A DNA stretch of 64,000 nt from Selenomonas sp. oral taxon 920 (GTDB taxonomy: Bacteria; Bacillota; Negativicutes; Selenomonadales; Selenomonadaceae), in the NCBI RefSeq assembly GCF_001717585.1, contig NZ_CP017042.1, positions 905,501-969,500 of the forward strand, in the 5' to 3' direction. Positions within the stretch are counted from its first letter, which is position 1. Every line of letters starts with the position of its first letter. Positions 1 through 64,000 of this stretch are shown piece by piece. The notes below the pieces were generated by a model. It saw nothing but the letters and a program-made list of their open reading frames with translations. It ran no database searches and was not told where the DNA came from. The position numbers were made by a program, and so were the translations under genes.

Positions 1-1
1 G

Positions 2-55
2 ATGCTCCGTGGAAGTTATGGTAGTCGTCAAGGGGATGATTTGAAATCTCATTGA
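2..55 (+). CDS. possible 3' end of an upstream gene
   Basis: One frame is open from the window edge to a TGA at 53-55, and it ends in the residues GSRQGDDLKSH. It stops 27 bases before the next start codon, which is the spacing expected in a polysaccharide or glycosylation operon. The fragment is too short to recognise any family, and the open frame could be chance. It is listed only so that the left edge is accounted for. Confidence 0.25.
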   Translation: MLRGSYGSRQGDDLKSH

Positions 56-82
56 TGCTATTTGTGGAAAGGTGAAGAAACT

Positions 83-1444
83 ATGGCAAAGCTGAGTATA
101 ATCATCCCCGTATACAATATGAATGTACAAGTCAACCAATGCCTTTTGACGATACGCAAGACTGTTCGGCTGCCGTATGAGGTGGTCATTGTCGATGACG
201 GATCATTGGCGGATGAACGTGTCACGGCGCCTGTTGCAGGGGATGATGTCCGTGTGATCCACTGTGAGGAGCACCGTGGCTTTTCCCATGCGGTGAATAT
301 GGGAATTCGAGCCTCTGTGGGAGAGGTGTTGCTCTTTCTCCATGCGGATGTCCTGCTTGCGCCGCATACGGCAGAGGATATGCTGGATGCTCTGATCGGT
401 GATGCTGCATTGGGGGCCGTGTGCGCAGTCGCACCATCCGTGTATAAACGGGCGCAGCTGTTGCCGGATACTCCCTATCAAAGTTGGGACTCGTATGTGG
501 CGGTGGCAGAAGAGATTCGGACAGAAGGCGGCGGTCCTCATCCGGAACTTGTCGCAGAGATGATTGCCCTTATGGTACGCCGTGATGTTCTTGATGCTGC
601 CGGATTTTTGGATGAAACATATTCTGTTCCGGCACTTGCAGCATATGACTACACTCTGCGCATGACGAGAGCAGGCTATGGTATTGCATCACTTCCGAAT
701 GTATATATTCACCACAATGATGGTCTTCAGGATGCTGAGGAATATGAGCGTATATGCGAGAGGGAACGCACACTTTTTCACAATAAGTGGGGGCTTTCGC
801 TCAACTATTCTTTTGGGATACGTTCGGATCTTTTCCCGCTGATGGATCTGTCACAGGAGGGACTGCGTATTCTTGAGATCGGCTGTGCCTGTGGAGCAAC
901 TCTGCGGGAGATCGGAATGCAGAACCCCACAGCAAAACTTTATGGGGTAGAGCTGAATGAGCGTGCGGCGGCGATCGCAGCACCATTTGCCAAGATCCTC
1001 TCTATGAACGTGGAAAAGCTTGAACTCACGGATATTCCAGAGCGATTTGACTACATTATCATGGGAGATGTGATCGAGCATCTCTTGGATCCGTGGGCTG
1101 CAGTTCAGAATATGCGGGAGCTTCTCATTCCGGGTGGGGCGATTATCGCGAGCATTCCAAACGTGGCGCATATCAGTAATCTTTACAATACACTCAATGG
1201 CTTGTGGACATATCAGGATATGGGATTGCTTGACCGTACACACTTTCGGTTCTTTACGAAATATGAGATTGTTAAACTCTTTAAAGATGCAGGTTTAGTG
1301 ATTGATGAACTCCGATTAAACATACTTGATATTCCGGAAAACCTGCAGAATCTCCGAAGCGAGCTTCTTTTACTCAAAACAATCAATGTAGCCGCTGAGG
1401 ATCTGGATGCCTATCAATGGTTTGTACGGGCGAAGCGCACGTAG
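83..1444 (+). CDS. GT2 glycosyltransferase fused to SAM methyltransferase
   Basis: This 453-residue protein has two domains. Residues 1-220 form a GT-A family 2 glycosyltransferase: it opens SIIIPVYN, has VVIVDDGS, and an FLHADV segment in the place of the metal-binding DXD. Residues about 245-453 form a class I SAM methyltransferase of Methyltransf_23/11 type, with LEIGCACGATL (motif I) and GDVIEHL. The ATG at 83 is preferred over the TTG at 62 because AAGGTG sits just before it. The protein probably sugar-modifies and methylates a surface glycan or flagellin in the cytoplasm. Its GC content looks lower than that of the genes downstream, as is common in variable glycan loci. The substrate cannot be told from the sequence. 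Confidence 0.85.
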   Translation: MAKLSIIIPVYNMNVQVNQCLLTIRKTVRLPYEVVIVDDGSLADERVTAPVAGDDVRVIHCEEHRGFSHAVNMGIRASVGEVLLFLHADVLLAPHTAEDMLDALIGDAALGAVCAVAPSVYKRAQLLPDTPYQSWDSYVAVAEEIRTEGGGPHPELVAEMIALMVRRDVLDAAGFLDETYSVPALAAYDYTLRMTRAGYGIASLPNVYIHHNDGLQDAEEYERICERERTLFHNKWGLSLNYSFGIRSDLFPLMDLSQEGLRILEIGCACGATLREIGMQNPTAKLYGVELNERAAAIAAPFAKILSMNVEKLELTDIPERFDYIIMGDVIEHLLDPWAAVQNMRELLIPGGAIIASIPNVAHISNLYNTLNGLWTYQDMGLLDRTHFRFFTKYEIVKLFKDAGLVIDELRLNILDIPENLQNLRSELLLLKTINVAAEDLDAYQWFVRAKRT

Positions 1445-1484
1445 AAGAGCCGTATTCATATTTTTCGATATTTTTGTGGCAGGA

Positions 1485-1530
1485 AGCCGTTATCTGCGCT
1501 ATAATGGGGCGGATAACGGCTTTTTTGTTT
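1485..1530 (+). terminator. rho-independent terminator
   Basis: GCCGTTATC (1486-1494) pairs with GATAACGGC (1512-1520), followed directly by TTTTTTGTTT. The 9-bp stem ends the glycosyltransferase transcript. The run of T leads straight into the birA ribosome binding site. Confidence 0.85.
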
Positions 1531-1541
1531 GGAGTGATACG

Positions 1542-2522
1542 ATGAGCAGCGATGTGTTGGAGCTCCTGCGGGCGGCGGGCGGCTATATCTCGGGCGAAAA
1601 GATGGCGGAGCGGCTCGGTGTGACGCGTGCAGCAGTGTGGAAAAAGATTGCTGCGCTCCGCAATGCGGGCTATGATATCTCAAGTGCACCGCGCAGCGGC
1701 TATGTGCTGCGCTCCGCACCGGACCGTCTGATCGAGACAGAGATCAGACGTAATCTTGATACACGGCTCATCGGGCAAAAGATTATTTGCTATGATGCAG
1801 TGGACTCGACGAATCTTGTGCTCAAGGATCTCGCACGTGCGGGGGCGGAGGACGGGACAGTGGTGGTCGCTGACAGTCAGGGGACGGGGCGTGGGCGCAT
1901 GGAGCGTGCGTTTTTCTCGCCGCCGGGCAAGGGGATCTGGGCAAGCATCCTGCTGCGTCCGACATTCCTGCCGCAGGACGCTCCGAAGTGTACGCTGATG
2001 GCAGCGGTCGCGGTCGCACGTGCAATGGAGCGATTCGGACTGCGCGCGGCGATCAAGTGGCCGAACGACATCATGCACGACGGCCGCAAGTTGGTCGGCA
2101 TCCTCACGGAGATGAGCGCGGAGATGGATCGCGTGAACTATGTCGTGATCGGTGTCGGCATCAACGTGAACATTGCACCCGAAGATTTTCCAGAGGAATT
2201 GAGAACAATCGCGACCTCACTGATGCAGATGAAGGGCGAGCCGCTGCCGCGCGTGGTATTTTTGCAGGAACTCCTGCGTGCACTTGATGAGCTTTATGCA
2301 GATGTGCAGTCCGAGGGCTTTGCACCTGTACTTGCGGCGTGGAGAGAATACGCGGTGACGCTCGGACAGACGGTACGTGTGATTGCACCCGCGGGCGAGG
2401 AGTTCGAAGGAGTTGCGGCGGATATCGATGCAGAGGGAGCACTGCTCATTGACACAGCTCAGGGGCGGCGGCGTGTATTGGCGGGGGATGTCTCGATTCG
2501 ACCCAAGAAATGTGTTTCATAG
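1542..2522 (+). CDS. birA: bifunctional biotin ligase / biotin operon repressor
   Basis: This 326-residue protein attaches biotin to the biotin carrier domain of acetyl-CoA carboxylase and similar enzymes. Residues 1-60 are a winged helix-turn-helix (GEKMAERLGVTRAAVWKKI), which marks it as the DNA-binding, bifunctional class. The catalytic core has QGTGRGRMERAF near residue 112, the biotin/ATP-binding GRGR loop, then KWPNDIM and KLVGILTE near 172-185. A small SH3-like C-terminal domain follows. The open frame extends upstream to 1407, but the ATG at 1542 with GGAGTG before it gives the normal family N-terminus. It is followed by coaX, so two cofactor genes sit together. Confidence 0.93.
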   Translation: MSSDVLELLRAAGGYISGEKMAERLGVTRAAVWKKIAALRNAGYDISSAPRSGYVLRSAPDRLIETEIRRNLDTRLIGQKIICYDAVDSTNLVLKDLARAGAEDGTVVVADSQGTGRGRMERAFFSPPGKGIWASILLRPTFLPQDAPKCTLMAAVAVARAMERFGLRAAIKWPNDIMHDGRKLVGILTEMSAEMDRVNYVVIGVGINVNIAPEDFPEELRTIATSLMQMKGEPLPRVVFLQELLRALDELYADVQSEGFAPVLAAWREYAVTLGQTVRVIAPAGEEFEGVAADIDAEGALLIDTAQGRRRVLAGDVSIRPKKCVS

Positions 2523-2562
2523 GTCTGTCATAGACCGTATAAGATAGTACGGAGGAAAGAAC

Positions 2563-3330
2563 TTGCTGCTAGTACTGGACATTGGCAACAGCAACATCGT
2601 CATGGGCGCATACGAGGGAAAAAAACTCCTGCGGCACTGGCGCATCTCGACGGATCGGCAGAAGACGGGCGACGAATACGGTATTCTGTTCAATGAATTG
2701 TTTCGTTATCAAGGCATTGAGATGTCCGATATCAAGGCAATCATTATCTCCTCGGTTGTACCGCCGCTTGTCGTTCCCCTGCGAAAGATGTGCGAGCGCT
2801 ACTTCCGCATCCGCCCGCTGATCGTTGGGCCAGGCATACGAACTGGTATACGTCTGAACTACGAAAATCCGCGCGCCATCGGTGCTGACCGCATTGTAAA
2901 TGTCATCGGCGCACACGAGCAATTCGGCGGGCCGCTCATTGTCATCGACATCGGGACGGCGACGACGTTCGACATCGTGGCGGAGAACGGGGACTTCCTC
3001 GGCGGCGTCATCGCGCCGGGGCTTGGCTCAAGTGCAGAGGCGCTCTTTCAGCGTGCGGCGCAGCTGCCGCGCATCGAACTCGTGCCGCCGAAGACAGTGG
3101 TATGCCGCAGCACGATTCAGGGCATGCAGGCGGGCATTATCTACGGTTACGTCGGGCAGATTGACGAGATCGTGCGCCGCATCAAGGCGGAGCTTGCGAT
3201 GGAGATGAAAGTTGTCGCGACGGGCGGCTTTGCCCGTATGGTGGCAAAGGAGTCGCAGACGATCGACAAGGTCGATCACTTCCTGACGCTTACGGGGCTG
3301 CGCGTTCTCTACGAGCGAAATCAGCCGTGA
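2563..3330 (+). CDS. coaX: type III pantothenate kinase
   Basis: CoaX phosphorylates pantothenate in the first step of coenzyme A synthesis. The 255-residue protein has the ASKHA-fold signatures of the type III family: LVLDIGNSN at the N-terminus, GADRIVN near residue 107, DIGTATTFD near 129 and GGVIAPGL near 147. The start is a TTG preceded by GGAGGAAAG with good spacing; the protein then begins MLLVLDIGN, as other CoaX proteins do. The stop overlaps the start of the next gene, so the two are translationally coupled. The length is normal. Confidence 0.95.
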   Translation: MLLVLDIGNSNIVMGAYEGKKLLRHWRISTDRQKTGDEYGILFNELFRYQGIEMSDIKAIIISSVVPPLVVPLRKMCERYFRIRPLIVGPGIRTGIRLNYENPRAIGADRIVNVIGAHEQFGGPLIVIDIGTATTFDIVAENGDFLGGVIAPGLGSSAEALFQRAAQLPRIELVPPKTVVCRSTIQGMQAGIIYGYVGQIDEIVRRIKAELAMEMKVVATGGFARMVAKESQTIDKVDHFLTLTGLRVLYERNQP

Positions 3331-4310
3331 ACTCGATGATAAAGCCGATGAAGCTTGGAACGTTTACCTTCGATAATCCTGTCTTTCTTGCGCCGATGGC
3401 GGGGGTGACAGACACGGCGTACCGCATCATCGCGCACGATATGGGCTGCCCGCTTGCGTTTGCGGAGATGGTGAGCAGTCAGGGCATCCACTACCGCAAC
3501 GAACACACAATGAGGATGCTCCGCACGGAGGAGGGTGAGCGTCCGATTGCGATGCAGATCTTTGCGAAGTCGGCGGCGATGGCGGCGGAAGCCGCCGCCT
3601 ACGTCGAGGAGATCGGCACGGCAGACATTCTGGACTTCAACATGGGATGTCCTGCACCGAAGGTCGTGAAGAACGGCGAAGGCTCGGCACTTATGCGTGA
3701 TCCGAAAAAAGCGGAGGAGATATTAACAGCAATTCGCCGCGCGACGAAGCTGCCGTTTACAGTGAAGATGCGGCTTGGTTGGGACGATTCCTCGCGCAAT
3801 GCCGTGGAGCTTGCGCGGATGGCGGAGGCAGTCGGCGTGGATGCGGTCGCTGTACATGGACGCACGCGCGAGCAGTTCTACAGCGGAAATGCGGACTATG
3901 CGGCGATTGCAGAAGTCAAACGGGCTGTGAATATTCCCGTGATCGTGAGCGGGGATATTCGTCGGCCCTCTGATCTCGCGCGTGCGCTCGACATTACGGG
4001 CGCAGATGCGGTGATGATCGGCCGCGGGGCGCAGGGGAATCCGTGGATCTTCCCGCAGCTCATTCACTGGCTGCATACGGGGGAGGAGCTGTCCCCGCCG
4101 ACACTCATAGAGCGCGCCCGGGTGATCCTGCGGCACCTCGATCTGCTCGTTGGATACAAAGGGGAATATGTAGGCATCCGCGAGATGCGAAAACACGCAG
4201 CATGGTACACGCGTGGTCTTGCGGGCAGCGCAGAGCTGCGCGAGCGATTCAACCGTGCGGCATCAAAGGATGAATTTGTAAACATTCTGCGCGAAGCGTG
4301 GGAGATATAG
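3327..4310 (+). CDS. dus: tRNA-dihydrouridine synthase (DusB-like)
   Basis: This FMN enzyme reduces uridine to dihydrouridine in the tRNA D-loop. The 327-residue protein is a TIM barrel with PVFLAPMAGVTD at residues 18-29, NMGCPAPKV near 105 carrying the catalytic cysteine, VKMRLGW, AVHGRTR near 176, and IGRGAQGNPWIF in the FMN-phosphate site. The GTG at 3327 overlaps the coaX stop; the ATG at 3336 is an equally possible start. coaX-dus neighbours are common in Firmicutes, but there is no known mechanistic link. Assignment to DusB rather than DusA or DusC is by overall resemblance. Confidence 0.92.
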   Translation: MNSMIKPMKLGTFTFDNPVFLAPMAGVTDTAYRIIAHDMGCPLAFAEMVSSQGIHYRNEHTMRMLRTEEGERPIAMQIFAKSAAMAAEAAAYVEEIGTADILDFNMGCPAPKVVKNGEGSALMRDPKKAEEILTAIRRATKLPFTVKMRLGWDDSSRNAVELARMAEAVGVDAVAVHGRTREQFYSGNADYAAIAEVKRAVNIPVIVSGDIRRPSDLARALDITGADAVMIGRGAQGNPWIFPQLIHWLHTGEELSPPTLIERARVILRHLDLLVGYKGEYVGIREMRKHAAWYTRGLAGSAELRERFNRAASKDEFVNILREAWEI

Positions 4311-4322
4311 AAAGGAACCATC

Positions 4323-5711
4323 ATGAGTGATGATAAGAAGACATCGGTCTGGTCGAAGTACACAGAGAAGGAGCGTGCGGCGGTAAACGAGCTCGCACGC
4401 GGCTACATTGATTTTCTCTCGGACTGCAAGACGGAGCGCGAGAGCGTAACGGAGGCGGTACGTCTGGCGCAGTCGGCGGGCTACCGTGATCTTGCAGATA
4501 TCATCGCACGGGGGGAGAAGCTCGCAGCGGGGGACAAAGTCTACGCCGTCAATATGAAGAAGGCAATTGTGCTCTTTCATATCGGGACGGAGCCTATGGA
4601 GTGCGGCATGAACATTCTCGGTGCGCACATCGATACCTGCCGTCTTGATGTGAAGCAGAACCCTCTGTATGAGGATAATGGGCTGGCGTATTTTGATACG
4701 CACTACTACGGCGGCATCAAGAAGTACCAGTGGGTGACGATTCCACTTGCACTGCACGGCGTTGTGGCCAAGAAGGACGGCACTGTGGTGGAGATTGCGC
4801 TCGGCGAGAAGGCGGACGATCCCGTGTTCTGCGTGACCGATCTCCTCGTGCATCTCTCGCAGGAGCAACTTGAGAAAAAGGCATCAAAGGTCATCGAGGG
4901 CGAGAAGCTGGACGTGCTCATCGGCGGCTATGCACTCAAAAAAGACGACAAGGAATCCGTCAAGGACGGGATTCTCGCACTCCTCAAGGAGCACTATGAC
5001 ATCGCCGAGGAGGACTTCAACTCGGCGGAGTTGACGCTCGTTCCGGCGGGGCGTGCGCGGGAGCTTGGCTTTGACCGCAGCATGGTGCTTGGCTACGGGC
5101 AGGATGACCGCGTCTGCTCCTATACCGCACTCTGCTCCATGCTTGAGACGGTTGTACCAAAGCGTACGGCGTGCTGTCTGCTCGTGGACAAGGAGGAAAT
5201 CGGCAGCGTCGGTGCAACGGGGATGCAGTCGCGCTTCTTTGAAAATATGGTCGCCGAGGTCCTCTCCGCCTGCGGGCAGTATACGGAGATCGCACTGCGC
5301 CGCACGCTTGCACACTCGAAGATGCTCTCCTCGGATGTGTCGAGCGCTTACGACGGGCTCTATGCGGACGCGTTCGAGAAAAAAAATGTTGCCTACCTCG
5401 GGCGCGGCATGGTGTTCAACAAGTTCACGGGTGCACGCGGCAAGTCCGGCTCGAGTGACGCGAGCGCGGAGTACCTCGGCGAGCTGCGCCGCATGATGGA
5501 CGAAAATGGCGTCAGCTATCAGCTCGCAGAGCTCGGGCGCGTCGACCTCGGCGGCGGCGGTACGATTGCCTACATAATGGCGCGCTACGGTATGGATGTG
5601 ATCGACAACGGTGTCGCTGTCATGAGTATGCACGCGCCGTGGGAGGTCACGAGCAAGGTTGATATCTACGAAATGAAGAAGGGCTACGACGTGTTCCTGC
5701 GGAACGCATAA
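4323..5711 (+). CDS. M18 family zinc aminopeptidase
   Basis: A cytoplasmic metallo-aminopeptidase of family M18 (aspartyl aminopeptidase / aminopeptidase 1), which removes N-terminal residues from peptides. The 462-residue length is typical. Visible family motifs are LGAHIDTCR near residue 100 (metal-binding His and Asp), GQDDRVCSY near 260, DKEEIGSVGATG near 288 (catalytic Glu pair) and a C-terminal SMHAPWEV with a further metal-ligand His. The ATG at 4323 follows AGAAAGGAACC. It is probably co-transcribed with dus, 12 bases upstream. The exact substrate preference cannot be read from the sequence. Confidence 0.92.
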   Translation: MSDDKKTSVWSKYTEKERAAVNELARGYIDFLSDCKTERESVTEAVRLAQSAGYRDLADIIARGEKLAAGDKVYAVNMKKAIVLFHIGTEPMECGMNILGAHIDTCRLDVKQNPLYEDNGLAYFDTHYYGGIKKYQWVTIPLALHGVVAKKDGTVVEIALGEKADDPVFCVTDLLVHLSQEQLEKKASKVIEGEKLDVLIGGYALKKDDKESVKDGILALLKEHYDIAEEDFNSAELTLVPAGRARELGFDRSMVLGYGQDDRVCSYTALCSMLETVVPKRTACCLLVDKEEIGSVGATGMQSRFFENMVAEVLSACGQYTEIALRRTLAHSKMLSSDVSSAYDGLYADAFEKKNVAYLGRGMVFNKFTGARGKSGSSDASAEYLGELRRMMDENGVSYQLAELGRVDLGGGGTIAYIMARYGMDVIDNGVAVMSMHAPWEVTSKVDIYEMKKGYDVFLRNA

Positions 5712-5721
5712 GTGCCCCATC

Positions 5722-5770
5722 ACCGCTTACGCGGTTCTCCTCCCCCGCAGCAACGGGGGAGGCTTTATTT
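5722..5770 (+). terminator. double hairpin, terminator and possible dispersed palindromic repeat
   Basis: Two adjacent hairpins occupy the gap after the aminopeptidase. ACCGC/GCGGT lies at 5722-5735. CCTCCCCCG (5739-5747) pairs with CGGGGGAGG (5754-5762), followed by CTTTATTT. The second can act as a terminator. The combined layout resembles GC-rich intergenic palindromic repeats found in many copies in some Firmicutes genomes, but only this one copy is seen in the window. Confidence 0.6.
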
Positions 5771-5785
5771 GGAAAGGAGCATTCT

Positions 5786-6982
5786 ATGGTCTCAGAGCAG
5801 ATGTACGCACTCGGCACGAAGAAATCCACGATTCGCACGATCTTTGAATACGGGCAGAAGCGTGCGGCGGAGGTCGGCGCGGAGAATGTCTTTGACTTCA
5901 GCCTCGGGAATCCGAACGTGTCTGCGCCGACATTCATTCAGGAAGCGGCAGTGGACATCCTGACACACAGTGACCCGACGGAGGTACACGGCTATACGAT
6001 TGCGCCCGGAAAACCGCAGGTGCGTGAGATCCTTGCCGCCGACATCAAAAAAAGATTTGGTTTGGAAGTCACAGGGAAAAATCTTTTTCTTACGGCGGGG
6101 GCGGCGGCATCCGTGACAATCGCATTCAAGGCATTGACGGAAACGGGAGATGAATTTGTCACGATTGCGCCGTTCTTCCCCGAGTATCGTGTCTTTGTCG
6201 AGGCGTGTGGAGGGCGGCTTGTCATCGTGCCCGCAAAGACGGACGATTTTCAGATTGACTTTGCCGCACTTGAGACGGCAATCACGCCGCACACGAAAGC
6301 CGTTATCATAAATTCGCCGAACAATCCGAGCGGTGCAGTTTACAGCGAGGAGACCATTCGGCGGCTTGCGGAACTCCTGCGTGCAAAGGAGCAGACGTAT
6401 GGACACCCGATTTTTATCATTGCGGACGAGCCCTATCGTGAGATTGTCTACGATGGTCTGACCGTTCCGTGCATTCCTCTCTACTATGACAACACGATTG
6501 TCTGCTACTCCTACAGCAAGTCCTTTTCTCTGCCGGGCGAGCGCATCGGCTATATCGTCGTCCCGGATACCGCTGCGGATTTTTCACGCGTCTACGGTGC
6601 AATGGCAGGTGCAGCGCGTGTCCTTACACATGTCAACGCGCCCTCACTCTGGCAGCTTGTCATTGCACGCTGTGCGGGAAAGGCTGCTGATCTGAGTACA
6701 TACGCACATAATGCAAAGCTGCTCTACGAAGGGCTGACGGCAGCTGGGTTTGAATGTATGCGTCCGCAGGGGGCGTTCTATCTCTTTCCAAAGGCACTTG
6801 AAGAGGACGATGCGGCGTTCTGTGCACGCGCACGTGAGTTCGATCTGCTGCTTGTACCGGGCGCGGACTTCGGCTGTCCAGGGTATTTCCGTGCGGCGTA
6901 CTGCGTGCGTACGGAGATGATTGAGCGTGCACTGCCGCACTTTCAAGAGTTGAGAAAAACTTACAAAGAAATACATGAATGA
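5786..6982 (+). CDS. class I/II PLP-dependent aminotransferase
   Basis: A 398-residue fold-type I aminotransferase. Visible signatures are FSLGNPNVSAP near residue 32, AINSPNNPSG-type substrate loop (IINSPNNPSGAVYS) near 172, IIADEPYREIVYDG near 211 with the PLP-contacting Asp, and YSYSKSFSLPGERIGY near 240 with the Schiff-base lysine. The start follows GGAAAGGAGC. The gene stands alone between a hairpin repeat and the promoter of the iron operon. The family covers aspartate, aromatic and alanine aminotransferases, and the substrate is not predictable here. Confidence 0.88.
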   Translation: MVSEQMYALGTKKSTIRTIFEYGQKRAAEVGAENVFDFSLGNPNVSAPTFIQEAAVDILTHSDPTEVHGYTIAPGKPQVREILAADIKKRFGLEVTGKNLFLTAGAAASVTIAFKALTETGDEFVTIAPFFPEYRVFVEACGGRLVIVPAKTDDFQIDFAALETAITPHTKAVIINSPNNPSGAVYSEETIRRLAELLRAKEQTYGHPIFIIADEPYREIVYDGLTVPCIPLYYDNTIVCYSYSKSFSLPGERIGYIVVPDTAADFSRVYGAMAGAARVLTHVNAPSLWQLVIARCAGKAADLSTYAHNAKLLYEGLTAAGFECMRPQGAFYLFPKALEEDDAAFCARAREFDLLLVPGADFGCPGYFRAAYCVRTEMIERALPHFQELRKTYKEIHE

Positions 6983-7016
6983 AGTTCGTTAATGATGGCT
7001 TCATTAAAAAGGTGTA

Positions 7017-7045
7017 TTGACAATCACTCTCCTCAGAGCTATACT
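7017..7045 (+). promoter_or_regulatory. sigma-70-type promoter of the iron operon
   Basis: TTGACA (7017-7022) and TATACT (7040-7045) are separated by exactly 17 bases. The -35 is a perfect match and the -10 has one mismatch to consensus. It lies about 100 bases before exbB. Such a strong core promoter suggests control by a repressor rather than weak constitutive use. Confidence 0.8.
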
Positions 7046-7071
7046 TAATATCGATTTACACTTCGCAAGGG

Positions 7072-7090
7072 TTATCATTATCGAATGATA
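7072..7090 (+). promoter_or_regulatory. Fur-like operator palindrome
   Basis: TATCATT (7073-7079) and AATGATA (7084-7090) form a perfect 7-bp inverted repeat around ATCG, starting about 25 bases after the -10. The stretch ATCATTATC (7074-7082) equals one complete half of the classical 19-bp Fur box; aligned over 19 bases (7064-7082) it matches 13 positions by hand count. With iron-uptake genes downstream, iron-dependent repression is the natural reading. Binding is inferred. Confidence 0.55.
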
Positions 7091-7151
7091 TGCCACGAGT
7101 CTATCGGGAATTACGCGCGTTTTCATACGTTTGACAAGGAAGGTGTTCTTT

Positions 7152-7778
7152 TTGACCAGTGCTGAACTCTTTGAAAAAGGCGGACCGGTAATGTACCTGC
7201 TGCTCCTGTGCTCGCTCACGGTGGCAGCGATTGCTATCGACCGTTTTTTGCTCTATCGTCGTGCATCGCAGGGGGCACGTGCGCTTGAAGCGGATGTTGC
7301 CGCCGCGCTTCGGAAGAAGAAGCTGGATGAGGTCGCACCCGCTGTGAAGGGCAAGGACAACATGGTTGCCCATCTCATACAGAGTGCGGTTGATGCGCGT
7401 GCGGCAGGGGAGGATGTTCCCATGACGCTTGAGGCGGTCTACGGTGAGGCGGCAATGCTTCTGCGTGCACGTCTCAACTATCTTTCAACGATTGTCACGC
7501 TTGCACCGCTGCTCGGTCTCTTGGGTACAATCTCGGGTATGATCCAGTCCTTCAGCGTGTTCAACCTGCAGGCAGGGCAGCCGATGGCGATTACGGGCGG
7601 CATCGGAGAGGCACTGATTGCAACGGCGACGGGACTTCTTGTCGCGATCTTTGCACTTGTTGTGCACACCTACTTCGCACAGCGCATGGACATGATGCTG
7701 ACACTGCTCGAAAAGACGATGAATACCCTGCTCGCGGGGTTCGCCGCGAATGATGGAGGGCATTCTCATGCGTCGTAA
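7152..7778 (+). CDS. exbB: ExbB/TolQ/MotA-type proton channel subunit
   Basis: ExbB, with ExbD, turns the inner-membrane proton gradient into motion of TonB, which drives outer-membrane receptors. The 208-residue protein has one N-terminal membrane helix (about 12-30), a cytoplasmic loop, and two helices in the MotA/TolQ/ExbB domain, with TLAPLLGLLGTISGMI near 110 and a third helix near 150-172. The TTG at 7152 is chosen because GGAAGGTG precedes it; the in-frame TTG at 7131 lacks a binding site. It opens the iron operon. TolQ is the alternative identity, but tonB next door and the iron context favour ExbB. Confidence 0.88.
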   Translation: MTSAELFEKGGPVMYLLLLCSLTVAAIAIDRFLLYRRASQGARALEADVAAALRKKKLDEVAPAVKGKDNMVAHLIQSAVDARAAGEDVPMTLEAVYGEAAMLLRARLNYLSTIVTLAPLLGLLGTISGMIQSFSVFNLQAGQPMAITGGIGEALIATATGLLVAIFALVVHTYFAQRMDMMLTLLEKTMNTLLAGFAANDGGHSHAS

Positions 7779-8178
7779 TTTTCATGATGTGCGTGAGCCG
7801 CTCGTCATGATTATCCCGATGATCGACATTATGCTCTTTCTGCTCGTTTTCTTCATGCTCAGTACGATGTATATGGTGAATGCGAGCACAGTGCAGGTCA
7901 GTCTCCCACAAGCGGCGAGTGCACAGCAGGACACGCGTCCGCACATCGTATCCATTACGGTGACGGAGGACGGCAAGGTTCTCTTTGACCGCGATGAGGA
8001 GCCGACACGGGAACTTACGGCGCGGGTCAAGACGCAGCTCGAAGATGATCCCGATACGGTCTTTGTCGTACGCGGCGACCGCAAGGCGGACTACCAGTTC
8101 GTCGTCACCGTCTTTGATGCGCTCAAGGAAGCGGGGACGCGCCATGTGTCCATCGCGACGGAGACGGGAGGGGTCTGA
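7768..8178 (+). CDS. exbD: ExbD/TolR-type proton channel subunit
   Basis: A 136-residue ExbD partner of ExbB. A short cytoplasmic N-terminus is followed by one membrane helix starting MIIPMIDIMLFLLVFF, in which Asp20 matches the conserved protonatable aspartate of ExbD (Asp25 in E. coli). A periplasmic ExbD/TolR domain with the usual SITVTEDGKVLFD and VVRGDRKADYQFVV elements follows. The ATG at 7768 sits 7 bases after GGAGGG, overlaps the exbB end by 11 bases and is preferred to ATG 7750 or 7753. Confidence 0.92.
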   Translation: MRRNFHDVREPLVMIIPMIDIMLFLLVFFMLSTMYMVNASTVQVSLPQAASAQQDTRPHIVSITVTEDGKVLFDRDEEPTRELTARVKTQLEDDPDTVFVVRGDRKADYQFVVTVFDALKEAGTRHVSIATETGGV

Positions 8179-8823
8179 GTGCAGTATCAGACACATTGGC
8201 GTCTCGCCTTTGTCCTCGCGTTCTTCTTTCACATCATTGCGTGGCTCTTTCTGACGATTCTCATTCCGCACGTCTTCAAAGCACTTGAAGCACCTCCGCA
8301 GGAGGAGCCGATGGAGTGGGTCGAACTCGCGGATGATCCAGGACCTCCCGAGGAGGAGCAGGCGGAGCAGCCTCCTCCGCCCCCTCCGCCCCCGCCTGAA
8401 CCCGAGCAGGTCGAAGAAGAACCGGCCGTGGTCGAGGCGGAGGTCCCGGAGGAAGCCATCACCGAGATTATGAAGGAAGTCGAGGAAACGCCGGAAAAGG
8501 AGGAGCCTAAGGTTCTTCGATCCGGCGAGGGGAAGCAGATCGGCATGCCTGGCAAGATTCTGCATGCGGAGCAGCCGCCCTATGGTGTCATTCAGTTCAA
8601 AGGACGCATTGCCGTCTCGGCACGCATCGGTACGGACGGCAAGGTCATCAGCACCCGCATCCAGGTCTCCTCCGGAAATGCGCTCTATGATCGGATGGCA
8701 CGACGCATTGTCGAGAAGCAGTGGAAATTCGAGCCTGCGAAGGATATGAACGGGCAGCCGATGGAATCCGACATGCAGTGTCCTGTTTATTTCAACATGA
8801 AGCCTGCACGCAATATTAAATAA
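8179..8823 (+). CDS. tonB: TonB energy-transducing protein
   Basis: A 214-residue TonB. One N-terminal membrane helix (about 9-30) is followed by an acidic, proline-rich periplasmic spacer with a run of nine prolines near residue 65-75 and many Pro-Glu pairs, then a C-terminal TonB domain (about 130-210) containing GRIAVSARIGTDGKV and WKFEPAKD. The start is a GTG directly after the exbD stop, so translation is coupled. It should deliver energy to TonB-dependent outer-membrane receptors, none of which is encoded in the window. Confidence 0.92.
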   Translation: MQYQTHWRLAFVLAFFFHIIAWLFLTILIPHVFKALEAPPQEEPMEWVELADDPGPPEEEQAEQPPPPPPPPPEPEQVEEEPAVVEAEVPEEAITEIMKEVEETPEKEEPKVLRSGEGKQIGMPGKILHAEQPPYGVIQFKGRIAVSARIGTDGKVISTRIQVSSGNALYDRMARRIVEKQWKFEPAKDMNGQPMESDMQCPVYFNMKPARNIK

Positions 8824-8863
8824 TGTGCATGTGCTGGAAGAAGGGGAGGAAATAAGCAATCTC

Positions 8864-10060
8864 ATGAGAAAACTCTTTATGTTTATTACGGCACTCTTTC
8901 TGCTCCTGCCTGCAGCATCCACGAATGCGGCGCAGACGTGGCAGCAGATCCACGACCACATTGCCGCTGAGATGAATAATGTCTATACGATCTATCAATC
9001 AGGCAATGCGGAGGGGGCAAAGGATGCCGTCAATGATATCTACTATGGCATCTATGAAAAGGATGGTCTGGAGAGTGCCGTACGCAGCGGGATCTCCTCC
9101 AAGAGTGCGAATCTCACGGAGTACCAGTTCTACACACTGAAAAAGGCGATCCGCGCAGGTGCGCCGCAGTCCGAGGTAGAAGCCGAGGGAAAAAAACTTC
9201 TTGATATGGTTCAGGCGGAAGTGACAACCCTCGAGACAGCGGGGGTGCAGTCGGGCGGTTGGGGCATGTTCCTGCAGGCGTTCCTGATCCTTCTGCGTGA
9301 GGGCGTTGAGGCGATCCTCGTGCTCGTCGGCATCATTGCCTATCTCGGACGCGCCGGTCATGAGAAGGAACTCTCCACGGTCTATAACTGGGCGATTGCG
9401 GGCGTTATTGCAAGCTTTGTCTCGGCTTATCTCTTTGTTGAAGTTCTTGATAATACGGCGACGACGGGCTCCGGACGTGAGATCATTGAGGGCTGTACAG
9501 CACTCTTCGCTGTGCTTGTTCTCCTCGGCACATCCGCATGGATGGGCGGCAAGTCCAACGCAAAGGCGTGGAAATCCTACATTGACAAGCAGGTTAAGCT
9601 GACGCTTTCGACGGGAAAATCACGTGCGCTCGGTTTCGCCGTATTTCTCGCCGTCTATCGCGAGGGCGCAGAGGTCATTCTCTTCTATCAGGCGCTCTTC
9701 AACAACGCCATCGGCGATGTCGATATGATCTGGGGCGGATTTGTCGCTGCGTGTGCGGCACTTGCTCTGCTTTTCTTCCTCATGCAGCGCGGTGCACTGC
9801 GCATCCCGATCGGTCCGTTCTTCAAGGTGACGAGCGCGTTCATGTTCATCCTCGCAGTCACGTTCCTTGGCGGCGGGCTCAAGGAACTGCAGGAGGCTGA
9901 TGTGATCTCCACTTCGGTCATCGAGGCGGTTCCCGTGCCGAGCATCGACTTGCTCGGGCTTTATCCCACCTATGAAACCATTGTGCCGCAGCTTTTGCTG
10001 ATTGCAGCGGCTGTCGCGATGGTATCATATAGAAAGCGCTCTGCTGCGGCAGAGGCGTGA
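8864..10060 (+). CDS. FTR1-family iron permease
   Basis: This 398-residue inner-membrane protein belongs to the FTR1/EfeU/FetM iron permease family. It has a signal peptide (1-22), a helical extracytoplasmic domain (about 25-128) and about seven membrane helices. Both diagnostic iron-transfer motifs are present: REGVE at 145-149 and REGAE at 266-270. The ATG at 8864 is chosen because it gives the signal peptide; GGGAGG lies upstream at slightly long spacing. It directly precedes the P19-like gene, as in the Campylobacter p19 cluster, the Bordetella ftrABCD system and E. coli fetMP. Confidence 0.92.
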   Translation: MRKLFMFITALFLLLPAASTNAAQTWQQIHDHIAAEMNNVYTIYQSGNAEGAKDAVNDIYYGIYEKDGLESAVRSGISSKSANLTEYQFYTLKKAIRAGAPQSEVEAEGKKLLDMVQAEVTTLETAGVQSGGWGMFLQAFLILLREGVEAILVLVGIIAYLGRAGHEKELSTVYNWAIAGVIASFVSAYLFVEVLDNTATTGSGREIIEGCTALFAVLVLLGTSAWMGGKSNAKAWKSYIDKQVKLTLSTGKSRALGFAVFLAVYREGAEVILFYQALFNNAIGDVDMIWGGFVAACAALALLFFLMQRGALRIPIGPFFKVTSAFMFILAVTFLGGGLKELQEADVISTSVIEAVPVPSIDLLGLYPTYETIVPQLLLIAAAVAMVSYRKRSAAAEA

Positions 10061-10113
10061 GTTTTTTCCTCGCAAGAGGGAGCAGTGTTCATCTTTGTAA
10101 GGAGGATTATCCC

Positions 10114-10683
10114 ATGAAGAAATCCAGTCTCAGCATGCTCAAGAAGGCGCTTGCCATTGGCGCCGTCGCATTCTCTACGTTTGCGATCAATGCGAACGTC
10201 AGTGAAGCTGCATTCGAGGAGTTCCCGATCGGCGACGAGATTGAGGATACGACGAACCACTTCAAGGTTGCGCTCGTGTACTTCCAGCCGGTCACGATGG
10301 AGCCCGCCGGCATGAGCCTCCCGGCAGATCAGGCGGATATCCACATTGAGACGGATATCCATGCGACCGAGGGCAACGAGTGCGGCTTCGGTGTCGGCGA
10401 GTGGATTCCCTATCTGACGGTGCACTACAAGTTCACGAAGCGTGAGACGGGCGAGAGCATCGAGGGCGTGTTCATGCCGATGAGCGCAGACGACGGTCCG
10501 CACTACGGCGCGAATGTCAAGATGCTTGGCGCAGGCACCTATGACTGCGAGTTCTCGATCGACAGCCCCGCACGTCAGAACTACATGCTCCACACCGATA
10601 AGGAGACGGGCGTTCCGGGTCATTTCTGGACCGAGCCGGTCAAGATGAGCTGGGTGTTCAACTACGTTCCGCGTAAGTGGTAA
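10114..10683 (+). CDS. P19/Tp34-family periplasmic high-affinity iron-binding protein
   Basis: A 189-residue exported protein with a signal peptide of about 30 residues and a mature domain of the Tp34/P19/FetP type. Family members are dimeric periplasmic proteins that bind copper or manganese and iron, and they feed an adjacent FTR1 permease. Candidate metal ligands are the Met and Glu in QPVTMEPAGM, the His residues in DIHIETDIHATEG, and HYG and HTDKE further on. A strong AAGGAGG precedes the ATG. A hairpin terminator follows, so this gene is probably the most abundant product of the operon. Confidence 0.9.
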   Translation: MKKSSLSMLKKALAIGAVAFSTFAINANVSEAAFEEFPIGDEIEDTTNHFKVALVYFQPVTMEPAGMSLPADQADIHIETDIHATEGNECGFGVGEWIPYLTVHYKFTKRETGESIEGVFMPMSADDGPHYGANVKMLGAGTYDCEFSIDSPARQNYMLHTDKETGVPGHFWTEPVKMSWVFNYVPRKW

Positions 10684-10753
10684 TTTCAGCTACTCCCGGA
10701 CGATGACGGCGTGGGATTCCTGTGCCGCACAATGTCCTGCCGGAATTAGAATG

Positions 10754-10784
10754 GCTGCCGTCCTTCGGGGACGGCGGCTTTTCT
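10754..10784 (+). terminator. internal operon terminator/attenuator after the P19 gene
   Basis: A 10-bp stem, GCTGCCGTCC (10754-10763) with GGACGGCGGC (10769-10778), closes a 5-base loop and is followed by TTTTCT. The short T run suggests partial termination, which would give high expression of exbB to P19 and lower expression of the DUF2318-ABC part. Confidence 0.7.
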
Positions 10785-10804
10785 AGTAGGAAAGGGTTAT
10801 TACA

Positions 10805-12070
10805 ATGTTACAGGCGTTTCTACAACAATTGGTGCCGGCGCTCGAAGAGAGCATCAAGCTCGCCGTGCCGCTCGGTATTCTGCTTGCAATCATTCTGCCC
10901 CTGCCGAATCAAAGCATTCGCCATACGTTTGTGCGCGTTTTGAAATGGGGCTTTTTCCTCTCGCTCTTTATGACTGCCGTGCGTGTCGGCACAAAGTCCG
11001 CAGTCAACCGCGAGATTTTCGAGAGCATGGCAATCGGTGTCGATCTCGTGGGCGCGCTCGTTCTCTGTACGATCCTCCTGCGCAGCCTGCATCGCGAATG
11101 GACCTCAAAGGAGGAGCGCGTCTTCCGCCTCGGAACAGGGGCTCTTGCGCTTGGCATCTTCCTCTATCACGGGTTGGAGCTTTGGCTGATCCCCGTTGCT
11201 ACGGTTCAGGTTGCGATGGGGGATTATTTCACACTCATTTTCTTTGTGAAGATGCTCGGCTTTTTCGGCGGCATCTTCCTCGGCTTCCTCTCAGGGTATC
11301 TGGCGTATCATGCGGCAGCTGCCCTCAACCACGGGCGTCTCGTTTTCGTCTTTACTGTGCAGATGGCGGCGACTGCCGTGCAGCAGGTCATATTCGTCAT
11401 GACGGTTATGATGGCGCGGCAGGTGTTTGGTGCAGAAAGTCTCATTTCTTTCATGGCATCGTTCATCGACAATCAGAACAAGATCATCTATGCGATTTAC
11501 TTCGTTTCGATTCTCGTGCCTGTCACGCTCTTTCTGCAGCCGCGTCCCGAGCGTCCCGCTTGGGCAAATCCAGCGCAGTACCGTCAGCTGCTCGCCCGTG
11601 CGATTCGGCGCAAGCGCTGGGGATCGGGGCTGCTTGCAATGCTCGTCCTGACAATCCTCATATCGAGCGTCGGCGGTTGGTATGCGAACAAGAAGGAACA
11701 GCTTGTCCCTGCCGTTGCAGTCAAGGCGGAGGACGGTCTTGTGCAGATTCCGCTCGAGGAGGTTTCGGACGGCCATCTCCACCGTTATGCCTTCCGTGCC
11801 TCAGATGGGACGGAGGTGCGTGTCATCATCGTACAGAAGGGCGGCTCTGCGTTCGGTGTGGGTCTTGATGCGTGTGAGATCTGCGGACCGACGGGGTACC
11901 TCGAGCGCGACGGACAGATCGTCTGCCGCCTCTGCGATGTCGTCATGAACAAGGCGACGATCGGCCTTCCCGGCGGCTGCAACCCGATCCCCGTGGAGTA
12001 CCGTGTGGCAAACGGTGCGGTGCAGATCGCAGGGGATACGCTTGAAGCGGCACGCATTCACTTCCGGTGA
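10805..12070 (+). CDS. DUF2318 (Fe-S-membrane-like) iron transport membrane protein
   Basis: A 421-residue integral membrane protein with about eight predicted helices between residues 15 and 300, and a C-terminal extracytoplasmic DUF2318 domain. That domain carries paired cysteines at about 357/360 (CEIC) and 374/377 (CRLC) and one at 392 (GGCNP), suited to metal or redox-centre binding. The same gene sits next to FTR1 and P19 in the Campylobacter cluster (Cj1660) and in Bordetella ftr-type loci. It probably handles electrons or iron redox state at the outer face of the inner membrane. The precise chemistry is not established for the family. Confidence 0.85.
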   Translation: MLQAFLQQLVPALEESIKLAVPLGILLAIILPLPNQSIRHTFVRVLKWGFFLSLFMTAVRVGTKSAVNREIFESMAIGVDLVGALVLCTILLRSLHREWTSKEERVFRLGTGALALGIFLYHGLELWLIPVATVQVAMGDYFTLIFFVKMLGFFGGIFLGFLSGYLAYHAAAALNHGRLVFVFTVQMAATAVQQVIFVMTVMMARQVFGAESLISFMASFIDNQNKIIYAIYFVSILVPVTLFLQPRPERPAWANPAQYRQLLARAIRRKRWGSGLLAMLVLTILISSVGGWYANKKEQLVPAVAVKAEDGLVQIPLEEVSDGHLHRYAFRASDGTEVRVIIVQKGGSAFGVGLDACEICGPTGYLERDGQIVCRLCDVVMNKATIGLPGGCNPIPVEYRVANGAVQIAGDTLEAARIHFR

Positions 12071-12091
12071 CGGCATGAGAGGAGGAAAGCC

Positions 12092-13375
12092 ATGTTTTGG
12101 CAAATGGTAAAAGGGGCGCTCATCCGTCAGCGCGGGAGGTTCATCCTCATCGCACTGACGGTCGCCCTTGGCGTTTCGCTCGCGACTGCCATGCTGAATG
12201 TCATGTTCGACATTGGCGAGAAGGTCAATCAGGAGCTGAAGGCATTCGGTGCGAACATCACGGTAACACCGCGCAACTCGATGGTGCTCAAGGATCTCTA
12301 CGGCGTGGAAACCACGAAGAGTACACATCGTGAATACCTCGAAGAATCGGATCTCGGCAATATCAAGACGATTTTCTGGACGAACAATATCGTTGCGTTC
12401 TCACCGTCATTGACGACGAACATCACGCTCGCGGACGGCGAGACGGTTCCGTTCTTCGGCACATGGTTTGAGCACACGCTCACGCTGCCGACGGATGAGG
12501 TCTACACCACGGGCGTGAAGTTCATGAAGTCGTGGTGGCACGTCGACGGTGACTGGGCGGACGATGCGCAGACGAATCAGGTGCTCGTGGGTACGAAGCT
12601 TGCACAGAAGCTCGGCGTGTCGGCGGGCAGTACACTCTCGTACAAGAAGCCGGACGGTTCGGATGACACGCTGACGGTCACCGGCATCCTTTCGGGCGGC
12701 GGCGATGAGGAGAATCAGATCGTCGGCTCACTTGCTCTTGCGCAGAATCTTGCAAACGCTGCGGGGAAGATCGATCAGGTCGAGGTCAGTGCGATGACGA
12801 CACCGGAGAATGATCTTGCACGCAAGGCGGCAGAGAATCCGAAGTCGCTCTCACAGGCAGAGTATGACATCTGGTACTGTACCTCATATGTCGGATCGAT
12901 CGCCTATCAGATCGAGGAGGTCATGCAGAATGCGGCGGCGCATCCCGTGCGCCAGATCGCAGAGTCCGAGGGGAAGATCCTCGACAAGACACAGCTTCTC
13001 ATGCTTCTCATCACGGTGCTCTCGTTGCTCTCATCGAGCCTCGGTGTCAGCAACCTCATCAGCGCGAACATCATGGAGCGCAGCCGTGAGCTCGGACTTC
13101 TCAAGGCTCTCGGTGCGACGAATCTCGCGGTCGTGCTCTCCGTACTCGCGGAGATCTTTATCGCGGGGATTATGGGCGGCATCCTCGGCTATGTTGTTGG
13201 GCTTGGCTTTGCCCAGCTCATCGGCGAGAACGTTTTTGGCTCGGGCATTGCGGTCAATCCGTACGTCATTCCGATTATTGCCGTACTCATGTCGCTCGTG
13301 CTCATTATCGGGAGTGTGCCCGCGATTCGTATGCTTCTGTCGCTGCAGCCGGCAGAGGTTCTCTATGGCAGGTGA
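12092..13375 (+). CDS. ABC transporter permease, MacB/FtsX type (first)
   Basis: A 427-residue permease with one N-terminal membrane helix (about 16-36), a large extracytoplasmic MacB_PCD domain (about 40-300), and an FtsX domain with three helices at the C-terminus (about 305-420), including ELGLLKALGATN in the coupling region. It follows a strong GAGAGGAGGAAAG site 21 bases after the DUF2318 gene. Together with the next permease and the ATPase it resembles Cj1661-Cj1663 of the P19 system. Such proteins usually do mechanical work across the periplasm rather than moving small solutes. Confidence 0.87.
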   Translation: MFWQMVKGALIRQRGRFILIALTVALGVSLATAMLNVMFDIGEKVNQELKAFGANITVTPRNSMVLKDLYGVETTKSTHREYLEESDLGNIKTIFWTNNIVAFSPSLTTNITLADGETVPFFGTWFEHTLTLPTDEVYTTGVKFMKSWWHVDGDWADDAQTNQVLVGTKLAQKLGVSAGSTLSYKKPDGSDDTLTVTGILSGGGDEENQIVGSLALAQNLANAAGKIDQVEVSAMTTPENDLARKAAENPKSLSQAEYDIWYCTSYVGSIAYQIEEVMQNAAAHPVRQIAESEGKILDKTQLLMLLITVLSLLSSSLGVSNLISANIMERSRELGLLKALGATNLAVVLSVLAEIFIAGIMGGILGYVVGLGFAQLIGENVFGSGIAVNPYVIPIIAVLMSLVLIIGSVPAIRMLLSLQPAEVLYGR

Positions 13376-13378
13376 TGA

Positions 13379-14512
13379 ATGATGAATCGATATAAAATGT
13401 TCTTTATCATGGTCGCCAATTCCCTGCTGCGTCGGCGCGCACGCATGGCAATCGCCCTGCTCGCCGTAGCCATCGGGGCGACGATCATATCGGGCATGAT
13501 CACGGTTTACAAGGAAGTCCCCGAACAGATGGGGCGTGCGTTCCGCGCCTACGGTGCGAACCTCCTCATTCTGCCGGGTACGGATACGGGCACAATGCAG
13601 GAAAGCTCGATTGCCGCTGTGCGCAAGTCCCTCTCGGGCTATGAGATCATCGGCATTACACCGTTCCTTTACGATACGCTTCTCATCAACCATCAGACGG
13701 TGATGGCGGGGGGGACGGATTTTACAGTCCTGCAGGAGGTCAGCCCGTATTGGCAGATTCGCGGCGATTGGCCGACAGCAGGGGAGAAGGAGATCCTGCT
13801 CGGTGCGGAGTTTGCGGCAAAGCTGCGTGTGAATCCCGGTGATACGATTACCGTTTCGGGCGGCGAGGGAACGATTGTGAGTGATTACCGCGTGTCCGGC
13901 ATTGTTCGCACGGGCGGTAACGAGGAGAACTTTGTCTTTGTCTCCCTGCCAGATATGCAGAGCATGAAGGAACGTCCCGGCGAGCTGAGTCTCGCGCAGG
14001 TCTCCGTTGTCGCGGGGCAGGATGAGTTGACGCGCGCAGAGGAGAAAATTCGCACAGATGTACCTGGCGTTCAGCCCCAGCTCGTCAAGCAGATTGCCCA
14101 GTCAGAGGGCACGGTGCTCGGGAAACTGCAGGCACTCGTGCTCATTGTCACCGTTGTTGTCCTTGTCTTGACGCTGATCTGTGTCTCGACCACGATGATG
14201 GCGATTGTGACGGAGCGTCGCCGCGAGATCGGTCTGAAGAAGGCACTCGGTGCGGATAACCGCCACATTGTTGCGGAGTTTTTCGGAGAAGGGTGTCTCC
14301 TCGGCTTTCTCGGCGGCGTGCTCGGCTCGGGCTTTGGCTATCTCTTTGCCCAGAGTGTCAGCGTCAACGTATTCGGGCGCGGCATCGAGTTCTCGGCGAC
14401 CATTGTCGTCGTCGCGCTTGTCATGTCCATCTTTGTCACGGGGCTTGCATCACTCCTGCCCGTGCGCATTGCGACGAATGTAGATCCCGCGATTATCCTG
14501 CGCGGCGAATGA
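13379..14512 (+). CDS. ABC transporter permease, MacB/FtsX type (second)
   Basis: A 377-residue paralogue of the preceding permease with the same layout: an N-terminal helix (about 17-40), a MacB_PCD periplasmic domain, and a three-helix FtsX C-terminus with EIGLKKALGADN near 280. It starts 4 bases after the upstream stop, at ATG 13379 or 13382. The two permeases share short blocks such as the QIAQSEG..L stretch before the first C-terminal helix, which suggests they arose by duplication and work as a heterodimer. Confidence 0.87.
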   Translation: MMNRYKMFFIMVANSLLRRRARMAIALLAVAIGATIISGMITVYKEVPEQMGRAFRAYGANLLILPGTDTGTMQESSIAAVRKSLSGYEIIGITPFLYDTLLINHQTVMAGGTDFTVLQEVSPYWQIRGDWPTAGEKEILLGAEFAAKLRVNPGDTITVSGGEGTIVSDYRVSGIVRTGGNEENFVFVSLPDMQSMKERPGELSLAQVSVVAGQDELTRAEEKIRTDVPGVQPQLVKQIAQSEGTVLGKLQALVLIVTVVVLVLTLICVSTTMMAIVTERRREIGLKKALGADNRHIVAEFFGEGCLLGFLGGVLGSGFGYLFAQSVSVNVFGRGIEFSATIVVVALVMSIFVTGLASLLPVRIATNVDPAIILRGE

Positions 14513-14525
14513 GGAGGAATAACGC

Positions 14526-15185
14526 ATGAGTTTGCTTGAACTGCGGCACGTTTCCAAGGCGTACAATGAAAAGGTGCTCGCTCTGGACGATGTCAATCTG
14601 AAGGTTGAAAAAGGCGAATGGCTTGCGGTCATGGGCCCCTCCGGCTCGGGCAAGTCGACGCTCATGAACATCATCGGCTGTATGGACAGTGCAACGAGCG
14701 GTGAGGTCATCCTCGACGGTGAGGTGCTGACGGACGCGACACCCGAGGAGCTGACGCGCTATCGCCGCGACAAGATCGGCATCGTCTTTCAGCAGTTCCA
14801 CATGATCCCGTATCTGACGGCGGTCGAGAATATCATGGTCGCGCAGTACTACCACAGCATGCCTGACCGTGACGAGGCGATGGCGGCACTCGAGCGCGTC
14901 GGACTTGCCGACCGTGCGAGCCATCTGCCGAGCCAGCTCTCGGGCGGTGAACAGCAGCGTGTCTGCATCGCGCGTGCCCTCATCAACTACCCTGTCCTCA
15001 TCCTTGCGGACGAGCCGACGGGCAACCTCGACGAGCAGAACCAAAAACTCGTCATGAAGATCTTCCATGAGCTGCACGATGAGGGGCACACGATCCTCAC
15101 CGTTACGCACTCTGCCGAGGTCGGCGAGGAGGCGCAGCGCTGCGTTATCATCGAACATGGTCATATGCGTGAAAGGACGGCGTGA
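14526..15185 (+). CDS. ABC transporter ATP-binding protein (LolD/MacB-type)
   Basis: A 219-residue ATPase. It has Walker A GPSGSGKST near residue 38, the Q-loop FQQFHMIPYLT, the signature LSGGEQQRV near 140, Walker B LILADEPTGNLD near 160, and the H-loop TVTHS. The LolD/MacB subfamily pairs with FtsX-type permeases, matching the two genes upstream. GAGGAGGAAT gives a good ribosome binding site. It energises the third part of the iron locus. No solute-binding protein of classical type is encoded, so the P19 protein or the lipoprotein downstream may be the partner. Confidence 0.92.
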   Translation: MSLLELRHVSKAYNEKVLALDDVNLKVEKGEWLAVMGPSGSGKSTLMNIIGCMDSATSGEVILDGEVLTDATPEELTRYRRDKIGIVFQQFHMIPYLTAVENIMVAQYYHSMPDRDEAMAALERVGLADRASHLPSQLSGGEQQRVCIARALINYPVLILADEPTGNLDEQNQKLVMKIFHELHDEGHTILTVTHSAEVGEEAQRCVIIEHGHMRERTA

Positions 15186-15187
15186 CG

Positions 15188-15658
15188 ATGAAGAAAATGG
15201 CATTGGGACTTGTTGTACTTCTTTCGATTGGGGGGATGATCACAGGCTGCGGCGATGAGAAAAAGGACGCACCAAAAAGTGATGCGAAGCCCGCTGCAGA
15301 GGCGGTGTCCGTCGACCTGACGGGTGCGAAGGACGGCACATATGCGGCGGACAGCTCCGAGCATGCACAGCTTGGGCATTCGCACGTCGAGCTTACAATT
15401 GAAAACGGTGCGATCACGAAGGTCGTTCATACGGGCTTTGACAAGGACGGCAAGGTAAAGGACGAGAATTACGGCGCAGACAAGCCCGAGGGGGTCCGCA
15501 AGAAGGCGCAGAACGCCTATAAGGCAATCGGCTCGTATGCAAGCCAACTGGAGAGCAAGAAGGATCTCGCGAAGGTCGACGCCATCGCGGGCGCAACCGT
15601 CAGCTACGACCAGTTTAACGAGGCTGTCGCAAAGGCAGTCGAAGCGGCGAAGAAGTAA
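15188..15658 (+). CDS. FMN-binding domain lipoprotein
   Basis: A 156-residue exported lipoprotein: signal peptide with lipobox MITGC and lipidated Cys21, then an FMN_bind domain. The domain starts DGTYAADSSEH and ends with DAIAGATVSYDQF; the GAT Thr is the residue to which ApbE attaches FMN in this family. The ATG at 15188 is favoured, with a GTG at 15182 overlapping the ATPase stop as alternative. As the last gene of the iron operon it may pass electrons to the DUF2318 domain. No apbE gene lies in the window, so the flavin transferase must be elsewhere. Confidence 0.87.
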   Translation: MKKMALGLVVLLSIGGMITGCGDEKKDAPKSDAKPAAEAVSVDLTGAKDGTYAADSSEHAQLGHSHVELTIENGAITKVVHTGFDKDGKVKDENYGADKPEGVRKKAQNAYKAIGSYASQLESKKDLAKVDAIAGATVSYDQFNEAVAKAVEAAKK

Positions 15659-15674
15659 AGAATACAAAGCCAAA

Positions 15675-15714
15675 GAAGAAGCTGTCATACATCATGTATG
15701 GCGGCTTCTTTTTG
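15675..15714 (+). terminator. strong rho-independent terminator of the iron operon
   Basis: GAAGCTGTCATACA pairs, with minor mismatch, with TGTATGGCGGCTTC across a 3-base loop and is followed by TTTTTG. It closes the exbB-to-lipoprotein operon. Confidence 0.9.
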
Positions 15715-15718
15715 TCTG

Positions 15719-15727
15719 TGGTACAAT
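15719..15727 (+). promoter_or_regulatory. possible extended -10 promoter of pepD
   Basis: TGG followed by TACAAT (15722-15727) fits an extended -10 element 33 bases before the pepD start. No good -35 is visible because the terminator hairpin fills that position. The call is weak. Confidence 0.4.
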
Positions 15728-15759
15728 AGGAAACATAGTTGCAGTTAGGAGGAAATCAT

Positions 15760-17214
15760 ATGATAGACGATGCAAAATTATTGGAGACGGTCATTTCAGA
15801 ATTTGAGGCACTGACGCACATTCCGCGTCCTTCGGGGCATGAGAAAGCCGTCAGCGACTATCTGAAGAAACGGTTCGAGGAGATCGGCTGTACGGTGACG
15901 CAGGACGAGGCGCTGAACATCATCGCGGAACTCCCCGCGACGAAGGGCTGCGAGGCTGCACCGCGTACGATCCTGCAGGGACACATGGACATGGTCTGTG
16001 TTGCGAAGCCGGGCGTAATCTACGATCCAGTCAAAGATCCAATCAAAATGATTCGGACAGAGGAAGCACTGACCGCGAACGGCACGAGTCTCGGCGGTGA
16101 CGACGGCATCGGTGTTGCGGAAATTTTGACCGCGATGCAGTATACGGAGGAACACGGATCGCTGCGCGCGATCATCACGGTCGACGAGGAGCAGGGGATG
16201 TCCGGCGCACGCCGTCTGGATGCCGCACATCTGGCGAACGCACGATTCCTCATCAACTGTGATTCCGAGGACTATCATATCATGACCGTCGGCAGTGCGG
16301 GCAGCGTCAATCTCAACTTCTCACGTTCACTGTCGCGCAGAGAGTCGGAGCTGCCCGCCTACCGCATCGCGGTCGAAGGTCTCCTTGGTGGGCACTCGGG
16401 TGAGCGCATTGGTGACGGGCGCGGCAACGCGATCCGTGCGCTTGCACTTGCACTGCAGGCGCTCGAAGAGCGCGGAAAAATCGAGATTGTCACGTTCATG
16501 GGCGGCACGGCACGCAACGCGATTCCGCCGACGGCGGAGGCGATCATTCGCTCCGGGCTCGGTGAGCGCGAAATTGTGGACGTACTCGTGGCGGAAGAAA
16601 AGCGTTTTCACGCGCTTTACGGAACGGCAGATCCTGCAATGAAGTTTGCGTTTGCAACCGTGGAGAATGCAGGGCGTGTGATCGACGAAGCGGAAAAACG
16701 TGACCTCATTGATCTTCTCACGCTTCTGCGTACGGGCGTGCATGATATGTCGCATCTCCATGCGGACAAGGTGGAGACTTCGGCGAACCTCGGCGTTCTC
16801 GGCATGGATGAACATGAGGTACACGTCCAGTATTTCCCGCGCTCCTCTGTGAATGAGCGTCTGGATGAAATCATCATGATGGTGCGGACGATGGCGGCGC
16901 GGACGAACTTCATCCTCAACGTGGGGGCACAATCGCCCGCATGGCGCGAGCGCGAAGAGAGCAGACTCGCGCAGATTATGGGTGAGGTCTATGCCGTGCA
17001 GAACGGCGGCGCACAGATGACGGTCGAGAGCATTCATGCGGGACTTGAGACAAGCTGGCACGCGTCGAAAAATCCGTCGCTCGACATGGTGTCGATCGGC
17101 GTGACGACAACGGGGATCCATACACCTGACGAGCGTGTCGATGTCACGACGATTGTTCCGGAGGCGAAGCTGATGATGGAGACGCTGCGCCGCATTGCAC
17201 AGGAGAAAGCGTAA
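15760..17214 (+). CDS. pepD: aminoacyl-histidine dipeptidase (M20 family)
   Basis: PepD cleaves Xaa-His and other dipeptides in the cytoplasm with two zinc ions. The 484-residue protein has the family motifs: HIPRPSGHE near 22, LQGHMDMVC near 76 with a metal His, LGGDDGIGVA near 113 with the bridging Asp, DEEQGMSGA near 145 with the catalytic Glu, INCDSED near 165 and GGHSGERIG near 210. The ATG at 15760 has TTAGGAGGAAATC before it; the frame runs up to 15739 only by chance. It is a single-gene unit between two strong signals. Confidence 0.92.
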   Translation: MIDDAKLLETVISEFEALTHIPRPSGHEKAVSDYLKKRFEEIGCTVTQDEALNIIAELPATKGCEAAPRTILQGHMDMVCVAKPGVIYDPVKDPIKMIRTEEALTANGTSLGGDDGIGVAEILTAMQYTEEHGSLRAIITVDEEQGMSGARRLDAAHLANARFLINCDSEDYHIMTVGSAGSVNLNFSRSLSRRESELPAYRIAVEGLLGGHSGERIGDGRGNAIRALALALQALEERGKIEIVTFMGGTARNAIPPTAEAIIRSGLGEREIVDVLVAEEKRFHALYGTADPAMKFAFATVENAGRVIDEAEKRDLIDLLTLLRTGVHDMSHLHADKVETSANLGVLGMDEHEVHVQYFPRSSVNERLDEIIMMVRTMAARTNFILNVGAQSPAWREREESRLAQIMGEVYAVQNGGAQMTVESIHAGLETSWHASKNPSLDMVSIGVTTTGIHTPDERVDVTTIVPEAKLMMETLRRIAQEKA

Positions 17215-17281
17215 TCTGCACGATTCCAACATGGATATTCTCAATTAGTTTTTCTTCTCTATAGAAAAAACTTGTCATGTG

Positions 17282-17290
17282 TGCTATACT
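17282..17290 (+). promoter_or_regulatory. probable extended -10 promoter of the fur-hemZ-hisS-aspS operon
   Basis: TGC plus TATACT (17285-17290) gives an extended -10. TTGTCA at 17272 is too close to serve as its -35. The leader also contains GTTAG (17322-17326) and CTAAC (17334-17338) as a small inverted repeat 20 bases before the start codon, which could be an operator. Confidence 0.5.
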
Positions 17291-17357
17291 ATTCTCATTG
17301 ATTGTGATTATATATTGGAGAGTTAGCATATAACTAACGCACATGGAGGGAAATAGT

Positions 17358-17840
17358 ATGGCAGAGACCTATACGATGGAGGACCTGAAAAAACGCCTGC
17401 AGGCAACGCAGCGCAAGATGACGCCGCAGCGCCAGATCGTGCTGCAGGTGATCCTCGATCATCCGAGCGAGCATCTGAGTGCGGAGAAGATTTATGATAT
17501 CCTGCGCGGCACGGAGTCGGAGATCGGGCTCGCAACGGTCTATCGCAGTCTCGAAATTCTCGTGTCGCTCGGCATCCTGCAGAAGATCGAATTCGGCAAG
17601 GAGTTCGATAAGCGCAACAAGGGATCGTATTCCTATGAGCTGAATCCGATTGACCCGAATCAGCACTTCCATCACCATCTCATTTGTACGGAGTGCAAGG
17701 AGATCTCGGAGTTTGAGGAGGATATGCTCGATCATTTGGAAGAGGATATCTTTAAGAAGACGGGCTTTAAGGTCGAGAATCATCAGGCGAAATTCTTCGG
17801 TATCTGCAATAAATGTCAGGAGAAGCAGAAAAAGGCGTGA
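17358..17840 (+). CDS. fur: Fur-family metalloregulator
   Basis: A 160-residue ferric-uptake-regulator-type repressor. The winged-helix DNA-binding part contains KMTPQRQIVLQ and IGLATVYRSLEIL near 50-60. The metal-sensing region has HFHHHLICTEC near 105-115 with the regulatory His cluster, and two CxxC pairs (CTEC and CNKC) that form the structural zinc site. The ATG at 17358 follows GGAGGG. It overlaps hemZ by 4 bases. It is a good candidate regulator for the iron operon 10 kb upstream, but PerR and Zur are hard to exclude by eye. Confidence 0.9.
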   Translation: MAETYTMEDLKKRLQATQRKMTPQRQIVLQVILDHPSEHLSAEKIYDILRGTESEIGLATVYRSLEILVSLGILQKIEFGKEFDKRNKGSYSYELNPIDPNQHFHHHLICTECKEISEFEEDMLDHLEEDIFKKTGFKVENHQAKFFGICNKCQEKQKKA

Positions 17841-19342
17841 AGATCCGGTCGCTTACCATCAACAGCAGAGCCGAGGTCATTGTCAAAATCGTCCGCGAGG
17901 TATTGATGCTCTTCAAGGTGGAGATCGTCGGGCGGACAGGGGAGGCGGATTACGCCCAGCTGTCGGTGGTGAACCGTCAGTCGGGCTGTGAGCCGCCTTC
18001 TGTCATGACCGAGGTCTTTCTCTTTGCCAATGACGGGGCGTGCGAGAAATACGCATTTTCTGCGGACGGCAAGGCGGACGAAGTTCCGCGTGCTGCCGTG
18101 CACCGTATCGTGAAGCGGAATGTCTACGAATTCTTTCGTACGCGATTTGTTCTGTCGCCTGCGCCGTGGGGCATTCTTCACGGAGTACGCCCGACGAAGA
18201 TCGTGCATCGCTGGCTGCGCAGCGGCATGAGCCCCGGGGCAATCGTTCGACGTCTGCAGGAGGACTATGACTGCAGCGCGGGCAAGGCACGGCTTATCAC
18301 GGATGTTGCCGTGCGTCAGCTGCCGTTTCTCGCGCAGGGAAATGCGCGGACCGTGAGTATCTACGTCGGCATTCCGTTCTGTCTCTCGCGCTGTCTCTAC
18401 TGCTCCTTTCCGTCGAATTTGCTTCCCTCGGAGAAGAAGCTGCGCGCCTTTATGGATGTGCTCGCGCGTGACCTCGATGCGGCGGAAGAGGATGTGCGTG
18501 CTTTAGGGCTTACGGTGCAGAGCATTTACATCGGCGGAGGAACGCCGACCAGTTTGCCGAATGATTTTTTTGCCGAAATGCTCAAAATGGTATATAATGC
18601 CTTTTATGGGTCAAACATTGCCGAGTTCACAGTGGAAGCAGGACGTCCCGACAGCATGAGTGCGGAGAAGATTGCTGCGATGCGAGGGCATGCCGTGACG
18701 CGCGTCAGTGTCAATCCACAGTCAATGCAGGCGGCAACGCTGGAACGCATCGGCCGCCACCACAGCCCCGCGGACGTCGTGCGTATGGTGCATGAGCTTC
18801 GCGCGGCAATGAACGTGCACATCAATATGGATGTGATTCTCGGGCTGCCGGGAGAAACGGCAGCGGATGTGGAGCGGACGATGGCGGCGGTGACGGCACT
18901 TGCGCCCGACGATATCACGCTCCATGCACTTGCCTTGAAGCGCGGCTCGAATCTCCGGCTGAAAATGGAGACGGAGCATGTTGAACTCCCCTCCGATACG
19001 GAGACGCTGCGCATGAGTGAGGCCGCTGTGCATGCGGTGGAGGAGAGGGGCTACCGTCCGTACTATCTCTATCGGCAGGGTTATATGAGCGGCGATCTCG
19101 AGAATGTCGGCTATGCACGCGCAGGCGCGGAGAGCATCTACAACATCCAGATTATGGAGGAGCGCCAGACGATCATCGGCATCGGCGGTGCCGCTACGAC
19201 GAAGGTACTGGGGATTCGCAGCGGGCGTATGCGCTCGGTGTTCAACGCGAAGGATCTTGTGACTTATCTGCGCGATATTGATATCTATATTGAGAAACGC
19301 CGTGCGCTCCTGCGTGCGGAATACGAGGAGGAAACGCCCTGA
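17837..19342 (+). CDS. hemZ: HemZ-like coproporphyrinogen III dehydrogenase (radical SAM)
   Basis: A 501-residue HemW/HemN-related radical SAM protein of the Firmicutes HemZ type. The N-terminal 150 residues are the HemZ-specific domain, followed by the radical SAM barrel with CLSRCLYC near residues 180-187 (CxxxCxxC, 4Fe-4S) and IYIGGGTPTSLP near 235. HemZ is linked to anaerobic haem formation, though some members may be haem chaperones like HemW. The GTG at 17837 overlaps the fur stop; ATG 17813 is the alternative. Linkage with a Fur-family gene ties it to iron and haem control. Confidence 0.85.
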   Translation: MKIRSLTINSRAEVIVKIVREVLMLFKVEIVGRTGEADYAQLSVVNRQSGCEPPSVMTEVFLFANDGACEKYAFSADGKADEVPRAAVHRIVKRNVYEFFRTRFVLSPAPWGILHGVRPTKIVHRWLRSGMSPGAIVRRLQEDYDCSAGKARLITDVAVRQLPFLAQGNARTVSIYVGIPFCLSRCLYCSFPSNLLPSEKKLRAFMDVLARDLDAAEEDVRALGLTVQSIYIGGGTPTSLPNDFFAEMLKMVYNAFYGSNIAEFTVEAGRPDSMSAEKIAAMRGHAVTRVSVNPQSMQAATLERIGRHHSPADVVRMVHELRAAMNVHINMDVILGLPGETAADVERTMAAVTALAPDDITLHALALKRGSNLRLKMETEHVELPSDTETLRMSEAAVHAVEERGYRPYYLYRQGYMSGDLENVGYARAGAESIYNIQIMEERQTIIGIGGAATTKVLGIRSGRMRSVFNAKDLVTYLRDIDIYIEKRRALLRAEYEEETP

Positions 19343-20607
19343 TGCTGACGAATGCGCCACGGGGGACGAAGGATATACTGCCCGATGCAGTGAGGGCGTG
19401 GACATATGTGGAGAATGTCATCCACGATCTTTGTGCCCGCTATGGCTATCATGAGATCCGCACGCCGGTCTTCGAGCATACGGAGCTGTTCCAGCGCGGC
19501 ATCGGCGACGGTACGGATGTCGTGGACAAGGAGATGTATACCTTTACCGACCGCGGCGACCGCAGCCTGACGCTGCGCCCTGAGAATACGGCATCAGCCG
19601 TGCGCGCGTACCTGCAGAACAAACTCTATGCGGATGGGGGGCTGCAAAAGCTCTTCTACATCGGCTCGATGTTTCGCTACGACCGCCCGCAGGCAGGGCG
19701 CATGCGTGAGTTCCACCAGTTTGGCGTGGAGGCAATCGGCGGGGAAAGCCCAGCCGTGGACGCTGAGGCGATTCTGCTCGCGTATGACTTCCTCACGGCA
19801 CTCGGGCTCAAGGGTCTGACACTTAAGCTGAACTCTGTGGGCTGTCCGACCTGCCGTCCCGTCTATCGTGAGTGTTTGCAGGCGTATTTCAAGGAGCATC
19901 TGAAGGATTTGTGCGGCGACTGTCAGGAGCGCTACACGCGGAGTCCCCTGCGGATTCTCGACTGCAAGGCGGACGCGGAGAAGCCGTTTATGGCAGGTGC
20001 ACCTGCGATTACGGACTGCCTCTGTGAGGAATGTTCCTCGCATTTTGAGGCAGTGCAGAATCATCTGCGGGCGGCCGGCGTATCCTATGAACTCGATTCG
20101 CGTCTCGTGCGTGGGCTCGACTACTACACGCGGACGGCGTTCGAGATCGCCTATCCGCCGCTCGGCGCACAGAGTGCCGTTGCGGGCGGTGGACGCTATG
20201 ACGGACTTGTCGAGGAGCTCGGCGGGAATCCGACCCCTGCGGTCGGGTTTGCGGCAGGGCTTGAGCGCGTTCTGCTCGCGCTAGAACAGCAGAATCTTCT
20301 GCCCGAGCGTCCCCCTGCGGCGGATGTCTTTCTCATCGCACTCGGGGAGGCGGCGGCAGCGGCTGCGTTTCCGCTGCTGCATGAACTGCGCGGCGGCGGT
20401 GTGCGCTCTCTAATGGACTATGCGGGGCGCAGCATGAAGGCGCAGATGAAGCAGGCGAACAAATCCGGCGCACGCTATGCCGTGATCCTCGGAGAGGAGG
20501 AGATCGCGAGGCATGAGGCGGTTGTGCGGGATATGATGGAGAGCACGCAGGAGACATATTCTCTTGACGATATGGTAAAACGATTGATTTCTGAGGTGAA
20601 GGGCTGA
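19342..20607 (+). CDS. hisS: histidyl-tRNA synthetase
   Basis: A 421-residue class II aminoacyl-tRNA synthetase. It starts APRGTKDILP as HisRS does, has motif 2 MFRYDRPQAGRMREFHQFGVE near 110-130, the histidine-specific LVRGLDYYTRTAFE near 255, motif 3 AVGFAAGLERVL near 300, and a C-terminal anticodon-binding domain. The ATG shares its A with the hemZ TGA. hisS-aspS in tandem is common in Firmicutes. There is no T-box leader because the gene is internal to an operon. Confidence 0.97.
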   Translation: MLTNAPRGTKDILPDAVRAWTYVENVIHDLCARYGYHEIRTPVFEHTELFQRGIGDGTDVVDKEMYTFTDRGDRSLTLRPENTASAVRAYLQNKLYADGGLQKLFYIGSMFRYDRPQAGRMREFHQFGVEAIGGESPAVDAEAILLAYDFLTALGLKGLTLKLNSVGCPTCRPVYRECLQAYFKEHLKDLCGDCQERYTRSPLRILDCKADAEKPFMAGAPAITDCLCEECSSHFEAVQNHLRAAGVSYELDSRLVRGLDYYTRTAFEIAYPPLGAQSAVAGGGRYDGLVEELGGNPTPAVGFAAGLERVLLALEQQNLLPERPPAADVFLIALGEAAAAAAFPLLHELRGGGVRSLMDYAGRSMKAQMKQANKSGARYAVILGEEEIARHEAVVRDMMESTQETYSLDDMVKRLISEVKG

Positions 20608-20608
20608 G

Positions 20609-22417
20609 ATGGAAACGATGCAGGGACTTAAACGGACACATGACTGCGGCACGCTTCGTAAGGAGCAGGTCGGCGGAGAGGTAACGCTGTGCGGCTGGGT
20701 GTCGCGCCGCCGCGACCACGGCGGACTAATCTTTGTCGATATGCGCGACCGCTCGGGATTTGTGCAGATCGTCTTTGACGAGGCGGCGATGGCAGCGGGG
20801 ACGTTCCACGAGGCGGAGACGCTGCGCTCGGAGTTCGTCATCTGTGTGCGCGGCACGGTGCGTGCCCGCAGCGCGGAGACGGTGAACCCGAACATGGAGA
20901 CGGGTGAGGTTGAGGTCGTCGTCAATGAGCTGCGGATTCTGAACAAGGCGAAGACGCCGCCGTTCTACATTCAGGACGGCATCGACGTGGATGAGATGAT
21001 CCGTCTGCGCTATCGCTATCTCGACCTGCGCCGTCCCGAGATGCAGGCGAATATTATGCTGCGCCACCGCGTGACGAAGATCATGCGCGATTTCTTCGAT
21101 CGGAACGGCTTCCTTGAGATCGAGACCCCGATGCTCTGCAAGAGTACGCCCGAGGGGGCACGCGACTTCCTCGTGCCGAGCCGCCTCAATGCGGGCGAGT
21201 TCTACGCACTGCCGCAGTCGCCGCAGATATTCAAGCAGCTCCTCATGGTCTCGGGCTTTGAGAAGTATTTCCAGATTGTACGTTGTTTCCGCGACGAGGA
21301 TCTGCGTGCCGATCGTCAGCCCGAATTCACGCAGCTCGATATTGAGATGTCCTTTATGGATCAGGACTCCATCCTCACGCTGATGGAGGAGATGGTGAAG
21401 GAGCTCTTTGACAAGAGCATGGGCATCAAGGTCGAAACGCCGTTCCGCCGTATGGGCTGGGACGAGGCGATGGAGCGTTTCGGCTCGGACAAGCCCGATC
21501 TGCGCTTCGGAATGGAACTGCAGGACATCACGGACTACGTCGGCGGCTCGGAGTTCAAGGTATTTAACGCCGTCATGGAGGCGGGCGGACGCGTCAAGGT
21601 CATCAATGTCGAGGGCTATGCAAACATTCCGCGCCGCGAGCTCGACGATCTTGTGCTGTATGTGCAGAACTACGGTGCGAAGGGACTTGCGTGGATTCAG
21701 TACACAGAGGAGGGCGTAAAGTCGCCCTTCAAGAAGTTCTATTCGGATGAGACGTTCGAGACGATCAAGAACGCTGTCGGCGCAAAGACGGGCGACCTCC
21801 TGCTCGTTGTCGCCGACCAGCCCGCCGTCGTGGCACAGGCACTCGGCGAACTGCGCCTTGAGATGGGCCGCCGCCGCAACCTGATGAATCCCGACGAACT
21901 GTCCTTCTTCTGGGTCGTGGACTTCCCGATGTTCGAGTACAGTGCGGAGGAGAAGCGCTACAAGGCAATGCACCATCCGTTCACGGCACCGCGCGATGAG
22001 GACATCCCGCTGCTCACGACCGATCCCGGGCGTGTCAAGGCGAATGCTTATGACATGGTGCTGAACGGGGTCGAGATTGGCGGCGGCAGCCTGCGTATCT
22101 ATCGCAGTGATCTGCAGGAGCAGGTCTTTGAGACACTCGGCTTTGCACCGGAGGAGGCACGTGAGCGTTTCGGCTTTATGATGAATGCGTTCGAGTACGG
22201 CACACCGCCGCATGGCGGACTTGCGTTCGGTCTGGATCGCCTTGTTATGATTATGGCGAAGCGCCGCAGCATCCGCGATGTCATTCCGTTCCCGAAGACG
22301 CAGAGCGCGTCGGATGTCATGTGCGAGGCACCGTCGCCGGTCGACGAGAAGCAGCTGCGTGAGCTCTATATCCGTACGGCTGTGCCGAAGAAAAAGGCGG
22401 AGAATCCTGCACAGTAA
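20609..22417 (+). CDS. aspS: aspartyl-tRNA synthetase
   Basis: A 602-residue bacterial-type AspRS. The N-terminal OB-fold anticodon-binding domain has LCGWVSRRRDHGG; the class II core has motif 2 CFRDEDLRADRQPEFTQLD near 220, a GAD insertion (about 290-420), and motif 3 GLAFGLDRLVMIM near 535. Members of this long bacterial type may also charge tRNA-Asn when AsnRS is absent. It starts one base after hisS and is the last strongly coupled gene of the operon. Confidence 0.97.
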   Translation: METMQGLKRTHDCGTLRKEQVGGEVTLCGWVSRRRDHGGLIFVDMRDRSGFVQIVFDEAAMAAGTFHEAETLRSEFVICVRGTVRARSAETVNPNMETGEVEVVVNELRILNKAKTPPFYIQDGIDVDEMIRLRYRYLDLRRPEMQANIMLRHRVTKIMRDFFDRNGFLEIETPMLCKSTPEGARDFLVPSRLNAGEFYALPQSPQIFKQLLMVSGFEKYFQIVRCFRDEDLRADRQPEFTQLDIEMSFMDQDSILTLMEEMVKELFDKSMGIKVETPFRRMGWDEAMERFGSDKPDLRFGMELQDITDYVGGSEFKVFNAVMEAGGRVKVINVEGYANIPRRELDDLVLYVQNYGAKGLAWIQYTEEGVKSPFKKFYSDETFETIKNAVGAKTGDLLLVVADQPAVVAQALGELRLEMGRRRNLMNPDELSFFWVVDFPMFEYSAEEKRYKAMHHPFTAPRDEDIPLLTTDPGRVKANAYDMVLNGVEIGGGSLRIYRSDLQEQVFETLGFAPEEARERFGFMMNAFEYGTPPHGGLAFGLDRLVMIMAKRRSIRDVIPFPKTQSASDVMCEAPSPVDEKQLRELYIRTAVPKKKAENPAQ

Positions 22418-22444
22418 GAATTGAAAAGAGGAGGGCGTCCGTTG

Positions 22445-23209
22445 ATGGCGCTCTCTTTTCACGATATTTGGAGGGAATACTCCTTGAGTGAACGGGTTAA
22501 TATACTGGGCGTGCATGTCGATGCGGTCACGATGACGGAGGCGGTTGCCGCCGTGCGTTCCTATATGGACGAGCGTGCGGGCGTGATGATTGCCACGGCG
22601 AATGCGGAGATGATTATGCGTGCGACGCATGACCCCGAACTGTGCGACATCCTCAATGCTGCGGCACTCGTCGTGGCGGACGGGGCGGGGACAGTCTGGG
22701 CGGCGCGACACCTCGGGCATCGGATGCCGGAGCGCGTGGCGGGCTATGACCTCGCGCAGGAACTGCTGCGTGCGGCTCCCTCAGAGGGGCGGCGCATCTA
22801 CTTCTTCGGCTCTGCGCCCGGTGTTGCGGAGAAGGCAAAGGCAAAGGCAGAGAAGCTGTACCCCGGCATTGAGATTGTCGGCGTACGCGATGGCTACTTC
22901 AAGCCGGAGGACAATGCGGCGATCATTGAGGAGATCAAGGCGGCGAAGCCTGACCTCCTGCTGGTTGCACTTGGCGTGCCGAAGCAGGAGAAGTGGATTG
23001 CCGCACATCTGACGGAGCTCGGCGTGCCCGTTGCCATCGGTGTCGGCGGGACGCTCGACGTAATGGCGGGGGTGATGAAGCGCGCACCGCGCTGGATGCA
23101 GAAGGCAAAGCTCGAATGGCTCTTTCGCGGGATGCTTCAGCCGAAGCGCGCAGGCCGATTGCTTGCGCTGCCGAAATTCGTGTGGAAGGTCCACGCCTCG
23201 CGAAAATAA
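22445..23209 (+). CDS. WecG/TagA/CpsF-family glycosyltransferase
   Basis: A 254-residue GT26 transferase, which adds N-acetylmannosamine-type sugars to a lipid-linked precursor in cell-surface glycan synthesis. Family signatures are TANAEMIMRA near residue 55, VVADGAGTVWAARHLG near 78, FFGSAPGVAEKA near 118 and ALGVPKQEKWIA near 176, followed by an amphipathic C-terminus that docks on the membrane. ATG 22445 is chosen because GAGGAGGG lies 9 bases before it; TTG 22442 is possible. The acceptor could be a teichoic-acid-like or O-antigen-like polymer, which cannot be told here. Confidence 0.88.
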   Translation: MALSFHDIWREYSLSERVNILGVHVDAVTMTEAVAAVRSYMDERAGVMIATANAEMIMRATHDPELCDILNAAALVVADGAGTVWAARHLGHRMPERVAGYDLAQELLRAAPSEGRRIYFFGSAPGVAEKAKAKAEKLYPGIEIVGVRDGYFKPEDNAAIIEEIKAAKPDLLLVALGVPKQEKWIAAHLTELGVPVAIGVGGTLDVMAGVMKRAPRWMQKAKLEWLFRGMLQPKRAGRLLALPKFVWKVHASRK

Positions 23210-23221
23210 AAGCCGTATCTG

Positions 23222-23250
23222 TGGACAAAGAATAGGCTTTCCATTATAAT
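23222..23250 (+). promoter_or_regulatory. sigma-70-type promoter of psd-pssA
   Basis: TGGACA (23222-23227) and TATAAT (23245-23250) are 17 bases apart, with one mismatch from consensus in total. They lie 40 bases before the psd start. Confidence 0.75.
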
Positions 23251-23289
23251 TGATGGAAGTGCAATCATTTGATAAGGAGGCGGATGCGC

Positions 23290-23922
23290 ATGGTCATTGT
23301 AAGCGAGGGCTATAAGTTTATCGGCGCGGCGCTTATACTGGCGGCTATTCTCGGATTCTTTGCACATCCGTATACGGCAATTCCATTTCTCATACTCGCG
23401 TGCTACTTTGCATATTTCTTCCGCAGTCCTGCGCGTGAGGTCGTGCAGGACGTGAATCACATTCTCTCTCCTGCAGATGGAACGGTCACGGAGATCTCAT
23501 CTGTCGGGATGGACGACTTCGTGGGTGAGCGGTGCAACAAAATCGTCATCTTTATGTCGGTGTTCAATGTCCATGTCAACCGCAGTCCCATCAATGGGGA
23601 GATCAAGCTCCAAAAATACTACTGCGGACGCTTTCAGCCTGCGTATAAGGACGAGGTCGGCTTTGAAAACGAGCACCATCTGATCGGCATTGACCGCGGC
23701 GATCTGCGCATCACGGTGAAGCAGATTGCGGGCATCCTTGCGCGCCGCATCGTTTCGTGGGTGACGCTCGATGACAAGCTTAGGCAGGGCGACATCTACG
23801 GCATGATCCGTTTCGGCTCGTGTCTTGAGATCGTCATGCCCGAGCGTGCAGCGATTCTCGTGAAAAAGGGCGAAAAAGTGCAGGGCGGAAAAACTGTTCT
23901 TGGGAGGCTCGAAGGCGAATGA
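23290..23922 (+). CDS. psd: phosphatidylserine decarboxylase, short type
   Basis: Psd removes CO2 from phosphatidylserine to make phosphatidylethanolamine at the inner membrane. The 210-residue length marks the short proenzyme type. There are two N-terminal membrane helices (about 8-45), a catalytic part with LSPADGTV near 58 and FMSVFNVHVNRSP near 85, and self-cleavage site RFGSCLEI near 175, where the Ser becomes the pyruvoyl group. The ATG at 23290 is chosen for spacing from AAGGAGG; ATG 23284 is too close. The gene overlaps pssA by 4 bases, so substrate-making and substrate-using enzymes are coupled. Confidence 0.93.
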   Translation: MVIVSEGYKFIGAALILAAILGFFAHPYTAIPFLILACYFAYFFRSPAREVVQDVNHILSPADGTVTEISSVGMDDFVGERCNKIVIFMSVFNVHVNRSPINGEIKLQKYYCGRFQPAYKDEVGFENEHHLIGIDRGDLRITVKQIAGILARRIVSWVTLDDKLRQGDIYGMIRFGSCLEIVMPERAAILVKKGEKVQGGKTVLGRLEGE

Positions 23923-24632
23923 ATTACAGACGGTTTCTGCCGAATCTCTGTACGGCGATGAATCTTGTCTTTGGTATGTGTTCCATTCTTGCGACGGTGG
24001 AGGGGCATCTCGACTGGGGCGCACTCTTCATCTTCTGTGCGCTTGTTGCGGACGGACTGGACGGGCGCATTGCGCGCGCGTTTGGTGTATCCAGCGAGTT
24101 CGGCAAAGAGATGGACTCGCTCTGCGACCTCGGTTCCTTCGGGGTTGCACCTGCGATCCTTGCATGGACGCTTGCCCTGCATAGCTACGGCTTTTTCGGA
24201 ATTGCCGTGACGATCTTCTTTGCCGTCTGCGGCATGTGGCGGCTCACGCGCTTCAACGTGAATGCGAGCGTTGTGCACGGCTACTTTATGGGGCTTGCGA
24301 TTCCGGCGGGCGGCAATCTCGTCGCCATGTCGACGTGGCTCTTTCTCGAGCTCAAGGTCGATCCGACCTCGTTCGGACTGGTCTACCCAATCGCCGTTGC
24401 CGCGACCGCATATCTGATGGTCAGTCATGTGCACTATCCCGATTTCAAGGGGGGCGGCGAGAAAATCCATATGGCATCCAAAATTTTTGCGCTTGTCGTA
24501 TTTGCTGCAATCCTCTATTTCGGAAGCGCAGCGATCCTGCCCGCCGTATTTGCAGGGATCTTTGCGACCTATGCGCTCTTTGGGATTGTCAATCATGCGA
24601 TTGCCGTTATGGCGCGTGCAAAGGAAGGCTGA
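23919..24632 (+). CDS. pssA: CDP-diacylglycerol-serine O-phosphatidyltransferase
   Basis: PssA makes phosphatidylserine from CDP-diacylglycerol and serine. The 237-residue protein has about eight membrane helices and the complete CDP-alcohol phosphatidyltransferase motif: D48-G49, A52-R53, G62, D66 and D70. It starts NYRRFLPNLCTAMNLVFG, typical of the Bacillus-type enzyme. It starts inside the psd stop region, which indicates coupled translation. With psd it supplies phosphatidylethanolamine, a main lipid of this double-membraned lineage. Confidence 0.94.
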   Translation: MNYRRFLPNLCTAMNLVFGMCSILATVEGHLDWGALFIFCALVADGLDGRIARAFGVSSEFGKEMDSLCDLGSFGVAPAILAWTLALHSYGFFGIAVTIFFAVCGMWRLTRFNVNASVVHGYFMGLAIPAGGNLVAMSTWLFLELKVDPTSFGLVYPIAVAATAYLMVSHVHYPDFKGGGEKIHMASKIFALVVFAAILYFGSAAILPAVFAGIFATYALFGIVNHAIAVMARAKEG

Positions 24633-24638
24633 ACCCAC

Positions 24639-25913
24639 ATGACTGAGTTCGTTCAATTTGTTTCGCCCTATCTTCCGGCACATATCTTCGACATCATCAT
24701 GGTGCCGATGCAGATTATTCTTCTGCTCTTTACCCTCTATTTTTTCTTTATCGGCTTCTGCTGTCTTTGGCGGCGGAGGGAGCAGAAGATCCTGACCCCC
24801 GAAAAGACTTTTGCCGTTGTGGTCGCCGCACACAATGAAGCGGCGGTCATCGGTCAGCTGATCGAAAATCTGAAACGCCTCGACTATCCCGAGGAACTCT
24901 ATGACATCTATGTCATTGCGGACAACTGCACGGACGAGACGGCGCAGATCGCGGGGGATGCGGGCGCGATTGTCTGCGAGCGCACGCATCCGACGAAGAA
25001 AAGCAAGGGCTTTGCACTTGAGTGGATGTTTGAGCGTCTCTTTGAGATGGACAAGGAATATGACGCGATTGCGATCTTCGATGCGGACAACCTCGTTCAT
25101 CCGAACTTTCTCAAGGAGATGAACAATCGCCTGCTCAAGGGAGACAAGGTCATTCAGGGGTTTCTCGATGCGAAGAACCCTTACGATACATGGGTTGCGG
25201 GGACGTTTGCAATTGCATTCTGGGTTATTGACCACATCTCGCATCTCGCCAAGACGAACATCGGGCTCTCGGCGTGCCTTGGCGGCACGGGAATGTGCAT
25301 TACGACAGACGTACTGAAACGGCACGGTTGGCGTGCGACATGCCTCACGGAGGACATGGAGTTCACGATGAAGCTGCTCGCGGAGGGCATCAAGACGACG
25401 TGGGCACACGATGCCATCGTCTACGATGAAAAGCCGCTGACGTTCAAGCAGGCATGGAATCAGCGCCGCCGCTGGGCACAGGGGCAGTTCGACGTTGCGC
25501 ATCGCTTTATCCCGACGATGCTCCGCGAGGGCTGGCGGCAGCGCGACATTCGTATCTGGGACGGCTGCATCTATCTGCTGCAGCCGCATTTCCTGATGAT
25601 GTCGACGTTTTTCATTATCATCAGCTATGTGCAGCTCGCATTCCCGCCGTTCTACACGAGCATCTATAAGTTCCTGCCGTCACAGCTCATGACCGCCATC
25701 ATGATCGGGCAGTACGTCCTGCCCATGATTATCCTCATCAAGGTGCGTGCAAAGCTGAAGGCATGGTTCTATCTGCTGCTCTACCCGGTGTTTATCTACT
25801 CGTGGATTCCGATCATCTTCCTCGGATTCATCCACCGCAACGAGCACGAGTGGAGCCATACGAAGCATACGCGCGCCATGAGCATGGATGAGGTCATGAG
25901 CGACGTGAAATAA
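24639..25913 (+). CDS. membrane-bound family 2 glycosyltransferase
   Basis: A 424-residue GT2 enzyme with one membrane segment at the N-terminus (about 22-42) and three or four at the C-terminus (about 315-400). The cytoplasmic catalytic domain has VVVAAHNEAAVI near 65, FDADNLV near 148 (DXD-type metal site), LTEDMEFTM near 244 and QRRRWAQGQ near 275, the processive-synthase signature of BcsA, NodC and IcaA-type enzymes. It starts 6 bases after pssA, so it may glycosylate a lipid or build a surface polysaccharide. The product is not predictable. Confidence 0.85.
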   Translation: MTEFVQFVSPYLPAHIFDIIMVPMQIILLLFTLYFFFIGFCCLWRRREQKILTPEKTFAVVVAAHNEAAVIGQLIENLKRLDYPEELYDIYVIADNCTDETAQIAGDAGAIVCERTHPTKKSKGFALEWMFERLFEMDKEYDAIAIFDADNLVHPNFLKEMNNRLLKGDKVIQGFLDAKNPYDTWVAGTFAIAFWVIDHISHLAKTNIGLSACLGGTGMCITTDVLKRHGWRATCLTEDMEFTMKLLAEGIKTTWAHDAIVYDEKPLTFKQAWNQRRRWAQGQFDVAHRFIPTMLREGWRQRDIRIWDGCIYLLQPHFLMMSTFFIIISYVQLAFPPFYTSIYKFLPSQLMTAIMIGQYVLPMIILIKVRAKLKAWFYLLLYPVFIYSWIPIIFLGFIHRNEHEWSHTKHTRAMSMDEVMSDVK

Positions 25914-25919
25914 CACAAA

Positions 25920-25950
25920 AGGCTGCTGCATGAGTGCAGCAGCCTCTTTT
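25920..25950 (+). terminator. rho-independent terminator
   Basis: A perfect 11-bp stem, AGGCTGCTGCA with TGCAGCAGCCT, has loop TGAG and is followed by CTTTTC. It ends the psd-pssA-glycosyltransferase operon. Confidence 0.92.
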
Positions 25951-25967
25951 CAATAAAAGGAGAAAAT

Positions 25968-26348
25968 ATGTATACATTACGTGTCGAGGGCGCATTTGAG
26001 GCGGCGCACCGCGTCGTGAATTATCCTGGCAAATGCGACCGCCTGCATGGGCATAACTGGGTGGTTGAGGCAACGTTTCAGGGAACGCAGCTCGATGAAC
26101 TCGGTATGTTGATTGACTTTAAGGTTGCAAAGAAAGCACTTGCCGAAATATTGGAGGACTTCGACCACTACTATCTGAATGACTTTCCGCCGTTCAAGGA
26201 TGGGGTAAATCCTACGGCGGAGAATCTGGCGCGCATTATCTACGAAAAACTTGAAGCGCACACCGAGGTGCAGGCATCCCCTGCGGAGCTGACCGCGCTG
26301 ACCGTTTGGGAGTCGCCAAAGTCCTCTGTCACATATACGAAGAACTGA
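25968..26348 (+). CDS. queD: 6-carboxy-5,6,7,8-tetrahydropterin synthase
   Basis: QueD converts dihydroneopterin triphosphate to 6-carboxytetrahydropterin, the second step from GTP to queuosine. The 126-residue protein has the zinc histidines His14 (FEAAHR), His27 and His29 (RLHGHNW) and catalytic Cys23 (KCDRL), plus a C-terminal TVWESP with the substrate-binding Glu. It starts the queD-queE pair after a strong terminator. There is no room for a preQ1 riboswitch in the 17 bases between that terminator and the start, so its promoter is unclear. Confidence 0.95.
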   Translation: MYTLRVEGAFEAAHRVVNYPGKCDRLHGHNWVVEATFQGTQLDELGMLIDFKVAKKALAEILEDFDHYYLNDFPPFKDGVNPTAENLARIIYEKLEAHTEVQASPAELTALTVWESPKSSVTYTKN

Positions 26349-26349
26349 T

Positions 26350-27081
26350 ATGAGAGAGAACATCATCGAAATCTTTTCCTCCATACAGGGGGAGGGGAAA
26401 TACGTCGGCTGCCGTCAGGTATTTGTGCGCCTTGAGGGATGTAATCTTGATTGTACCTACTGCGACACGGAAAATAAGGTCGGATGTCATGCGCACTGTA
26501 TGGTGGAGGAGCGGGCGGGTACGCATGAGCTCGTCCCGTACGAAAATCCTCTTTCAGTGGAGCAGGTGGCGGAGATTGTCATGCGTCTTACGGGGGATGT
26601 CCCGCATCACTCTCTCAGCATCACGGGCGGGGAGCCGCTGCTTCATGTTGCCTTTATCAAGGAGCTTGCTGCACATATCGACCTGCCCATTTTCCTTGAA
26701 ACAAATGGAACGCTCGATAAGGCACTCACGGACTGTATCGACTGCATTTCGCACATCAGCATGGATCTGAAACTTCCCGATGTTCTGTCCGCGCCCGTTT
26801 GGGATGCGCACGCACGCTTTCTCAAAGCTGCACGCGCAGTGGATGTCTATGTTAAGGTCGTTGTCGCGGCAGAGACGCGCGCAGAGGATGTGGAGCGTGC
26901 GGCGCACCTCGTCGCCGACATCGCACCCGCGACGCTCCTCATCCTCCAACCCGTCACGCCCTGCGGCGGCTGTACTGCGCCGTCTTCCGCACGCCTCCTC
27001 GAACTCCAACGCATCACCCTGCGTCATCTGTCCGATGTCCGCGTCATCCCGCAGACCCATCGGATGATGGATTTGCTCTAG
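26350..27081 (+). CDS. queE: 7-carboxy-7-deazaguanine synthase
   Basis: QueE is a radical SAM enzyme that turns 6-carboxytetrahydropterin into 7-carboxy-7-deazaguanine. The 243-residue protein opens EIFSSIQGEGKYVG, the QueE hallmark, then has Cys31, Cys35 and Cys38 (CNLDCTYC) for the 4Fe-4S cluster, and SITGGEPLL near 98. It begins one base after queD. The next pathway gene, queC, and the first, folE2, lie 15 kb away as a second pair. Confidence 0.95.
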   Translation: MRENIIEIFSSIQGEGKYVGCRQVFVRLEGCNLDCTYCDTENKVGCHAHCMVEERAGTHELVPYENPLSVEQVAEIVMRLTGDVPHHSLSITGGEPLLHVAFIKELAAHIDLPIFLETNGTLDKALTDCIDCISHISMDLKLPDVLSAPVWDAHARFLKAARAVDVYVKVVVAAETRAEDVERAAHLVADIAPATLLILQPVTPCGGCTAPSSARLLELQRITLRHLSDVRVIPQTHRMMDLL

Positions 27082-27126
27082 TGTATGACAAGCAGTGAGC
27101 GTAAAAATACTCCTATCAAGTAGGGA

Positions 27127-27690
27127 TCACTTTTTTGTCAGAGTCATCTTTCGTTTTTTGAGCGCTATAAGATTCTTTTCTATCATCCCAAGGGTATAAT
27201 CTTCTCGCAGCGTTGGATTTATAGAGTAAATTGTACGCAAAAAACGGTCAGCAGCATTTATCACCTCATTAGAAAATTCATCAAAGGTAATTCTCTCTTT
27301 CTTCCATTCACCGTATTCGATTTCAGGCGGAAGAATACGTTCAAAAGAAAGAAGTCCACACTCGTTCCATTGTTCAACTCTTATTATACTGAGTTCAATA
27401 TCATTTTCTTTATAGATGAACTCGATCCAAGTATTATATGACTCGATTTCGTTTAATAAAGCATACCCGTGTTTTTTGATTTCCTTCACAATTGTTGTCA
27501 GGTATTCAAACCAAAATGGAAGGATCTCAAAAAACACGGGGCATTTTCTTATTTGCTCGTCTTCGCTATAATCCCCATGTCCTTTTTCATTTACAACGAT
27601 TTCAAACGGCCCAGTGATACAGCAATCAGATGGTGTAAAAGTCTTTATCTCATCTTCCGTATCCATTATCGCATAATTTATTTTGAACAT
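27127..27690 (-). CDS. hypothetical protein in an AT-rich islet (A)
   Basis: I do not recognise this 187-residue protein. It starts MFKINYAIMDTEDE at an ATG preceded by AGGAGGAGCGTAT, an excellent ribosome binding site, so it is very likely expressed. It has no signal peptide or membrane helix, is acidic in its first half, and ends in a basic KKRKMTL tail. Its AT-rich codon use contrasts sharply with the flanking que and amidohydrolase genes, and it lies on the opposite strand, which suggests recent acquisition. Size, charge and pairing recall immunity proteins of polymorphic toxin loci, but no toxin gene is present. Confidence 0.7.
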   Translation of the reverse strand: MFKINYAIMDTEDEIKTFTPSDCCITGPFEIVVNEKGHGDYSEDEQIRKCPVFFEILPFWFEYLTTIVKEIKKHGYALLNEIESYNTWIEFIYKENDIELSIIRVEQWNECGLLSFERILPPEIEYGEWKKERITFDEFSNEVINAADRFLRTIYSINPTLREDYTLGMIEKNLIALKKRKMTLTKK

Positions 27691-27821
27691 ATACGCTCCT
27701 CCTGTATCATTTGGTGCAGATTTTCCTGTCGAAGAGACGACGCATAGCAAGGTCTATGTGGATGACTTATCGACACAGAGCGAACTTTCTAGTATTTGTA
27801 GTATCTTTGTACAGGGAGAAG

Positions 27822-28295
27822 TTACTCTATATCATAAAAGACAATATGCTTGGAGTTCTCTGTTTTAAAGGAAATAAAGCGCCAAAACTCATCTTTGACA
27901 GATTCCTCAATGAATGTCTGAAATACAATGCCATTTTCGAGCAATAGAGTAATATCTCCTGTATCGGAAAAGTTGACCTTTGTTACCCTCACGCCGCGAG
28001 ATAAATTCATATTCAGTGCTTTCACTTTTTCATCGTACACACTGTTATCATCATTTCCCATGTCAAATGGCTTTGTCTCATCGAAGCGTCTATACATATC
28101 ACCGGAAGCCAAAATGATTTTATTGTTTTGCAGGAATCTCCATGCACATTGAACGACAAGATAGTACAAATGCTTTTCTTTGCCCTTTGCTTTAATTTTA
28201 TCTCCAAAACCAATCCAAACGGTCAACCCTCCTTTTCCAACCTCTGAACAAGTTATGTTTTTCAGTATGTTGGATATGAATTCAAAATCATTCAT
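27822..28295 (-). CDS. hypothetical protein in an AT-rich islet (B)
   Basis: A 157-residue protein that I do not recognise. The ATG is preceded by AAGGAG at good spacing. It is soluble, rich in Asn, Lys and Asp, and contains aromatic patches (VQCAWRFLQNN, DEFWRFISF) and a hydrophobic strand pair (ITLLLENGIVFQT). It is transcribed before the neighbouring hypothetical gene at 27127-27690, 131 bases downstream on the same strand, and shares its AT-rich composition. An immunity-type or orphan toxin-locus protein is possible. No family assignment is claimed. Confidence 0.7.
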   Translation of the reverse strand: MNDFEFISNILKNITCSEVGKGGLTVWIGFGDKIKAKGKEKHLYYLVVQCAWRFLQNNKIILASGDMYRRFDETKPFDMGNDDNSVYDEKVKALNMNLSRGVRVTKVNFSDTGDITLLLENGIVFQTFIEESVKDEFWRFISFKTENSKHIVFYDIE

Positions 28296-28507
28296 TTATG
28301 AGCTCCTTTTGATGTTCGGGATTCTTGAGTATTATTTTAGCTATTTAGTAGATAAGCGGTGCAAATGCTTTAGAGGATACTTCGACTTCATTGTAAACAT
28401 ATCCTTCTCATGATAAGTTTCTCTTGTTACAGAAAAACTATTGACGGATATGTTAAACTAAACGGATAGTGATTCCTTAGTTATTTTTAGAAAGTGAATA
28501 TACATAC

Positions 28508-29329
28508 ATGAAGATCATTGATGCTCATCTGCACTTTGGCAGAGGGGAGTATTTTGATACCGTGGCGTGGGCGGCGGGGCACGAGAATACGGAAGAGGCT
28601 CTGCGCCGCGACTTTCGTGCGTCGAACATTGTCCACGGCATCGTGATGGGCAATCTGCCTGTGGAGGAGACGAATCCGAACTATCCCGATATCTTCCATT
28701 ATTGCGTTGGCATCGGGGGCGACGGTGTGACGGAGATTGCGGAGGGACGCATCGAAAAGCTTCTGCCCGTACTCGAACAACACCTAAAAAATGAGCGGTG
28801 TGTCGGCATCAAGCTCTATCCTGGCTATCATTATTTCTATATCTATGACGATATGCTTGCACCCGTCTACGAGCTTGCCGCACAGTACAAGAAGCCCGTT
28901 GCCGTGCACACGGGACTGACGGCGACGGAAAAGGCACTGCTCAAGTATGCCCACCCGAATGTGATGGATGAGGCTGCGACGAAGTTCCGTGATGTGCATT
29001 TTGTCATGTGTCATTTTGGCGAACCGTATTTCACGGACGCAGTCGCCGTGATGGAGAAAAATCCGAATGTGAGTGCTGATCTCTCGGGGATGCTTGCGGG
29101 TAAAATTCAGGATTTTGAGCTATTCTGTACGCGCAAGAAGTTCTACATCGAGCAGCTGCACGGATGGCTCGCTTATCTCAATGCCTATGACCGTCTCATG
29201 TTCGGGACGGACTGGCCGCTTGCGAATTTCGATGACTACATTGCGTTCACGAAGCTGCTCATTCCCGAGGAGCATTGGAATGCGGTGTTCTATGACAATG
29301 CTGTGCGGATTTATCATCTGCACTTATAA
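28508..29329 (+). CDS. amidohydrolase family protein (Amidohydro_2)
   Basis: A 273-residue TIM-barrel amidohydrolase. The N-terminal IIDAHLHFGRG supplies the metal-binding HxH pair, VAVHTG near 137 and FVMCHFGEPY near 162 supply further His ligands, and LMFGTDWPLA near 236 supplies the catalytic Asp. Relatives include aminocarboxymuconate decarboxylase-type and uncharacterised hydrolases, so the substrate is unknown. It stands at the head of a new GC-rich block and is followed by def 13 bases later. The 5' gap of about 200 bases is AT-rich with only weak promoter-like sequences. Confidence 0.82.
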   Translation: MKIIDAHLHFGRGEYFDTVAWAAGHENTEEALRRDFRASNIVHGIVMGNLPVEETNPNYPDIFHYCVGIGGDGVTEIAEGRIEKLLPVLEQHLKNERCVGIKLYPGYHYFYIYDDMLAPVYELAAQYKKPVAVHTGLTATEKALLKYAHPNVMDEAATKFRDVHFVMCHFGEPYFTDAVAVMEKNPNVSADLSGMLAGKIQDFELFCTRKKFYIEQLHGWLAYLNAYDRLMFGTDWPLANFDDYIAFTKLLIPEEHWNAVFYDNAVRIYHLHL

Positions 29330-29342
29330 ACGAGGAAAATCT

Positions 29343-29813
29343 ATGGCAATATTGGAAATCAAAAAGGCGGGCGATCCCGTCCTGAAACAGGTGGCAGAAC
29401 CGATTGAGCGGCTTACAAAGCGGCATCGGCAGCTGCTTGACGATATGGCGGAGACGATGTATTCCGCCGATGGCGTGGGGCTTGCCGCGCCGCAGGTGGG
29501 GAAATCCCTGCGCATCGTGGTGATCGACGTGCAGGACGAGCACGGGCTGCTTGAACTTGTGAATCCCGTTATCACGATGCGCGAGGGCTCTGTGGTGGAC
29601 TCGGAGGGCTGTCTCTCCGTGCCGCAGGTCTACGGCGATGTGGAGCGTGCGGAGCGGGTGACGGTGGAGTATACGGATCGGCGCAGCCGGCGGCGGACTC
29701 TGACGGCAGAGGGGCTGCTCGCACGCTGTATTCAGCACGAGTGTGACCACCTCGACGGCAGGCTCTTTATCGACATCGCCGTGAGTCTGCGCAAGGCGGA
29801 GGAAAAGGAGTGA
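29343..29813 (+). CDS. def: peptide deformylase
   Basis: Def removes the formyl group from new polypeptides. The 156-residue protein has all three motifs: GVGLAAPQVG near 43-52, EGCLSVP near 90 (metal Cys), and QHECDHLDG near 133 (metal His pair and catalytic Glu). The open frame extends 90 codons upstream within the amidohydrolase, but the ATG at 29343 preceded by GAGGAAAAT gives the true start. It overlaps or abuts fmt, forming the classical def-fmt pair. Confidence 0.96.
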   Translation: MAILEIKKAGDPVLKQVAEPIERLTKRHRQLLDDMAETMYSADGVGLAAPQVGKSLRIVVIDVQDEHGLLELVNPVITMREGSVVDSEGCLSVPQVYGDVERAERVTVEYTDRRSRRRTLTAEGLLARCIQHECDHLDGRLFIDIAVSLRKAEEKE

Positions 29814-29818
29814 CGAGG

Positions 29819-30757
29819 ATGCGTGTCGTCTTTATGGGGACGCCGGATTTCGCCGTGCCGACGCTCGCGGCGATTGCGGCACGATCCAATCTCGCGGAAG
29901 TCGCTGCTGTCGTCACGCAGCCCGACCGCCCGCGTGGACGGGGGAAGAAGCTCAGTCCGTCGCCCGTGAAGGCATGGGCAGTGGCGCATGATATCCCCGT
30001 GCTTCAGCCCGTGCGCGCACGCGATGCGGCGTTTGTCACAGCATTTCGGGATTTGAAGCCCGATGTGGCGGTCGTCGTGGCGTTCGGTCAGATCCTTTCG
30101 CAGGAGGTGCTGGACGTGCCTGTGTACGGCTGCATCAACGTGCACGCATCTCTCCTGCCGAAGTATCGCGGAGCTGCACCGATTCAGCACGCCATCATGG
30201 CGGGCGAGCAGGTGACGGGCATCACGACGATGCAGATGGATGCGGGGCTTGATACGGGTGATATGCTCCTGTGGAGAGAAGTGCCGATTCATGCGGACAC
30301 GACGTATGGCACACTGCACGACGCACTGATGGAAACGGGGGCAAGTCTTCTTGTTGAGACGCTTGAGCGGCTTGCAGCAGGGACGCTCGTGCGCACACCG
30401 CAGACGGGTACATCCTGCTATGCCGCACGCATTACGCGCGAAACAGTCGCGATGGACTGGTCGAAAAAGGCGCAGGAGCTCGATGCCTTTGTGCGCGGAT
30501 TGAACCCCGTACCCTATGCGCAGACGAGCCTTGACGGCGCAGTCTACAAGATCGGTGCAATGCACCGTTCGGGAGGTGCTGCAAGTGCGCCCGCAGGGAC
30601 GATTGTCGCCGCCGACCGCAAGGCGGGGCTTATCGTTGCCACGGGGGATGAAGATGTGGAGATCACAGAGATTCAAGCACCCGGCAAGAAGATGATGGAA
30701 GCGCGTGCCTTTTTGAACGGTTATACACTTCCCGTTGGCGGAAGGTTTTCATCATGA
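29819..30757 (+). CDS. fmt: methionyl-tRNA formyltransferase
   Basis: Fmt formylates initiator Met-tRNA using 10-formyl-tetrahydrofolate. The 312-residue protein begins MRVVFMGTPDFAVP and has the folate-binding loop INVHASLLPKYRGAAPIQ near 107-124 with catalytic Asn and His, then a C-terminal OB-like domain. ATG 29819 is chosen because AAAAGGAG ends 8 bases before it; GTG 29810 is the alternative. Its stop overlaps the DUF116 gene by 4 bases. Confidence 0.96.
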   Translation: MRVVFMGTPDFAVPTLAAIAARSNLAEVAAVVTQPDRPRGRGKKLSPSPVKAWAVAHDIPVLQPVRARDAAFVTAFRDLKPDVAVVVAFGQILSQEVLDVPVYGCINVHASLLPKYRGAAPIQHAIMAGEQVTGITTMQMDAGLDTGDMLLWREVPIHADTTYGTLHDALMETGASLLVETLERLAAGTLVRTPQTGTSCYAARITRETVAMDWSKKAQELDAFVRGLNPVPYAQTSLDGAVYKIGAMHRSGGAASAPAGTIVAADRKAGLIVATGDEDVEITEIQAPGKKMMEARAFLNGYTLPVGGRFSS

Positions 30758-31596
30758 GTGCGCAGACATTGACGGTGAACGGCAAGACGGCGGGGGAGAA
30801 AAAGACCATCGCGCTCCCGTCGCGTCCGAAAAAGCGGCTTTTCATCGGTATGCTGCTCCTTGTGACGGTGCTTGCGGCGATGCTCCTCTTTGGGATCTGG
30901 TACATCGGCGTACCGGGGCTTGAGCGGATTCAGCCGGCTCTGCCGTGGGTCATCGGGGGGGCGTTGACGCTCGCCGTTTTGCTGTCCTTCTTTGGGATCT
31001 TCAATATGGTGCTGGCGATTGCGGGGCTTCCGTACTTGCCGTGGATGAAACGGCAGACTTATGAGCTCATTAATCTGCTCTTTCCCGCAGCCGTGCGTCT
31101 CGGGGCAATTTTCGGCGTGAAGCGGCGGAAGCTCGAAGGATCATTTATTGCTGTGAGCAATCTGCTCTTTCACCGCATGCACATCCGCGTGCCTGCGAAC
31201 CGTCTGCTCGTCGTCACGCCGCACTGTCTGCAGCTTGCGAGCTGTCCGCACAAGGTGACGCGCGACCCGAACAACTGCAAGCGATGCGGCGGCTGCAACA
31301 TCGGCGATCTCGTGGCACTCGCGGAGGAGATGGGATTTCACTTCTTTGTGGCGACGGGCGGCACGCTTGCCCGCCAGATCATCTACAATATGCGCCCGAA
31401 AGCGGTGCTTGCAATTGCGTGCGAGCGCGACCTGATGAGCGGTATACAGGATGTTTTTCCGCTGCCGGCGGTGGGGGTGCTCAATATCCGCCCGAATGGC
31501 CCGTGCTACAATACAAGCGTGGACATGAATGAGGTGCGCCGCCAGCTGGAAGAGATCATTGAGCCGGCATCGGACGACACGAGGAAGGGCGCATGA
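30754..31596 (+). CDS. DUF116 family membrane protein
   Basis: A 280-residue protein with two membrane helices (about 28-52 and 63-90) followed by a cytoplasmic DUF116 domain. The domain contains a dense cysteine set: VTPHCLQLASCPHKV near 152 and NNCKRCGGCNIGDL near 172, which could bind a metal or iron-sulphur centre. The function of DUF116 is not established; it is often found in the def-fmt-rsmB-rlmN neighbourhood in Firmicutes, exactly as here. The start overlaps fmt and the stop overlaps rsmB, so it is in the core of the operon. Confidence 0.88.
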   Translation: MSAQTLTVNGKTAGEKKTIALPSRPKKRLFIGMLLLVTVLAAMLLFGIWYIGVPGLERIQPALPWVIGGALTLAVLLSFFGIFNMVLAIAGLPYLPWMKRQTYELINLLFPAAVRLGAIFGVKRRKLEGSFIAVSNLLFHRMHIRVPANRLLVVTPHCLQLASCPHKVTRDPNNCKRCGGCNIGDLVALAEEMGFHFFVATGGTLARQIIYNMRPKAVLAIACERDLMSGIQDVFPLPAVGVLNIRPNGPCYNTSVDMNEVRRQLEEIIEPASDDTRKGA

Positions 31597-32942
31597 TGCA
31601 GAGGTATCGTGAGGAAAAAATCGACCGCGTGCGTGAACTTGCGATGCAAGTGCTCCAACGGGTACACGTTGAGGACGCATACGCCAATGTCGCACTTGCG
31701 GAAACACTGCGCGAGGTACAGCTGCCGGAGCGCGACCGCCGTTTTCTGACGGAACTCGTCTACGGTGTCACGAAGGCGGGCGCATCGCTCGACTATATGA
31801 TCGGGTGCTACGTCACCAATATCCGAAAGGCGCAGCCCGCCATTCGCGAGCTCCTGCGTCTGGGATTCTACCAGATCTTCTGCATGGATCGTGTGCCGCC
31901 CTCTGCTGCGTGCAATACGGCGGTGGAGCTGGCAAAAAAACATGGACGCAGGGGGGCGGATTCGTTCGTCAACGGCGTTCTCCGCGCTGCACTCAGAGAG
32001 CCGGAGCGTGCGGCATTCCCCGATGGACGAGACGCACGTTCCCTTGCGCTGCGCACATGGCATCCGCAGTGGATGGTGGAACGATGGATTCGTACCTATG
32101 GATATGAGCGGACGGAGGAACTCTGTCGCTGCAACAATACGAGTGCGCCGCTCTCCGTACGCGTGAATACCCTGCGTACGAACAGCAGTACGCTGATGGA
32201 GCAGTTTGCTGCGGCGGGAGCGCAGGTGCGTGCTTCCGCATGGGTGCCGGATGGCATTGTGCTCGCCGCGCATGGCGCACTCGATGAGCTCGCCCCCCTG
32301 CGCGAGGGACTGGCACAGGTGCAGGATGAGAGCTCCATGCTCGTCGCCCATGTGCTTGCACCGGAGCCCGGCATGACGGTAATTGATGCCTGTGCTGCGC
32401 CGGGCGGCAAGACAACTCACATTGCACAGCGCATGGAGAACCATGGGCGCATCCTCGCGTTCGATATCTACGAGGAGAAGATTCACCGCATCGAGCGCAA
32501 CGCGAAACGGCTCGGCATTTCCATTATCGAGGCACAGATACGCGACGCACGAGAAATTGGTGCAGCGTATGCAGGACATGCAGATCGCGTGCTCGTCGAT
32601 GCACCCTGCTCGGGGCTCGGTGTTCTGCGCCGTAAGCCCGACGCGCGCTGGAAGAAAAGTGTACGGGATGCAAAGACACTGCCGCCCCTCCAACGCGCCA
32701 TTCTCGCGAGCGCAGCACAGGCGGTGAAGCGGGGCGGTATTCTCGTCTACAGCACATGTACGATGGAGGAATGTGAGAACGCCGTCGTTGTCAATGCCTT
32801 CTTAGAGACGAATACAGATTTCGTACTCGAGGAGACAGGGGCGTTTCTGCCCATGCAAAAGAGTGCAGAGCGTATGGTTCAGATCATGCCCGAGACGGAC
32901 GGACCTGACGGCTTCTTTATTGCCCGCATGAGGCGCCTATGA
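31593..32942 (+). CDS. rsmB: 16S rRNA (cytosine-967-C5)-methyltransferase
   Basis: RsmB methylates C967 of 16S rRNA using SAM. The 449-residue protein has an N-terminal NusB-like RNA-binding domain (about 10-140), and a C-terminal RsmB/NOP catalytic domain with DACAAPGGKTTHIA near 265, DAPCSGLGVLRRKPD near 335 and STCTMEECEN near 387. The Cys in the last two motifs are the release and nucleophilic cysteines. It overlaps its neighbours on both sides by 4 bases. Confidence 0.95.
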   Translation: MMQRYREEKIDRVRELAMQVLQRVHVEDAYANVALAETLREVQLPERDRRFLTELVYGVTKAGASLDYMIGCYVTNIRKAQPAIRELLRLGFYQIFCMDRVPPSAACNTAVELAKKHGRRGADSFVNGVLRAALREPERAAFPDGRDARSLALRTWHPQWMVERWIRTYGYERTEELCRCNNTSAPLSVRVNTLRTNSSTLMEQFAAAGAQVRASAWVPDGIVLAAHGALDELAPLREGLAQVQDESSMLVAHVLAPEPGMTVIDACAAPGGKTTHIAQRMENHGRILAFDIYEEKIHRIERNAKRLGISIIEAQIRDAREIGAAYAGHADRVLVDAPCSGLGVLRRKPDARWKKSVRDAKTLPPLQRAILASAAQAVKRGGILVYSTCTMEECENAVVVNAFLETNTDFVLEETGAFLPMQKSAERMVQIMPETDGPDGFFIARMRRL

Positions 32943-33979
32943 ATATCTTTGGCTGGACGAAGGAGCAGCTTGCCGAGGCGCTCAAAGAGTATAATATTCC
33001 CCGCTTCCGCGCAGACCAGATCATCCGATGGATGTATCAGCGCGGTGCGGTCTCTTTTCATGCAATGGACAACCTGTCAAAACCGCTGCGTGCCCAGCTT
33101 GCAGAATACTTTTCCATCGAGCGTCCGAAGGTCGTCTCGCGTCTGCACTCATCTGACGGTGCGACGATCAAGCTGCTCTGCGAGTTCACTGACGGGCAGA
33201 CAGCAGAGACTGTGTTGATGCGCCATTCGTACGGCAACAGTGTCTGTGTCTCGACACAAGCGGGCTGCCGCATGGGCTGTGCGTTCTGCGCCTCCACGCT
33301 GCACGGGCTGCAGCGCAATTTGACGGCGGGGGAGATCGCGGCGCAGGTAATTGGCATTGCTGACTTCCTGCGGCAGGAGGGAGCACGGGTCGATACGATT
33401 GTCGTCATGGGCTCGGGCGAGCCTCTTGAAAACTACAACAACGTGATCGCGGCGCTGCGCCTTCTGCACGAGGAGTATACAATCGGGTTGAGCTATCGCA
33501 GTGTGACGCTCTCGACCTCCGGCATTGTGCCCGGCATTGAGCGGTTGACGGAGGAGGGCATCCCCATCTCGCTCTCGATTTCCCTGCACGCGCCGACGGA
33601 TGCACTGCGCTCTGAGATCATGCCCGTCAACCGTATGTATCCCCTTGCGGATGTACTGCGTGCAGCGCGTATGTATGCGGAGCGAACGAAGCGTCGTGTT
33701 ACCTACGAGTATATTCTGATTCGTGACCTGAATGACGGTGTGCGCGAGGCGGAGCAGCTCGCAAAGCTTCTGCGCGGTCAGCTTGCGAGCGTGAACCTCA
33801 TTCCGATCAATCCCGTCGCGGAGCGCAGCCTCTTTCGTCCCGATAAGACTGCCATTCGACGCTTTCAACAAATTCTCGAGGAGCGGCACATTACGGCGAC
33901 CTTGCGGCGCGAGATGGGAACGGATATCCAGGCGGCGTGCGGACAACTTCGCAACCGTCTCATGGAAGCGGGACTGTAA
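32939..33979 (+). CDS. rlmN: dual-specificity 23S rRNA/tRNA A2 methyltransferase
   Basis: RlmN is a radical SAM enzyme that adds a methyl to C2 of A2503 in 23S rRNA and A37 in some tRNAs. The 346-residue protein has CRMGCAFC near residues 110-117 (the CxxxCxxC cluster site), MGSGEPLENYNNV near 157, and the C-terminal resolving cysteine in DIQAACGQLR. The first 90 residues form the RNA-recognition domain. It is the last gene in the def-fmt-DUF116-rsmB-rlmN operon. Confidence 0.95.
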   Translation: MNIFGWTKEQLAEALKEYNIPRFRADQIIRWMYQRGAVSFHAMDNLSKPLRAQLAEYFSIERPKVVSRLHSSDGATIKLLCEFTDGQTAETVLMRHSYGNSVCVSTQAGCRMGCAFCASTLHGLQRNLTAGEIAAQVIGIADFLRQEGARVDTIVVMGSGEPLENYNNVIAALRLLHEEYTIGLSYRSVTLSTSGIVPGIERLTEEGIPISLSISLHAPTDALRSEIMPVNRMYPLADVLRAARMYAERTKRRVTYEYILIRDLNDGVREAEQLAKLLRGQLASVNLIPINPVAERSLFRPDKTAIRRFQQILEERHITATLRREMGTDIQAACGQLRNRLMEAGL

Positions 33980-33994
33980 ATTTTCATGCTTTTA

Positions 33995-34003
33995 TGGTAT
34001 GAT
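33995..34003 (+). promoter_or_regulatory. possible promoter of the FHA-kinase block
   Basis: TGG plus TATGAT (33998-34003) looks like an extended -10; TGTAAA lies 17 bases upstream as a poor -35. The first FHA gene starts 48 bases later. Confidence 0.45.
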
Positions 34004-34050
34004 ATAGGAATTGTTAAGTCTATTTCGTTACCAAAGGAGAGTATTACACG

Positions 34051-34797
34051 ATGATCGAACGCGTGGAATCTTTTCTGGGAGATCATATCGAGGGTTTTTT
34101 CAATCGCAAATTCAGCAGTCACTTGGAGCCCGTTGAGCTCATTAAGGGGCTTGAGAAGGAGGCGCGGCGGCAGGGGGAGAGCGGAAATCTCGCGAACTCC
34201 TATGTCATTGCGCTTGGCACGGAGGACTATCAGCGGCTCTGCTCGCATCGCGTGGCGGACGAGCTGGGCGTGGCACTCAAGAAATATATCATCCGTGCGG
34301 ATCTGACAATGGAAGGGAAACTCGGCATTTGTTTCGCACTGGATGAGAGCCTGCGTGCAGGTTCCTATCATCTCACAGCGCGCGTGCAGCAGGAAAGCGC
34401 GTCCATGCAGGATCCGCGCGTAACCTGTGATACAATGGCGCAGACCATTGTGCTTGAGCGGTCTTCGTTCGCAGATGCGCGCTGCCTGAATCTCCCGCCC
34501 GTGCATGAGATCGCAGCACTCACCGTGCTCAGCGGCGCGGATGAGGGCATTATCATGCATCTCGGTGAACGAAAGATCTATATGGGGCGCATGCCGCGCA
34601 ACGAGTTCATTCTGACGGATACGAATATCTCACGTGTTCATGCGTGGATCGCGTATGAGCAGCACCGCCATGTGCTCTATGATGCTGAGAGCCGCAACGG
34701 CAGCTTTGTGAACGCTGCGCGTGTGGGGGCGCGGCGGTTGTGTGACGGCGATGAGATTCAGCTCGGGACGACGGTGCTGCGCTATGGGGTGCTCTGA
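34051..34797 (+). CDS. FhaA-like protein (DUF3662 plus FHA domain)
   Basis: A 248-residue cytoplasmic phosphothreonine-binding protein. Residues 1-115 form the DUF3662/FhaA N-terminal domain (starts MIERVESFLGDHIEGFF and includes LEPVELIKGLEKEA). Residues about 165-248 are an FHA domain with GRMPRNEFILTD, NISRVHAWI and ESRNGSFVN, the phosphopeptide-binding set. In actinobacteria FhaA is a kinase substrate linked to peptidoglycan control. It opens the block FHA-FHA-PP2C-RodA-PBP-PASTA kinase, which is why that role is likely here. Confidence 0.9.
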   Translation: MIERVESFLGDHIEGFFNRKFSSHLEPVELIKGLEKEARRQGESGNLANSYVIALGTEDYQRLCSHRVADELGVALKKYIIRADLTMEGKLGICFALDESLRAGSYHLTARVQQESASMQDPRVTCDTMAQTIVLERSSFADARCLNLPPVHEIAALTVLSGADEGIIMHLGERKIYMGRMPRNEFILTDTNISRVHAWIAYEQHRHVLYDAESRNGSFVNAARVGARRLCDGDEIQLGTTVLRYGVL

Positions 34798-35240
34798 TGC
34801 CGGCGCTTGCGCTCAAGGCGCTGCGCGTGCTGCTCGAATATGGCGCGCTTCTCTGGCTTGCCTACGTCGTCGTTCGGCTCGGGCGCACGATGTTTTCCAC
34901 GCTGCACACGGATTTCAAGGAGGCAGCTCGTCTGCCGCAGCCACTTGCCGGTGCGGCTTCTCTCGTCGTGATTGCGGGGGAGGGGCTGATCGGACAGCGC
35001 TTTCCCGTGGGGCATGAGCTTACGATTGGCCGCAGTACGGACAACGATATTGTGCTCGCGGATAACTTTGTATCTCATCATCATGTCTGCATCTATCAGA
35101 GAGAAGATGCATATATCGTGGAAGATCTGGGCAGCCGAAATCACACCTATCTGAACGATGGGGTTTTGACGGGGCGGGCGTATCTGCGCACAGGTGATGT
35201 CCTGCGGATCGGTGCCGCCATTCTGCGTTTTGAGAGGTAA
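34797..35240 (+). CDS. FhaB-like membrane-anchored FHA protein
   Basis: A 147-residue protein with an N-terminal hydrophobic segment (about 12-30) and a C-terminal FHA domain containing IGRSTDNDIVLADNFVSHHH near residue 78-97 and GSRNHTYLND near 118. It corresponds to FhaB/FipA-type proteins found beside rodA and the PASTA kinase in actinobacteria and some Firmicutes. Its A is shared with the end of the previous gene. It probably recruits phosphorylated proteins to the membrane near RodA and PBP. Confidence 0.88.
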   Translation: MPALALKALRVLLEYGALLWLAYVVVRLGRTMFSTLHTDFKEAARLPQPLAGAASLVVIAGEGLIGQRFPVGHELTIGRSTDNDIVLADNFVSHHHVCIYQREDAYIVEDLGSRNHTYLNDGVLTGRAYLRTGDVLRIGAAILRFER

Positions 35241-35244
35241 ATAC

Positions 35245-35958
35245 ATGATAGAGGTTTCGAGTGCATCGGATATCGGGCGCGTGCGAACATCGAACGAGGA
35301 CAGCTACGGCGTATTCTCTCCCGCCGTCTATGTTGTTGCCGATGGGCTCGGCGGGCATGCGGCGGGCGAGGTGGCAAGCCGCATGGTGGTCGCTGCCGTG
35401 CACGATATGGCGAACGAAGGGCAGGAGATCGATACGGCGGCGCTGAAGACTGCCGTCCTGCGTGCCAATCAGCAGGTGTTGGATGCTGCCGCCGGGAACT
35501 CTTCGTATGAGGGAATGGGTTCGACGGCAACCATACTTCACGTAGATGAGCATGCGGGGATGGCGTATTATGCGCACGTCGGTGACAGTCGTCTTTATCT
35601 GCTGCGGCATGGCATCTTCCGTCAGGTTTCACGCGATCACTCCTATGTGGAGGAACTCGTTGCGCGCGGGCAGCTCAGCGAGGTGGAGGCACAGCACCAT
35701 CCACGCAAGAATTTGCTCCTGCGTGCCGTCGGCATCGAGGAACATCTCCATGTGGATGGTGACTCTTTTCCGCTTGCGGCGGGCGATCGTCTTCTCCTCG
35801 CAACGGATGGACTGACGAATATGGTGGATGACGATGAGCTTTCCTCCTTGCTCGGAGGCAATTTTGCGGATGTTGCGGAGCGCATGGTGGAGCGGGCGCT
35901 CGCAGGGGGCGGCAGTGACAATATCACGGCGATCGCCCTCGCGTACGAAATACCATGA
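35245..35958 (+). CDS. PP2C-family serine/threonine protein phosphatase
   Basis: A 237-residue PPM/PP2C phosphatase of PrpC/PstP type, partner of the PASTA kinase. Metal-binding and catalytic motifs are RTSNEDSYGVF near 14-24, VVADGLGGHAAGE near 31-43, YYAHVGDSRLYLLR near 110, LLLATDGLTN near 183 and GSDNITAIAL near 223. ATG 35245 is used rather than the upstream in-frame start at 35194, because it gives the standard N-terminus. Its stop overlaps rodA by 4 bases. Confidence 0.93.
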   Translation: MIEVSSASDIGRVRTSNEDSYGVFSPAVYVVADGLGGHAAGEVASRMVVAAVHDMANEGQEIDTAALKTAVLRANQQVLDAAAGNSSYEGMGSTATILHVDEHAGMAYYAHVGDSRLYLLRHGIFRQVSRDHSYVEELVARGQLSEVEAQHHPRKNLLLRAVGIEEHLHVDGDSFPLAAGDRLLLATDGLTNMVDDDELSSLLGGNFADVAERMVERALAGGGSDNITAIALAYEIP

Positions 35959-37226
35959 CCGGCGGATTGAAGTTTGCGCCCATTGGGATTCTCCTCTGTG
36001 CACTCAGTGTCCTGCTTTTGAAACAGGGGGCAGGCACACCGGGCTGGGTGTTGGACTGGCGTGTACAGCTTGCGTATCTGCCGTGGCTCGCCCTCCTTAT
36101 TTGTACAGGGGCGGCAAGCTATGTGCTTGCGGCGCGGCGCAAGCTGGACTGCGTTCCGCTCGCACTTGCCTATGTTTTGCTCGGTATCGGCCTCGCGGAG
36201 ATCGCGCGGCTGAAACCCGAACTCTTCGCGGTGCAGCTGCGCTGGGCGTGTGTCGGCATTGTGTTCTGGGCGCTTGTTGTACTCTTCTGGGCGCGTCTGC
36301 GGCGTATGCTTTCCTATCCGTACGTACTCGGGCTTCTGACAACGGTCATTTTGCTGCTTCCCCTGATCTTCGGTGTGAGTATTGGCGGGAATAAGAACTG
36401 GATTGCGCTTGGATCGTTTTCCATGCAGCCCTCGGAGTTTGGCAAAATTCTGCTCATCTTCTTCCTTGCGGCATATCTTGCCGACCATCTCGCCGTACTG
36501 ACACTCCCCGCGCGCCGTTTTCTCTTCCTCCGTCTGCCGCCTGTGCGCTTCATTGCGCCGCTCATCGCACTCTGGGGACTCGCTGTGCTCATGTTCGTCA
36601 TCGCGCATGATCTCGGCTCTGCTCTGCTCTTTTTCGGAATGGCGGTACTCATGACCTATATGGGGACGGGGCGCAAATCCTATGTATTTCTCGCAGGGCT
36701 TTTCATCCTTGTCGCAGCGGGGCTCAGCTACGCGCTGTTTGGACATGTTCGCGTACGTTTTGATATCTGGCTGCACCCGTGGGCAGACCCGAACGGAATG
36801 TCCTATCAGGTTGTGCAGTCGCTCTTTGCCATTGGCTCAGGCGGGGTCTGGGGGACGGGCTTTACCGAGGGGCATCCGCTCCTCATTCCCGAGGTGCACA
36901 CGGACTTCATCTTTTCCGCGATTGCCGAGGAGTTCGGGTTGATCGGTGCTGTTCTCCTACTTATGGTTTACGCGCTGATCTTTTGGCGGGGCAGCCGTAT
37001 TGCGATGGGACTGCCCCGTGTAGAGGAGGCATTGCTCGCAGCGGGCTGTGCAGCGAGCCTTCTTCTGCAGGCATTCATCATCACGGCGGGCGTGACAAAA
37101 CTTCTGCCGCTCACGGGCATAACGCTGCCGTTTGTCAGCTACGGCGGCAGTTCGATGGCGGCGAGTTTCGTTCTTGTCGGTATCTTGACAGCACTGTCGG
37201 GGGAGGCTAAGGCAGCGGATGGCTGA
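35955..37226 (+). CDS. rodA: SEDS peptidoglycan glycosyltransferase (RodA/FtsW type)
   Basis: RodA-type SEDS proteins polymerise lipid II into glycan strands together with a class B PBP. The 423-residue protein has about 12 membrane helices; characteristic pieces are GNKNWIALGSFSMQPSEFGKI in two parts (GGNKNWIALG and QPSEFGK) near 145-165, VMAHDLGSALLFFG-like IAHDLGSALLF near 216, and PLTGITLPFVSYGGSS near 385. It overlaps the PBP gene by 8 bases. FtsW or SpoVE is an alternative name, but this neighbourhood favours RodA. Confidence 0.92.
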   Translation: MTGGLKFAPIGILLCALSVLLLKQGAGTPGWVLDWRVQLAYLPWLALLICTGAASYVLAARRKLDCVPLALAYVLLGIGLAEIARLKPELFAVQLRWACVGIVFWALVVLFWARLRRMLSYPYVLGLLTTVILLLPLIFGVSIGGNKNWIALGSFSMQPSEFGKILLIFFLAAYLADHLAVLTLPARRFLFLRLPPVRFIAPLIALWGLAVLMFVIAHDLGSALLFFGMAVLMTYMGTGRKSYVFLAGLFILVAAGLSYALFGHVRVRFDIWLHPWADPNGMSYQVVQSLFAIGSGGVWGTGFTEGHPLLIPEVHTDFIFSAIAEEFGLIGAVLLLMVYALIFWRGSRIAMGLPRVEEALLAAGCAASLLLQAFIITAGVTKLLPLTGITLPFVSYGGSSMAASFVLVGILTALSGEAKAADG

Positions 37227-38628
37227 TCGAAAAATCCGAAAGCATATCGTGGTCGCGGCGGCTTTTCTTCTTGCACTCATCGGTGTTCAAATTCTCTATC
37301 TAGCAAAGCTGAGTGTGTGGGATGGCGATGCACTTGCGGCACACCCGCTCAACACGCGCAGTGCGCTCATGGAACAGGACATTCGGCGCGGGCGCATCAT
37401 CGATCATAATGGGCGTGTACTTGCGGAGAGCGACACGACAGGACGACGCTCCTATCCTTATGGACGCATCCTTGCGCCTGTGACGGGCTATCAGACGGAG
37501 CGCTACGGTGCGACCGGAGTGGAGCAGGTGACGGGACAGGAACTCAGTGGTGTCACCACTGATGTGGCGCATATGGGCCCTCTGCGCACACTCCTGCGTG
37601 CGGATGCAGGCTATGATGTAAGGCTGACCGTGGATGCGGAGCTGTCGGAGGCAGCGTGGAATGCGCTGGGCTCACGGCGCGGTGCTGTCGTCGTACTGGA
37701 CGCAGCAACGGGTGCAGTTCTTGCGATGGTGAGTGCCCCCTCGTTTGATCCCGCCTCTGCAGAGCAGCAGTGGAATGAGCTCTCGTCGCGCGCGGACAGC
37801 CCCCTCGTGAATCGTGCGGCACAGGGGCTCTACCCGCCGGGTTCGACGTTCAAGACGCTGATCGCGGATGCCGCACTCGAGGCAGGGGTGACGAATGTTG
37901 ATGAAGTATTCACCTGTACAGGGGAGCTTGCCATCGGCAAGGACTACGTGCTGCATGAAAGTCACGGCGAGGTGCACGGGAAACTGCATCTCGCAGATGC
38001 CCTGCGCGAATCCTGCAACGTTACCTTTGCGACGCTGGCTCTCCGACTCGGTGCGAGCGGACTCTCGTCTGCGTGCGAGCGCTTCGGCATTGGGACAGAA
38101 CTCACCTCCCCTGAGCTGCCGATGACACGGGCACATGTTCCCGCGCTGAAAGACCTCAGCGACGGTGAAATCGCCCAGCTCGGAATTGGACAGGGAGCTC
38201 TGCTCGTGACACCGCTGCAGATGGCACTCGTTGCGGATGCATTCGCCAATGGCGGACGTATCATGCAGCCGTATCTCGTCGAGCAGGTTCTGACAACGCA
38301 GGGGATGCCCCTCTATGAGGCAAGCCCCGCCGTCTGGCGGACGGCGACTACGGCAGAACGTGCGGCAGTCATTGACGGCTATATGGCGGATGTTGTTGCG
38401 GCGGGTACGGGCACGGCGGCAGATGTCTCTGGCGTGCGTGTCACGGGCAAGACCGGTACGGCAGAGAATGCGAGCGGAACCGATCATGCATGGTTCATCG
38501 GTTCGGCGGAGCGCGGCGGACGAAAGATCGTCATGGCAGTTCTCGTGGAGGAGGGCGGCTTTGGCGGAAGATCGGCAGCCGGAATCGCGCGTACGGTGAT
38601 ACAGAAACATTTTGAAGGGCTGCGATGA
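37219..38628 (+). CDS. class B penicillin-binding protein (PbpA-type transpeptidase)
   Basis: A 469-residue transpeptidase that crosslinks peptidoglycan beside the SEDS protein. There is one N-terminal membrane anchor (about 9-30), a short linker domain, and a transpeptidase domain with all three active-site motifs: STFK near 215 (nucleophile Ser), SCN near 264 and KTGTAE near 412. Its short N-terminal domain and position match PbpA of actinobacteria. The stop overlaps a possible upstream kinase start. Confidence 0.93.
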   Translation: MADRKIRKHIVVAAAFLLALIGVQILYLAKLSVWDGDALAAHPLNTRSALMEQDIRRGRIIDHNGRVLAESDTTGRRSYPYGRILAPVTGYQTERYGATGVEQVTGQELSGVTTDVAHMGPLRTLLRADAGYDVRLTVDAELSEAAWNALGSRRGAVVVLDAATGAVLAMVSAPSFDPASAEQQWNELSSRADSPLVNRAAQGLYPPGSTFKTLIADAALEAGVTNVDEVFTCTGELAIGKDYVLHESHGEVHGKLHLADALRESCNVTFATLALRLGASGLSSACERFGIGTELTSPELPMTRAHVPALKDLSDGEIAQLGIGQGALLVTPLQMALVADAFANGGRIMQPYLVEQVLTTQGMPLYEASPAVWRTATTAERAAVIDGYMADVVAAGTGTAADVSGVRVTGKTGTAENASGTDHAWFIGSAERGGRKIVMAVLVEEGGFGGRSAAGIARTVIQKHFEGLR

Positions 38629-38696
38629 AGTCATTGCGGGATACCCTTTCTGAGATAGAGGCTTCGGCAGTGGCAGAGGCGTTAGGAGGAACGATC

Positions 38697-40448
38697 ATGG
38701 TTGAGCGTGTCTTGGATGGACGTTACGCACTGGAGGCACTGGTCGGCAGCGGCGGCATGGCGGATGTCTATCGGGCAAAGGATCAGCTCTTGGAGCGCAC
38801 CGTCGCTGTCAAGATTCTTCATCAACAGTATGAGAACGACACGGAGTTCATCGCGCGGTTTCAGCGCGAGGCAAAGGCGGCCGCGCGCATTACGCATCCA
38901 AACATCGTCAATGTCTATGATGTCGGCGTCGCCGAGGGGCGTCATTACATTGTCATGGAGTACGTTCCGGGACGTACTCTGAAGGAGCGCATCAAGGAGG
39001 AAGGCCCCGTGCCCGCACCGCAGGCACTGCAGATGGCTCGCCAGATTGCAGGGGCACTTGCACAGGCACACGCGAACAACCTTGTGCACTGCGACATCAA
39101 GCCGCACAACATCCTCGTCATGCCTGACGGCAACGTGAAGGTCGCGGACTTTGGCATTGCACGTGCCGTCACGGAGTCCACGATGACCTACAATGACAAC
39201 ATCATGGGCTCGGTTCACTACTTCTCGCCCGAGCAGGCACGCGGGACGATCATTACGCCAAAGTCGGATGTCTACTCGCTTGGTGTCGTGCTCTACGAAA
39301 TGTTGACGGGGCGGATTCCGTTCGACGGCAATACGGCGGTCAGCATTGCGCGCAAGCATCTCGAAGAGGAACCGCAGCCCGTGCGTGCTCTCGTGCCAAG
39401 CATACCACCCGTTGTGGAGGCTCTCGTGACACGCATGATGGCAAAGGAGCCGGCGCTGCGTCCAGACAGCCAATTACTCGCTCAGGACATTGCGCGCACG
39501 GAACAGATGATGCGCGGCGATACGGCTGTGGTGCCGTCGTTTGACCCCGACGCTACGCGTGTACTCACACCCGTGGAAGCACAGGAGATCGGTGCGATCG
39601 CCGAGGCGGAAGAGGGAGCAGCGAATGAGGAGGAAAAATCCTTTTTCCGTACCAAGGTATTTAAGCTGGGTTTTGTTCTCATCCTCCTCATGGGGTTCTT
39701 TACGGGATTCTTTCTCAGTTTCGGCAAGTTCTGGAGTTCCGTTGAGATCACCGTGCCTGACGTGACAGGAAAGCAGCTGACACTCGCACGTCAGATTCTG
39801 GAAGATCAGAATTTGCGTGTCACGGTCGCGGAAACCTATGATGCCTCCGTACCTGTGGGCGTAGTGGTATCACAGACGCCTGAAGCAGGGACAAAGGTCA
39901 AGGAGGAGCGTGCGATCACGATCTACGTCAGCAAGGGCGGTGAAGAGCTTGAGATGCCAAATTTGCGCGGACTGAAACAGTCGGACGCAATCGACAGGCT
40001 TCAGAAGATGGGGCTGCGCCTTGGTTCCGCGTATGAGACCTTCTCCGATGAGGACAGCGGCACGGTCATCTCGCAGGATCCGCGCAGCGGCACGCGCATC
40101 AGCAAAGGGCAGACGGTGGACATCACTGTCAGCAAGGGGCAAAAGATCAAAAAGGTCGCTGTTCCGAATGTGAAGGGCGTACCATCCGACCGTGCACGCA
40201 CAATGCTCGAGGGCAGCGACCTGAAGGTTGGCGGTATATCCGAGGAGGCAAGCACACAGGCCGCCGGAACCGTTGTCAGTCAGTCGCCCGCAGCGGGGGC
40301 GGAGGTGGACTCCGGCAGTGCCGTCAGCCTTGTCGTATCGAGCGGAAGCAAGGCTTCTGCCAACAAGGAGGAGACGAAGGGCGGCGATGCGAAGAAGCCT
40401 GAAAAGGATCCTGCCGGACGCCGTATCCAGACCGAGAAGACAGAGTAG
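38697..40448 (+). CDS. PASTA-domain Ser/Thr protein kinase (PrkC/PknB/Stk1)
   Basis: A 583-residue transmembrane kinase. The cytoplasmic kinase domain (about 1-270) has GSGGMADVY, the lysine in VAVKIL, the catalytic loop VHCDIKPHNIL, and DFG near 150. One membrane helix lies near 322-342. Outside there are three PASTA repeats (about 345-410, 412-480, 482-545) that bind muropeptides or lipid II, and a charged tail. The catalytic loop has HCD instead of HRD, so activation may not depend on activation-loop phosphorylation. ATG 38697 follows AGGAGGAACG; ATG 38625 would add 24 residues. Confidence 0.94.
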   Translation: MVERVLDGRYALEALVGSGGMADVYRAKDQLLERTVAVKILHQQYENDTEFIARFQREAKAAARITHPNIVNVYDVGVAEGRHYIVMEYVPGRTLKERIKEEGPVPAPQALQMARQIAGALAQAHANNLVHCDIKPHNILVMPDGNVKVADFGIARAVTESTMTYNDNIMGSVHYFSPEQARGTIITPKSDVYSLGVVLYEMLTGRIPFDGNTAVSIARKHLEEEPQPVRALVPSIPPVVEALVTRMMAKEPALRPDSQLLAQDIARTEQMMRGDTAVVPSFDPDATRVLTPVEAQEIGAIAEAEEGAANEEEKSFFRTKVFKLGFVLILLMGFFTGFFLSFGKFWSSVEITVPDVTGKQLTLARQILEDQNLRVTVAETYDASVPVGVVVSQTPEAGTKVKEERAITIYVSKGGEELEMPNLRGLKQSDAIDRLQKMGLRLGSAYETFSDEDSGTVISQDPRSGTRISKGQTVDITVSKGQKIKKVAVPNVKGVPSDRARTMLEGSDLKVGGISEEASTQAAGTVVSQSPAAGAEVDSGSAVSLVVSSGSKASANKEETKGGDAKKPEKDPAGRRIQTEKTE

Positions 40449-40455
40449 GGAGTGT

Positions 40456-41331
40456 ATGGTGGCAGAGCGCGGACGTATCCTGAAGGTCTATAACAATGTG
40501 CTCCACGTTGCGGCAGAGGATGTCATCATCCTCTGCAAGCTGCGCGGCAAACTCAAAAAGGGGCGCAGTGATATGGGGCTCGTCCCAGGGGATCTCGTTG
40601 TATTTGAACGCATATCGCCAGAGGAGGGGGTGATCGAGCAGATCGAAGAACGTACGAACCTCCTGCAGCGTCCGCGTGTGGCGAATCTGACACAGATCGT
40701 CATCACGGTCGCGGCGGCATCGCCCGATCCGCATCCGCTTGTCGTGAGCCGCTTCCTTGTGCTTGCGGAGCTCTCCGGAGTTCGGAAGATTGTTCTCTGC
40801 GTGAACAAGATGGATCTCTGCTCGGGAATACCGGAGGAATTTCTTTCGGAATATGAGGCAGCGGGCTATCCTGTTCTGCGTGTTTCGGCAGAGCAGGGCA
40901 CGGGACTGGATGAACTGCGGCAGTACCTCGCGGGGGAGATCACGGTGCTTGCGGGGCCGTCGGGTGCAGGGAAGTCCTCGCTGCTCAATGCCCTCGATCC
41001 CGCGCTTGCGCTTGCCACGGGAGCAGTCAGCGAGAAGATCGGGCGCGGGCGTCATACAACGCGGCGCGCGGAACTGCTCCCCTTTGCAGGAGGATATGTG
41101 GTCGACACGCCGGGATTTACTCAGCAGGAGTTGACGGAGGTTGCACCTGAGGCACTGGCGCATTGTTTTCCGGAATTTTCCGCACATACGGGCTGCCGCT
41201 TCACGCCGTGCAGCCACAGTCATGAGCCGGACTGTGCCGTCAAGGCGGCAGCGGCGGCAGGAGCACTTTCGCGTGCACGGCACGATGCCTATCTCGCATT
41301 GCTCACCGAACTACAATTGAAAAGAAAATAG
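40456..41331 (+). CDS. rsgA: ribosome small-subunit maturation GTPase
   Basis: RsgA is a circularly permuted GTPase that helps late 30S assembly. The 291-residue protein has an OB-fold N-terminus, then the permuted order G4 VNKMDLC near 115, G1 AGPSGAGKSSL near 170, G3 DTPGF near 215, and a C-terminal zinc motif with CRF, CSHSHEPDC near 252-263. Its frame is open far upstream inside the kinase, but ATG 40456 has AGGGAG before it. It lies between the kinase and rpe, the usual order in Firmicutes. Confidence 0.95.
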   Translation: MVAERGRILKVYNNVLHVAAEDVIILCKLRGKLKKGRSDMGLVPGDLVVFERISPEEGVIEQIEERTNLLQRPRVANLTQIVITVAAASPDPHPLVVSRFLVLAELSGVRKIVLCVNKMDLCSGIPEEFLSEYEAAGYPVLRVSAEQGTGLDELRQYLAGEITVLAGPSGAGKSSLLNALDPALALATGAVSEKIGRGRHTTRRAELLPFAGGYVVDTPGFTQQELTEVAPEALAHCFPEFSAHTGCRFTPCSHSHEPDCAVKAAAAAGALSRARHDAYLALLTELQLKRK

Positions 41332-41340
41332 GAGAACCCA

Positions 41341-42051
41341 ATGGCACACGAACATGAACACGGATATGAAGAGGAAATGCAGGAGGAGCACGTCCACATC
41401 GAGCGTCCCACGATCATTGCCCCGTCCATCCTTTCGGCAGATTTCGCCAATCTCGGCGCGGATGTGCGCCGTGCGGAGGAGGCGGGCGCGGAGTACGTCC
41501 ACATTGACGTGATGGATGGGACGTTCGTGCCAAACATCACGCTCGGCCCCTGCGTAGTCGAGAGTCTGCGCAAGGTCTCCAAGGCGGTCTTTGATGTACA
41601 CCTTATGGTCGAACATCCAGAGACCCATATTGAGTCGTTTGCAAAGGCGGGTGCGGATATCATCACGTTCCACGTCGAGGCGACGCACCACGCCCATCGC
41701 GTTATCCAGCAGATCAAGGCAGCGGGCTGTAAGGCGGGGATTGCGCTCAATCCAGGTACCTCCATCTACAGTCTGGAAGAACTGATCGACGATGTTGATA
41801 TGGTTCTCCTCATGACGGTCAACCCCGGATTTGGCGGTCAGAAGTTCATCGAGAACACGCTTGGAAAGATTCATGCACTGTATCACACAGTGATAGACAA
41901 TGAACTGGATGTTGACATTGAGGTCGACGGCGGCATCAATGCAGAGACGGCGGAGTCCGTGCGTTCGGCAGGGGCAAATATACTCGTTGCAGGTTCTTAC
42001 ATCTACGGCGCGAAGGATATTGCGGCCGCTGTTGCTTCGCTGCGCGGATAA
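41341..42051 (+). CDS. rpe: ribulose-phosphate 3-epimerase with His/Glu-rich N-terminus
   Basis: Rpe interconverts ribulose 5-phosphate and xylulose 5-phosphate. The 236-residue TIM-barrel has PSILSADFANLG near 29, VHIDVMDGTFVPN near 52, DVHLMVEHPE near 85, TVNPGFGGQ near 160 and VDGGINAET near 197, with the metal His and Asp residues in place. Ahead of the normal start is a 25-residue extension with six His and nine Glu (HEHEHGYEEEMQEEHVHIE). AGGAGAACCC precedes the ATG, so the extension is likely real. It may bind metal; no role is known. Confidence 0.94.
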   Translation: MAHEHEHGYEEEMQEEHVHIERPTIIAPSILSADFANLGADVRRAEEAGAEYVHIDVMDGTFVPNITLGPCVVESLRKVSKAVFDVHLMVEHPETHIESFAKAGADIITFHVEATHHAHRVIQQIKAAGCKAGIALNPGTSIYSLEELIDDVDMVLLMTVNPGFGGQKFIENTLGKIHALYHTVIDNELDVDIEVDGGINAETAESVRSAGANILVAGSYIYGAKDIAAAVASLRG

Positions 42052-42062
42052 GAGGGGACGAA

Positions 42063-42749
42063 ATGACGGAAAAGGCGGTAATCCTGCTCTCGGGCGGCCT
42101 TGACAGCTGTACCTGTATGGCGGTTGCTTGCGCCGCCGGCTATGAGCTCTATCCCATCAGTTTTAATTATCATCAGAGGCACAACCGCGAGCTCGATTGT
42201 GCAAAGCGGATTGCAGCACATTATCATGCGGCGGAGCACCTTGTCATCGAGACGAATATGAACGCAGTCGGCGGCTCGGCACTGACTGATGAAAATATCG
42301 CAGTGCCGGCGGGAGAAGCGGAACGGACGGAGATCCCCGCGACCTACGTGCCCGCGCGCAACCTCATCTTTCTCAGCTATGCGCTCGGCTATGCAGAACG
42401 TGTGGGTGCGCAGCATCTTTACATCGGTGTGAATTCCATTGACTACTCAGGATATCCCGACTGCCGTCCGGAATTCATTGCCGCATTTCAGGCGGCGGCG
42501 GACGCGGCGACGGCTGCCGCGTCCGAGCGAGGACGGCGCATTGTTGTTGAGACGCCGCTGCAGCATCTCTCGAAGGGCGATATCATTCGTCTTGGCACGG
42601 AACTGGGGGCGCCCTATGATCTCACGACGAGCTGCTATCGTGGCAGGAAAGAGGCGTGCGGTACCTGCGACAGCTGCGTCCTGCGTCTGCGTGGTTTTGC
42701 CGAGGCGGGGCAGCGCGATCCGATTCCATACGCGGCAGGAGTGCGATGA
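42063..42749 (+). CDS. queC: 7-cyano-7-deazaguanine (preQ0) synthase
   Basis: QueC is an ATP- and ammonia-dependent enzyme that makes preQ0 from 7-carboxy-7-deazaguanine. The 228-residue protein has the PP-loop LLSGGLDSCTC near residue 9, PARNLIFLSYALGYAE near 98, YPDCRPEF near 138, and the C-terminal zinc cysteines in CYRGRKEACGTCDSC near 197-211. It overlaps folE2 by 4 bases. It completes the route begun by queD-queE at 26 kb. Confidence 0.96.
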   Translation: MTEKAVILLSGGLDSCTCMAVACAAGYELYPISFNYHQRHNRELDCAKRIAAHYHAAEHLVIETNMNAVGGSALTDENIAVPAGEAERTEIPATYVPARNLIFLSYALGYAERVGAQHLYIGVNSIDYSGYPDCRPEFIAAFQAAADAATAAASERGRRIVVETPLQHLSKGDIIRLGTELGAPYDLTTSCYRGRKEACGTCDSCVLRLRGFAEAGQRDPIPYAAGVR

Positions 42750-43540
42750 TGCTGGACGTACAGAACCGTGAGGACGGTCGTGGCATCGCGATTCAGCGCG
42801 TCGGCGTCAAGGAGGTGCGACTGCCCTTCCTCATCAAGAAACAGAGAGGGGGCTATCAGCAGGTGCTTGCACGCATCGTATTCACCGTCTCCCTGCCGAT
42901 GGAGTTTAAGGGCACGCACATGAGCCGCTTCCTCGAAATCCTCCTGCCGTGGAGCGAGAAACCACTCGCAGAGGAGGAGATGGACGCGATGCTCACGGAG
43001 GCTCTGGATCGTCTCCATGCCGAGGCGGCGGAGGTTTCGCTTGCGTTTACCTATTTTATTGAGAAACGCGCACCCATCAGCGGACGTATGTCGCTGCTCG
43101 ATGTGGATGCCTCCTTTACGGGGCGCAAGCGGCGCAATGAGCCGATGCAGTTCGAGCTTGGACTTACAATGCCATTTACCTCGCTTTGCCCATGCAGCAA
43201 GGAGATCTCTGCATACGGGGCACACAACCAACGCTCTGCGGCACGCGTGCGTCTGCGCTACAAGGAGGGCGTGCCGTGCATCTATATCGAGGAATTGGCC
43301 GCATTACTCGAGCGGCAGGGGTCTGCGCCGATCTATCCGATCTTAAAGCGTGCGGATGAGAAACATGTCACAGAGGCGGCATACGAGAATCCGAAGTTTG
43401 TCGAGGACATCCTGCGCGACAGTGTTCTCGCTCTGCGCGCACTGCCGGGGCTTGCATATTTTGCGCTGGAATGTGAGAATGAGGAGTCCATTCACAGTCA
43501 TAACGCCTTTGCGGCGCATGAAGAGTATCTATCTGAGTAG
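42746..43540 (+). CDS. folE2: GTP cyclohydrolase I type B
   Basis: FolE2 (GCYH-IB) makes dihydroneopterin triphosphate from GTP, the shared precursor of folate and queuosine. The 264-residue protein has the family-specific TSLCPCSKEISAYGAHNQRS near 148-167, with the catalytic Cys and metal ligands, and SHNAFA near the C-terminus. Type B enzymes work with metals other than zinc, an advantage in zinc shortage. The ATG shares bases with the queC stop; ATG 42749 is an alternative. The long upstream open frame inside queC is not coding. Confidence 0.94.
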   Translation: MMLDVQNREDGRGIAIQRVGVKEVRLPFLIKKQRGGYQQVLARIVFTVSLPMEFKGTHMSRFLEILLPWSEKPLAEEEMDAMLTEALDRLHAEAAEVSLAFTYFIEKRAPISGRMSLLDVDASFTGRKRRNEPMQFELGLTMPFTSLCPCSKEISAYGAHNQRSAARVRLRYKEGVPCIYIEELAALLERQGSAPIYPILKRADEKHVTEAAYENPKFVEDILRDSVLALRALPGLAYFALECENEESIHSHNAFAAHEEYLSE

Positions 43541-43563
43541 AAGAGAGGGGGAGAGCGTAGAGC

Positions 43564-44544
43564 ATGAGTAAATTTGCGCGGCGCTTTCTCCTTCTTTTTG
43601 TCCTCGTTTTTGGCATTTCTGCCGCAGTTATCTATACAACGGTGGACATCAATACACTCCAGAATCTGACGCGCTTTCACCCGTGGTCGCTTCTATTGGC
43701 GCTCCTTGCCGTCGGGTTTGGGATGTTCTTCGATGGCAGCCGCCTCATGCACCTCGTTAAGATCTCCAATGAAAAAATCACCTTGTACCAAGCAGTACAG
43801 GTGATCTTCGGCAATTATTTTCTCGCACTTCTCACGCCGGGAGCGACGGGTGGTGCGGTTGCACAAGTCATGTTTCTGCGCCATGCGGGTGTGCCCACAG
43901 GAAAGGCGGCGGTGCTCGTCATCGTGCGCACGCTGCTCTCGATCTTCTTCCTCGCGCTCTGTATGCCGTTCATCTTTCTGCATGACGAGGGCATCGTCCC
44001 CGGTGTGTCGAACGATATTTTGATGGCGGTGACACTCGCGGCCTTTCTTGGCATTGTATTCACCGTTGTGGGAGCGCGGCGCGGCTTCCTTGACTACGTT
44101 GTCGTCTGGATCGCACGCCGTCTGCATGATAAGAAACGGCATCAGCTTTTCGGTCTCTATCGCGACACAAAGAGTGCGATCTCTCTTTTGCTCGGTGCGC
44201 CGCGTCAGATGCTCGTTGTCTTCCTCGAGTCGGGGCTGAATCTTCTCTGCATCTACGCCGTTGTACCGTGTCTCCTGCTTGGGCTCGGCGTCACGGATGC
44301 GGACTGGTACACCGTTATGGGGCGCATGATCTTTCTCAACATGCTTCTCTACTTCAGTCCGACACCGGGCGGCTCCGGCATCGCCGAGGGTGGGTTCGTC
44401 CTCCTCTTTGCTGCGACCGTTCCCGCCGGCACTGTCGGTATCGTCGCTGTCTGCTGGCGGCTTATCGCCGAATACCTCCCGTTCCTCATCGGCTTTTACT
44501 ACACCGTTACCGTCTTTGGCCGCGAATTTTTGCGGCGATACTGA
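43564..44544 (+). CDS. flippase-like (LPG synthase TM / UPF0104) membrane protein
   Basis: A 326-residue membrane protein with about eight helices of the AglD/MprF N-terminal (lysylphosphatidylglycerol synthase TM, UPF0104) type. Visible family features are LLTPGATGGAVAQVMFLRHAGVP near 80-100 in two pieces (LLTPGATGGAVAQ and LRHAGVPTGKAA) and YFSPTPGGSGIAEGGF near 262. Related proteins flip lipid-linked molecules across the membrane, but the substrate of this group is unknown. It follows folE2 after 23 bases and is ended by a strong terminator. Confidence 0.85.
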   Translation: MSKFARRFLLLFVLVFGISAAVIYTTVDINTLQNLTRFHPWSLLLALLAVGFGMFFDGSRLMHLVKISNEKITLYQAVQVIFGNYFLALLTPGATGGAVAQVMFLRHAGVPTGKAAVLVIVRTLLSIFFLALCMPFIFLHDEGIVPGVSNDILMAVTLAAFLGIVFTVVGARRGFLDYVVVWIARRLHDKKRHQLFGLYRDTKSAISLLLGAPRQMLVVFLESGLNLLCIYAVVPCLLLGLGVTDADWYTVMGRMIFLNMLLYFSPTPGGSGIAEGGFVLLFAATVPAGTVGIVAVCWRLIAEYLPFLIGFYYTVTVFGREFLRRY

Positions 44545-44557
44545 TGCTTTGTTCACT

Positions 44558-44586
44558 GCGCCGTTCATAACGGCGCTTTTTCTTTG
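44558..44586 (+). terminator. rho-independent terminator
   Basis: GCGCCGTT pairs perfectly with AACGGCGC around the loop CAT, and TTTTTCTTT follows. It closes the queC-folE2-flippase unit and sits between convergent genes. Confidence 0.9.
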
Positions 44587-44599
44587 AGCAAATGTTGCA

Positions 44600-45214
44600 T
44601 CAAGTACGATTCAGGGAATCCCACGGATATTCCTCTAAGCCGAACTTCTCGTTCATGCGCCCCATTATGTCGTAATGACAGGCAATCCTTTCGGCGTAGG
44701 TTCTATGTTCCCATGGCGGGGAGCTCAGACGATTGAAAAAGTCTGTGGCACCATAGAGGATTGTCATGAAAAACTCTTTTTCCGGCAATGTATATCGTTT
44801 GTCACTCCAATTGGTGCGAACGATGACGAAATTATGACCACATTCTTTGATGGATATTTCACATGGACATCCCCAGAATCTGCAGGTTGCTTTTCCTGCA
44901 TGGAGAACTTCATCCACGGATTTTACCAGATTGTTCCAGAGAATATCCACATAATCCCAGTTCCTCAGCGTCAATATGGACTGGTCGTAGTAATTCAGTA
45001 TAATTGCTCCCTCGATTTCATCATAACCGATGTATTTTGCAATTTTACGGATACCTTCTTCATCGTTTATATTGATGAAAGTTCCAGGAGGAATATTTTC
45101 TAAGGCGGTAACTTTTTTCTTGGGGTGCAGTAAAAATGACTGATAGGAAAACATTTTGTCGATAATCACAGCAGCTGCCTGTCTTTCCATAATGTAACGT
45201 GCTGTTTGCGGCAT
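44600..45214 (-). CDS. hypothetical protein in a second AT-rich islet
   Basis: A soluble protein of about 204 residues from MPQTARYIMERQ, or 184 residues from an in-frame ATG at 45154. I do not recognise it. It is rich in Tyr, Trp, Ile and Asn (WDYVDILWNN, CRFWGCPCEISI, CHYDIMGRMNEKFG), unlike the Ala/Arg/Gly-rich proteins around it, and its GC content is lower. The first possible start lies one base after the stop of the secreted protein gene upstream, and no good ribosome binding site is seen at any candidate start. Size and composition resemble immunity proteins; this is only a suggestion. Confidence 0.65.
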   Translation of the reverse strand: MPQTARYIMERQAAAVIIDKMFSYQSFLLHPKKKVTALENIPPGTFININDEEGIRKIAKYIGYDEIEGAIILNYYDQSILTLRNWDYVDILWNNLVKSVDEVLHAGKATCRFWGCPCEISIKECGHNFVIVRTNWSDKRYTLPEKEFFMTILYGATDFFNRLSSPPWEHRTYAERIACHYDIMGRMNEKFGLEEYPWDSLNRT

Positions 45215-45215
45215 T

Positions 45216-45437
45216 TTACGGGCGGCATACTCCGCAGGGGGCGTAACCATCGGCAATGGCCGCCTCGCGTGAGTTGTAGTGTACGAAGTGCGGTGCGTCG
45301 GGATGCTTGATTGTGCGGCAGGTCGCGTAGTGGAACTTGCCGGACTTTGTGTTGGCAAGATAGTCCGTCGCAAGGGCAGGGACTGCGGCGGTCAGTACGA
45401 CGGCGGTGAGGGAGGCGAGGGCAATCTTTTTGAGCAT
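45216..45437 (-). CDS. small secreted protein with Ada-like CxxC-His motif
   Basis: A 73-residue exported protein: signal peptide (about 1-22, LKKIALASLTAVVLTAAVPALA) followed by a mini-domain YLANTKSGKFHYATC, then REAAIADGYAPCGVCRP. This motif, with one Cys plus a C-terminal CxxC, is the small metal-binding domain seen in Ada-like regions and at the C-termini of some secreted nucleases. ATG 45437 follows AAGGAGAATCC. It may be a stand-alone metal-binding or structural protein of the periplasm. The unknown gene at 44600-45214 follows directly. Confidence 0.75.
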   Translation of the reverse strand: MLKKIALASLTAVVLTAAVPALATDYLANTKSGKFHYATCRTIKHPDAPHFVHYNSREAAIADGYAPCGVCRP

Positions 45438-45538
45438 ATGGATTCTCCTTTTAGGAATGGTTGATAAAATGAACTCCATCGAACTGGGGCAGAATTTTGT
45501 CCCGATAAATAATTATGACTTAAAACTTATTATATCGC

Positions 45539-45561
45539 AAGAGAAAAGTACCGTTTCTCTT
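45539..45561. promoter_or_regulatory. inverted repeat in the ctsR upstream region
   Basis: AAGAGAAA (45539-45546) and TTTCTCTT (45554-45561) form a perfect 8-bp inverted repeat with a 7-base spacer. It lies between the divergent secreted-protein gene and ctsR. Three direct copies of ATATCGC also occur nearby, at 45532, 45597 and 45609. An operator is possible; nothing else is visible in this AT-rich stretch. Confidence 0.4.
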
Positions 45562-45634
45562 TGAAGCTTCTCGGTCGGCAGTATGATCATATAAAGATAT
45601 CGCAAAATATATCGCTCCTTGATATAATTGGTAC

Positions 45635-45663
45635 TTGCTAAAAGTCAAAAAAACAAATATAAT
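45635..45663 (+). promoter_or_regulatory. ctsR promoter with CtsR-like half site
   Basis: TTGCTA (45635-45640) and TATAAT (45658-45663) are 17 bases apart, a strong sigma-70-type core. The spacer holds AAAGTCAAAAAA, which matches one half of the direct-repeat CtsR operator (RGTCAAA). Autoregulation by CtsR is therefore likely; the second half-site is only weakly present. Confidence 0.65.
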
Positions 45664-45705
45664 AGAGAAAAGCACAATTAAGGAAGTACCAGAGAAGGTG
45701 ATACG

Positions 45706-46158
45706 ATGAGCAACATTGCCGATATGATCGAGTCCTACATCCTCCGTCAGCTTGCTGCACGGCAGGACGGTCAGGTGGAACTGCGGCGGACGGATATCGC
45801 GGATGAGATTTCATGTGCACCGTCGCAGATCAGTTATGTGCTCTCCACACGGTTCACGCAGGATCGCGGCTTCGTAGTGGAATCGCGGCGCGGACTCGGC
45901 GGGTTCATCCGCATCGTGCAGGTGCCGCTGCGCGATCTCGTCTATCAGGATATGCTGTCAAAGATCGACGAGGACACCGATATGGAGACGGTGCAGTCGA
46001 TGGTGCGTTACCTCGCGCAGCACGGCATGGTGGAGACGCGTGAGGCGGCACTCCTAATGCAGATGGTAACAGGCCTTTTTCACTCGAAGACGCTTGCGCC
46101 AAAGGAGCGTGTTCAGATGCTGAAAACAATGATATTGACGCTAGAGAACTTTAGATAG
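45706..46158 (+). CDS. ctsR: CtsR heat-shock repressor
   Basis: CtsR represses clp and other protein quality-control genes and is released on heat stress through McsB. The 150-residue protein has the N-terminal winged-helix domain with ISCAPSQISYVLSTRFT near 33-50 and the glycine-rich wing SRRGLGGFIRI near 60-70, plus the CtsR C-terminal dimer domain. A GAGAAGGTGAT ribosome binding site precedes the ATG. It heads the ctsR-mcsA-mcsB-clpC operon, in the standard order. Confidence 0.96.
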   Translation: MSNIADMIESYILRQLAARQDGQVELRRTDIADEISCAPSQISYVLSTRFTQDRGFVVESRRGLGGFIRIVQVPLRDLVYQDMLSKIDEDTDMETVQSMVRYLAQHGMVETREAALLMQMVTGLFHSKTLAPKERVQMLKTMILTLENFR

Positions 46159-46218
46159 TTATTCGATATATATGAACAGGAGAACTAAATTCTTTGGTGA
46201 GCGACGGAAGGGAATGCA

Positions 46219-46749
46219 ATGATTTGTGAGGAGTGCGGCCGCAATGATGCGATTGTGCACATTGTGCAGATCGGTCCGGGCGGTCGGAGCGAGAAGAATA
46301 TATGTATGAGCTGCGCGGCACGCTATGGGGCGTCAATTCTCCGCGCGCAGCAGGAGAATGTTTCGGCGGAGGACTTCCTGAAGGGAATCTTCGGCAGCAA
46401 TCAGCAGGAGAGCACCGCTGAGGAGGACGCACCGCATATCACGTGTCCGAACTGCGGCATGAAATTCCAGGACTTTCCGCAGACGGGGCAGATTGGCTGC
46501 TCGGTCTGCTATGAGACATTTCATCATGAACTCACGCCCCTCCTGCGGCGAATCCACGGATCGAGTGTTCATCGCGGCAAGATCCCGCGCCGCTCGGGGA
46601 GCTCGATCATGCTCCGTCAAGAAGCTGAGCAGCTGCGGGCACGCCTGAAAGAGGCAGTTGCGCGTGAGGAGTACGAGAAGGCGGCGGAGTACCGCGATCG
46701 GATTCGCGGCCTGGAACGGCGCATGGAGGAGCAGTCCTATGGCAGTTGA
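46219..46749 (+). CDS. mcsA: McsA zinc-finger activator of McsB
   Basis: McsA activates the arginine kinase McsB and links it to CtsR. The 176-residue protein has CEECGRNDA at 3-11, CMSCAARY near 34, CPNCGMKF near 75 and CSVC near 94, so four CxxC zinc-binding pairs, and a C-terminal UVR domain (about 135-170) with REEYEKAAEYRDRIRGLE. It begins at ATG 46219 after GGAAGGGA. Its end overlaps mcsB by 11 bases. Confidence 0.95.
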   Translation: MICEECGRNDAIVHIVQIGPGGRSEKNICMSCAARYGASILRAQQENVSAEDFLKGIFGSNQQESTAEEDAPHITCPNCGMKFQDFPQTGQIGCSVCYETFHHELTPLLRRIHGSSVHRGKIPRRSGSSIMLRQEAEQLRARLKEAVAREEYEKAAEYRDRIRGLERRMEEQSYGS

Positions 46750-47809
46750 CGAACTCCTGCAGAGCAGCCGGCTCTCGTGGTTCGGCGGAAGCGGCGCGGA
46801 CAGCGATGTCGTCATCTCGAGCCGCGTACGCCTTGCGCGCAACCTCGTGGGACTGCCGTTTCCGGGGCGCGCCGATCACGGTCAGTTGGCGGAGATTCGG
46901 CAGACACTGGATGCTGCCTTTGCAGAGATCGGTGCCGAGTTCGGTCAGGAATTTGACCGTCTCACACTTGATCAGCTGACTGCACTCCAGCGCAGTGTGC
47001 TGATTGAGAAGCGTCTCATCAGTGAAAAATTTGCCGAGACACAGGCACACCGCATGGCATACATCAGTGAGGATGCCTGTGTCAGCATTCTGGTCAACGA
47101 GGACGATCACCTGCGCATTCAGGTCATGGCGCCGGGGCTCTCGCTCGGACAGGCGTTCGAACGGGCATCACACGTGGATGACTACATCGAGGAGCGGCTC
47201 GATCTCGCCTTTGACGAGACGATGGGGTATCTGACGGCATATCCGACGAATCTCGGGACGGGGCTGCGCGCCTCTGTCATCCTTCATCTGCCGGGGCTTG
47301 TCTACACGCACAACATCGAAAATATTGTCAATACGTCGCCCCAGCTTGGCCTCGCCGTACATCCGCTTGAGGGCATCGGCGAGGGGGCACATCTCTACAA
47401 GGTTTCCAACCAATTCACCCTTGGGTACTCCGAGGCGGAGATGATTGAGAACCTGCAGGCGACGGTGGGGGAGATTGCCGCCCATGAGAGACGTGCCCGC
47501 AAGGCGCTTTCCTACTTTGGGAAGGACGGTGTGGAGGACGGCGTATGGCGTGCCTTTGGCATTCTGTCCTACGCGCGCTCTCTGACGGAGCAGGAACTTT
47601 TCGCGCTCATCTCGCGTGTGCGTTACGGTATTGACCGGGGGATCATCAAAGAGGTGGCACCGGAGTGCTGTGCAGAGATCATCGTCGCGGGACGCGACAA
47701 CTATCTCAAATACGCAGCGGGAAACGAAAATCTATCTGCGGGGGAAATCAGCGCCATACGTGCTTCGCGTGTGCGCGCGATCTTACAAAAATACAGCATA
47801 CAGGGATGA
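46739..47809 (+). CDS. mcsB: McsB protein-arginine kinase
   Basis: McsB phosphorylates arginine residues of CtsR and damaged proteins, marking them for ClpC-ClpP. The 356-residue protein has the phosphagen kinase fold: VVISSRVRLARNL near 25-37, VNEDDHLRIQ near 120 (catalytic region), PTNLGTGLRASV near 173, and YLKYAAGNENLS near the end. The true start is ATG 46739 with GGAGGA before it, inside the end of mcsA. The length is normal for McsB. Confidence 0.96.
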   Translation: MAVDELLQSSRLSWFGGSGADSDVVISSRVRLARNLVGLPFPGRADHGQLAEIRQTLDAAFAEIGAEFGQEFDRLTLDQLTALQRSVLIEKRLISEKFAETQAHRMAYISEDACVSILVNEDDHLRIQVMAPGLSLGQAFERASHVDDYIEERLDLAFDETMGYLTAYPTNLGTGLRASVILHLPGLVYTHNIENIVNTSPQLGLAVHPLEGIGEGAHLYKVSNQFTLGYSEAEMIENLQATVGEIAAHERRARKALSYFGKDGVEDGVWRAFGILSYARSLTEQELFALISRVRYGIDRGIIKEVAPECCAEIIVAGRDNYLKYAAGNENLSAGEISAIRASRVRAILQKYSIQG

Positions 47810-47822
47810 GGAGGGGGACAGC

Positions 47823-50327
47823 TTGAACTACCGTCAATTTTTTACACAGGCGGCCATTAAAGCCGTAGAGTTTTCACAGTATATCGCGCAGCGGCGCGGC
47901 AAGGGGTACATTGGAACCGGCCAGCTTCTGCTGGGTATCCTGCATATGCGTGACACAATCGCGGCAGAGACGTTGGATAAATTCGGCGTGGACTACGACA
48001 GTGCGGAGCAGGTCATTCGGCGTTCGGACGGTTTTCAGGATGTCCTGCATCCGGCGGAGGATGTCCCCTTCTACACACGGCGTGCACAGCGCGTCATGCA
48101 GGGAGCGATTGATACCGCACGTGAGGAGCGTTCCTTTGTGACCACAGAGCATATCCTGCTTAGCCTGCTTACGGAGGCGGACGGTACCGCAGTGCACACA
48201 ATTGAGGAGCTGGATGTCGATGTTGAGGCACTCCAGAGTGAGGTCGTAGAGCGCATGAGCGATGCGGAGGAGTCCAAGGATAAGTCCGCGCGCAGAAAAC
48301 CGAACAAGGGCGAGCGCAAGGGACTGCCTGCTTCGATCAAAAAATACGGGCGCGATCTCATCGACGTCGCACGTGCTGGGGGGCTGGACCCCGTGATCGG
48401 GCGTGCGGCGGAGATCGACCGCGTGATTCAGATCCTCGCGCGCCGCACGAAGAATAACCCCATTCTCCTCGGTGAGGCAGGGGTCGGCAAGACCGCCGTC
48501 GCAGAGGGGCTTGCCCAGCGCATTGCGGACGGCGAGGTGCCGTTCCTGCTTGAGGACAAGCGTGTCATCACCTTATCGATGACAGCGCTTGTCGCCGGAA
48601 CGAAGTACCGCGGCGAGTTCGAGGAACGTCTTAAAAATGTGGTGGATGATGTCATTAAGGCAAAGAATATCATCCTCTTCATCGACGAGATTCATACACT
48701 CATCCGCGCCGGCGGCGCAGAGGGCTCATTGGATGCGGCAAACATCCTGAAGCCTGCCCTTGCCCGCGGCGAGATGCAGATTGTCGGTGCGACGACGCTC
48801 AGTGAGTACAAGAAGCACTTCGCAAAGGACAGTGCACTCGCACGCCGCTTCCAGACCGTCATGGTGGAGGAGCCGAGCGAGGAGGATGCAGAACTGATTC
48901 TCTTCGGACTGCGCGGCAAATACGAGGAGTTTCACCATGCACGCGTCGAGGACGCCGCTGTTCGGGCAGCTGTGCACCTCGCCAAGCGCTATATTACGGA
49001 TCGCTATCTGCCGGACAAGGCGATTGACCTCATGGATGAGGCAGCGTCGCGCGTGCGCATGAAGACTGTCGGTGATACGGATCAGCTTGCGGGGCTGCGC
49101 ACGGAGATTGCAGAGATTGTCAAGGAAAAGGATGCGGCAATCAGCGGGCAGGACTACGAAAAGGCGGCGCAGCTGCGTGACCGCGAGCAGGAACTGCGCG
49201 CACAGCTGGAGGCATCGCGCCGTGGTGAGGATCAGCGTGCAGAGATTCTGGTGACGGAGAACGATATCGCGGATGTTGTTGCACAGTGGACGGGGATCCC
49301 CGTGCAGCGCATTGCGGCAAAGGAGTCCGAGCGTCTGCTCGCCCTTGAAAAACAAATTGGACGCCGTGTCATCGGTCAGGATGAGGCGGTGCGCGCCGTA
49401 TCGAAGGCTGTGCGCCGTGCACGTGCAGGGGTGAAGGATCCGCGCCGCCCCATTGGCTCTTTTCTCTTCCTCGGCTCCACGGGAGTCGGCAAGACGGAGC
49501 TGGCACGGGCACTCGCTGAGTCCGTCTTTGGCTCAGAGGAGGCGATCATCCGCTTCGATATGTCCGAGTACATGGAAAAGCACACGACCGCACGCCTCGT
49601 TGGTGCACCTCCGGGCTACGTCGGCTACGAGGAGGGCGGTCAGCTCACGGACGCTGTGCGCAAGAAGCCGTTCTCCATCGTTCTCTTTGACGAGGTGGAG
49701 AAGGCACATCCCGATGTGTTTCATATGCTTCTGCAGGTGCTTGAGGATGGACGGCTCACGGACGGGCAGGGGCTCGTCACGGATTTTCGCAATACAATCA
49801 TCATCATGACCTCGAATGCGGGTGCGAACCATCTGCGCTCGACCACGGGGACGATCGGCTTCTCGATTGGTCAGCAGGCAAAGGATACGGATGAGGAGCG
49901 CGCGAAGAAGCGCGTCATGGAGGAGGTCAAGAAGATCTTCCGCCCCGAATTTCTGAACCGTGTAGATGATATGATCGTATTCAACGCACTCGGTGAGCCC
50001 GAGCTGACGAAGATCGTGGATATCCTCCTGCGCGATGTGAAGGCACGCCTTGCCGAGCAGAAGATCAATATTGAGGTCAGCCCGTCCGCGAAGCGCGTTC
50101 TCATCTCGAAGGGGACGGATGTCAAATTCGGGGCACGGCCTCTTCGCCGCGCCATCCAGAAGAACATTGAAGATGCGCTTGCAGAACATATCCTCGCGCG
50201 TGACTTTACGGCGGGAGATGTCATCTCCGTCCGCAAGGCGGGCGACGGGCTGGACTTCGTCAAGAAGGACACGAGCCGCAACAAGCGCGTAAGGGGCGAG
50301 AAGCAGGCCTCCTATCATGAAGCTTGA
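47823..50327 (+). CDS. clpC: ATP-dependent unfoldase ClpC
   Basis: ClpC unfolds tagged proteins and feeds them to ClpP. The 834-residue protein has the N domain double repeat (about 1-145), AAA-1 with [14 protein letters not shown] near 218, a central UVR-containing coil (about 430-465, [19 protein letters not shown]), AAA-2 with [11 protein letters not shown] near 550, and a C-terminal part. The start is TTG 47823, 8 bases after GAGGAGGGG; the frame is open upstream but that is not coding. The expected order ctsR-mcsA-mcsB-clpC is complete here. clpP and clpX lie 12 kb away. Confidence 0.96.
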
Positions 50328-50466
50328 GGAACGCCGCAACGTTTTGGCACCGCGGTCATGTGGGGCGCGCGCAGGAGATTTCCTGCTCAATCTGGGCTGG
50401 TCACTGTACTGGCTCGCGCGTTCTGCTGTGCGCGCGCTGATGAAGCAGCATCGGAAGGGACTGTAA
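50317..50466 (+). CDS. candidate small ORF between clpC and radA
   Basis: A 49-codon ORF starts at an ATG inside the clpC end and stops with a TAA inside a terminator stem. The protein reads [15 protein letters not shown], then a hydrophobic stretch LLNLGWSLYWLARSAV, then a basic tail KQHRKGL, so it could be a small membrane-associated peptide. Arginine and tryptophan codon use looks like the neighbours. The ribosome binding site is poor (AGGCCTCC), though coupling to clpC translation could help. It may also be only part of the clpC 3' region. Confidence 0.4.
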   Translation: MKLEERRNVLAPRSCGARAGDFLLNLGWSLYWLARSAVRALMKQHRKGL

Positions 50467-50486
50467 TACACAGTCCCTTTTCTTTT
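50455..50486 (+). terminator. rho-independent terminator of the clpC operon
   Basis: GGGACTGT (50457-50464) pairs with ACAGTCCC (50470-50477), extended by AA/TT, and is followed by TTTTCTTTTG. It ends the ctsR-clpC transcript. Confidence 0.85.
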
Positions 50487-50498
50487 GTAGGAGTGTAT

Positions 50499-51875
50499 AT
50501 GGCAAAGAAGAAAAAAACAGCATACGTTTGTCAGAACTGTGGCTATGACACCTCGAAGTGGATGGGGAAATGCCCCGGCTGCGGTGCGTGGAATTCGATG
50601 GTGGAGGAAGTCGTGGTGCCCGCCGTTGAGGAGTGCCGAGGCGTTGGTACGGGCAGCGCGGAGCGCCCACAGCCCATCGGGGAAATTGCCGTCGCGGATC
50701 TGCCGCGTTTTTCGACCGGGTCGGGAGAACTCGACCGTGTGCTCGGCGGGGGCGTAATCCCCGGATCGATGGTGCTCATCGTCGGTGATCCAGGCGTCGG
50801 CAAGTCGAGCCTTACGCTGCGTGTCTCGGCAGATATTGCACGTGCGGGACAGCGTGTCCTCTATGTGACCGGCGAGGAGAGTGCACGGCAGATTCGCATG
50901 CGTGCAGACCGTCTGCAGGCCATTGCGGACGATCTGCTCGTTGTCAGCGAGACAAATCTCGATGCAATCTGTGCCCATGTGGAGCACGAGCATCCCGCAC
51001 TCTTCATCATCGACTCCATCCAGACCATGTATCGTCCCGATATCGAGAGTGCGCCCGGCAGCGTCTCACAGGTACGAGAGTGCGCCATGGAACTGATGCG
51101 TGTGGCGAAAAATGCGGGAATTGCTGTCTTTGTCATCGGTCATGTGACGAAGGAGGGGAGCCTCGCGGGTCCGCGCGTCCTCGAGCACATCGTCGACACC
51201 GTGCTCTACTTTGAGGGCGAACGCAACGCCGAGTATCGCGTACTGCGCGCCGTAAAGAACCGTTTCGGCAGCACAAACGAACTCGGCCTCTTTGAGATGC
51301 GCGATGTCGGACTCGTCGATGTGCCGGATGCGTCAAAGCTGTTTCTCTCAGAGCGTGCAATGGAGAGCGGTTCCATCATTGTACCGACGGTGGAGGGAAC
51401 ACGTCCGCTGCTCGTCGAGGTACAGGCACTTGTTGCGCCGACTCCGTATCAGCCGCCGCGTCGGACAGCGGACTCCGTGGATGTGAAGCGGATTCAGCTC
51501 CTTCTCGCCGTACTCGAAAAGCGCGTGAAGCTCCCCATTGGAGCCGCCGATGTCTATGTGAAGGTTGCGGGCGGCATACGTCTCGACGAACCTGCCGCCG
51601 ATCTTGCACTCTGCGTTGCCATGGCATCCAGCTTCGCCAATCGTCTGCCGCGCCCGCATATGGTCGTCTGCGGTGAGGTCGGGCTTTCGGGTGAGGTACG
51701 CGCCGTCTCGCAGGCAGAGCTGCGCGTCGCCGAGGCGCGGCGGCTCGGATTCAAAGCAGCCCTCCTGCCAATGAAGAACTATCGGCAGCTCAAAGGGAAA
51801 TTCGAAGACATGGAGCTCTTCGGCGCGGAGACCATCGGAGACGCACTCAAATGTGCCATGCCCAAAAATATTTGA
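50499..51875 (+). CDS. radA: DNA repair protein RadA
   Basis: RadA is a RecA-like ATPase that drives branch migration in recombination repair. The 458-residue protein has a C4 zinc finger (CQNCGYDTSKWMGKCPGCG), Walker A GDPGVGKSSLT near 99, the RadA-specific KNRFGSTNE near 255, and a Lon-protease-like C-terminal domain (about 290-450). ATG 50499 follows TAGGAGTG. The clpC-radA order is conserved in Firmicutes. Confidence 0.95.
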   Translation: MAKKKKTAYVCQNCGYDTSKWMGKCPGCGAWNSMVEEVVVPAVEECRGVGTGSAERPQPIGEIAVADLPRFSTGSGELDRVLGGGVIPGSMVLIVGDPGVGKSSLTLRVSADIARAGQRVLYVTGEESARQIRMRADRLQAIADDLLVVSETNLDAICAHVEHEHPALFIIDSIQTMYRPDIESAPGSVSQVRECAMELMRVAKNAGIAVFVIGHVTKEGSLAGPRVLEHIVDTVLYFEGERNAEYRVLRAVKNRFGSTNELGLFEMRDVGLVDVPDASKLFLSERAMESGSIIVPTVEGTRPLLVEVQALVAPTPYQPPRRTADSVDVKRIQLLLAVLEKRVKLPIGAADVYVKVAGGIRLDEPAADLALCVAMASSFANRLPRPHMVVCGEVGLSGEVRAVSQAELRVAEARRLGFKAALLPMKNYRQLKGKFEDMELFGAETIGDALKCAMPKNI

Positions 51876-51928
51876 CTTAAGAAATGATGAATTCATTCCG
51901 ATAAATAAGTAGAAGAGGTGATGTGTAG

Positions 51929-53563
51929 ATGAATGCAAGTAATCTCATGGCTGTATCTCCGGCTGATGGGATCTCTGCGGGAGCAGGGGCGTCAAAGGGA
52001 CGCGCCGCGTCCGTGGGGAATCGTGCGCAAGTAACCTCAGGGAAGAATTCGTTCAGCGATACATTTGGCGCGCTGCAAAAGGGAATGACGGCAGGGGCGG
52101 CAAAGACAGAGACGCGTGAGACTCCCACTGCTGCGGCACAGACGAAGGTACCGCAGGCGGGCAGCACAGCGACGTCGCAGAACACACAGGATGTGACGGC
52201 AGAGACACCGAAAACTGCCGATGAAACACAGGCTGCGAAGGGCACGGAGAACGTATCAGCGGATGATGCAGCCGCCGTTGTGGCAGCGCTTGCGGCACTC
52301 GTGAACGCGGATGCGGCGATCGTGGATACCAATGTGAACGAGGGGCTTGATGCCGCACTCACGGAGATCCTTGAACGCTACGATCTGACGGCGGACGCGC
52401 TCGGTGATACAAAGCTGCAGAATGCCGTGCAGAATCTCCTGCAGCAGATGCCCGAAGAGACGGCGAAGAGCCGTAATTTCCTCCTCGCACTCGAAGGGCA
52501 GCCGCTCGCGCAGGAGACTGCCGACCCGGCGGCACAGGGGGGAAGTGAAGGTGCTGTTCTGCGCATGACAGCCCTTGATTCAGTACTTCCCATGCAGCTG
52601 CGTGCGACGCTGAATACAGCGTCCCTACCGACGGAGGCACAGGTGCCTGTGGTCGATATAAGCGAGTTTTCAACAGCGAATGCCGCGCAGCGCAGTAATG
52701 TAGCCGCAGCGCTGAATCCAGAGGCACAGACGGCACTCCTTGGAGCTCAGCGCGAAGGGACACAGAACGTAGGACGGTCGGCGGCAGAGCTCATCGGCGA
52801 GAATCTGACGACAGAGGATTCTGCAGCCAACCCGCTCACGGTGCTCGCACAGCGTACCATGCGCCATGATGCTTCGCAGGGCGATGCCGCAGGGCAGGAG
52901 GCGCAGCAGGAGCAGCTGCCGGGTGAGTCACAGCAGCCCGTACGTACAACAACGACCGCTCCGCTCGAGCTTCCGACACGTGCCGCAGAGCCCTCGATGC
53001 AAGGGACACCGCAGCCCATTGCAGCGCAGACAGGAACGACACCTCCCGCACAGGAGGTCAGCATTCCCGCATCGACACAGGAGACGCAGCGTCCGCAGCC
53101 GGACTATGAGATCCCTCGTCAGATCGTGGAGCAGGCACGGCTTCTGCGCTCGTTGAACGACACGCAGATGGTCATTCGTCTGCGTCCCGAACATCTTGGA
53201 GAGCTTACGCTGCGAGTCTCGGTTGGCTCGAACGGTGCTGTACAGGCATCGTTCCACAGCGACAACGCCCAGGTACGCAACGTGATTGAAAACTCCCTCG
53301 TTCAGCTCCGTCAGGAACTGAACAATCAGGGACTCAAGGTTGATCGTGTCGGTGTTTACGCAGGTCTCACGGATGGGCAAATGCCGCAGGGACAGGGGCA
53401 GGAAGCATGGCAGCAGAGCAGCAGCCGACAGAGCGGAACACAGCAGGTCTACGCGCGCGGCGATGCTGATGACTATCTCGATGAGATCGATGGTCTTGCG
53501 CCGCTCGCGGCAGAGGAGACCGGCGGCAGTGTCGGAAGTGATGGCGTGGACTATCGCGTCTAG
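51929..53563 (+). CDS. fliK: flagellar hook-length control protein FliK
   Basis: FliK measures hook length and switches flagellar export specificity. The 544-residue protein has a long, low-complexity Ala/Thr/Gln-rich N-terminus typical of the ruler part, and a C-terminal Flg_hook domain (about 395-485) with MVIRLRPEHLGELTLRVSV and VRNVIENSLVQLRQELN. A GAGGTGATG site precedes the start. It is followed by flgD, as in Bacillus-type fla/che operons, but there is no flagellar gene upstream. Confidence 0.9.
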   Translation: MNASNLMAVSPADGISAGAGASKGRAASVGNRAQVTSGKNSFSDTFGALQKGMTAGAAKTETRETPTAAAQTKVPQAGSTATSQNTQDVTAETPKTADETQAAKGTENVSADDAAAVVAALAALVNADAAIVDTNVNEGLDAALTEILERYDLTADALGDTKLQNAVQNLLQQMPEETAKSRNFLLALEGQPLAQETADPAAQGGSEGAVLRMTALDSVLPMQLRATLNTASLPTEAQVPVVDISEFSTANAAQRSNVAAALNPEAQTALLGAQREGTQNVGRSAAELIGENLTTEDSAANPLTVLAQRTMRHDASQGDAAGQEAQQEQLPGESQQPVRTTTTAPLELPTRAAEPSMQGTPQPIAAQTGTTPPAQEVSIPASTQETQRPQPDYEIPRQIVEQARLLRSLNDTQMVIRLRPEHLGELTLRVSVGSNGAVQASFHSDNAQVRNVIENSLVQLRQELNNQGLKVDRVGVYAGLTDGQMPQGQGQEAWQQSSSRQSGTQQVYARGDADDYLDEIDGLAPLAAEETGGSVGSDGVDYRV

Positions 53564-53583
53564 CGGTTTGAGGAGGAAATATC

Positions 53584-54129
53584 GTGGCAAGTTCAAATCC
53601 CCTGAATACAATCAACGTCGGCGGCGTTGTCCAGAAGCTGTCTGACTACGAGGCAGCGCAGAACCAGGCGAAAGCGAAGGATAAGAAGAATGACGCGCTC
53701 GGCAAGGACGCGTTTCTCCAACTGCTCGTCACACAGATGAAGTATCAGGATCCTCTCGATCCGCAGGACAACAGCGAATATCTCTCGCAGCTCGCGCAGT
53801 TTTCCGCACTCGAGCAGATGACGAACGTCTCCAAGGGTCTCGAAAATGTCTCGAAGATCGTCGACAACATCAACTCCTCCGTTCTCATTGGACAGTTGAG
53901 CGGTATGATCGGACAGCCTGTTCAGTGGAACACCGTGGTCAAGGGCGAAGACGGAAAGCCCGTGAAGGACAGTGACGGAAAGGTTAAGACACAGAGCTAC
54001 GAAGGCAAGATCATCGGCGTCAGCATCACCGACGGTCAGCCGAGTGTCATTGCCGATGTGAACGGCAAGACACATCAGGTTCAGGTATCCGAGATTGTGC
54101 GCGTTGGTCGTCTCAAGGCAGGATCCTAA
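53584..54129 (+). CDS. flgD: flagellar hook-assembly scaffold FlgD
   Basis: FlgD is the cap that lets hook subunits assemble. The 181-residue protein has the conserved LGKDAFLQLLVTQMKYQDPL near 40-58 and FSALEQMTNVSKGLE near 74-88, then the hook-associated beta domain. The start is a GTG preceded by GAGGAGGAAAT. The usual next gene, flgE or a flgE-type hook gene, is missing, and a strong terminator follows instead, so this is a small two-gene flagellar operon. Confidence 0.93.
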   Translation: MASSNPLNTINVGGVVQKLSDYEAAQNQAKAKDKKNDALGKDAFLQLLVTQMKYQDPLDPQDNSEYLSQLAQFSALEQMTNVSKGLENVSKIVDNINSSVLIGQLSGMIGQPVQWNTVVKGEDGKPVKDSDGKVKTQSYEGKIIGVSITDGQPSVIADVNGKTHQVQVSEIVRVGRLKAGS

Positions 54130-54147
54130 ACAAACGAATCACATGAG

Positions 54148-54180
54148 ATACCGCCGAAGAACTGCTTCGGCGGTATTTTA
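54148..54180 (+). terminator. rho-independent terminator after flgD
   Basis: ATACCGCCGAAG pairs with CTTCGGCGGTAT, a perfect 12-bp stem with loop AACTG, followed by TTTA. It is a strong end to the fliK-flgD transcript. Confidence 0.9.
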
Positions 54181-54183
54181 TAC

Positions 54184-54212
54184 TTGCATAAAAATTCTTC
54201 ATCTATTATAAT
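54184..54212 (+). promoter_or_regulatory. sigma-70-type promoter with downstream hairpin
   Basis: TTGCAT (54184-54189) and TATAAT (54207-54212) are 17 bases apart. A hairpin, CATCCCA (54223-54229) with TGGGATG (54238-54244), lies in the leader just after the expected start of transcription, which may stabilise the RNA or regulate it. Confidence 0.7.
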
Positions 54213-54267
54213 GTGGTCATAACATCCCAAGGGAAAATGGGATGGAGATGAAATGGAGGGAACCATT

Positions 54268-54681
54268 ATGGCAATACCGGCACTCAGAAGCGGCGGCTTC
54301 GGTTCAAGTCTCTTTCAGCGCGCGAACCGTGAGGCACAGCGCATCGGCGGACAGGTGACCCATGAGAAAATGCAGGAGGTCGCGTCCGTCATCGGCGGCT
54401 CGAATTTCGGCACCGGCACGAAGCTCGGCAAGGGGCAGTTTCATCAGACGCAGAACCGTGTCGCTCAGGAGGGAGCGCAGAGCACCTCGCGTGCGGCGCA
54501 GAAGTCCGTGGAGAACATGGATCCAAGGCGTCTCGGCACGAGCCAATTCCAGCGCACGAACCGCGAAGCACAGCAGATCGGCGGGCAGGTGACGCATGAG
54601 CTTATGGAGCAGGTCAAGCAGGCGTATGCGACCAGCCATCCGGTGCAGAATCTCGGTAAGAATGTAGATATTGCTGCATAG
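54268..54681 (+). CDS. small protein with three internal repeats, unknown function
   Basis: A 137-residue protein that I do not recognise. It holds an approximate 26-residue unit three times: residues 13-38, 56-81 and 91-116. Units 1 and 3 are nearly identical over FQR-NREAQ-IGGQVTHE-M--V, unit 2 is diverged. It has no signal peptide, membrane helix or cysteine, and is rich in Gln, Gly and Ala, probably a helical repeat. The ATG at 54268 follows GGAGGG. It has its own strong promoter and terminator, so it is a dedicated single-gene unit, probably well expressed. Confidence 0.8.
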   Translation: MAIPALRSGGFGSSLFQRANREAQRIGGQVTHEKMQEVASVIGGSNFGTGTKLGKGQFHQTQNRVAQEGAQSTSRAAQKSVENMDPRRLGTSQFQRTNREAQQIGGQVTHELMEQVKQAYATSHPVQNLGKNVDIAA

Positions 54682-54697
54682 TCCGGACATGAAAATA

Positions 54698-54736
54698 ACC
54701 CGTGAAGATTCAATGGGTGAGTCTTCACGGGTCGTT
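54698..54736. terminator. bidirectional terminator between convergent genes
   Basis: ACCCGTGAAGA (54698-54708) pairs with TCTTCACGGGT (54722-54732), an 11-bp stem. CGTTTTAATTT follows on the + strand, and TTATTTT follows on the - strand. It serves both the repeat-protein gene and the LysR gene. Confidence 0.85.
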
Positions 54737-55639
54737 TTAATTTGTGGGCAAAGGTTTTTCCGTATTGTCGAAGCGGCGGATCAGGAATTGCTGAAAACAG
54801 ATCGCCGCAGGGGGGAGCTGCCGCTGCGTGTTCCACGCAACGCCGACCGCACGCTTGCAGATCGGGAACGAGACGGGGATGTAGCGCAGCTCCGGATGCT
54901 CGACCCCCGCGAGTTTTGGCAGGAGGCTCACGCCAAGTCCCGCCGCGACGAGTCCTGAGATTGTCGATACATCATCCCCCTCGAACGTAATCTCGGGATG
55001 AATGCCCGCAAGATCGAAGAATTGATCGACGAGGATGCGCAGACTGTAGCTGCTCTTCATCGCGATCAGTGGTTCATCTTCAAGTTCGCGCAGATTGATC
55101 CGCTTGCGGTCGGCAAACGGATGCCCGAGCGGCACGGTGACGAAGAGCTCCTCCGACCAGAGGTAGACCCATGCGCTGTACTCCGTCGTTGGAATCGTGG
55201 AGCAGAGACCGAGATCTGTTTCCCCTGCCGCAACCTGCTGCGCCAGTGTGGATGAGTCCTGCTGATTCAACTGTACGCGGATATCGGGGAAGCTCGCGCG
55301 AAAGTCCTGCAGGATATGAGGCAGAACGTAACTGCCAAGCGAGTGGATGAACGAGAGCTTAAATTCGGTGGAAACCTCCGCGCGCGCACTGCTCGCCTCT
55401 TCACGGGCACTGTCTACCTCGCGCAGAATGCGGTCTACGCGGCGAAGAAGCCGTTCTCCCTCCGACGTCAGCTCGATCTCGCCCTCATGACGCTTAAAGA
55501 GGGGGATCTCAAGATCTTTTTCGAGCTTTGCCATCGAGCGGCTGAGTGCGGGCTGTGTCACGTCCAGCATCCGTGCTGCGCGCGTAAAGTGGCGAATGTT
55601 TGCCATAACTTGAAAGTATTTTAATTGTGCAAGTTCCAT
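54737..55639 (-). CDS. LysR-family transcriptional regulator
   Basis: A 300-residue LTTR. The N-terminal winged helix-turn-helix has FTRAARMLDVTQPALSRSMAKLE near 17-40 in two parts (FTRAARMLDVTQPALS and RSMAKLEKDLE), followed by a linker helix and a periplasmic-binding-protein-like effector domain (about 90-295) with TDLGLCSTIP near 141. LysR regulators often control a divergent gene; the divergent neighbour here is the unknown 188-residue protein at 55874. The effector cannot be predicted. Confidence 0.93.
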   Translation of the reverse strand: MELAQLKYFQVMANIRHFTRAARMLDVTQPALSRSMAKLEKDLEIPLFKRHEGEIELTSEGERLLRRVDRILREVDSAREEASSARAEVSTEFKLSFIHSLGSYVLPHILQDFRASFPDIRVQLNQQDSSTLAQQVAAGETDLGLCSTIPTTEYSAWVYLWSEELFVTVPLGHPFADRKRINLRELEDEPLIAMKSSYSLRILVDQFFDLAGIHPEITFEGDDVSTISGLVAAGLGVSLLPKLAGVEHPELRYIPVSFPICKRAVGVAWNTQRQLPPAAICFQQFLIRRFDNTEKPLPTN

Positions 55640-55663
55640 TCAGTCATTCCTTTCTGGTATTAT

Positions 55664-55692
55664 ATTATATCTGTAGAAAGAATAATATTCAA
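55664..55692 (-). promoter_or_regulatory. promoter of the LysR gene
   Basis: Read on the - strand, TTGAAT (55692-55687) and TATAAT (55669-55664) are 17 bases apart, ending 25 bases before the LysR start codon. Confidence 0.65.
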
Positions 55693-55736
55693 TGAAGAAA
55701 AGGTAATTTTCTATATAGCTTTTTCATATTTTCTAT

Positions 55737-55752
55737 TACCGATTGGTATAAG
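55737..55752 (+). promoter_or_regulatory. LysR-like dyad overlapping an extended -10
   Basis: TACC-GATT-GGTA (55737-55748) is a dyad of LysR type, and it overlaps TGG-TATAAG (-10 at 55747-55752) of a promoter reading away from lysR. A binding site that blocks or activates the divergent unknown gene is plausible. The rest of the 234-base gap is AT-rich with no clear gene. Confidence 0.4.
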
Positions 55753-55873
55753 ATGTACTTATGCAGAAAGTGCTTAGGCCGCATAAAATTGTAAGGTTAT
55801 TTTTTTGTGAAAAACGATATATTTAATAGAGTGGAACTACAACTTGTTATATGAAAATGAAGGGGAGAGGATC

Positions 55874-56440
55874 ATGAGAATCGAGCAAACGTCAGCAGAT
55901 CTTCTTGGACGGATGAATCAGTCGCAACGTGCAAAGAAGCATGATGCAGGTGACTTTGCGTCGGTGCTTTCATCGGTTCAGTCCGACCAGACGGAGAAGG
56001 CAGCGGAGAAAGAGCCGAAGCCGGGGAATCCTCTCGGTATTTCCGATGAGGAGTATCGGTGGTATTTCAGCGGTCTGCGTTATGATGCCGATCACGTTGC
56101 ATATTTTCCGCCGCATGACGCTCCGGTCGAGCAGCAGCGCGCTTGGTATGAAGCTGTGAAAGGCTTGTCTCATTTGGAGATGCAGTCGTTCATGTCGGAT
56201 CTTTCCTTGGCTTTGCGCGGTAAAAAAGATTACCTCAGCTATGATGAGATGACCGAAAAAATTCAAAAGCTCGGCTATCACGGTGTACTGGAAGCGGTCT
56301 ACAAATGGGAGAAACAGGTGGAACATGACAGTGCCGGTGTTGTTGATGAGCAAAGCTTTGAGATCATCAAGCGCCATGTTCATCTGTGTGAGAATCTTCT
56401 CGATGAATGGCTCAAAGGAGAGAAGAAAGAGGATAAGTGA
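55874..56440 (+). CDS. hypothetical protein, divergent from LysR
   Basis: A 188-residue soluble protein that I do not recognise. The N-terminus (MRIEQTSADLLGRM, then a Lys/Glu/Asp-rich linker to about residue 50) looks disordered, like that of flagellar export substrates or chaperones. The remainder is helical and acidic, with conserved-looking YRWYFSGLRYDADHVAYF near 60, WYEAVKGLSHLEMQSF near 97 and LDEWLKG at the end. ATG 55874 follows GGGGAGAGG. It is ended by a strong terminator, so it forms its own unit. A flagella-related role is only a guess from the nearby fliK-flgD. Confidence 0.78.
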   Translation: MRIEQTSADLLGRMNQSQRAKKHDAGDFASVLSSVQSDQTEKAAEKEPKPGNPLGISDEEYRWYFSGLRYDADHVAYFPPHDAPVEQQRAWYEAVKGLSHLEMQSFMSDLSLALRGKKDYLSYDEMTEKIQKLGYHGVLEAVYKWEKQVEHDSAGVVDEQSFEIIKRHVHLCENLLDEWLKGEKKEDK

Positions 56441-56485
56441 AGCAAGGGGCTTGACGTGGGAACGATTACGTCTGCGCAATATGAT

Positions 56486-56523
56486 GAAGGGGCGCACGGA
56501 AGGGCAGCCCCTTCATTTTTTTC
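56486..56523 (+). terminator. rho-independent terminator
   Basis: GAAGGGGC pairs with GCCCCTTC around a 13-base loop and is followed by ATTTTTTTC. The T run abuts the -35 box of the tRNA promoter. Confidence 0.85.
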
Positions 56524-56552
56524 TTGACAACTTCTATATGTTCTGTTAATAT
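56524..56552 (+). promoter_or_regulatory. tRNA-Ser promoter
   Basis: TTGACA (56524-56529) and TAATAT (56547-56552) are 17 bases apart. The -35 is perfect. The tRNA starts 35 bases after the -10. Confidence 0.8.
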
Positions 56553-56586
56553 ATCTCATGTCGCAAAGAGCGCGTGAAATGAATAT

Positions 56587-56677
56587 GGAGTGGTACTCAA
56601 GAGGCTGAAGAGGACGGTTTGCTAAATCGTTAGAGTGGGTAACCGCTGCGAGAGTTCGAATCTCTCCCACTCCGCCA
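56587..56677 (+). tRNA. tRNA-Ser (anticodon GCT)
   Basis: The acceptor stem GGAGTGG (56587-56593) pairs with CCACTCC (56667-56673), followed by discriminator G and an encoded CCA at 56675-56677. The anticodon GCT lies at 56621-56623 in loop TTGCTAA. A long variable arm (around 56631-56650) and the T-loop GTTCGAATC are present, as expected for class II serine tRNAs. It reads AGC and AGT codons. Confidence 0.96.
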
Positions 56678-56688
56678 TTTTTATTCTA

Positions 56689-56708
56689 AGCCTGATCGGG
56701 CTTTTTTT
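56689..56708 (+). terminator. short terminator after tRNA-Ser
   Basis: AGCCT (56689-56693) pairs with GGGCT (56698-56702, one G-T pair) around loop GATC, followed by seven T. It is a weak but T-rich terminator. Confidence 0.6.
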
Positions 56709-56727
56709 GTTTTAAGGAGATGCTTAC

Positions 56728-58062
56728 ATGGAGATACAGGGGACGCCGCCGTCTTTCATCGAGCGTTACTTCAAGGTGCGTGAGAAGGGGACAACCATAC
56801 GCACGGAGCTGCTCGCAGGCGTAACGACCTTTATTGCGATGGCGTACATCCTTTTCGTCAATCCGAACATTCTCGCGGACGCAGGCATTCCTAAGGATGC
56901 GGCGATCGCATCGACGATCTGGATTGCGGCGCTCGCCTCGTTGGCAATGGGCGCATTTGCGAACTATCCCGTTGCACTCGCACCCGGCATGGGGCTCAAT
57001 GCATTCTTTGCCTACTACGTCTGCGGTGTGCTCGGACTGCACTGGACGGTTGCGCTCGGTGCGGTGTTCTTTTCGGGCGTACTCTTCCTCATCCTGACGG
57101 TCGGCGGGATTCGGCAGGCAATCATCAATGCCGTGCCGCGTGATCTGAAACTCGCGATCAGCACCGGTATCGGACTTTTTATCGCATTTATCGGGCTCAA
57201 GGGGACGGGACTTATCGTGGAGAACGCCGCGACCTATGTCGCGCTCGGGCACGTGACTTCACCGACGACACTGCTCTCGCTCTTCGGGCTTCTCTTCACG
57301 GCGGCACTCATGGCACGCAATGTGCATGGCGCCATCCTCATCGGCATCTTTGTCACGACGATTCTCGCGATGGCGTTTGGCATGACACCTGCACCGCAGG
57401 GATTCGGAGATATTGTCAGCACCTCACTTCCCCATATGGGTGATACATTTGGTAAACTTGATCTTGCGGGCGCGTGGAACTATGGTCTTGTCTCGATTAT
57501 ATTTACGTTTACGGTGGTGGAGCTCTTCGATAATATGGGCACGCTGATCGGTCTCACGACGAAGGCAAAGATGGTCAAATCCGATGGGCGCATCGAGAAC
57601 ATCGACAAGGCACTGACGACAGACGCGGTCGGTACGATGGTGTCTGCGGTATTCGGTACGTCCACAGTTACGTCCTACATTGAGAGTGCGGCGGGCATCG
57701 CCGCCGGCGGCCGTACCGGTCTTACGGCGATTGCGGCAGGTGTACTCTTCCTTGCGGCGCTGCTTTTTACGCCGCTCATCGGACTTGTACCTGCGTTTGC
57801 AACAGCACCCGCGCTCATTCTCGTTGGTGCACTGCTGATGTCCGAGGTCGGAAAGATCGACTTCTCGGACTTTACGAATGCACTGCCTGTATTCCTAACG
57901 ATCATCATGATGCCGCTCACGTCGAGCATCGCGAACGGCTTTGCGTTTGGTTTCATCAGCTATACGGTGATGAAGCTCTTTGCGGGACAGTATAAGCAGA
58001 TCAGTTGGATTATGTATCTCGTGTCCATCGCATTTCTCATCAATCTCGCACTGCGTTCGTAA
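56728..58062 (+). CDS. NCS2-family purine permease (AzgA/PbuG type)
   Basis: A 444-residue membrane transporter with about 13-14 helices. It matches the AzgA-like guanine/hypoxanthine/adenine proton symporters: FIERYFKVREKGTTIRTELLAG in two parts (ERYFKVREKGT and RTELLAGVTTF) at the N-terminus, NYPVALAPGMGLNAFF near 75-90, ELFDNMGTLIGL near 265-276 and GTSTVTSYIESAAGIAAGGRTG in part (STVTSYIESAAG) near 312. The ATG has AAGGAGA before it. No purine riboswitch is visible in the short leader after the tRNA. Confidence 0.93.
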   Translation: MEIQGTPPSFIERYFKVREKGTTIRTELLAGVTTFIAMAYILFVNPNILADAGIPKDAAIASTIWIAALASLAMGAFANYPVALAPGMGLNAFFAYYVCGVLGLHWTVALGAVFFSGVLFLILTVGGIRQAIINAVPRDLKLAISTGIGLFIAFIGLKGTGLIVENAATYVALGHVTSPTTLLSLFGLLFTAALMARNVHGAILIGIFVTTILAMAFGMTPAPQGFGDIVSTSLPHMGDTFGKLDLAGAWNYGLVSIIFTFTVVELFDNMGTLIGLTTKAKMVKSDGRIENIDKALTTDAVGTMVSAVFGTSTVTSYIESAAGIAAGGRTGLTAIAAGVLFLAALLFTPLIGLVPAFATAPALILVGALLMSEVGKIDFSDFTNALPVFLTIIMMPLTSSIANGFAFGFISYTVMKLFAGQYKQISWIMYLVSIAFLINLALRS

Positions 58063-58081
58063 TAGGCTGGGGGGCTTGCCA

Positions 58082-58996
58082 ATGAAACGGTGGCTTGCAT
58101 CTGTCCTTGCGGGCATTGTACTCATCTGTGCGCAGTTCGTTGCGGGCTGCATCGCTGCGCCCACTCCTGATTCGTCAGACAAGCACGCAGCACAGGGGAC
58201 AATTACGGTCAAGGTGCTGAATATTGGACAGGGGGACGCGATTCTTATCCAGACGGGGGAGAAGAATGTTCTCGTGGATACGAGCGATGTGGATGAACGC
58301 GATAAACTGCGTGCCGAGCTGAAAAAGGCAGACGTGAGGAGGATCGATACCATCATCCTCACGCATCCGCACGCGGATCATATCGGCGGAATGGATGTCC
58401 TGCTCGATGAGTACACGGTCGGTATTGTCTATGACAACGGCATGCCCTCGACCTCGAAGCTCTTCCTCGGCTATGTGAAAAAGCTCAAGGAGAAGAAGAT
58501 CGAGCGCAAGGGCCTCGTCGCGGGGGATCGTGTGGATCTCGGCGGCGGTGCCGTATTCGAGGTGCTTGCCCCATCGGCGGAACTTGTGAAGGAAGGCTCG
58601 GTTAAGGGGTACAAGCACGACCCGAACAATGAATCGGTGGTCGGGCGGCTGGTCTTTGGAGATTTCTCCATGATGCTCACAGGGGACGCGGAGAAGAAGG
58701 AAGAGCAGGCAATTCTTGCCGCAGGCACCACCCGTGTGAAGAGTACGATCCTAAAGGCAGGACATCACGGCAGCAAGACTTCCTCCTCGGCGGACTTCCT
58801 GCGTGCGGTACAGCCCGAGGCGGCGCTCATCTCCTGCGGAGTGAACAACGACTATGGACATCCGCATAAGGAGACGATGAAGAAGTATCACGCTATGAAG
58901 CTCTCCGTTTATGTGACAGCAGAGAATGGGACGATCACAGTGACAAGCGATGGAAAAACATATAACATTTCGGTTGAACGGGGAGAGAAACAATGA
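58082..58996 (+). CDS. MBL-fold lipoprotein hydrolase (ComEC C-terminal-like)
   Basis: A 304-residue exported lipoprotein with lipobox FVAGC (Cys23). The metallo-beta-lactamase domain has VLNIGQGDAILI near 44, THPHADHIGG near 98 (HxHxDH metal motif), MLTGDAEKKEE near 200 and LKAGHHGSKTSSS near 225. It resembles the C-terminal nuclease-like domain of ComEC, here as a separate envelope protein. ATG 58082 is used; the frame upstream inside the permease is not coding. It overlaps the DUF3006 gene by 4 bases, a common pairing. Confidence 0.87.
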   Translation: MKRWLASVLAGIVLICAQFVAGCIAAPTPDSSDKHAAQGTITVKVLNIGQGDAILIQTGEKNVLVDTSDVDERDKLRAELKKADVRRIDTIILTHPHADHIGGMDVLLDEYTVGIVYDNGMPSTSKLFLGYVKKLKEKKIERKGLVAGDRVDLGGGAVFEVLAPSAELVKEGSVKGYKHDPNNESVVGRLVFGDFSMMLTGDAEKKEEQAILAAGTTRVKSTILKAGHHGSKTSSSADFLRAVQPEAALISCGVNNDYGHPHKETMKKYHAMKLSVYVTAENGTITVTSDGKTYNISVERGEKQ

Positions 58997-59193
58997 TTTC
59001 GGCGTATCTTGACCGCTTTGAAGGAAAATACGCCGTGCTTCTGCTCGGTGATGCGATGGAAAAGGTAAACTTTCCGCGCAATTTTCTCCCTGCAGACATT
59101 GCTGAGGGAGACTATCTGACGATCTCAATGGAGCGCGACGCAGCGGCCACGGAAGCTGCCGAGGCAGAGGCACTGGAGCTCCTGAACAAATAA
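58993..59193 (+). CDS. DUF3006 family small protein
   Basis: A 66-residue protein of the DUF3006 family: begins MISAYLDRFEGKYAVLL, has FPRNFLPADIAEGDYLTI, and ends in an Ala/Glu helix. DUF3006 genes very often follow MBL-fold lipoprotein genes, as here, where the two overlap by 4 bases. The function is unknown; it is probably a small beta-barrel-like domain. Confidence 0.88.
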   Translation: MISAYLDRFEGKYAVLLLGDAMEKVNFPRNFLPADIAEGDYLTISMERDAAATEAAEAEALELLNK

Positions 59194-59209
59194 TGAATCG
59201 GAGGTGTTA

Positions 59210-60280
59210 TTGGCATTGACACGGTGGAATGAACGTATGTGGATCAGGACGCTGCTCACAGTGGCAGCGCTTTTTGTCTGTTTTTGTACGCTTTTTGTGA
59301 GCAGTACGGGCGAGGCCAAGTCCTATCGCTTCATGAGCATTGAGAGCCATGAAATGGTAATCGACGGGCGGGCTGCCGTACGGATTCAGATTGGGATGAA
59401 TCGTGCGGGGCTTTCCTATACGACCGCGATGGAGGGGCAGCACGAGCTGCGTCTCGCGTTCGAGGATGTGAAGCTCGACAAGAAATTCCCTCTCGCATAT
59501 GTGCCGAGTGGGGAGCTTGCAGCTAATGTTGCCGTCCATAAGGAGGGGCGCGGTGCGGTTCTCATGGTCACTGCCGCAGACACACTCCTCCATGAGGACA
59601 GCTTCCGCGTCCATACCATGCCGGGAGAGGCACATGGGAAGGTGAAGGAGTATCTCATCATCGACCTCATCGCTCCGAAGGCGAAGCCAAGTGCCGCACG
59701 CGGACACACGATTGTCATTGATCCGGGGCATGGAGGCAGCGACTCAGGCGCGGTCGGGTACTCTGGTGTGCGAGAGAAGGATGTCGCCTTTGCCGTTTCC
59801 ATGCGCGTGAAGGACCTTCTGCACGCGGCGGGTGCGCATCCTGTTATGACACGTACAGAGGATGTGGATGTCTCTCATGCGGGCAGTTCTGCTGCGCGGG
59901 AACTGCAGGCGCGTGTGGATGTGAGCCTCGCACATCCAGAGGCGGAACTCTTCCTCTCTGTGCACTGCAACTCGTTTACAAATCCCGATGCGCACGGCAT
60001 GGAGACCTACTACTATCCAAAGACGGATGCGGATGAGCAGTTTGCATCGCTCCTCAACGAGGAGCTTGCCGCAGCGGGAGGACTCTACAACCGCGGCGTG
60101 AAATACGCGAAATTTTATGTTCTGCGGCATACGGAGATCCCCGCCGCTCTTGTGGAGCTCGGATTCCTCTCGAATCCGGACGAGGAGGAGCTGCTTGCGG
60201 ATGCCGACTATCAGGAGCGGCTTGCACAGGCACTTGTCCATGCCATTGAGCGTTACTTTGAACAGGGAGGAGAAAACTAG
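59210..60280 (+). CDS. N-acetylmuramoyl-L-alanine amidase
   Basis: A 356-residue exported zinc amidase that cuts peptides from glycan strands. It has an N-terminal signal anchor (about 10-35), an AMIN-like domain (about 40-165) and a C-terminal Amidase_3 domain with VIDPGHGGSDSGAVG near 173-187, LFLSVHCNSFTNPDAHG near 248 and ALVELGFLSNPDEE near 308, which holds the catalytic Glu. The start is uncertain: TTG at 59210 or 59216, both after GGAGGTG. The next gene encodes a GerM-domain lipoprotein, a known pairing in Negativicutes-like genomes. Confidence 0.88.
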   Translation: MALTRWNERMWIRTLLTVAALFVCFCTLFVSSTGEAKSYRFMSIESHEMVIDGRAAVRIQIGMNRAGLSYTTAMEGQHELRLAFEDVKLDKKFPLAYVPSGELAANVAVHKEGRGAVLMVTAADTLLHEDSFRVHTMPGEAHGKVKEYLIIDLIAPKAKPSAARGHTIVIDPGHGGSDSGAVGYSGVREKDVAFAVSMRVKDLLHAAGAHPVMTRTEDVDVSHAGSSAARELQARVDVSLAHPEAELFLSVHCNSFTNPDAHGMETYYYPKTDADEQFASLLNEELAAAGGLYNRGVKYAKFYVLRHTEIPAALVELGFLSNPDEEELLADADYQERLAQALVHAIERYFEQGGEN

Positions 60281-60282
60281 AG

Positions 60283-60864
60283 ATGTTCACGCGACGGAAA
60301 ATGATATCATACATATTCTCTGTGCTTATCATAGTGTCCATTCTTGGCATCGCAGCAGGCTGTACGAATGAGCAGAAGGGGGCACAGACAGGAAGTCCGG
60401 CGCAGACGGAGCAGACGCAGGACAAGACGGCGCCGCCTGCGGCAGAGCCCAAGGAAATACAGATCAATGTCTACTATCCGCGCAGTGACGGGACGGGGCT
60501 GATCGCTGTTCGCCGTACGGTGAAAACGGACAAGGACGATAAGTATACAGCGGTGCTGAAGTCCCTCCTTATGGGGACGAAGGAGCAGGGGCAGACGAAC
60601 GTCATTCCGAAGAAGGCAAAGCTGCGCAGCGTCACGGTGAAGGACGGCGTTGCCACGGTGGATTTCTCGAAGGAGTTGCAGATGAATTTCAGCGGCGGCT
60701 CGACGGGGGAGGAGATGCTCATCGGGTCGATTGTGAATACGCTGACGGACTTCCCTGAGGTGCAGAAGGTAACCATCCTGATCGATGGTGCCGCAGTAGA
60801 GACGCTCTCAGGGCATATGGATCTCTCTGAGCCGCTGACGCGTATGACGGAGCTGCTGAAATAA
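60283..60864 (+). CDS. GerM-domain lipoprotein
   Basis: A 193-residue lipoprotein with lipobox AAGC (Cys27), a Gln/Thr/Ala-rich linker and a GerM (GerMN) domain (about 60-185) containing IQINVYYPRSDGTGLI and VNTLTDFPEVQKV. GerM in spore formers is needed for germination and envelope assembly. Selenomonas-type bacteria do not form typical spores, so this is probably a retained envelope protein working with the amidase 2 bases upstream. Confidence 0.87.
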   Translation: MFTRRKMISYIFSVLIIVSILGIAAGCTNEQKGAQTGSPAQTEQTQDKTAPPAAEPKEIQINVYYPRSDGTGLIAVRRTVKTDKDDKYTAVLKSLLMGTKEQGQTNVIPKKAKLRSVTVKDGVATVDFSKELQMNFSGGSTGEEMLIGSIVNTLTDFPEVQKVTILIDGAAVETLSGHMDLSEPLTRMTELLK

Positions 60865-60870
60865 CGCGGC

Positions 60871-60899
60871 TTGTCATTTCGCCGGTTTTGTGATACGAT
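60871..60899 (+). promoter_or_regulatory. promoter of tig
   Basis: TTGTCA (60871-60876) and TACGAT (60894-60899) are 17 bases apart, and TGA directly before the -10 makes it an extended type. The trigger-factor start lies 100 bases downstream. Confidence 0.65.
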
Positions 60900-60999
60900 A
60901 CAGATAGAATCGCGGGCGCTGTGCTCTTTGCATGTCCGCATATCGGGAAGCTGCGTTTGGCGCGCTTCCATAGGAAAAAACAGGAGGTTGTTTCATACA

Positions 61000-62289
61000 A
61001 TGAAGGTTACGGCAGAGCATGGTGAAAACCGCGAGGTCACTCTGACGATTGAAGTTGAGCAGGCGAAGCTTGAAAAGGCAACGGACGGCGCGGCAAAGCG
61101 CATTTCCGGACGCGTGAACATTCCCGGTTTCCGCAAGGGCAAGGCGCCCCGCAAGATTGTCGAGAATTTCGTCGGCAAGGATGCGATCCTGCAGGAGGCA
61201 TTTGAGAGTGTTGCACAGCAGGCGTTCGAGGATGCTCTGACAGAGCAGGACATGGAGCCTGTGACGCGCCCCGAGATCGACATCGTGACGCTCGAAGAGG
61301 GCAAGGATGTCGTCTTTACGGCGAAGTTTACGCAGCGTCCCGAGGTCACACTCGGCGACTACAAGGGGCTGAAGGTGGAGAAGCCGGAGGGCACCGTGTC
61401 TGAGGAGGACATCGACCGTCAGATTGAGGGGATGCGTCAGCATCAGGGAACCCTTGTGGATGCACCGGCAGATGCCGCAGTCAAGAAGGATGACTTCGTA
61501 ACACTCGATTTCGAGGGCTTCGTGGATGGTGAGGCGTTCGAGGGCGGCAAGGGCGAGGACTACCCGCTCCAGATTGGTTCGGGCAGCTTCATCCCCGGCT
61601 TCGAGGATCAGCTCATCGGCGTGAAGGTCGGTGAGGAGCGTGATGTGAACGTCACATTCCCCGAGGAGTACCACGCGGAGAACCTGAAGGGCAAGCCTGC
61701 CGTGTTCAAGTGCACGGTGCGCAGCATCAAGTCGCGCGAACTGCCCGAGCTGAACGACGCGTTCGCAAAGAATGCGAGCAAGTTCGAGACGCTCGCAGAG
61801 CTGCGCGAGGACATCCGCAAGAACCTCCAGGCAGGTGCGGAGCGTCAGGCGGAGACGGATCGCCGCACGAAGGCGATCGACATGGCAACGGATAACTGCA
61901 CAATGGAGATTCCGCCGGTGATGGTCGACAACCGCATTACGGCAATGATTCAGGAAATGGCGATGCGTCTCGAGCAGCAGGGAATGAGCCTCGAACAGTA
62001 TCTCCAGTACGCGGGTCTTGATATGGCGCGCATTCGCGACGAGTATCGCGAGACGGCAGAGAAGAATGTCCGTACAGATCTCATGCTTGAGGAGGTTGCA
62101 AAGGCTGAGGGAATCAAGGTCGAGGGAAGGGATCTTGATCAGGAGGTCTATGCGATGGCGCTGTCCTACGGCGCAACGCCCAAGCAGGTTCAGAAGATCA
62201 TCAAGGAGCAGGGGCGTGTCAGTGACCTTGCTGCGACGGTACTGCGCAAGAAGACGGCGCAGTTCATCGTGGACAATATCACGGCATAA
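61000..62289 (+). CDS. tig: trigger factor chaperone
   Basis: Trigger factor binds new chains at the ribosome exit tunnel. The 429-residue protein has an N-terminal ribosome-binding domain with VNIPGFRKGKAPRKI near 41-55 (the GFRxGKxP signature), a PPIase/FKBP domain (about 155-240) with FEGFVDGEAFEGGKGEDYPL partly visible, and a helical C-terminal domain. ATG 61000 follows CAGGAGG. The order tig-clpP-clpX is standard in bacteria. Confidence 0.97.
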   Translation: MKVTAEHGENREVTLTIEVEQAKLEKATDGAAKRISGRVNIPGFRKGKAPRKIVENFVGKDAILQEAFESVAQQAFEDALTEQDMEPVTRPEIDIVTLEEGKDVVFTAKFTQRPEVTLGDYKGLKVEKPEGTVSEEDIDRQIEGMRQHQGTLVDAPADAAVKKDDFVTLDFEGFVDGEAFEGGKGEDYPLQIGSGSFIPGFEDQLIGVKVGEERDVNVTFPEEYHAENLKGKPAVFKCTVRSIKSRELPELNDAFAKNASKFETLAELREDIRKNLQAGAERQAETDRRTKAIDMATDNCTMEIPPVMVDNRITAMIQEMAMRLEQQGMSLEQYLQYAGLDMARIRDEYRETAEKNVRTDLMLEEVAKAEGIKVEGRDLDQEVYAMALSYGATPKQVQKIIKEQGRVSDLAATVLRKKTAQFIVDNITA

Positions 62290-62313
62290 GGGATCCCCTG
62301 TGGGGAGGAACGC

Positions 62314-62925
62314 ATGAGTTACTATGTACCAATGGTGGTGGAGAACTCGAGCCGCGGGGAGCGTGCCTATGACATATACTCCCGTCTGCTCAAGGAACGC
62401 ATCATCTTTCTGGGCGGCCCGATTGACGACAGCGTGGCAAACGTTGTTGTGGCGCAGCTGCTCTTTTTGGAGTCCGAGGATCCTGACAAGGACATCCACC
62501 TCTACATCAACAGCCCGGGCGGTGTTGTGACGGCAGGGCTTGCTATCTATGACACGATGCAGTACATTAAACCCGACGTGTCGACGATCTGCATCGGGCA
62601 GGCGGCGAGCATGGGTTCTATCCTGCTGACGGCGGGCGCAGCAGGGAAACGCTATGCACTGCCGCACGCACGCATCATGATCCACCAGCCGCTCGGCGGC
62701 GCGCAGGGGCAGTCAACTGACATTCAGATTCAGGCAAAGGAGATCCTCCGCCTGCGTGAGGTCGGCAACAATATCCTCGCACGTCACACGGGGCAGGATC
62801 CCGAGAAGATCAACGTCGATACGGAGCGTGACAACTTCATGTCGGCAGAGGAAGCCAAGGCATACGGTCTCATCGACGAGGTTGTCACCCGTCCAAAGGC
62901 TGCACCCGCAGAGAACAAAGGCTGA
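62314..62925 (+). CDS. clpP: ATP-dependent Clp protease proteolytic subunit
   Basis: ClpP is the 14-subunit peptidase core used by ClpX and ClpC. The 203-residue protein has the catalytic triad Ser99 (GQAASMGS), His124 (IMIHQP) and Asp173 (TERDNFM), and the usual pore-loop N-terminus [28 protein letters not shown] site precedes the ATG. It is 15 bases before clpX. No second clpP copy is seen in the window. Confidence 0.97.
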
Positions 62926-62940
62926 GGGGGTGTGACGCGA

Positions 62941-64000
62941 TGAAATTTGGAGAGGAAGACAAGGGGCAGCTCAAATGCTCGTTCTGCGGCAAGACGCAGG
63001 AGCAGGTGCGAAAGCTCGTAGCGGGGCCCGGTGTCTATATCTGCGATGAATGTATCGAGCTCTGTAATGAGATCATAGCAGAGGAGTTCAGCGAAGATGC
63101 TGAGGTCGGGCTCAAAGATGTTCCGAAACCGAAGGAAATTCGCCGCATTCTCGATCAATATGTTATCGGTCAGGACGAGGCGAAGAAGTCGCTCTCCGTC
63201 GCTGTCTACAACCACTACAAGCGCATCAACGTGGGGCAGGGGAAGAACGAGGACGTGGAGCTGAAGAAGTCCAACATCCTCATGCTCGGTCCTACGGGCA
63301 GCGGCAAGACACTGCTCGCACAGACACTTGCGCGTATTCTGGACGTCCCGTTCGCAATTGCGGACGCGACTTCGCTTACAGAGGCGGGCTATGTCGGCGA
63401 GGACGTTGAGAATATTCTGCTGAAGCTGATTCAGGCGGCAGACTACGATATTGAAAAGGCACAGCGCGGCATTATCTACATCGACGAGATCGACAAGATT
63501 GCGCGCAAATCGGAAAACCCCTCCATCACGCGTGATGTGTCGGGTGAGGGCGTTCAGCAGGCGTTGCTCAAGATTCTCGAGGGGACGACGGCATCCGTAC
63601 CACCGCAGGGCGGACGCAAGCATCCGCAGCAGGAACTGCTGCAGATCGATACGACGAACATTCTCTTCATCTGCGGCGGTGCATTCGATGGGATCGAGGA
63701 AATCATCGAGTCACGTCTCGGCAGAAAGCAGATGGGCTTCGGGGCACAGGTGCGCTCGAAGAAGCGCGTCTCCGTTGGTGAGTCGCTCAGCAAGGTGATC
63801 CCCGAGGATCTGATGAAGAACGGTCTGATCCCCGAGTTCATTGGTCGTCTGCCCGTTGTTGTAACACTCAACTCACTCGATGAGGCGGCGCTTGTGCGCA
63901 TTCTGACCGAGCCGAAGAATGCACTCGTCAAGCAGTTCCAAAAGCTCTTGGAGCTTGACGGTGTACGTCTCAGCTTTGAGGATGAGGCGCTTCACCTCAT
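62941..64000 (+). CDS. clpX: ClpX unfoldase (3' end cut by window)
   Basis: ClpX recognises and unfolds substrates for ClpP. The 5' 1,060 bases are present, coding for about 353 residues. The N-terminal zinc-binding domain has CSFCGK and CDECIELC (two CxxC pairs near 13-40), and the AAA+ domain has [12 protein letters not shown] near 120 (Walker A), [11 protein letters not shown] near 148, [11 protein letters not shown] near 178 (Walker B) and [12 protein letters not shown] near 297. The stop lies beyond the window. A GAGGGGGTG site precedes the ATG. Confidence 0.97.

Follow-up and report, generated by a model that had tools for sequence, protein, structure and literature searches.

What is the short repeat protein encoded after the flagellar genes fliK and flgD in Selenomonas sp. 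oral taxon 920, and what controls its production? The gene lies within a window of 64,000 nt, the whole stretch of DNA analyzed here, to which all coordinates refer. A sequence-only reading had described it as a stand-alone gene for a triple-repeat protein unlike any known family, with its own strong promoter, leader hairpin, and bidirectional terminator, and had judged it probably well expressed.

The repeat gene and its protein family

Our analysis confirmed the stand-alone character of the gene, whose ATG start codon follows closely on a GGAGGG Shine-Dalgarno sequence and whose promoter-like site, leader hairpin, and terminator are its own (Table 1); Pfam likewise confirmed its position after fliK and flgD. 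Other parts of the earlier description need qualification. A promoter-like TTGCAT-17 nt-TATAAT is indeed there and recurs as TTGC...TATAAT in all seven genus orthologue leaders inspected, but it is at most a putatively strong promoter, as a consensus promoter scan reports no site at 54184–54212 and the −35 box matches only three of six positions. The downstream terminator was found by a scan in which shuffled sequences average 0.7 sites of this kind, but on the (+) strand alone, and its bidirectional use is only plausible; for the terminator of flgD, the scan lists just the inner stem (54161–54174). The claim of good expression has to be qualified because the leader appears to be built for translational repression by CsrA (see below).

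Table 1. Predicted features of the repeat gene and its flanks (window coordinates)
Feature	Position	Strand	Basis
Terminator 3′ of flgD (12-bp stem, T-run), dividing the repeat gene from the fliK-flgD unit	54148..54180	+	sequence read
Promoter-like TTGCAT-17 nt-TATAAT, sigma-70 type	54184..54212	+	sequence read
Leader hairpin CATCCC/GGGATG whose loop contains ANGGA (54230–54234), the first predicted CsrA site	54223..54244	+	fold, covariation
A further ANGGA (ATGGA) that overlaps the 3′ side of the hairpin stem	54242..54246	+	sequence read
ATGGA and AGGGA overlapping Shine-Dalgarno GGAGGG, predicted CsrA site at the ribosome-binding site	54253..54261	+	sequence read
CDS, three-unit repeat protein, 137 aa	54268..54681	+	ORF/translation
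Repeat unit 1, residues 11–40, without SNFG linker	54298..54387	+	family profile
Repeat unit 2, residues 45–83, sole complete unit, SNFGTGTKLGKGQFHQ...	54400..54516	+	family profile
Repeat unit 3, residues 88–119, linker shortened, spaced 36 residues from unit 2	54529..54624	+	family profile
Conserved C-terminal motif NVDIAA	54661..54678	+	C-terminal pattern across family
Intrinsic terminator, 15-pair stem, between the repeat gene and convergent lysR	54698..54732	+	terminator scan

The protein does contain three repeat units, and the core said to be common to copies 1 and 3 is real, with 18 of 23 residues identical (Smith-Waterman score of 105; best of 2,000 shuffles, 44). The similarity of copy 2 to copy 3 is weak (4 of 2,000 shuffles score as high), and that to copy 1 is not significant (153 of 2,000 shuffles as good). 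A family profile, iterated over 18 family proteins including the 137-aa protein itself, detects all three units with E-values of 1.4e-12, 2.9e-17, and 2.6e-14. However, the family-wide unit is 42 residues long, SNFG[NT]ETK[LIA]G[ST]SxFQ[QR]xNxxxxxxGxxxTxxxMxxAKxYYxV, and the 26 residues reported earlier are its core. Family proteins carry two to six units, some of them partial, and 36 of 41 sequences (near-duplicates counted) end in [VIL][DN]-hydrophobic-x-x.

The 137-aa protein lacks cysteine and has a GRAVY of −0.73 and a predicted pI of 10.3. These properties extend to the family: not one of 7,412 residues in 41 sequences is cysteine, in comparison with 1.19% in a sample of proteins from the same genome, although cysteine-free proteins are not rare there (18 of the 110 with 130–260 aa); the mean GRAVY is −0.71 (range, −0.46 to −0.95; 39 sequences), and the pI is at least 8.7 in 36 of 39. 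Hydrophilins are recognized by a glycine content above 6%, a hydrophilicity index above 1, and induction by stress, and all 39 sequences exceed the glycine value (6.8–12.2%). Values of dN/dS of 0.05–0.13 against four orthologues indicate that the protein is under purifying selection. Two AlphaFold2 models (pLDDT of 50 and 46, pTM of 0.18 each) offer no reliable fold and support no role for the protein; at low confidence, they place one helix of ~27–31 residues in each unit, joined by flexible linkers and without tertiary fold. In our best explanation, the gene encodes a Selenomonadaceae-specific soluble protein built of helix-plus-linker units.

The claim that no known family resembles the protein holds for curated collections, as nothing in Pfam or NCBIfam exceeded the cut-off for the 137-aa protein, but it does belong to an undescribed repeat-protein family, which we encountered only in Selenomonas and related bacteria. 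Specifically, of 380 genomes searched in the class, 100 have a match to the repeat profile, and every one of these is from the Selenomonadaceae, where the repeat is carried by 100 of 189 genomes and 19 of 30 genera. A separate scan of GTDB contigs yielded 76 loci labelled as Selenomonas, Schwartzia, Mitsuokella, and other Selenomonadaceae or, if uncultured, as Veillonellaceae or Selenomonadales. None of the openly licensed PMC papers listed (in the largest listing, the first 10 of 915) dealt with the family, which does not prove that no such paper exists, and searching PDB sequences with the family profiles returned nothing below an E-value of 0.66. The Pfam scan of 18 members gave scattered matches to 21 unrelated families at E ≤ 0.1, the best being an AtzH-like match in one member (E = 1.1e-4). 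No flagellar family was matched by the 137-aa protein in Pfam or NCBIfam, and none is among those 21 Pfam families. Against PHROGs, the 137-aa protein returned nothing below 0.067, and one relative matched a family without assigned function at E = 1.4e-4, none of its individual stretches passing. A mobile or phage origin was considered and rejected: with one relative as query, neither plasmid nor phage records gave a match, although a single-unit relative does lie on a contig of a viral collection (see below).

Homology to small acid-soluble spore proteins (SASPs) was also considered and rejected after the Pfam scan, a profile-profile comparison, and an analysis of genome distribution. Residues 95–118 in repeat 3 resemble positions 34–57 of the SASP alpha/beta profile (PF00269; 24 residues), with an E-value of 0.012 and 16 bits, which is below the 22-bit cut-off although the match is attractive to the eye; such weak matches occur in just 3 of the 18 members. 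Comparison by hhalign with 29 SASPs of the class gave probabilities of 0.1 and 0.18%, the SASP alignment not being diverse (Neff of 2.2), and none of the 53 SASP-positive genomes among 200 searched in the class is from the Selenomonadaceae. Judging from these comparisons, the weak SASP match is a chance one.

Single-unit relatives form an unnamed sister subfamily (L034, L053, and L183–L187, with L183 being the gene of L053) that shares one 42-residue unit of the type SNFGxETKxGSSxFQQ. Its proteins differ from the multi-unit family in their length of ~103 aa and in both ends, starting with MLIGxVGLNxIANQ and, in most, bearing YTKNATLAAIRQ near the end. A further single-unit relative (L191:4965–5300) lies on a 504-kb contig of a viral collection, near genes for a WGR-PARP protein and radical-SAM proteins; although labelled viral, this contig could represent a plasmid as well as a huge phage, or could have been misassigned. 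The repeat gene L106 (genome G334) has a start like that of the g47 gene, whereas its continuation is like L049 of genus g13, so that it looks like an assembly chimera or a recombinant.

ANGGA motifs in the leaders of repeat and flagellin genes

Leaders were extracted for 41 repeat genes (40 loci and the 137-aa gene), selected through a protein motif filter that is independent of leader sequence. Ten that were fragmentary, had misplaced starts, or nearly duplicated others were dropped before motif counting (L045, L090, L114, L111, L096, L098, L089, L106, L095, and L100), leaving 31 leaders of 75 nt; all start codons, including those behind flagellin and control leaders, are predictions. We found 96 ANGGA motifs in the 31 leaders, whereas dinucleotide shuffling left 30.4 ± 4.3 and never more than 45 in 200 trials, a test whose significance is overstated by relatedness among the leaders. 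Since leaders within a genus are related, we also counted one per genus in 14 genera (the 137-aa gene, L043, L044, L046, L048, L049, L051, L052, L086, L102, L103, L107, L047, and L033), which gave 37 motifs, a mean of 2.6, and at least two in each. Among the 31, the number of motifs varied from two (7 leaders) through three (16) and four (7, including that of the 137-aa gene) to six (1), with a mean of 3.1. In comparison, 245 leaders of the same genome contained 0.91 on average, with at least three in 12 and at least four in one, and 247 leaders from clade contexts contained 0.85.

The motifs are also distinctive in position. An ANGGA upstream of the Shine-Dalgarno zone occurs in 28 of 31 family leaders versus 28% of 339 intergenic controls, and one within the last 22 nt occurs in 29 of 31 versus 54%. 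In minimum free energy folds, a GGA falls within a hairpin loop of up to 14 nt in 23 leaders (74%) versus 23% of the same controls; the folds of the other 8 of 31 have none there. ANGGA was enriched 4.4-fold, the highest value among the permutations tested, followed by AANGG (4.1-fold, often overlapping ANGGA), AAGG (2.9-fold), and TNGGA (1.7-fold), while the non-A NGGA combined (0.72-fold) and GGAG (0.49-fold) were depleted and GAGG was absent, which argues against plain purine richness. Nearest-neighbor spacing of ANGGA ranged from 6 to 40 nt (median, 19) in the family and is 11 nt in the leader of the 137-aa gene, where the loop site and the Shine-Dalgarno site lie 23 nt apart. Within coding regions, ANGGA is only slightly more frequent than in synonymous shuffles (119 versus 107.7 ± 5.1; 3 versus 2.5 in the 137-aa gene).

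The leader hairpin of the earlier description withstood examination, with a z-score of −2.32, only 6 of 200 shuffles as stable, and compensatory changes. Across eight sequences of the genus, 93.8% of cells are paired; of the six pairs, three are invariant, one varies on one side, and two are changed on both sides, and the loop reads A-N-G-G-A in all eight, with N variable. The covariation score of these eight leaders was reached by 30 of 500 shuffles, so covariation is supportive only. Rfam yielded nothing credible for the leader, its two matches having E-values of 0.66 and 0.98.

The well-studied target of CsrA in Firmicutes is flagellin. The repeat leaders resemble the hag and flaA leaders in having at least two GGA sites, of which one typically lies in a hairpin loop and another covers the Shine-Dalgarno sequence (PMC7652899, PMC4894983): two CsrA sites, one of them over the Shine-Dalgarno sequence, are described for hag (PMC7652899), and Campylobacter jejuni CsrA is reported to enrich hairpin-loop AAGGA, mostly from flagellar mRNAs (PMC4894983). 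The same paper gives 18 nt as the optimal site spacing and 21 nt for flaA. The genome under study also has the partners of the flagellin system, with csrA directly beside fliW and flaG adjoining. Flagellin leaders of the clade, obtained from 27 of 30 loci, contain 1.85 ANGGA on average. Two or three motifs are present in 20 of 27, one at the Shine-Dalgarno sequence and another, as judged by eye, in a short hairpin; the remaining 7, including one of the two flagellins of the same genome, have the Shine-Dalgarno motif alone. The two sets differ in that the repeat leaders mostly carry three or four motifs (23 of 31) and the clade flagellins mostly two (17 of 27), and in that the repeat gene has a sigma-70-type promoter-like site. 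A gene that appears by eye to be flgK-like (L242:12269–13990) has two ANGGA in its leader, which resembles the 3′ part of S. ruminantium repeat-gene leaders.

In contrast to the multi-unit family, in which every leader counted has at least two ANGGA, leaders of the sister subfamily contain a single motif, or two in L034. Loci outside the set of 31 that were read later gave counts of three (L047), two (L033 and L034), and one (L053, L191, and each of L183–L187), and in five sister genes (L183–L187) and in L191 the single motif is that of the Shine-Dalgarno sequence.

Genomic neighborhood and co-occurrence with flagellar genes

The neighborhood of fliK and flgD, to which the sequence-only reading had drawn attention, is conserved inside the genus but not outside it. 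In genus loci, flgD lies directly upstream in 8 of 8 and lysR downstream in 5 of 8; in the other three, one contig ends and two run straight to a permease. A 198-aa ORF (55844–56440) stands between lysR and a purine permease in part of the genus loci, with no Pfam match among the 188 aa scanned from 55874. In other genera's contexts, neither fliK nor flgD was found nearby and neighbors differ; a conserved operon partner was sought by comparing neighbors with BLAST and rejected, at most two contexts sharing an adjacent gene.

Five Selenomonas genomes keep flgD and the flanks in order without the repeat gene, the site being empty in four and containing an insert, transposase-like by eye, in one; the two of these genomes checked for flagellin (G002 and G006) have it. 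The gene is therefore dispensable, which rules out an obligate flagellar component. Among good-quality genomes (at least 90% complete, at most 5% contaminated; cross-counts compiled by hand from genome lists), FlgD is present in 52 of 54 with repeats, and the other two (G162 and G334) have flagellin genes. Repeats are present in just 52 of 88 FlgD-positive genomes, and their absence from the other 36 sets the family apart from the flagellin system. Five genomes of genera g8 and g10 lack FlgD, CsrA, and repeats together; flagellin is missing too from the two that were checked for it. The csrA gene hardly discriminates, being found in 52 of 54 repeat-positive and 38 of 45 other good-quality genomes, with repeats but no csrA match in G298 and G334. 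Taken together, the co-occurrence with flagellar genes is compatible with co-regulation but does not prove it. Genus g16 (S. ruminantium-like; G028, G315, G316, and others) has two CsrA matches in 17 of 22 CsrA-positive genomes, while the family mostly has one.

Proposed role and competing explanations

On balance, we consider it probable that the repeat protein is a soluble protein controlled by CsrA and FliW and co-regulated with the flagellum. The predicted control of the leader by CsrA is well supported by motif number, position, and hairpin. The proposed course of events has good support as a whole: CsrA would bind the hairpin-loop site and the Shine-Dalgarno site together and would block ribosomes on the mRNA, FliW would antagonize CsrA here as it does for flagellin, and the protein would thus be produced while flagella are under construction. 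The flagellin-like two-site layout suggests that the protein is most likely switched on with flagellin, its production probably keeping pace with that of the flagellum. What it does there is more tentative: it might act in or beside the flagellum as an accessory, exported, or tuft-organizing protein, although it matches no flagellar family, and perhaps folds only on a partner. The absence of cysteine in the family is compatible with possible export via the flagellar apparatus, without proving it.

Several other explanations were weighed against CsrA/FliW control of a flagellum-linked protein. The leaders may be merely purine-rich or contain stand-by ribosome sites, with no part for CsrA and a function unrelated to motility. 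The case for CsrA does rest wholly on sequence statistics, and AANGG and AAGG are enriched as well; however, ANGGA heads the permutations while GGAG and GAGG are depleted upstream, GGA lies in hairpin loops at three times the control frequency, and the sister subfamily makes do with the Shine-Dalgarno motif alone in five genes and L191 (two motifs in L034), all of which makes this explanation unlikely. Alternatively, the leader itself could be the active part, an abundant mRNA serving as a CsrA sponge to which the protein is secondary. There is precedent in the flaA leader of C. jejuni, which is reported to be able to titrate CsrA (PMC4894983), and the repeat leaders carry more ANGGA than flagellin leaders. 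Against it, the protein is under purifying selection, its units and C-terminus are conserved over genera, and the excess of motifs in coding regions is slight, so that we regard a sponge with a secondary protein as decidedly improbable; a sponge role and a CsrA-controlled protein can, however, hold together.

The protein might instead resemble hydrophilins or SASPs and, in stress, coat or protect macromolecules such as nucleic acid. Such a role would suit its lack of cysteine, hydrophilicity, high pI, models without tertiary fold, and sub-threshold SASP match, but SASP is only one of 21 unrelated families matched at this level and only in 3 of 18 members, the hhalign probabilities are minimal, the SASP-positive genomes among those searched lie outside the Selenomonadaceae, cysteine-free proteins are not rare, and a protein with this role would not be expected to have a flagellin-like CsrA leader; we therefore consider it quite unlikely. 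An extended form of the flagellum-linked explanation is motivated by the flagellar bundle that the crescent-shaped selenomonads carry on their concave side (PMC13339959). In this form, the helix-linker repeat protein would belong to the CsrA-FliW checkpoint as a lineage-specific member other than flagellin, would be made with the filament, and would help to build or place the lateral bundle on the concave side, with the repeat number setting a length and the multi-site leader tuning free CsrA. We offer it as speculation that is very improbable as a whole.

According to a 2026 paper, no study has mechanistically examined the motility of oral Selenomonas species (PMC13339959). The conserved leader with its several sites would make this undescribed protein a directly testable second target of CsrA in a diderm Firmicute, and it offers a handle on a protein family found here only in selenomonads.
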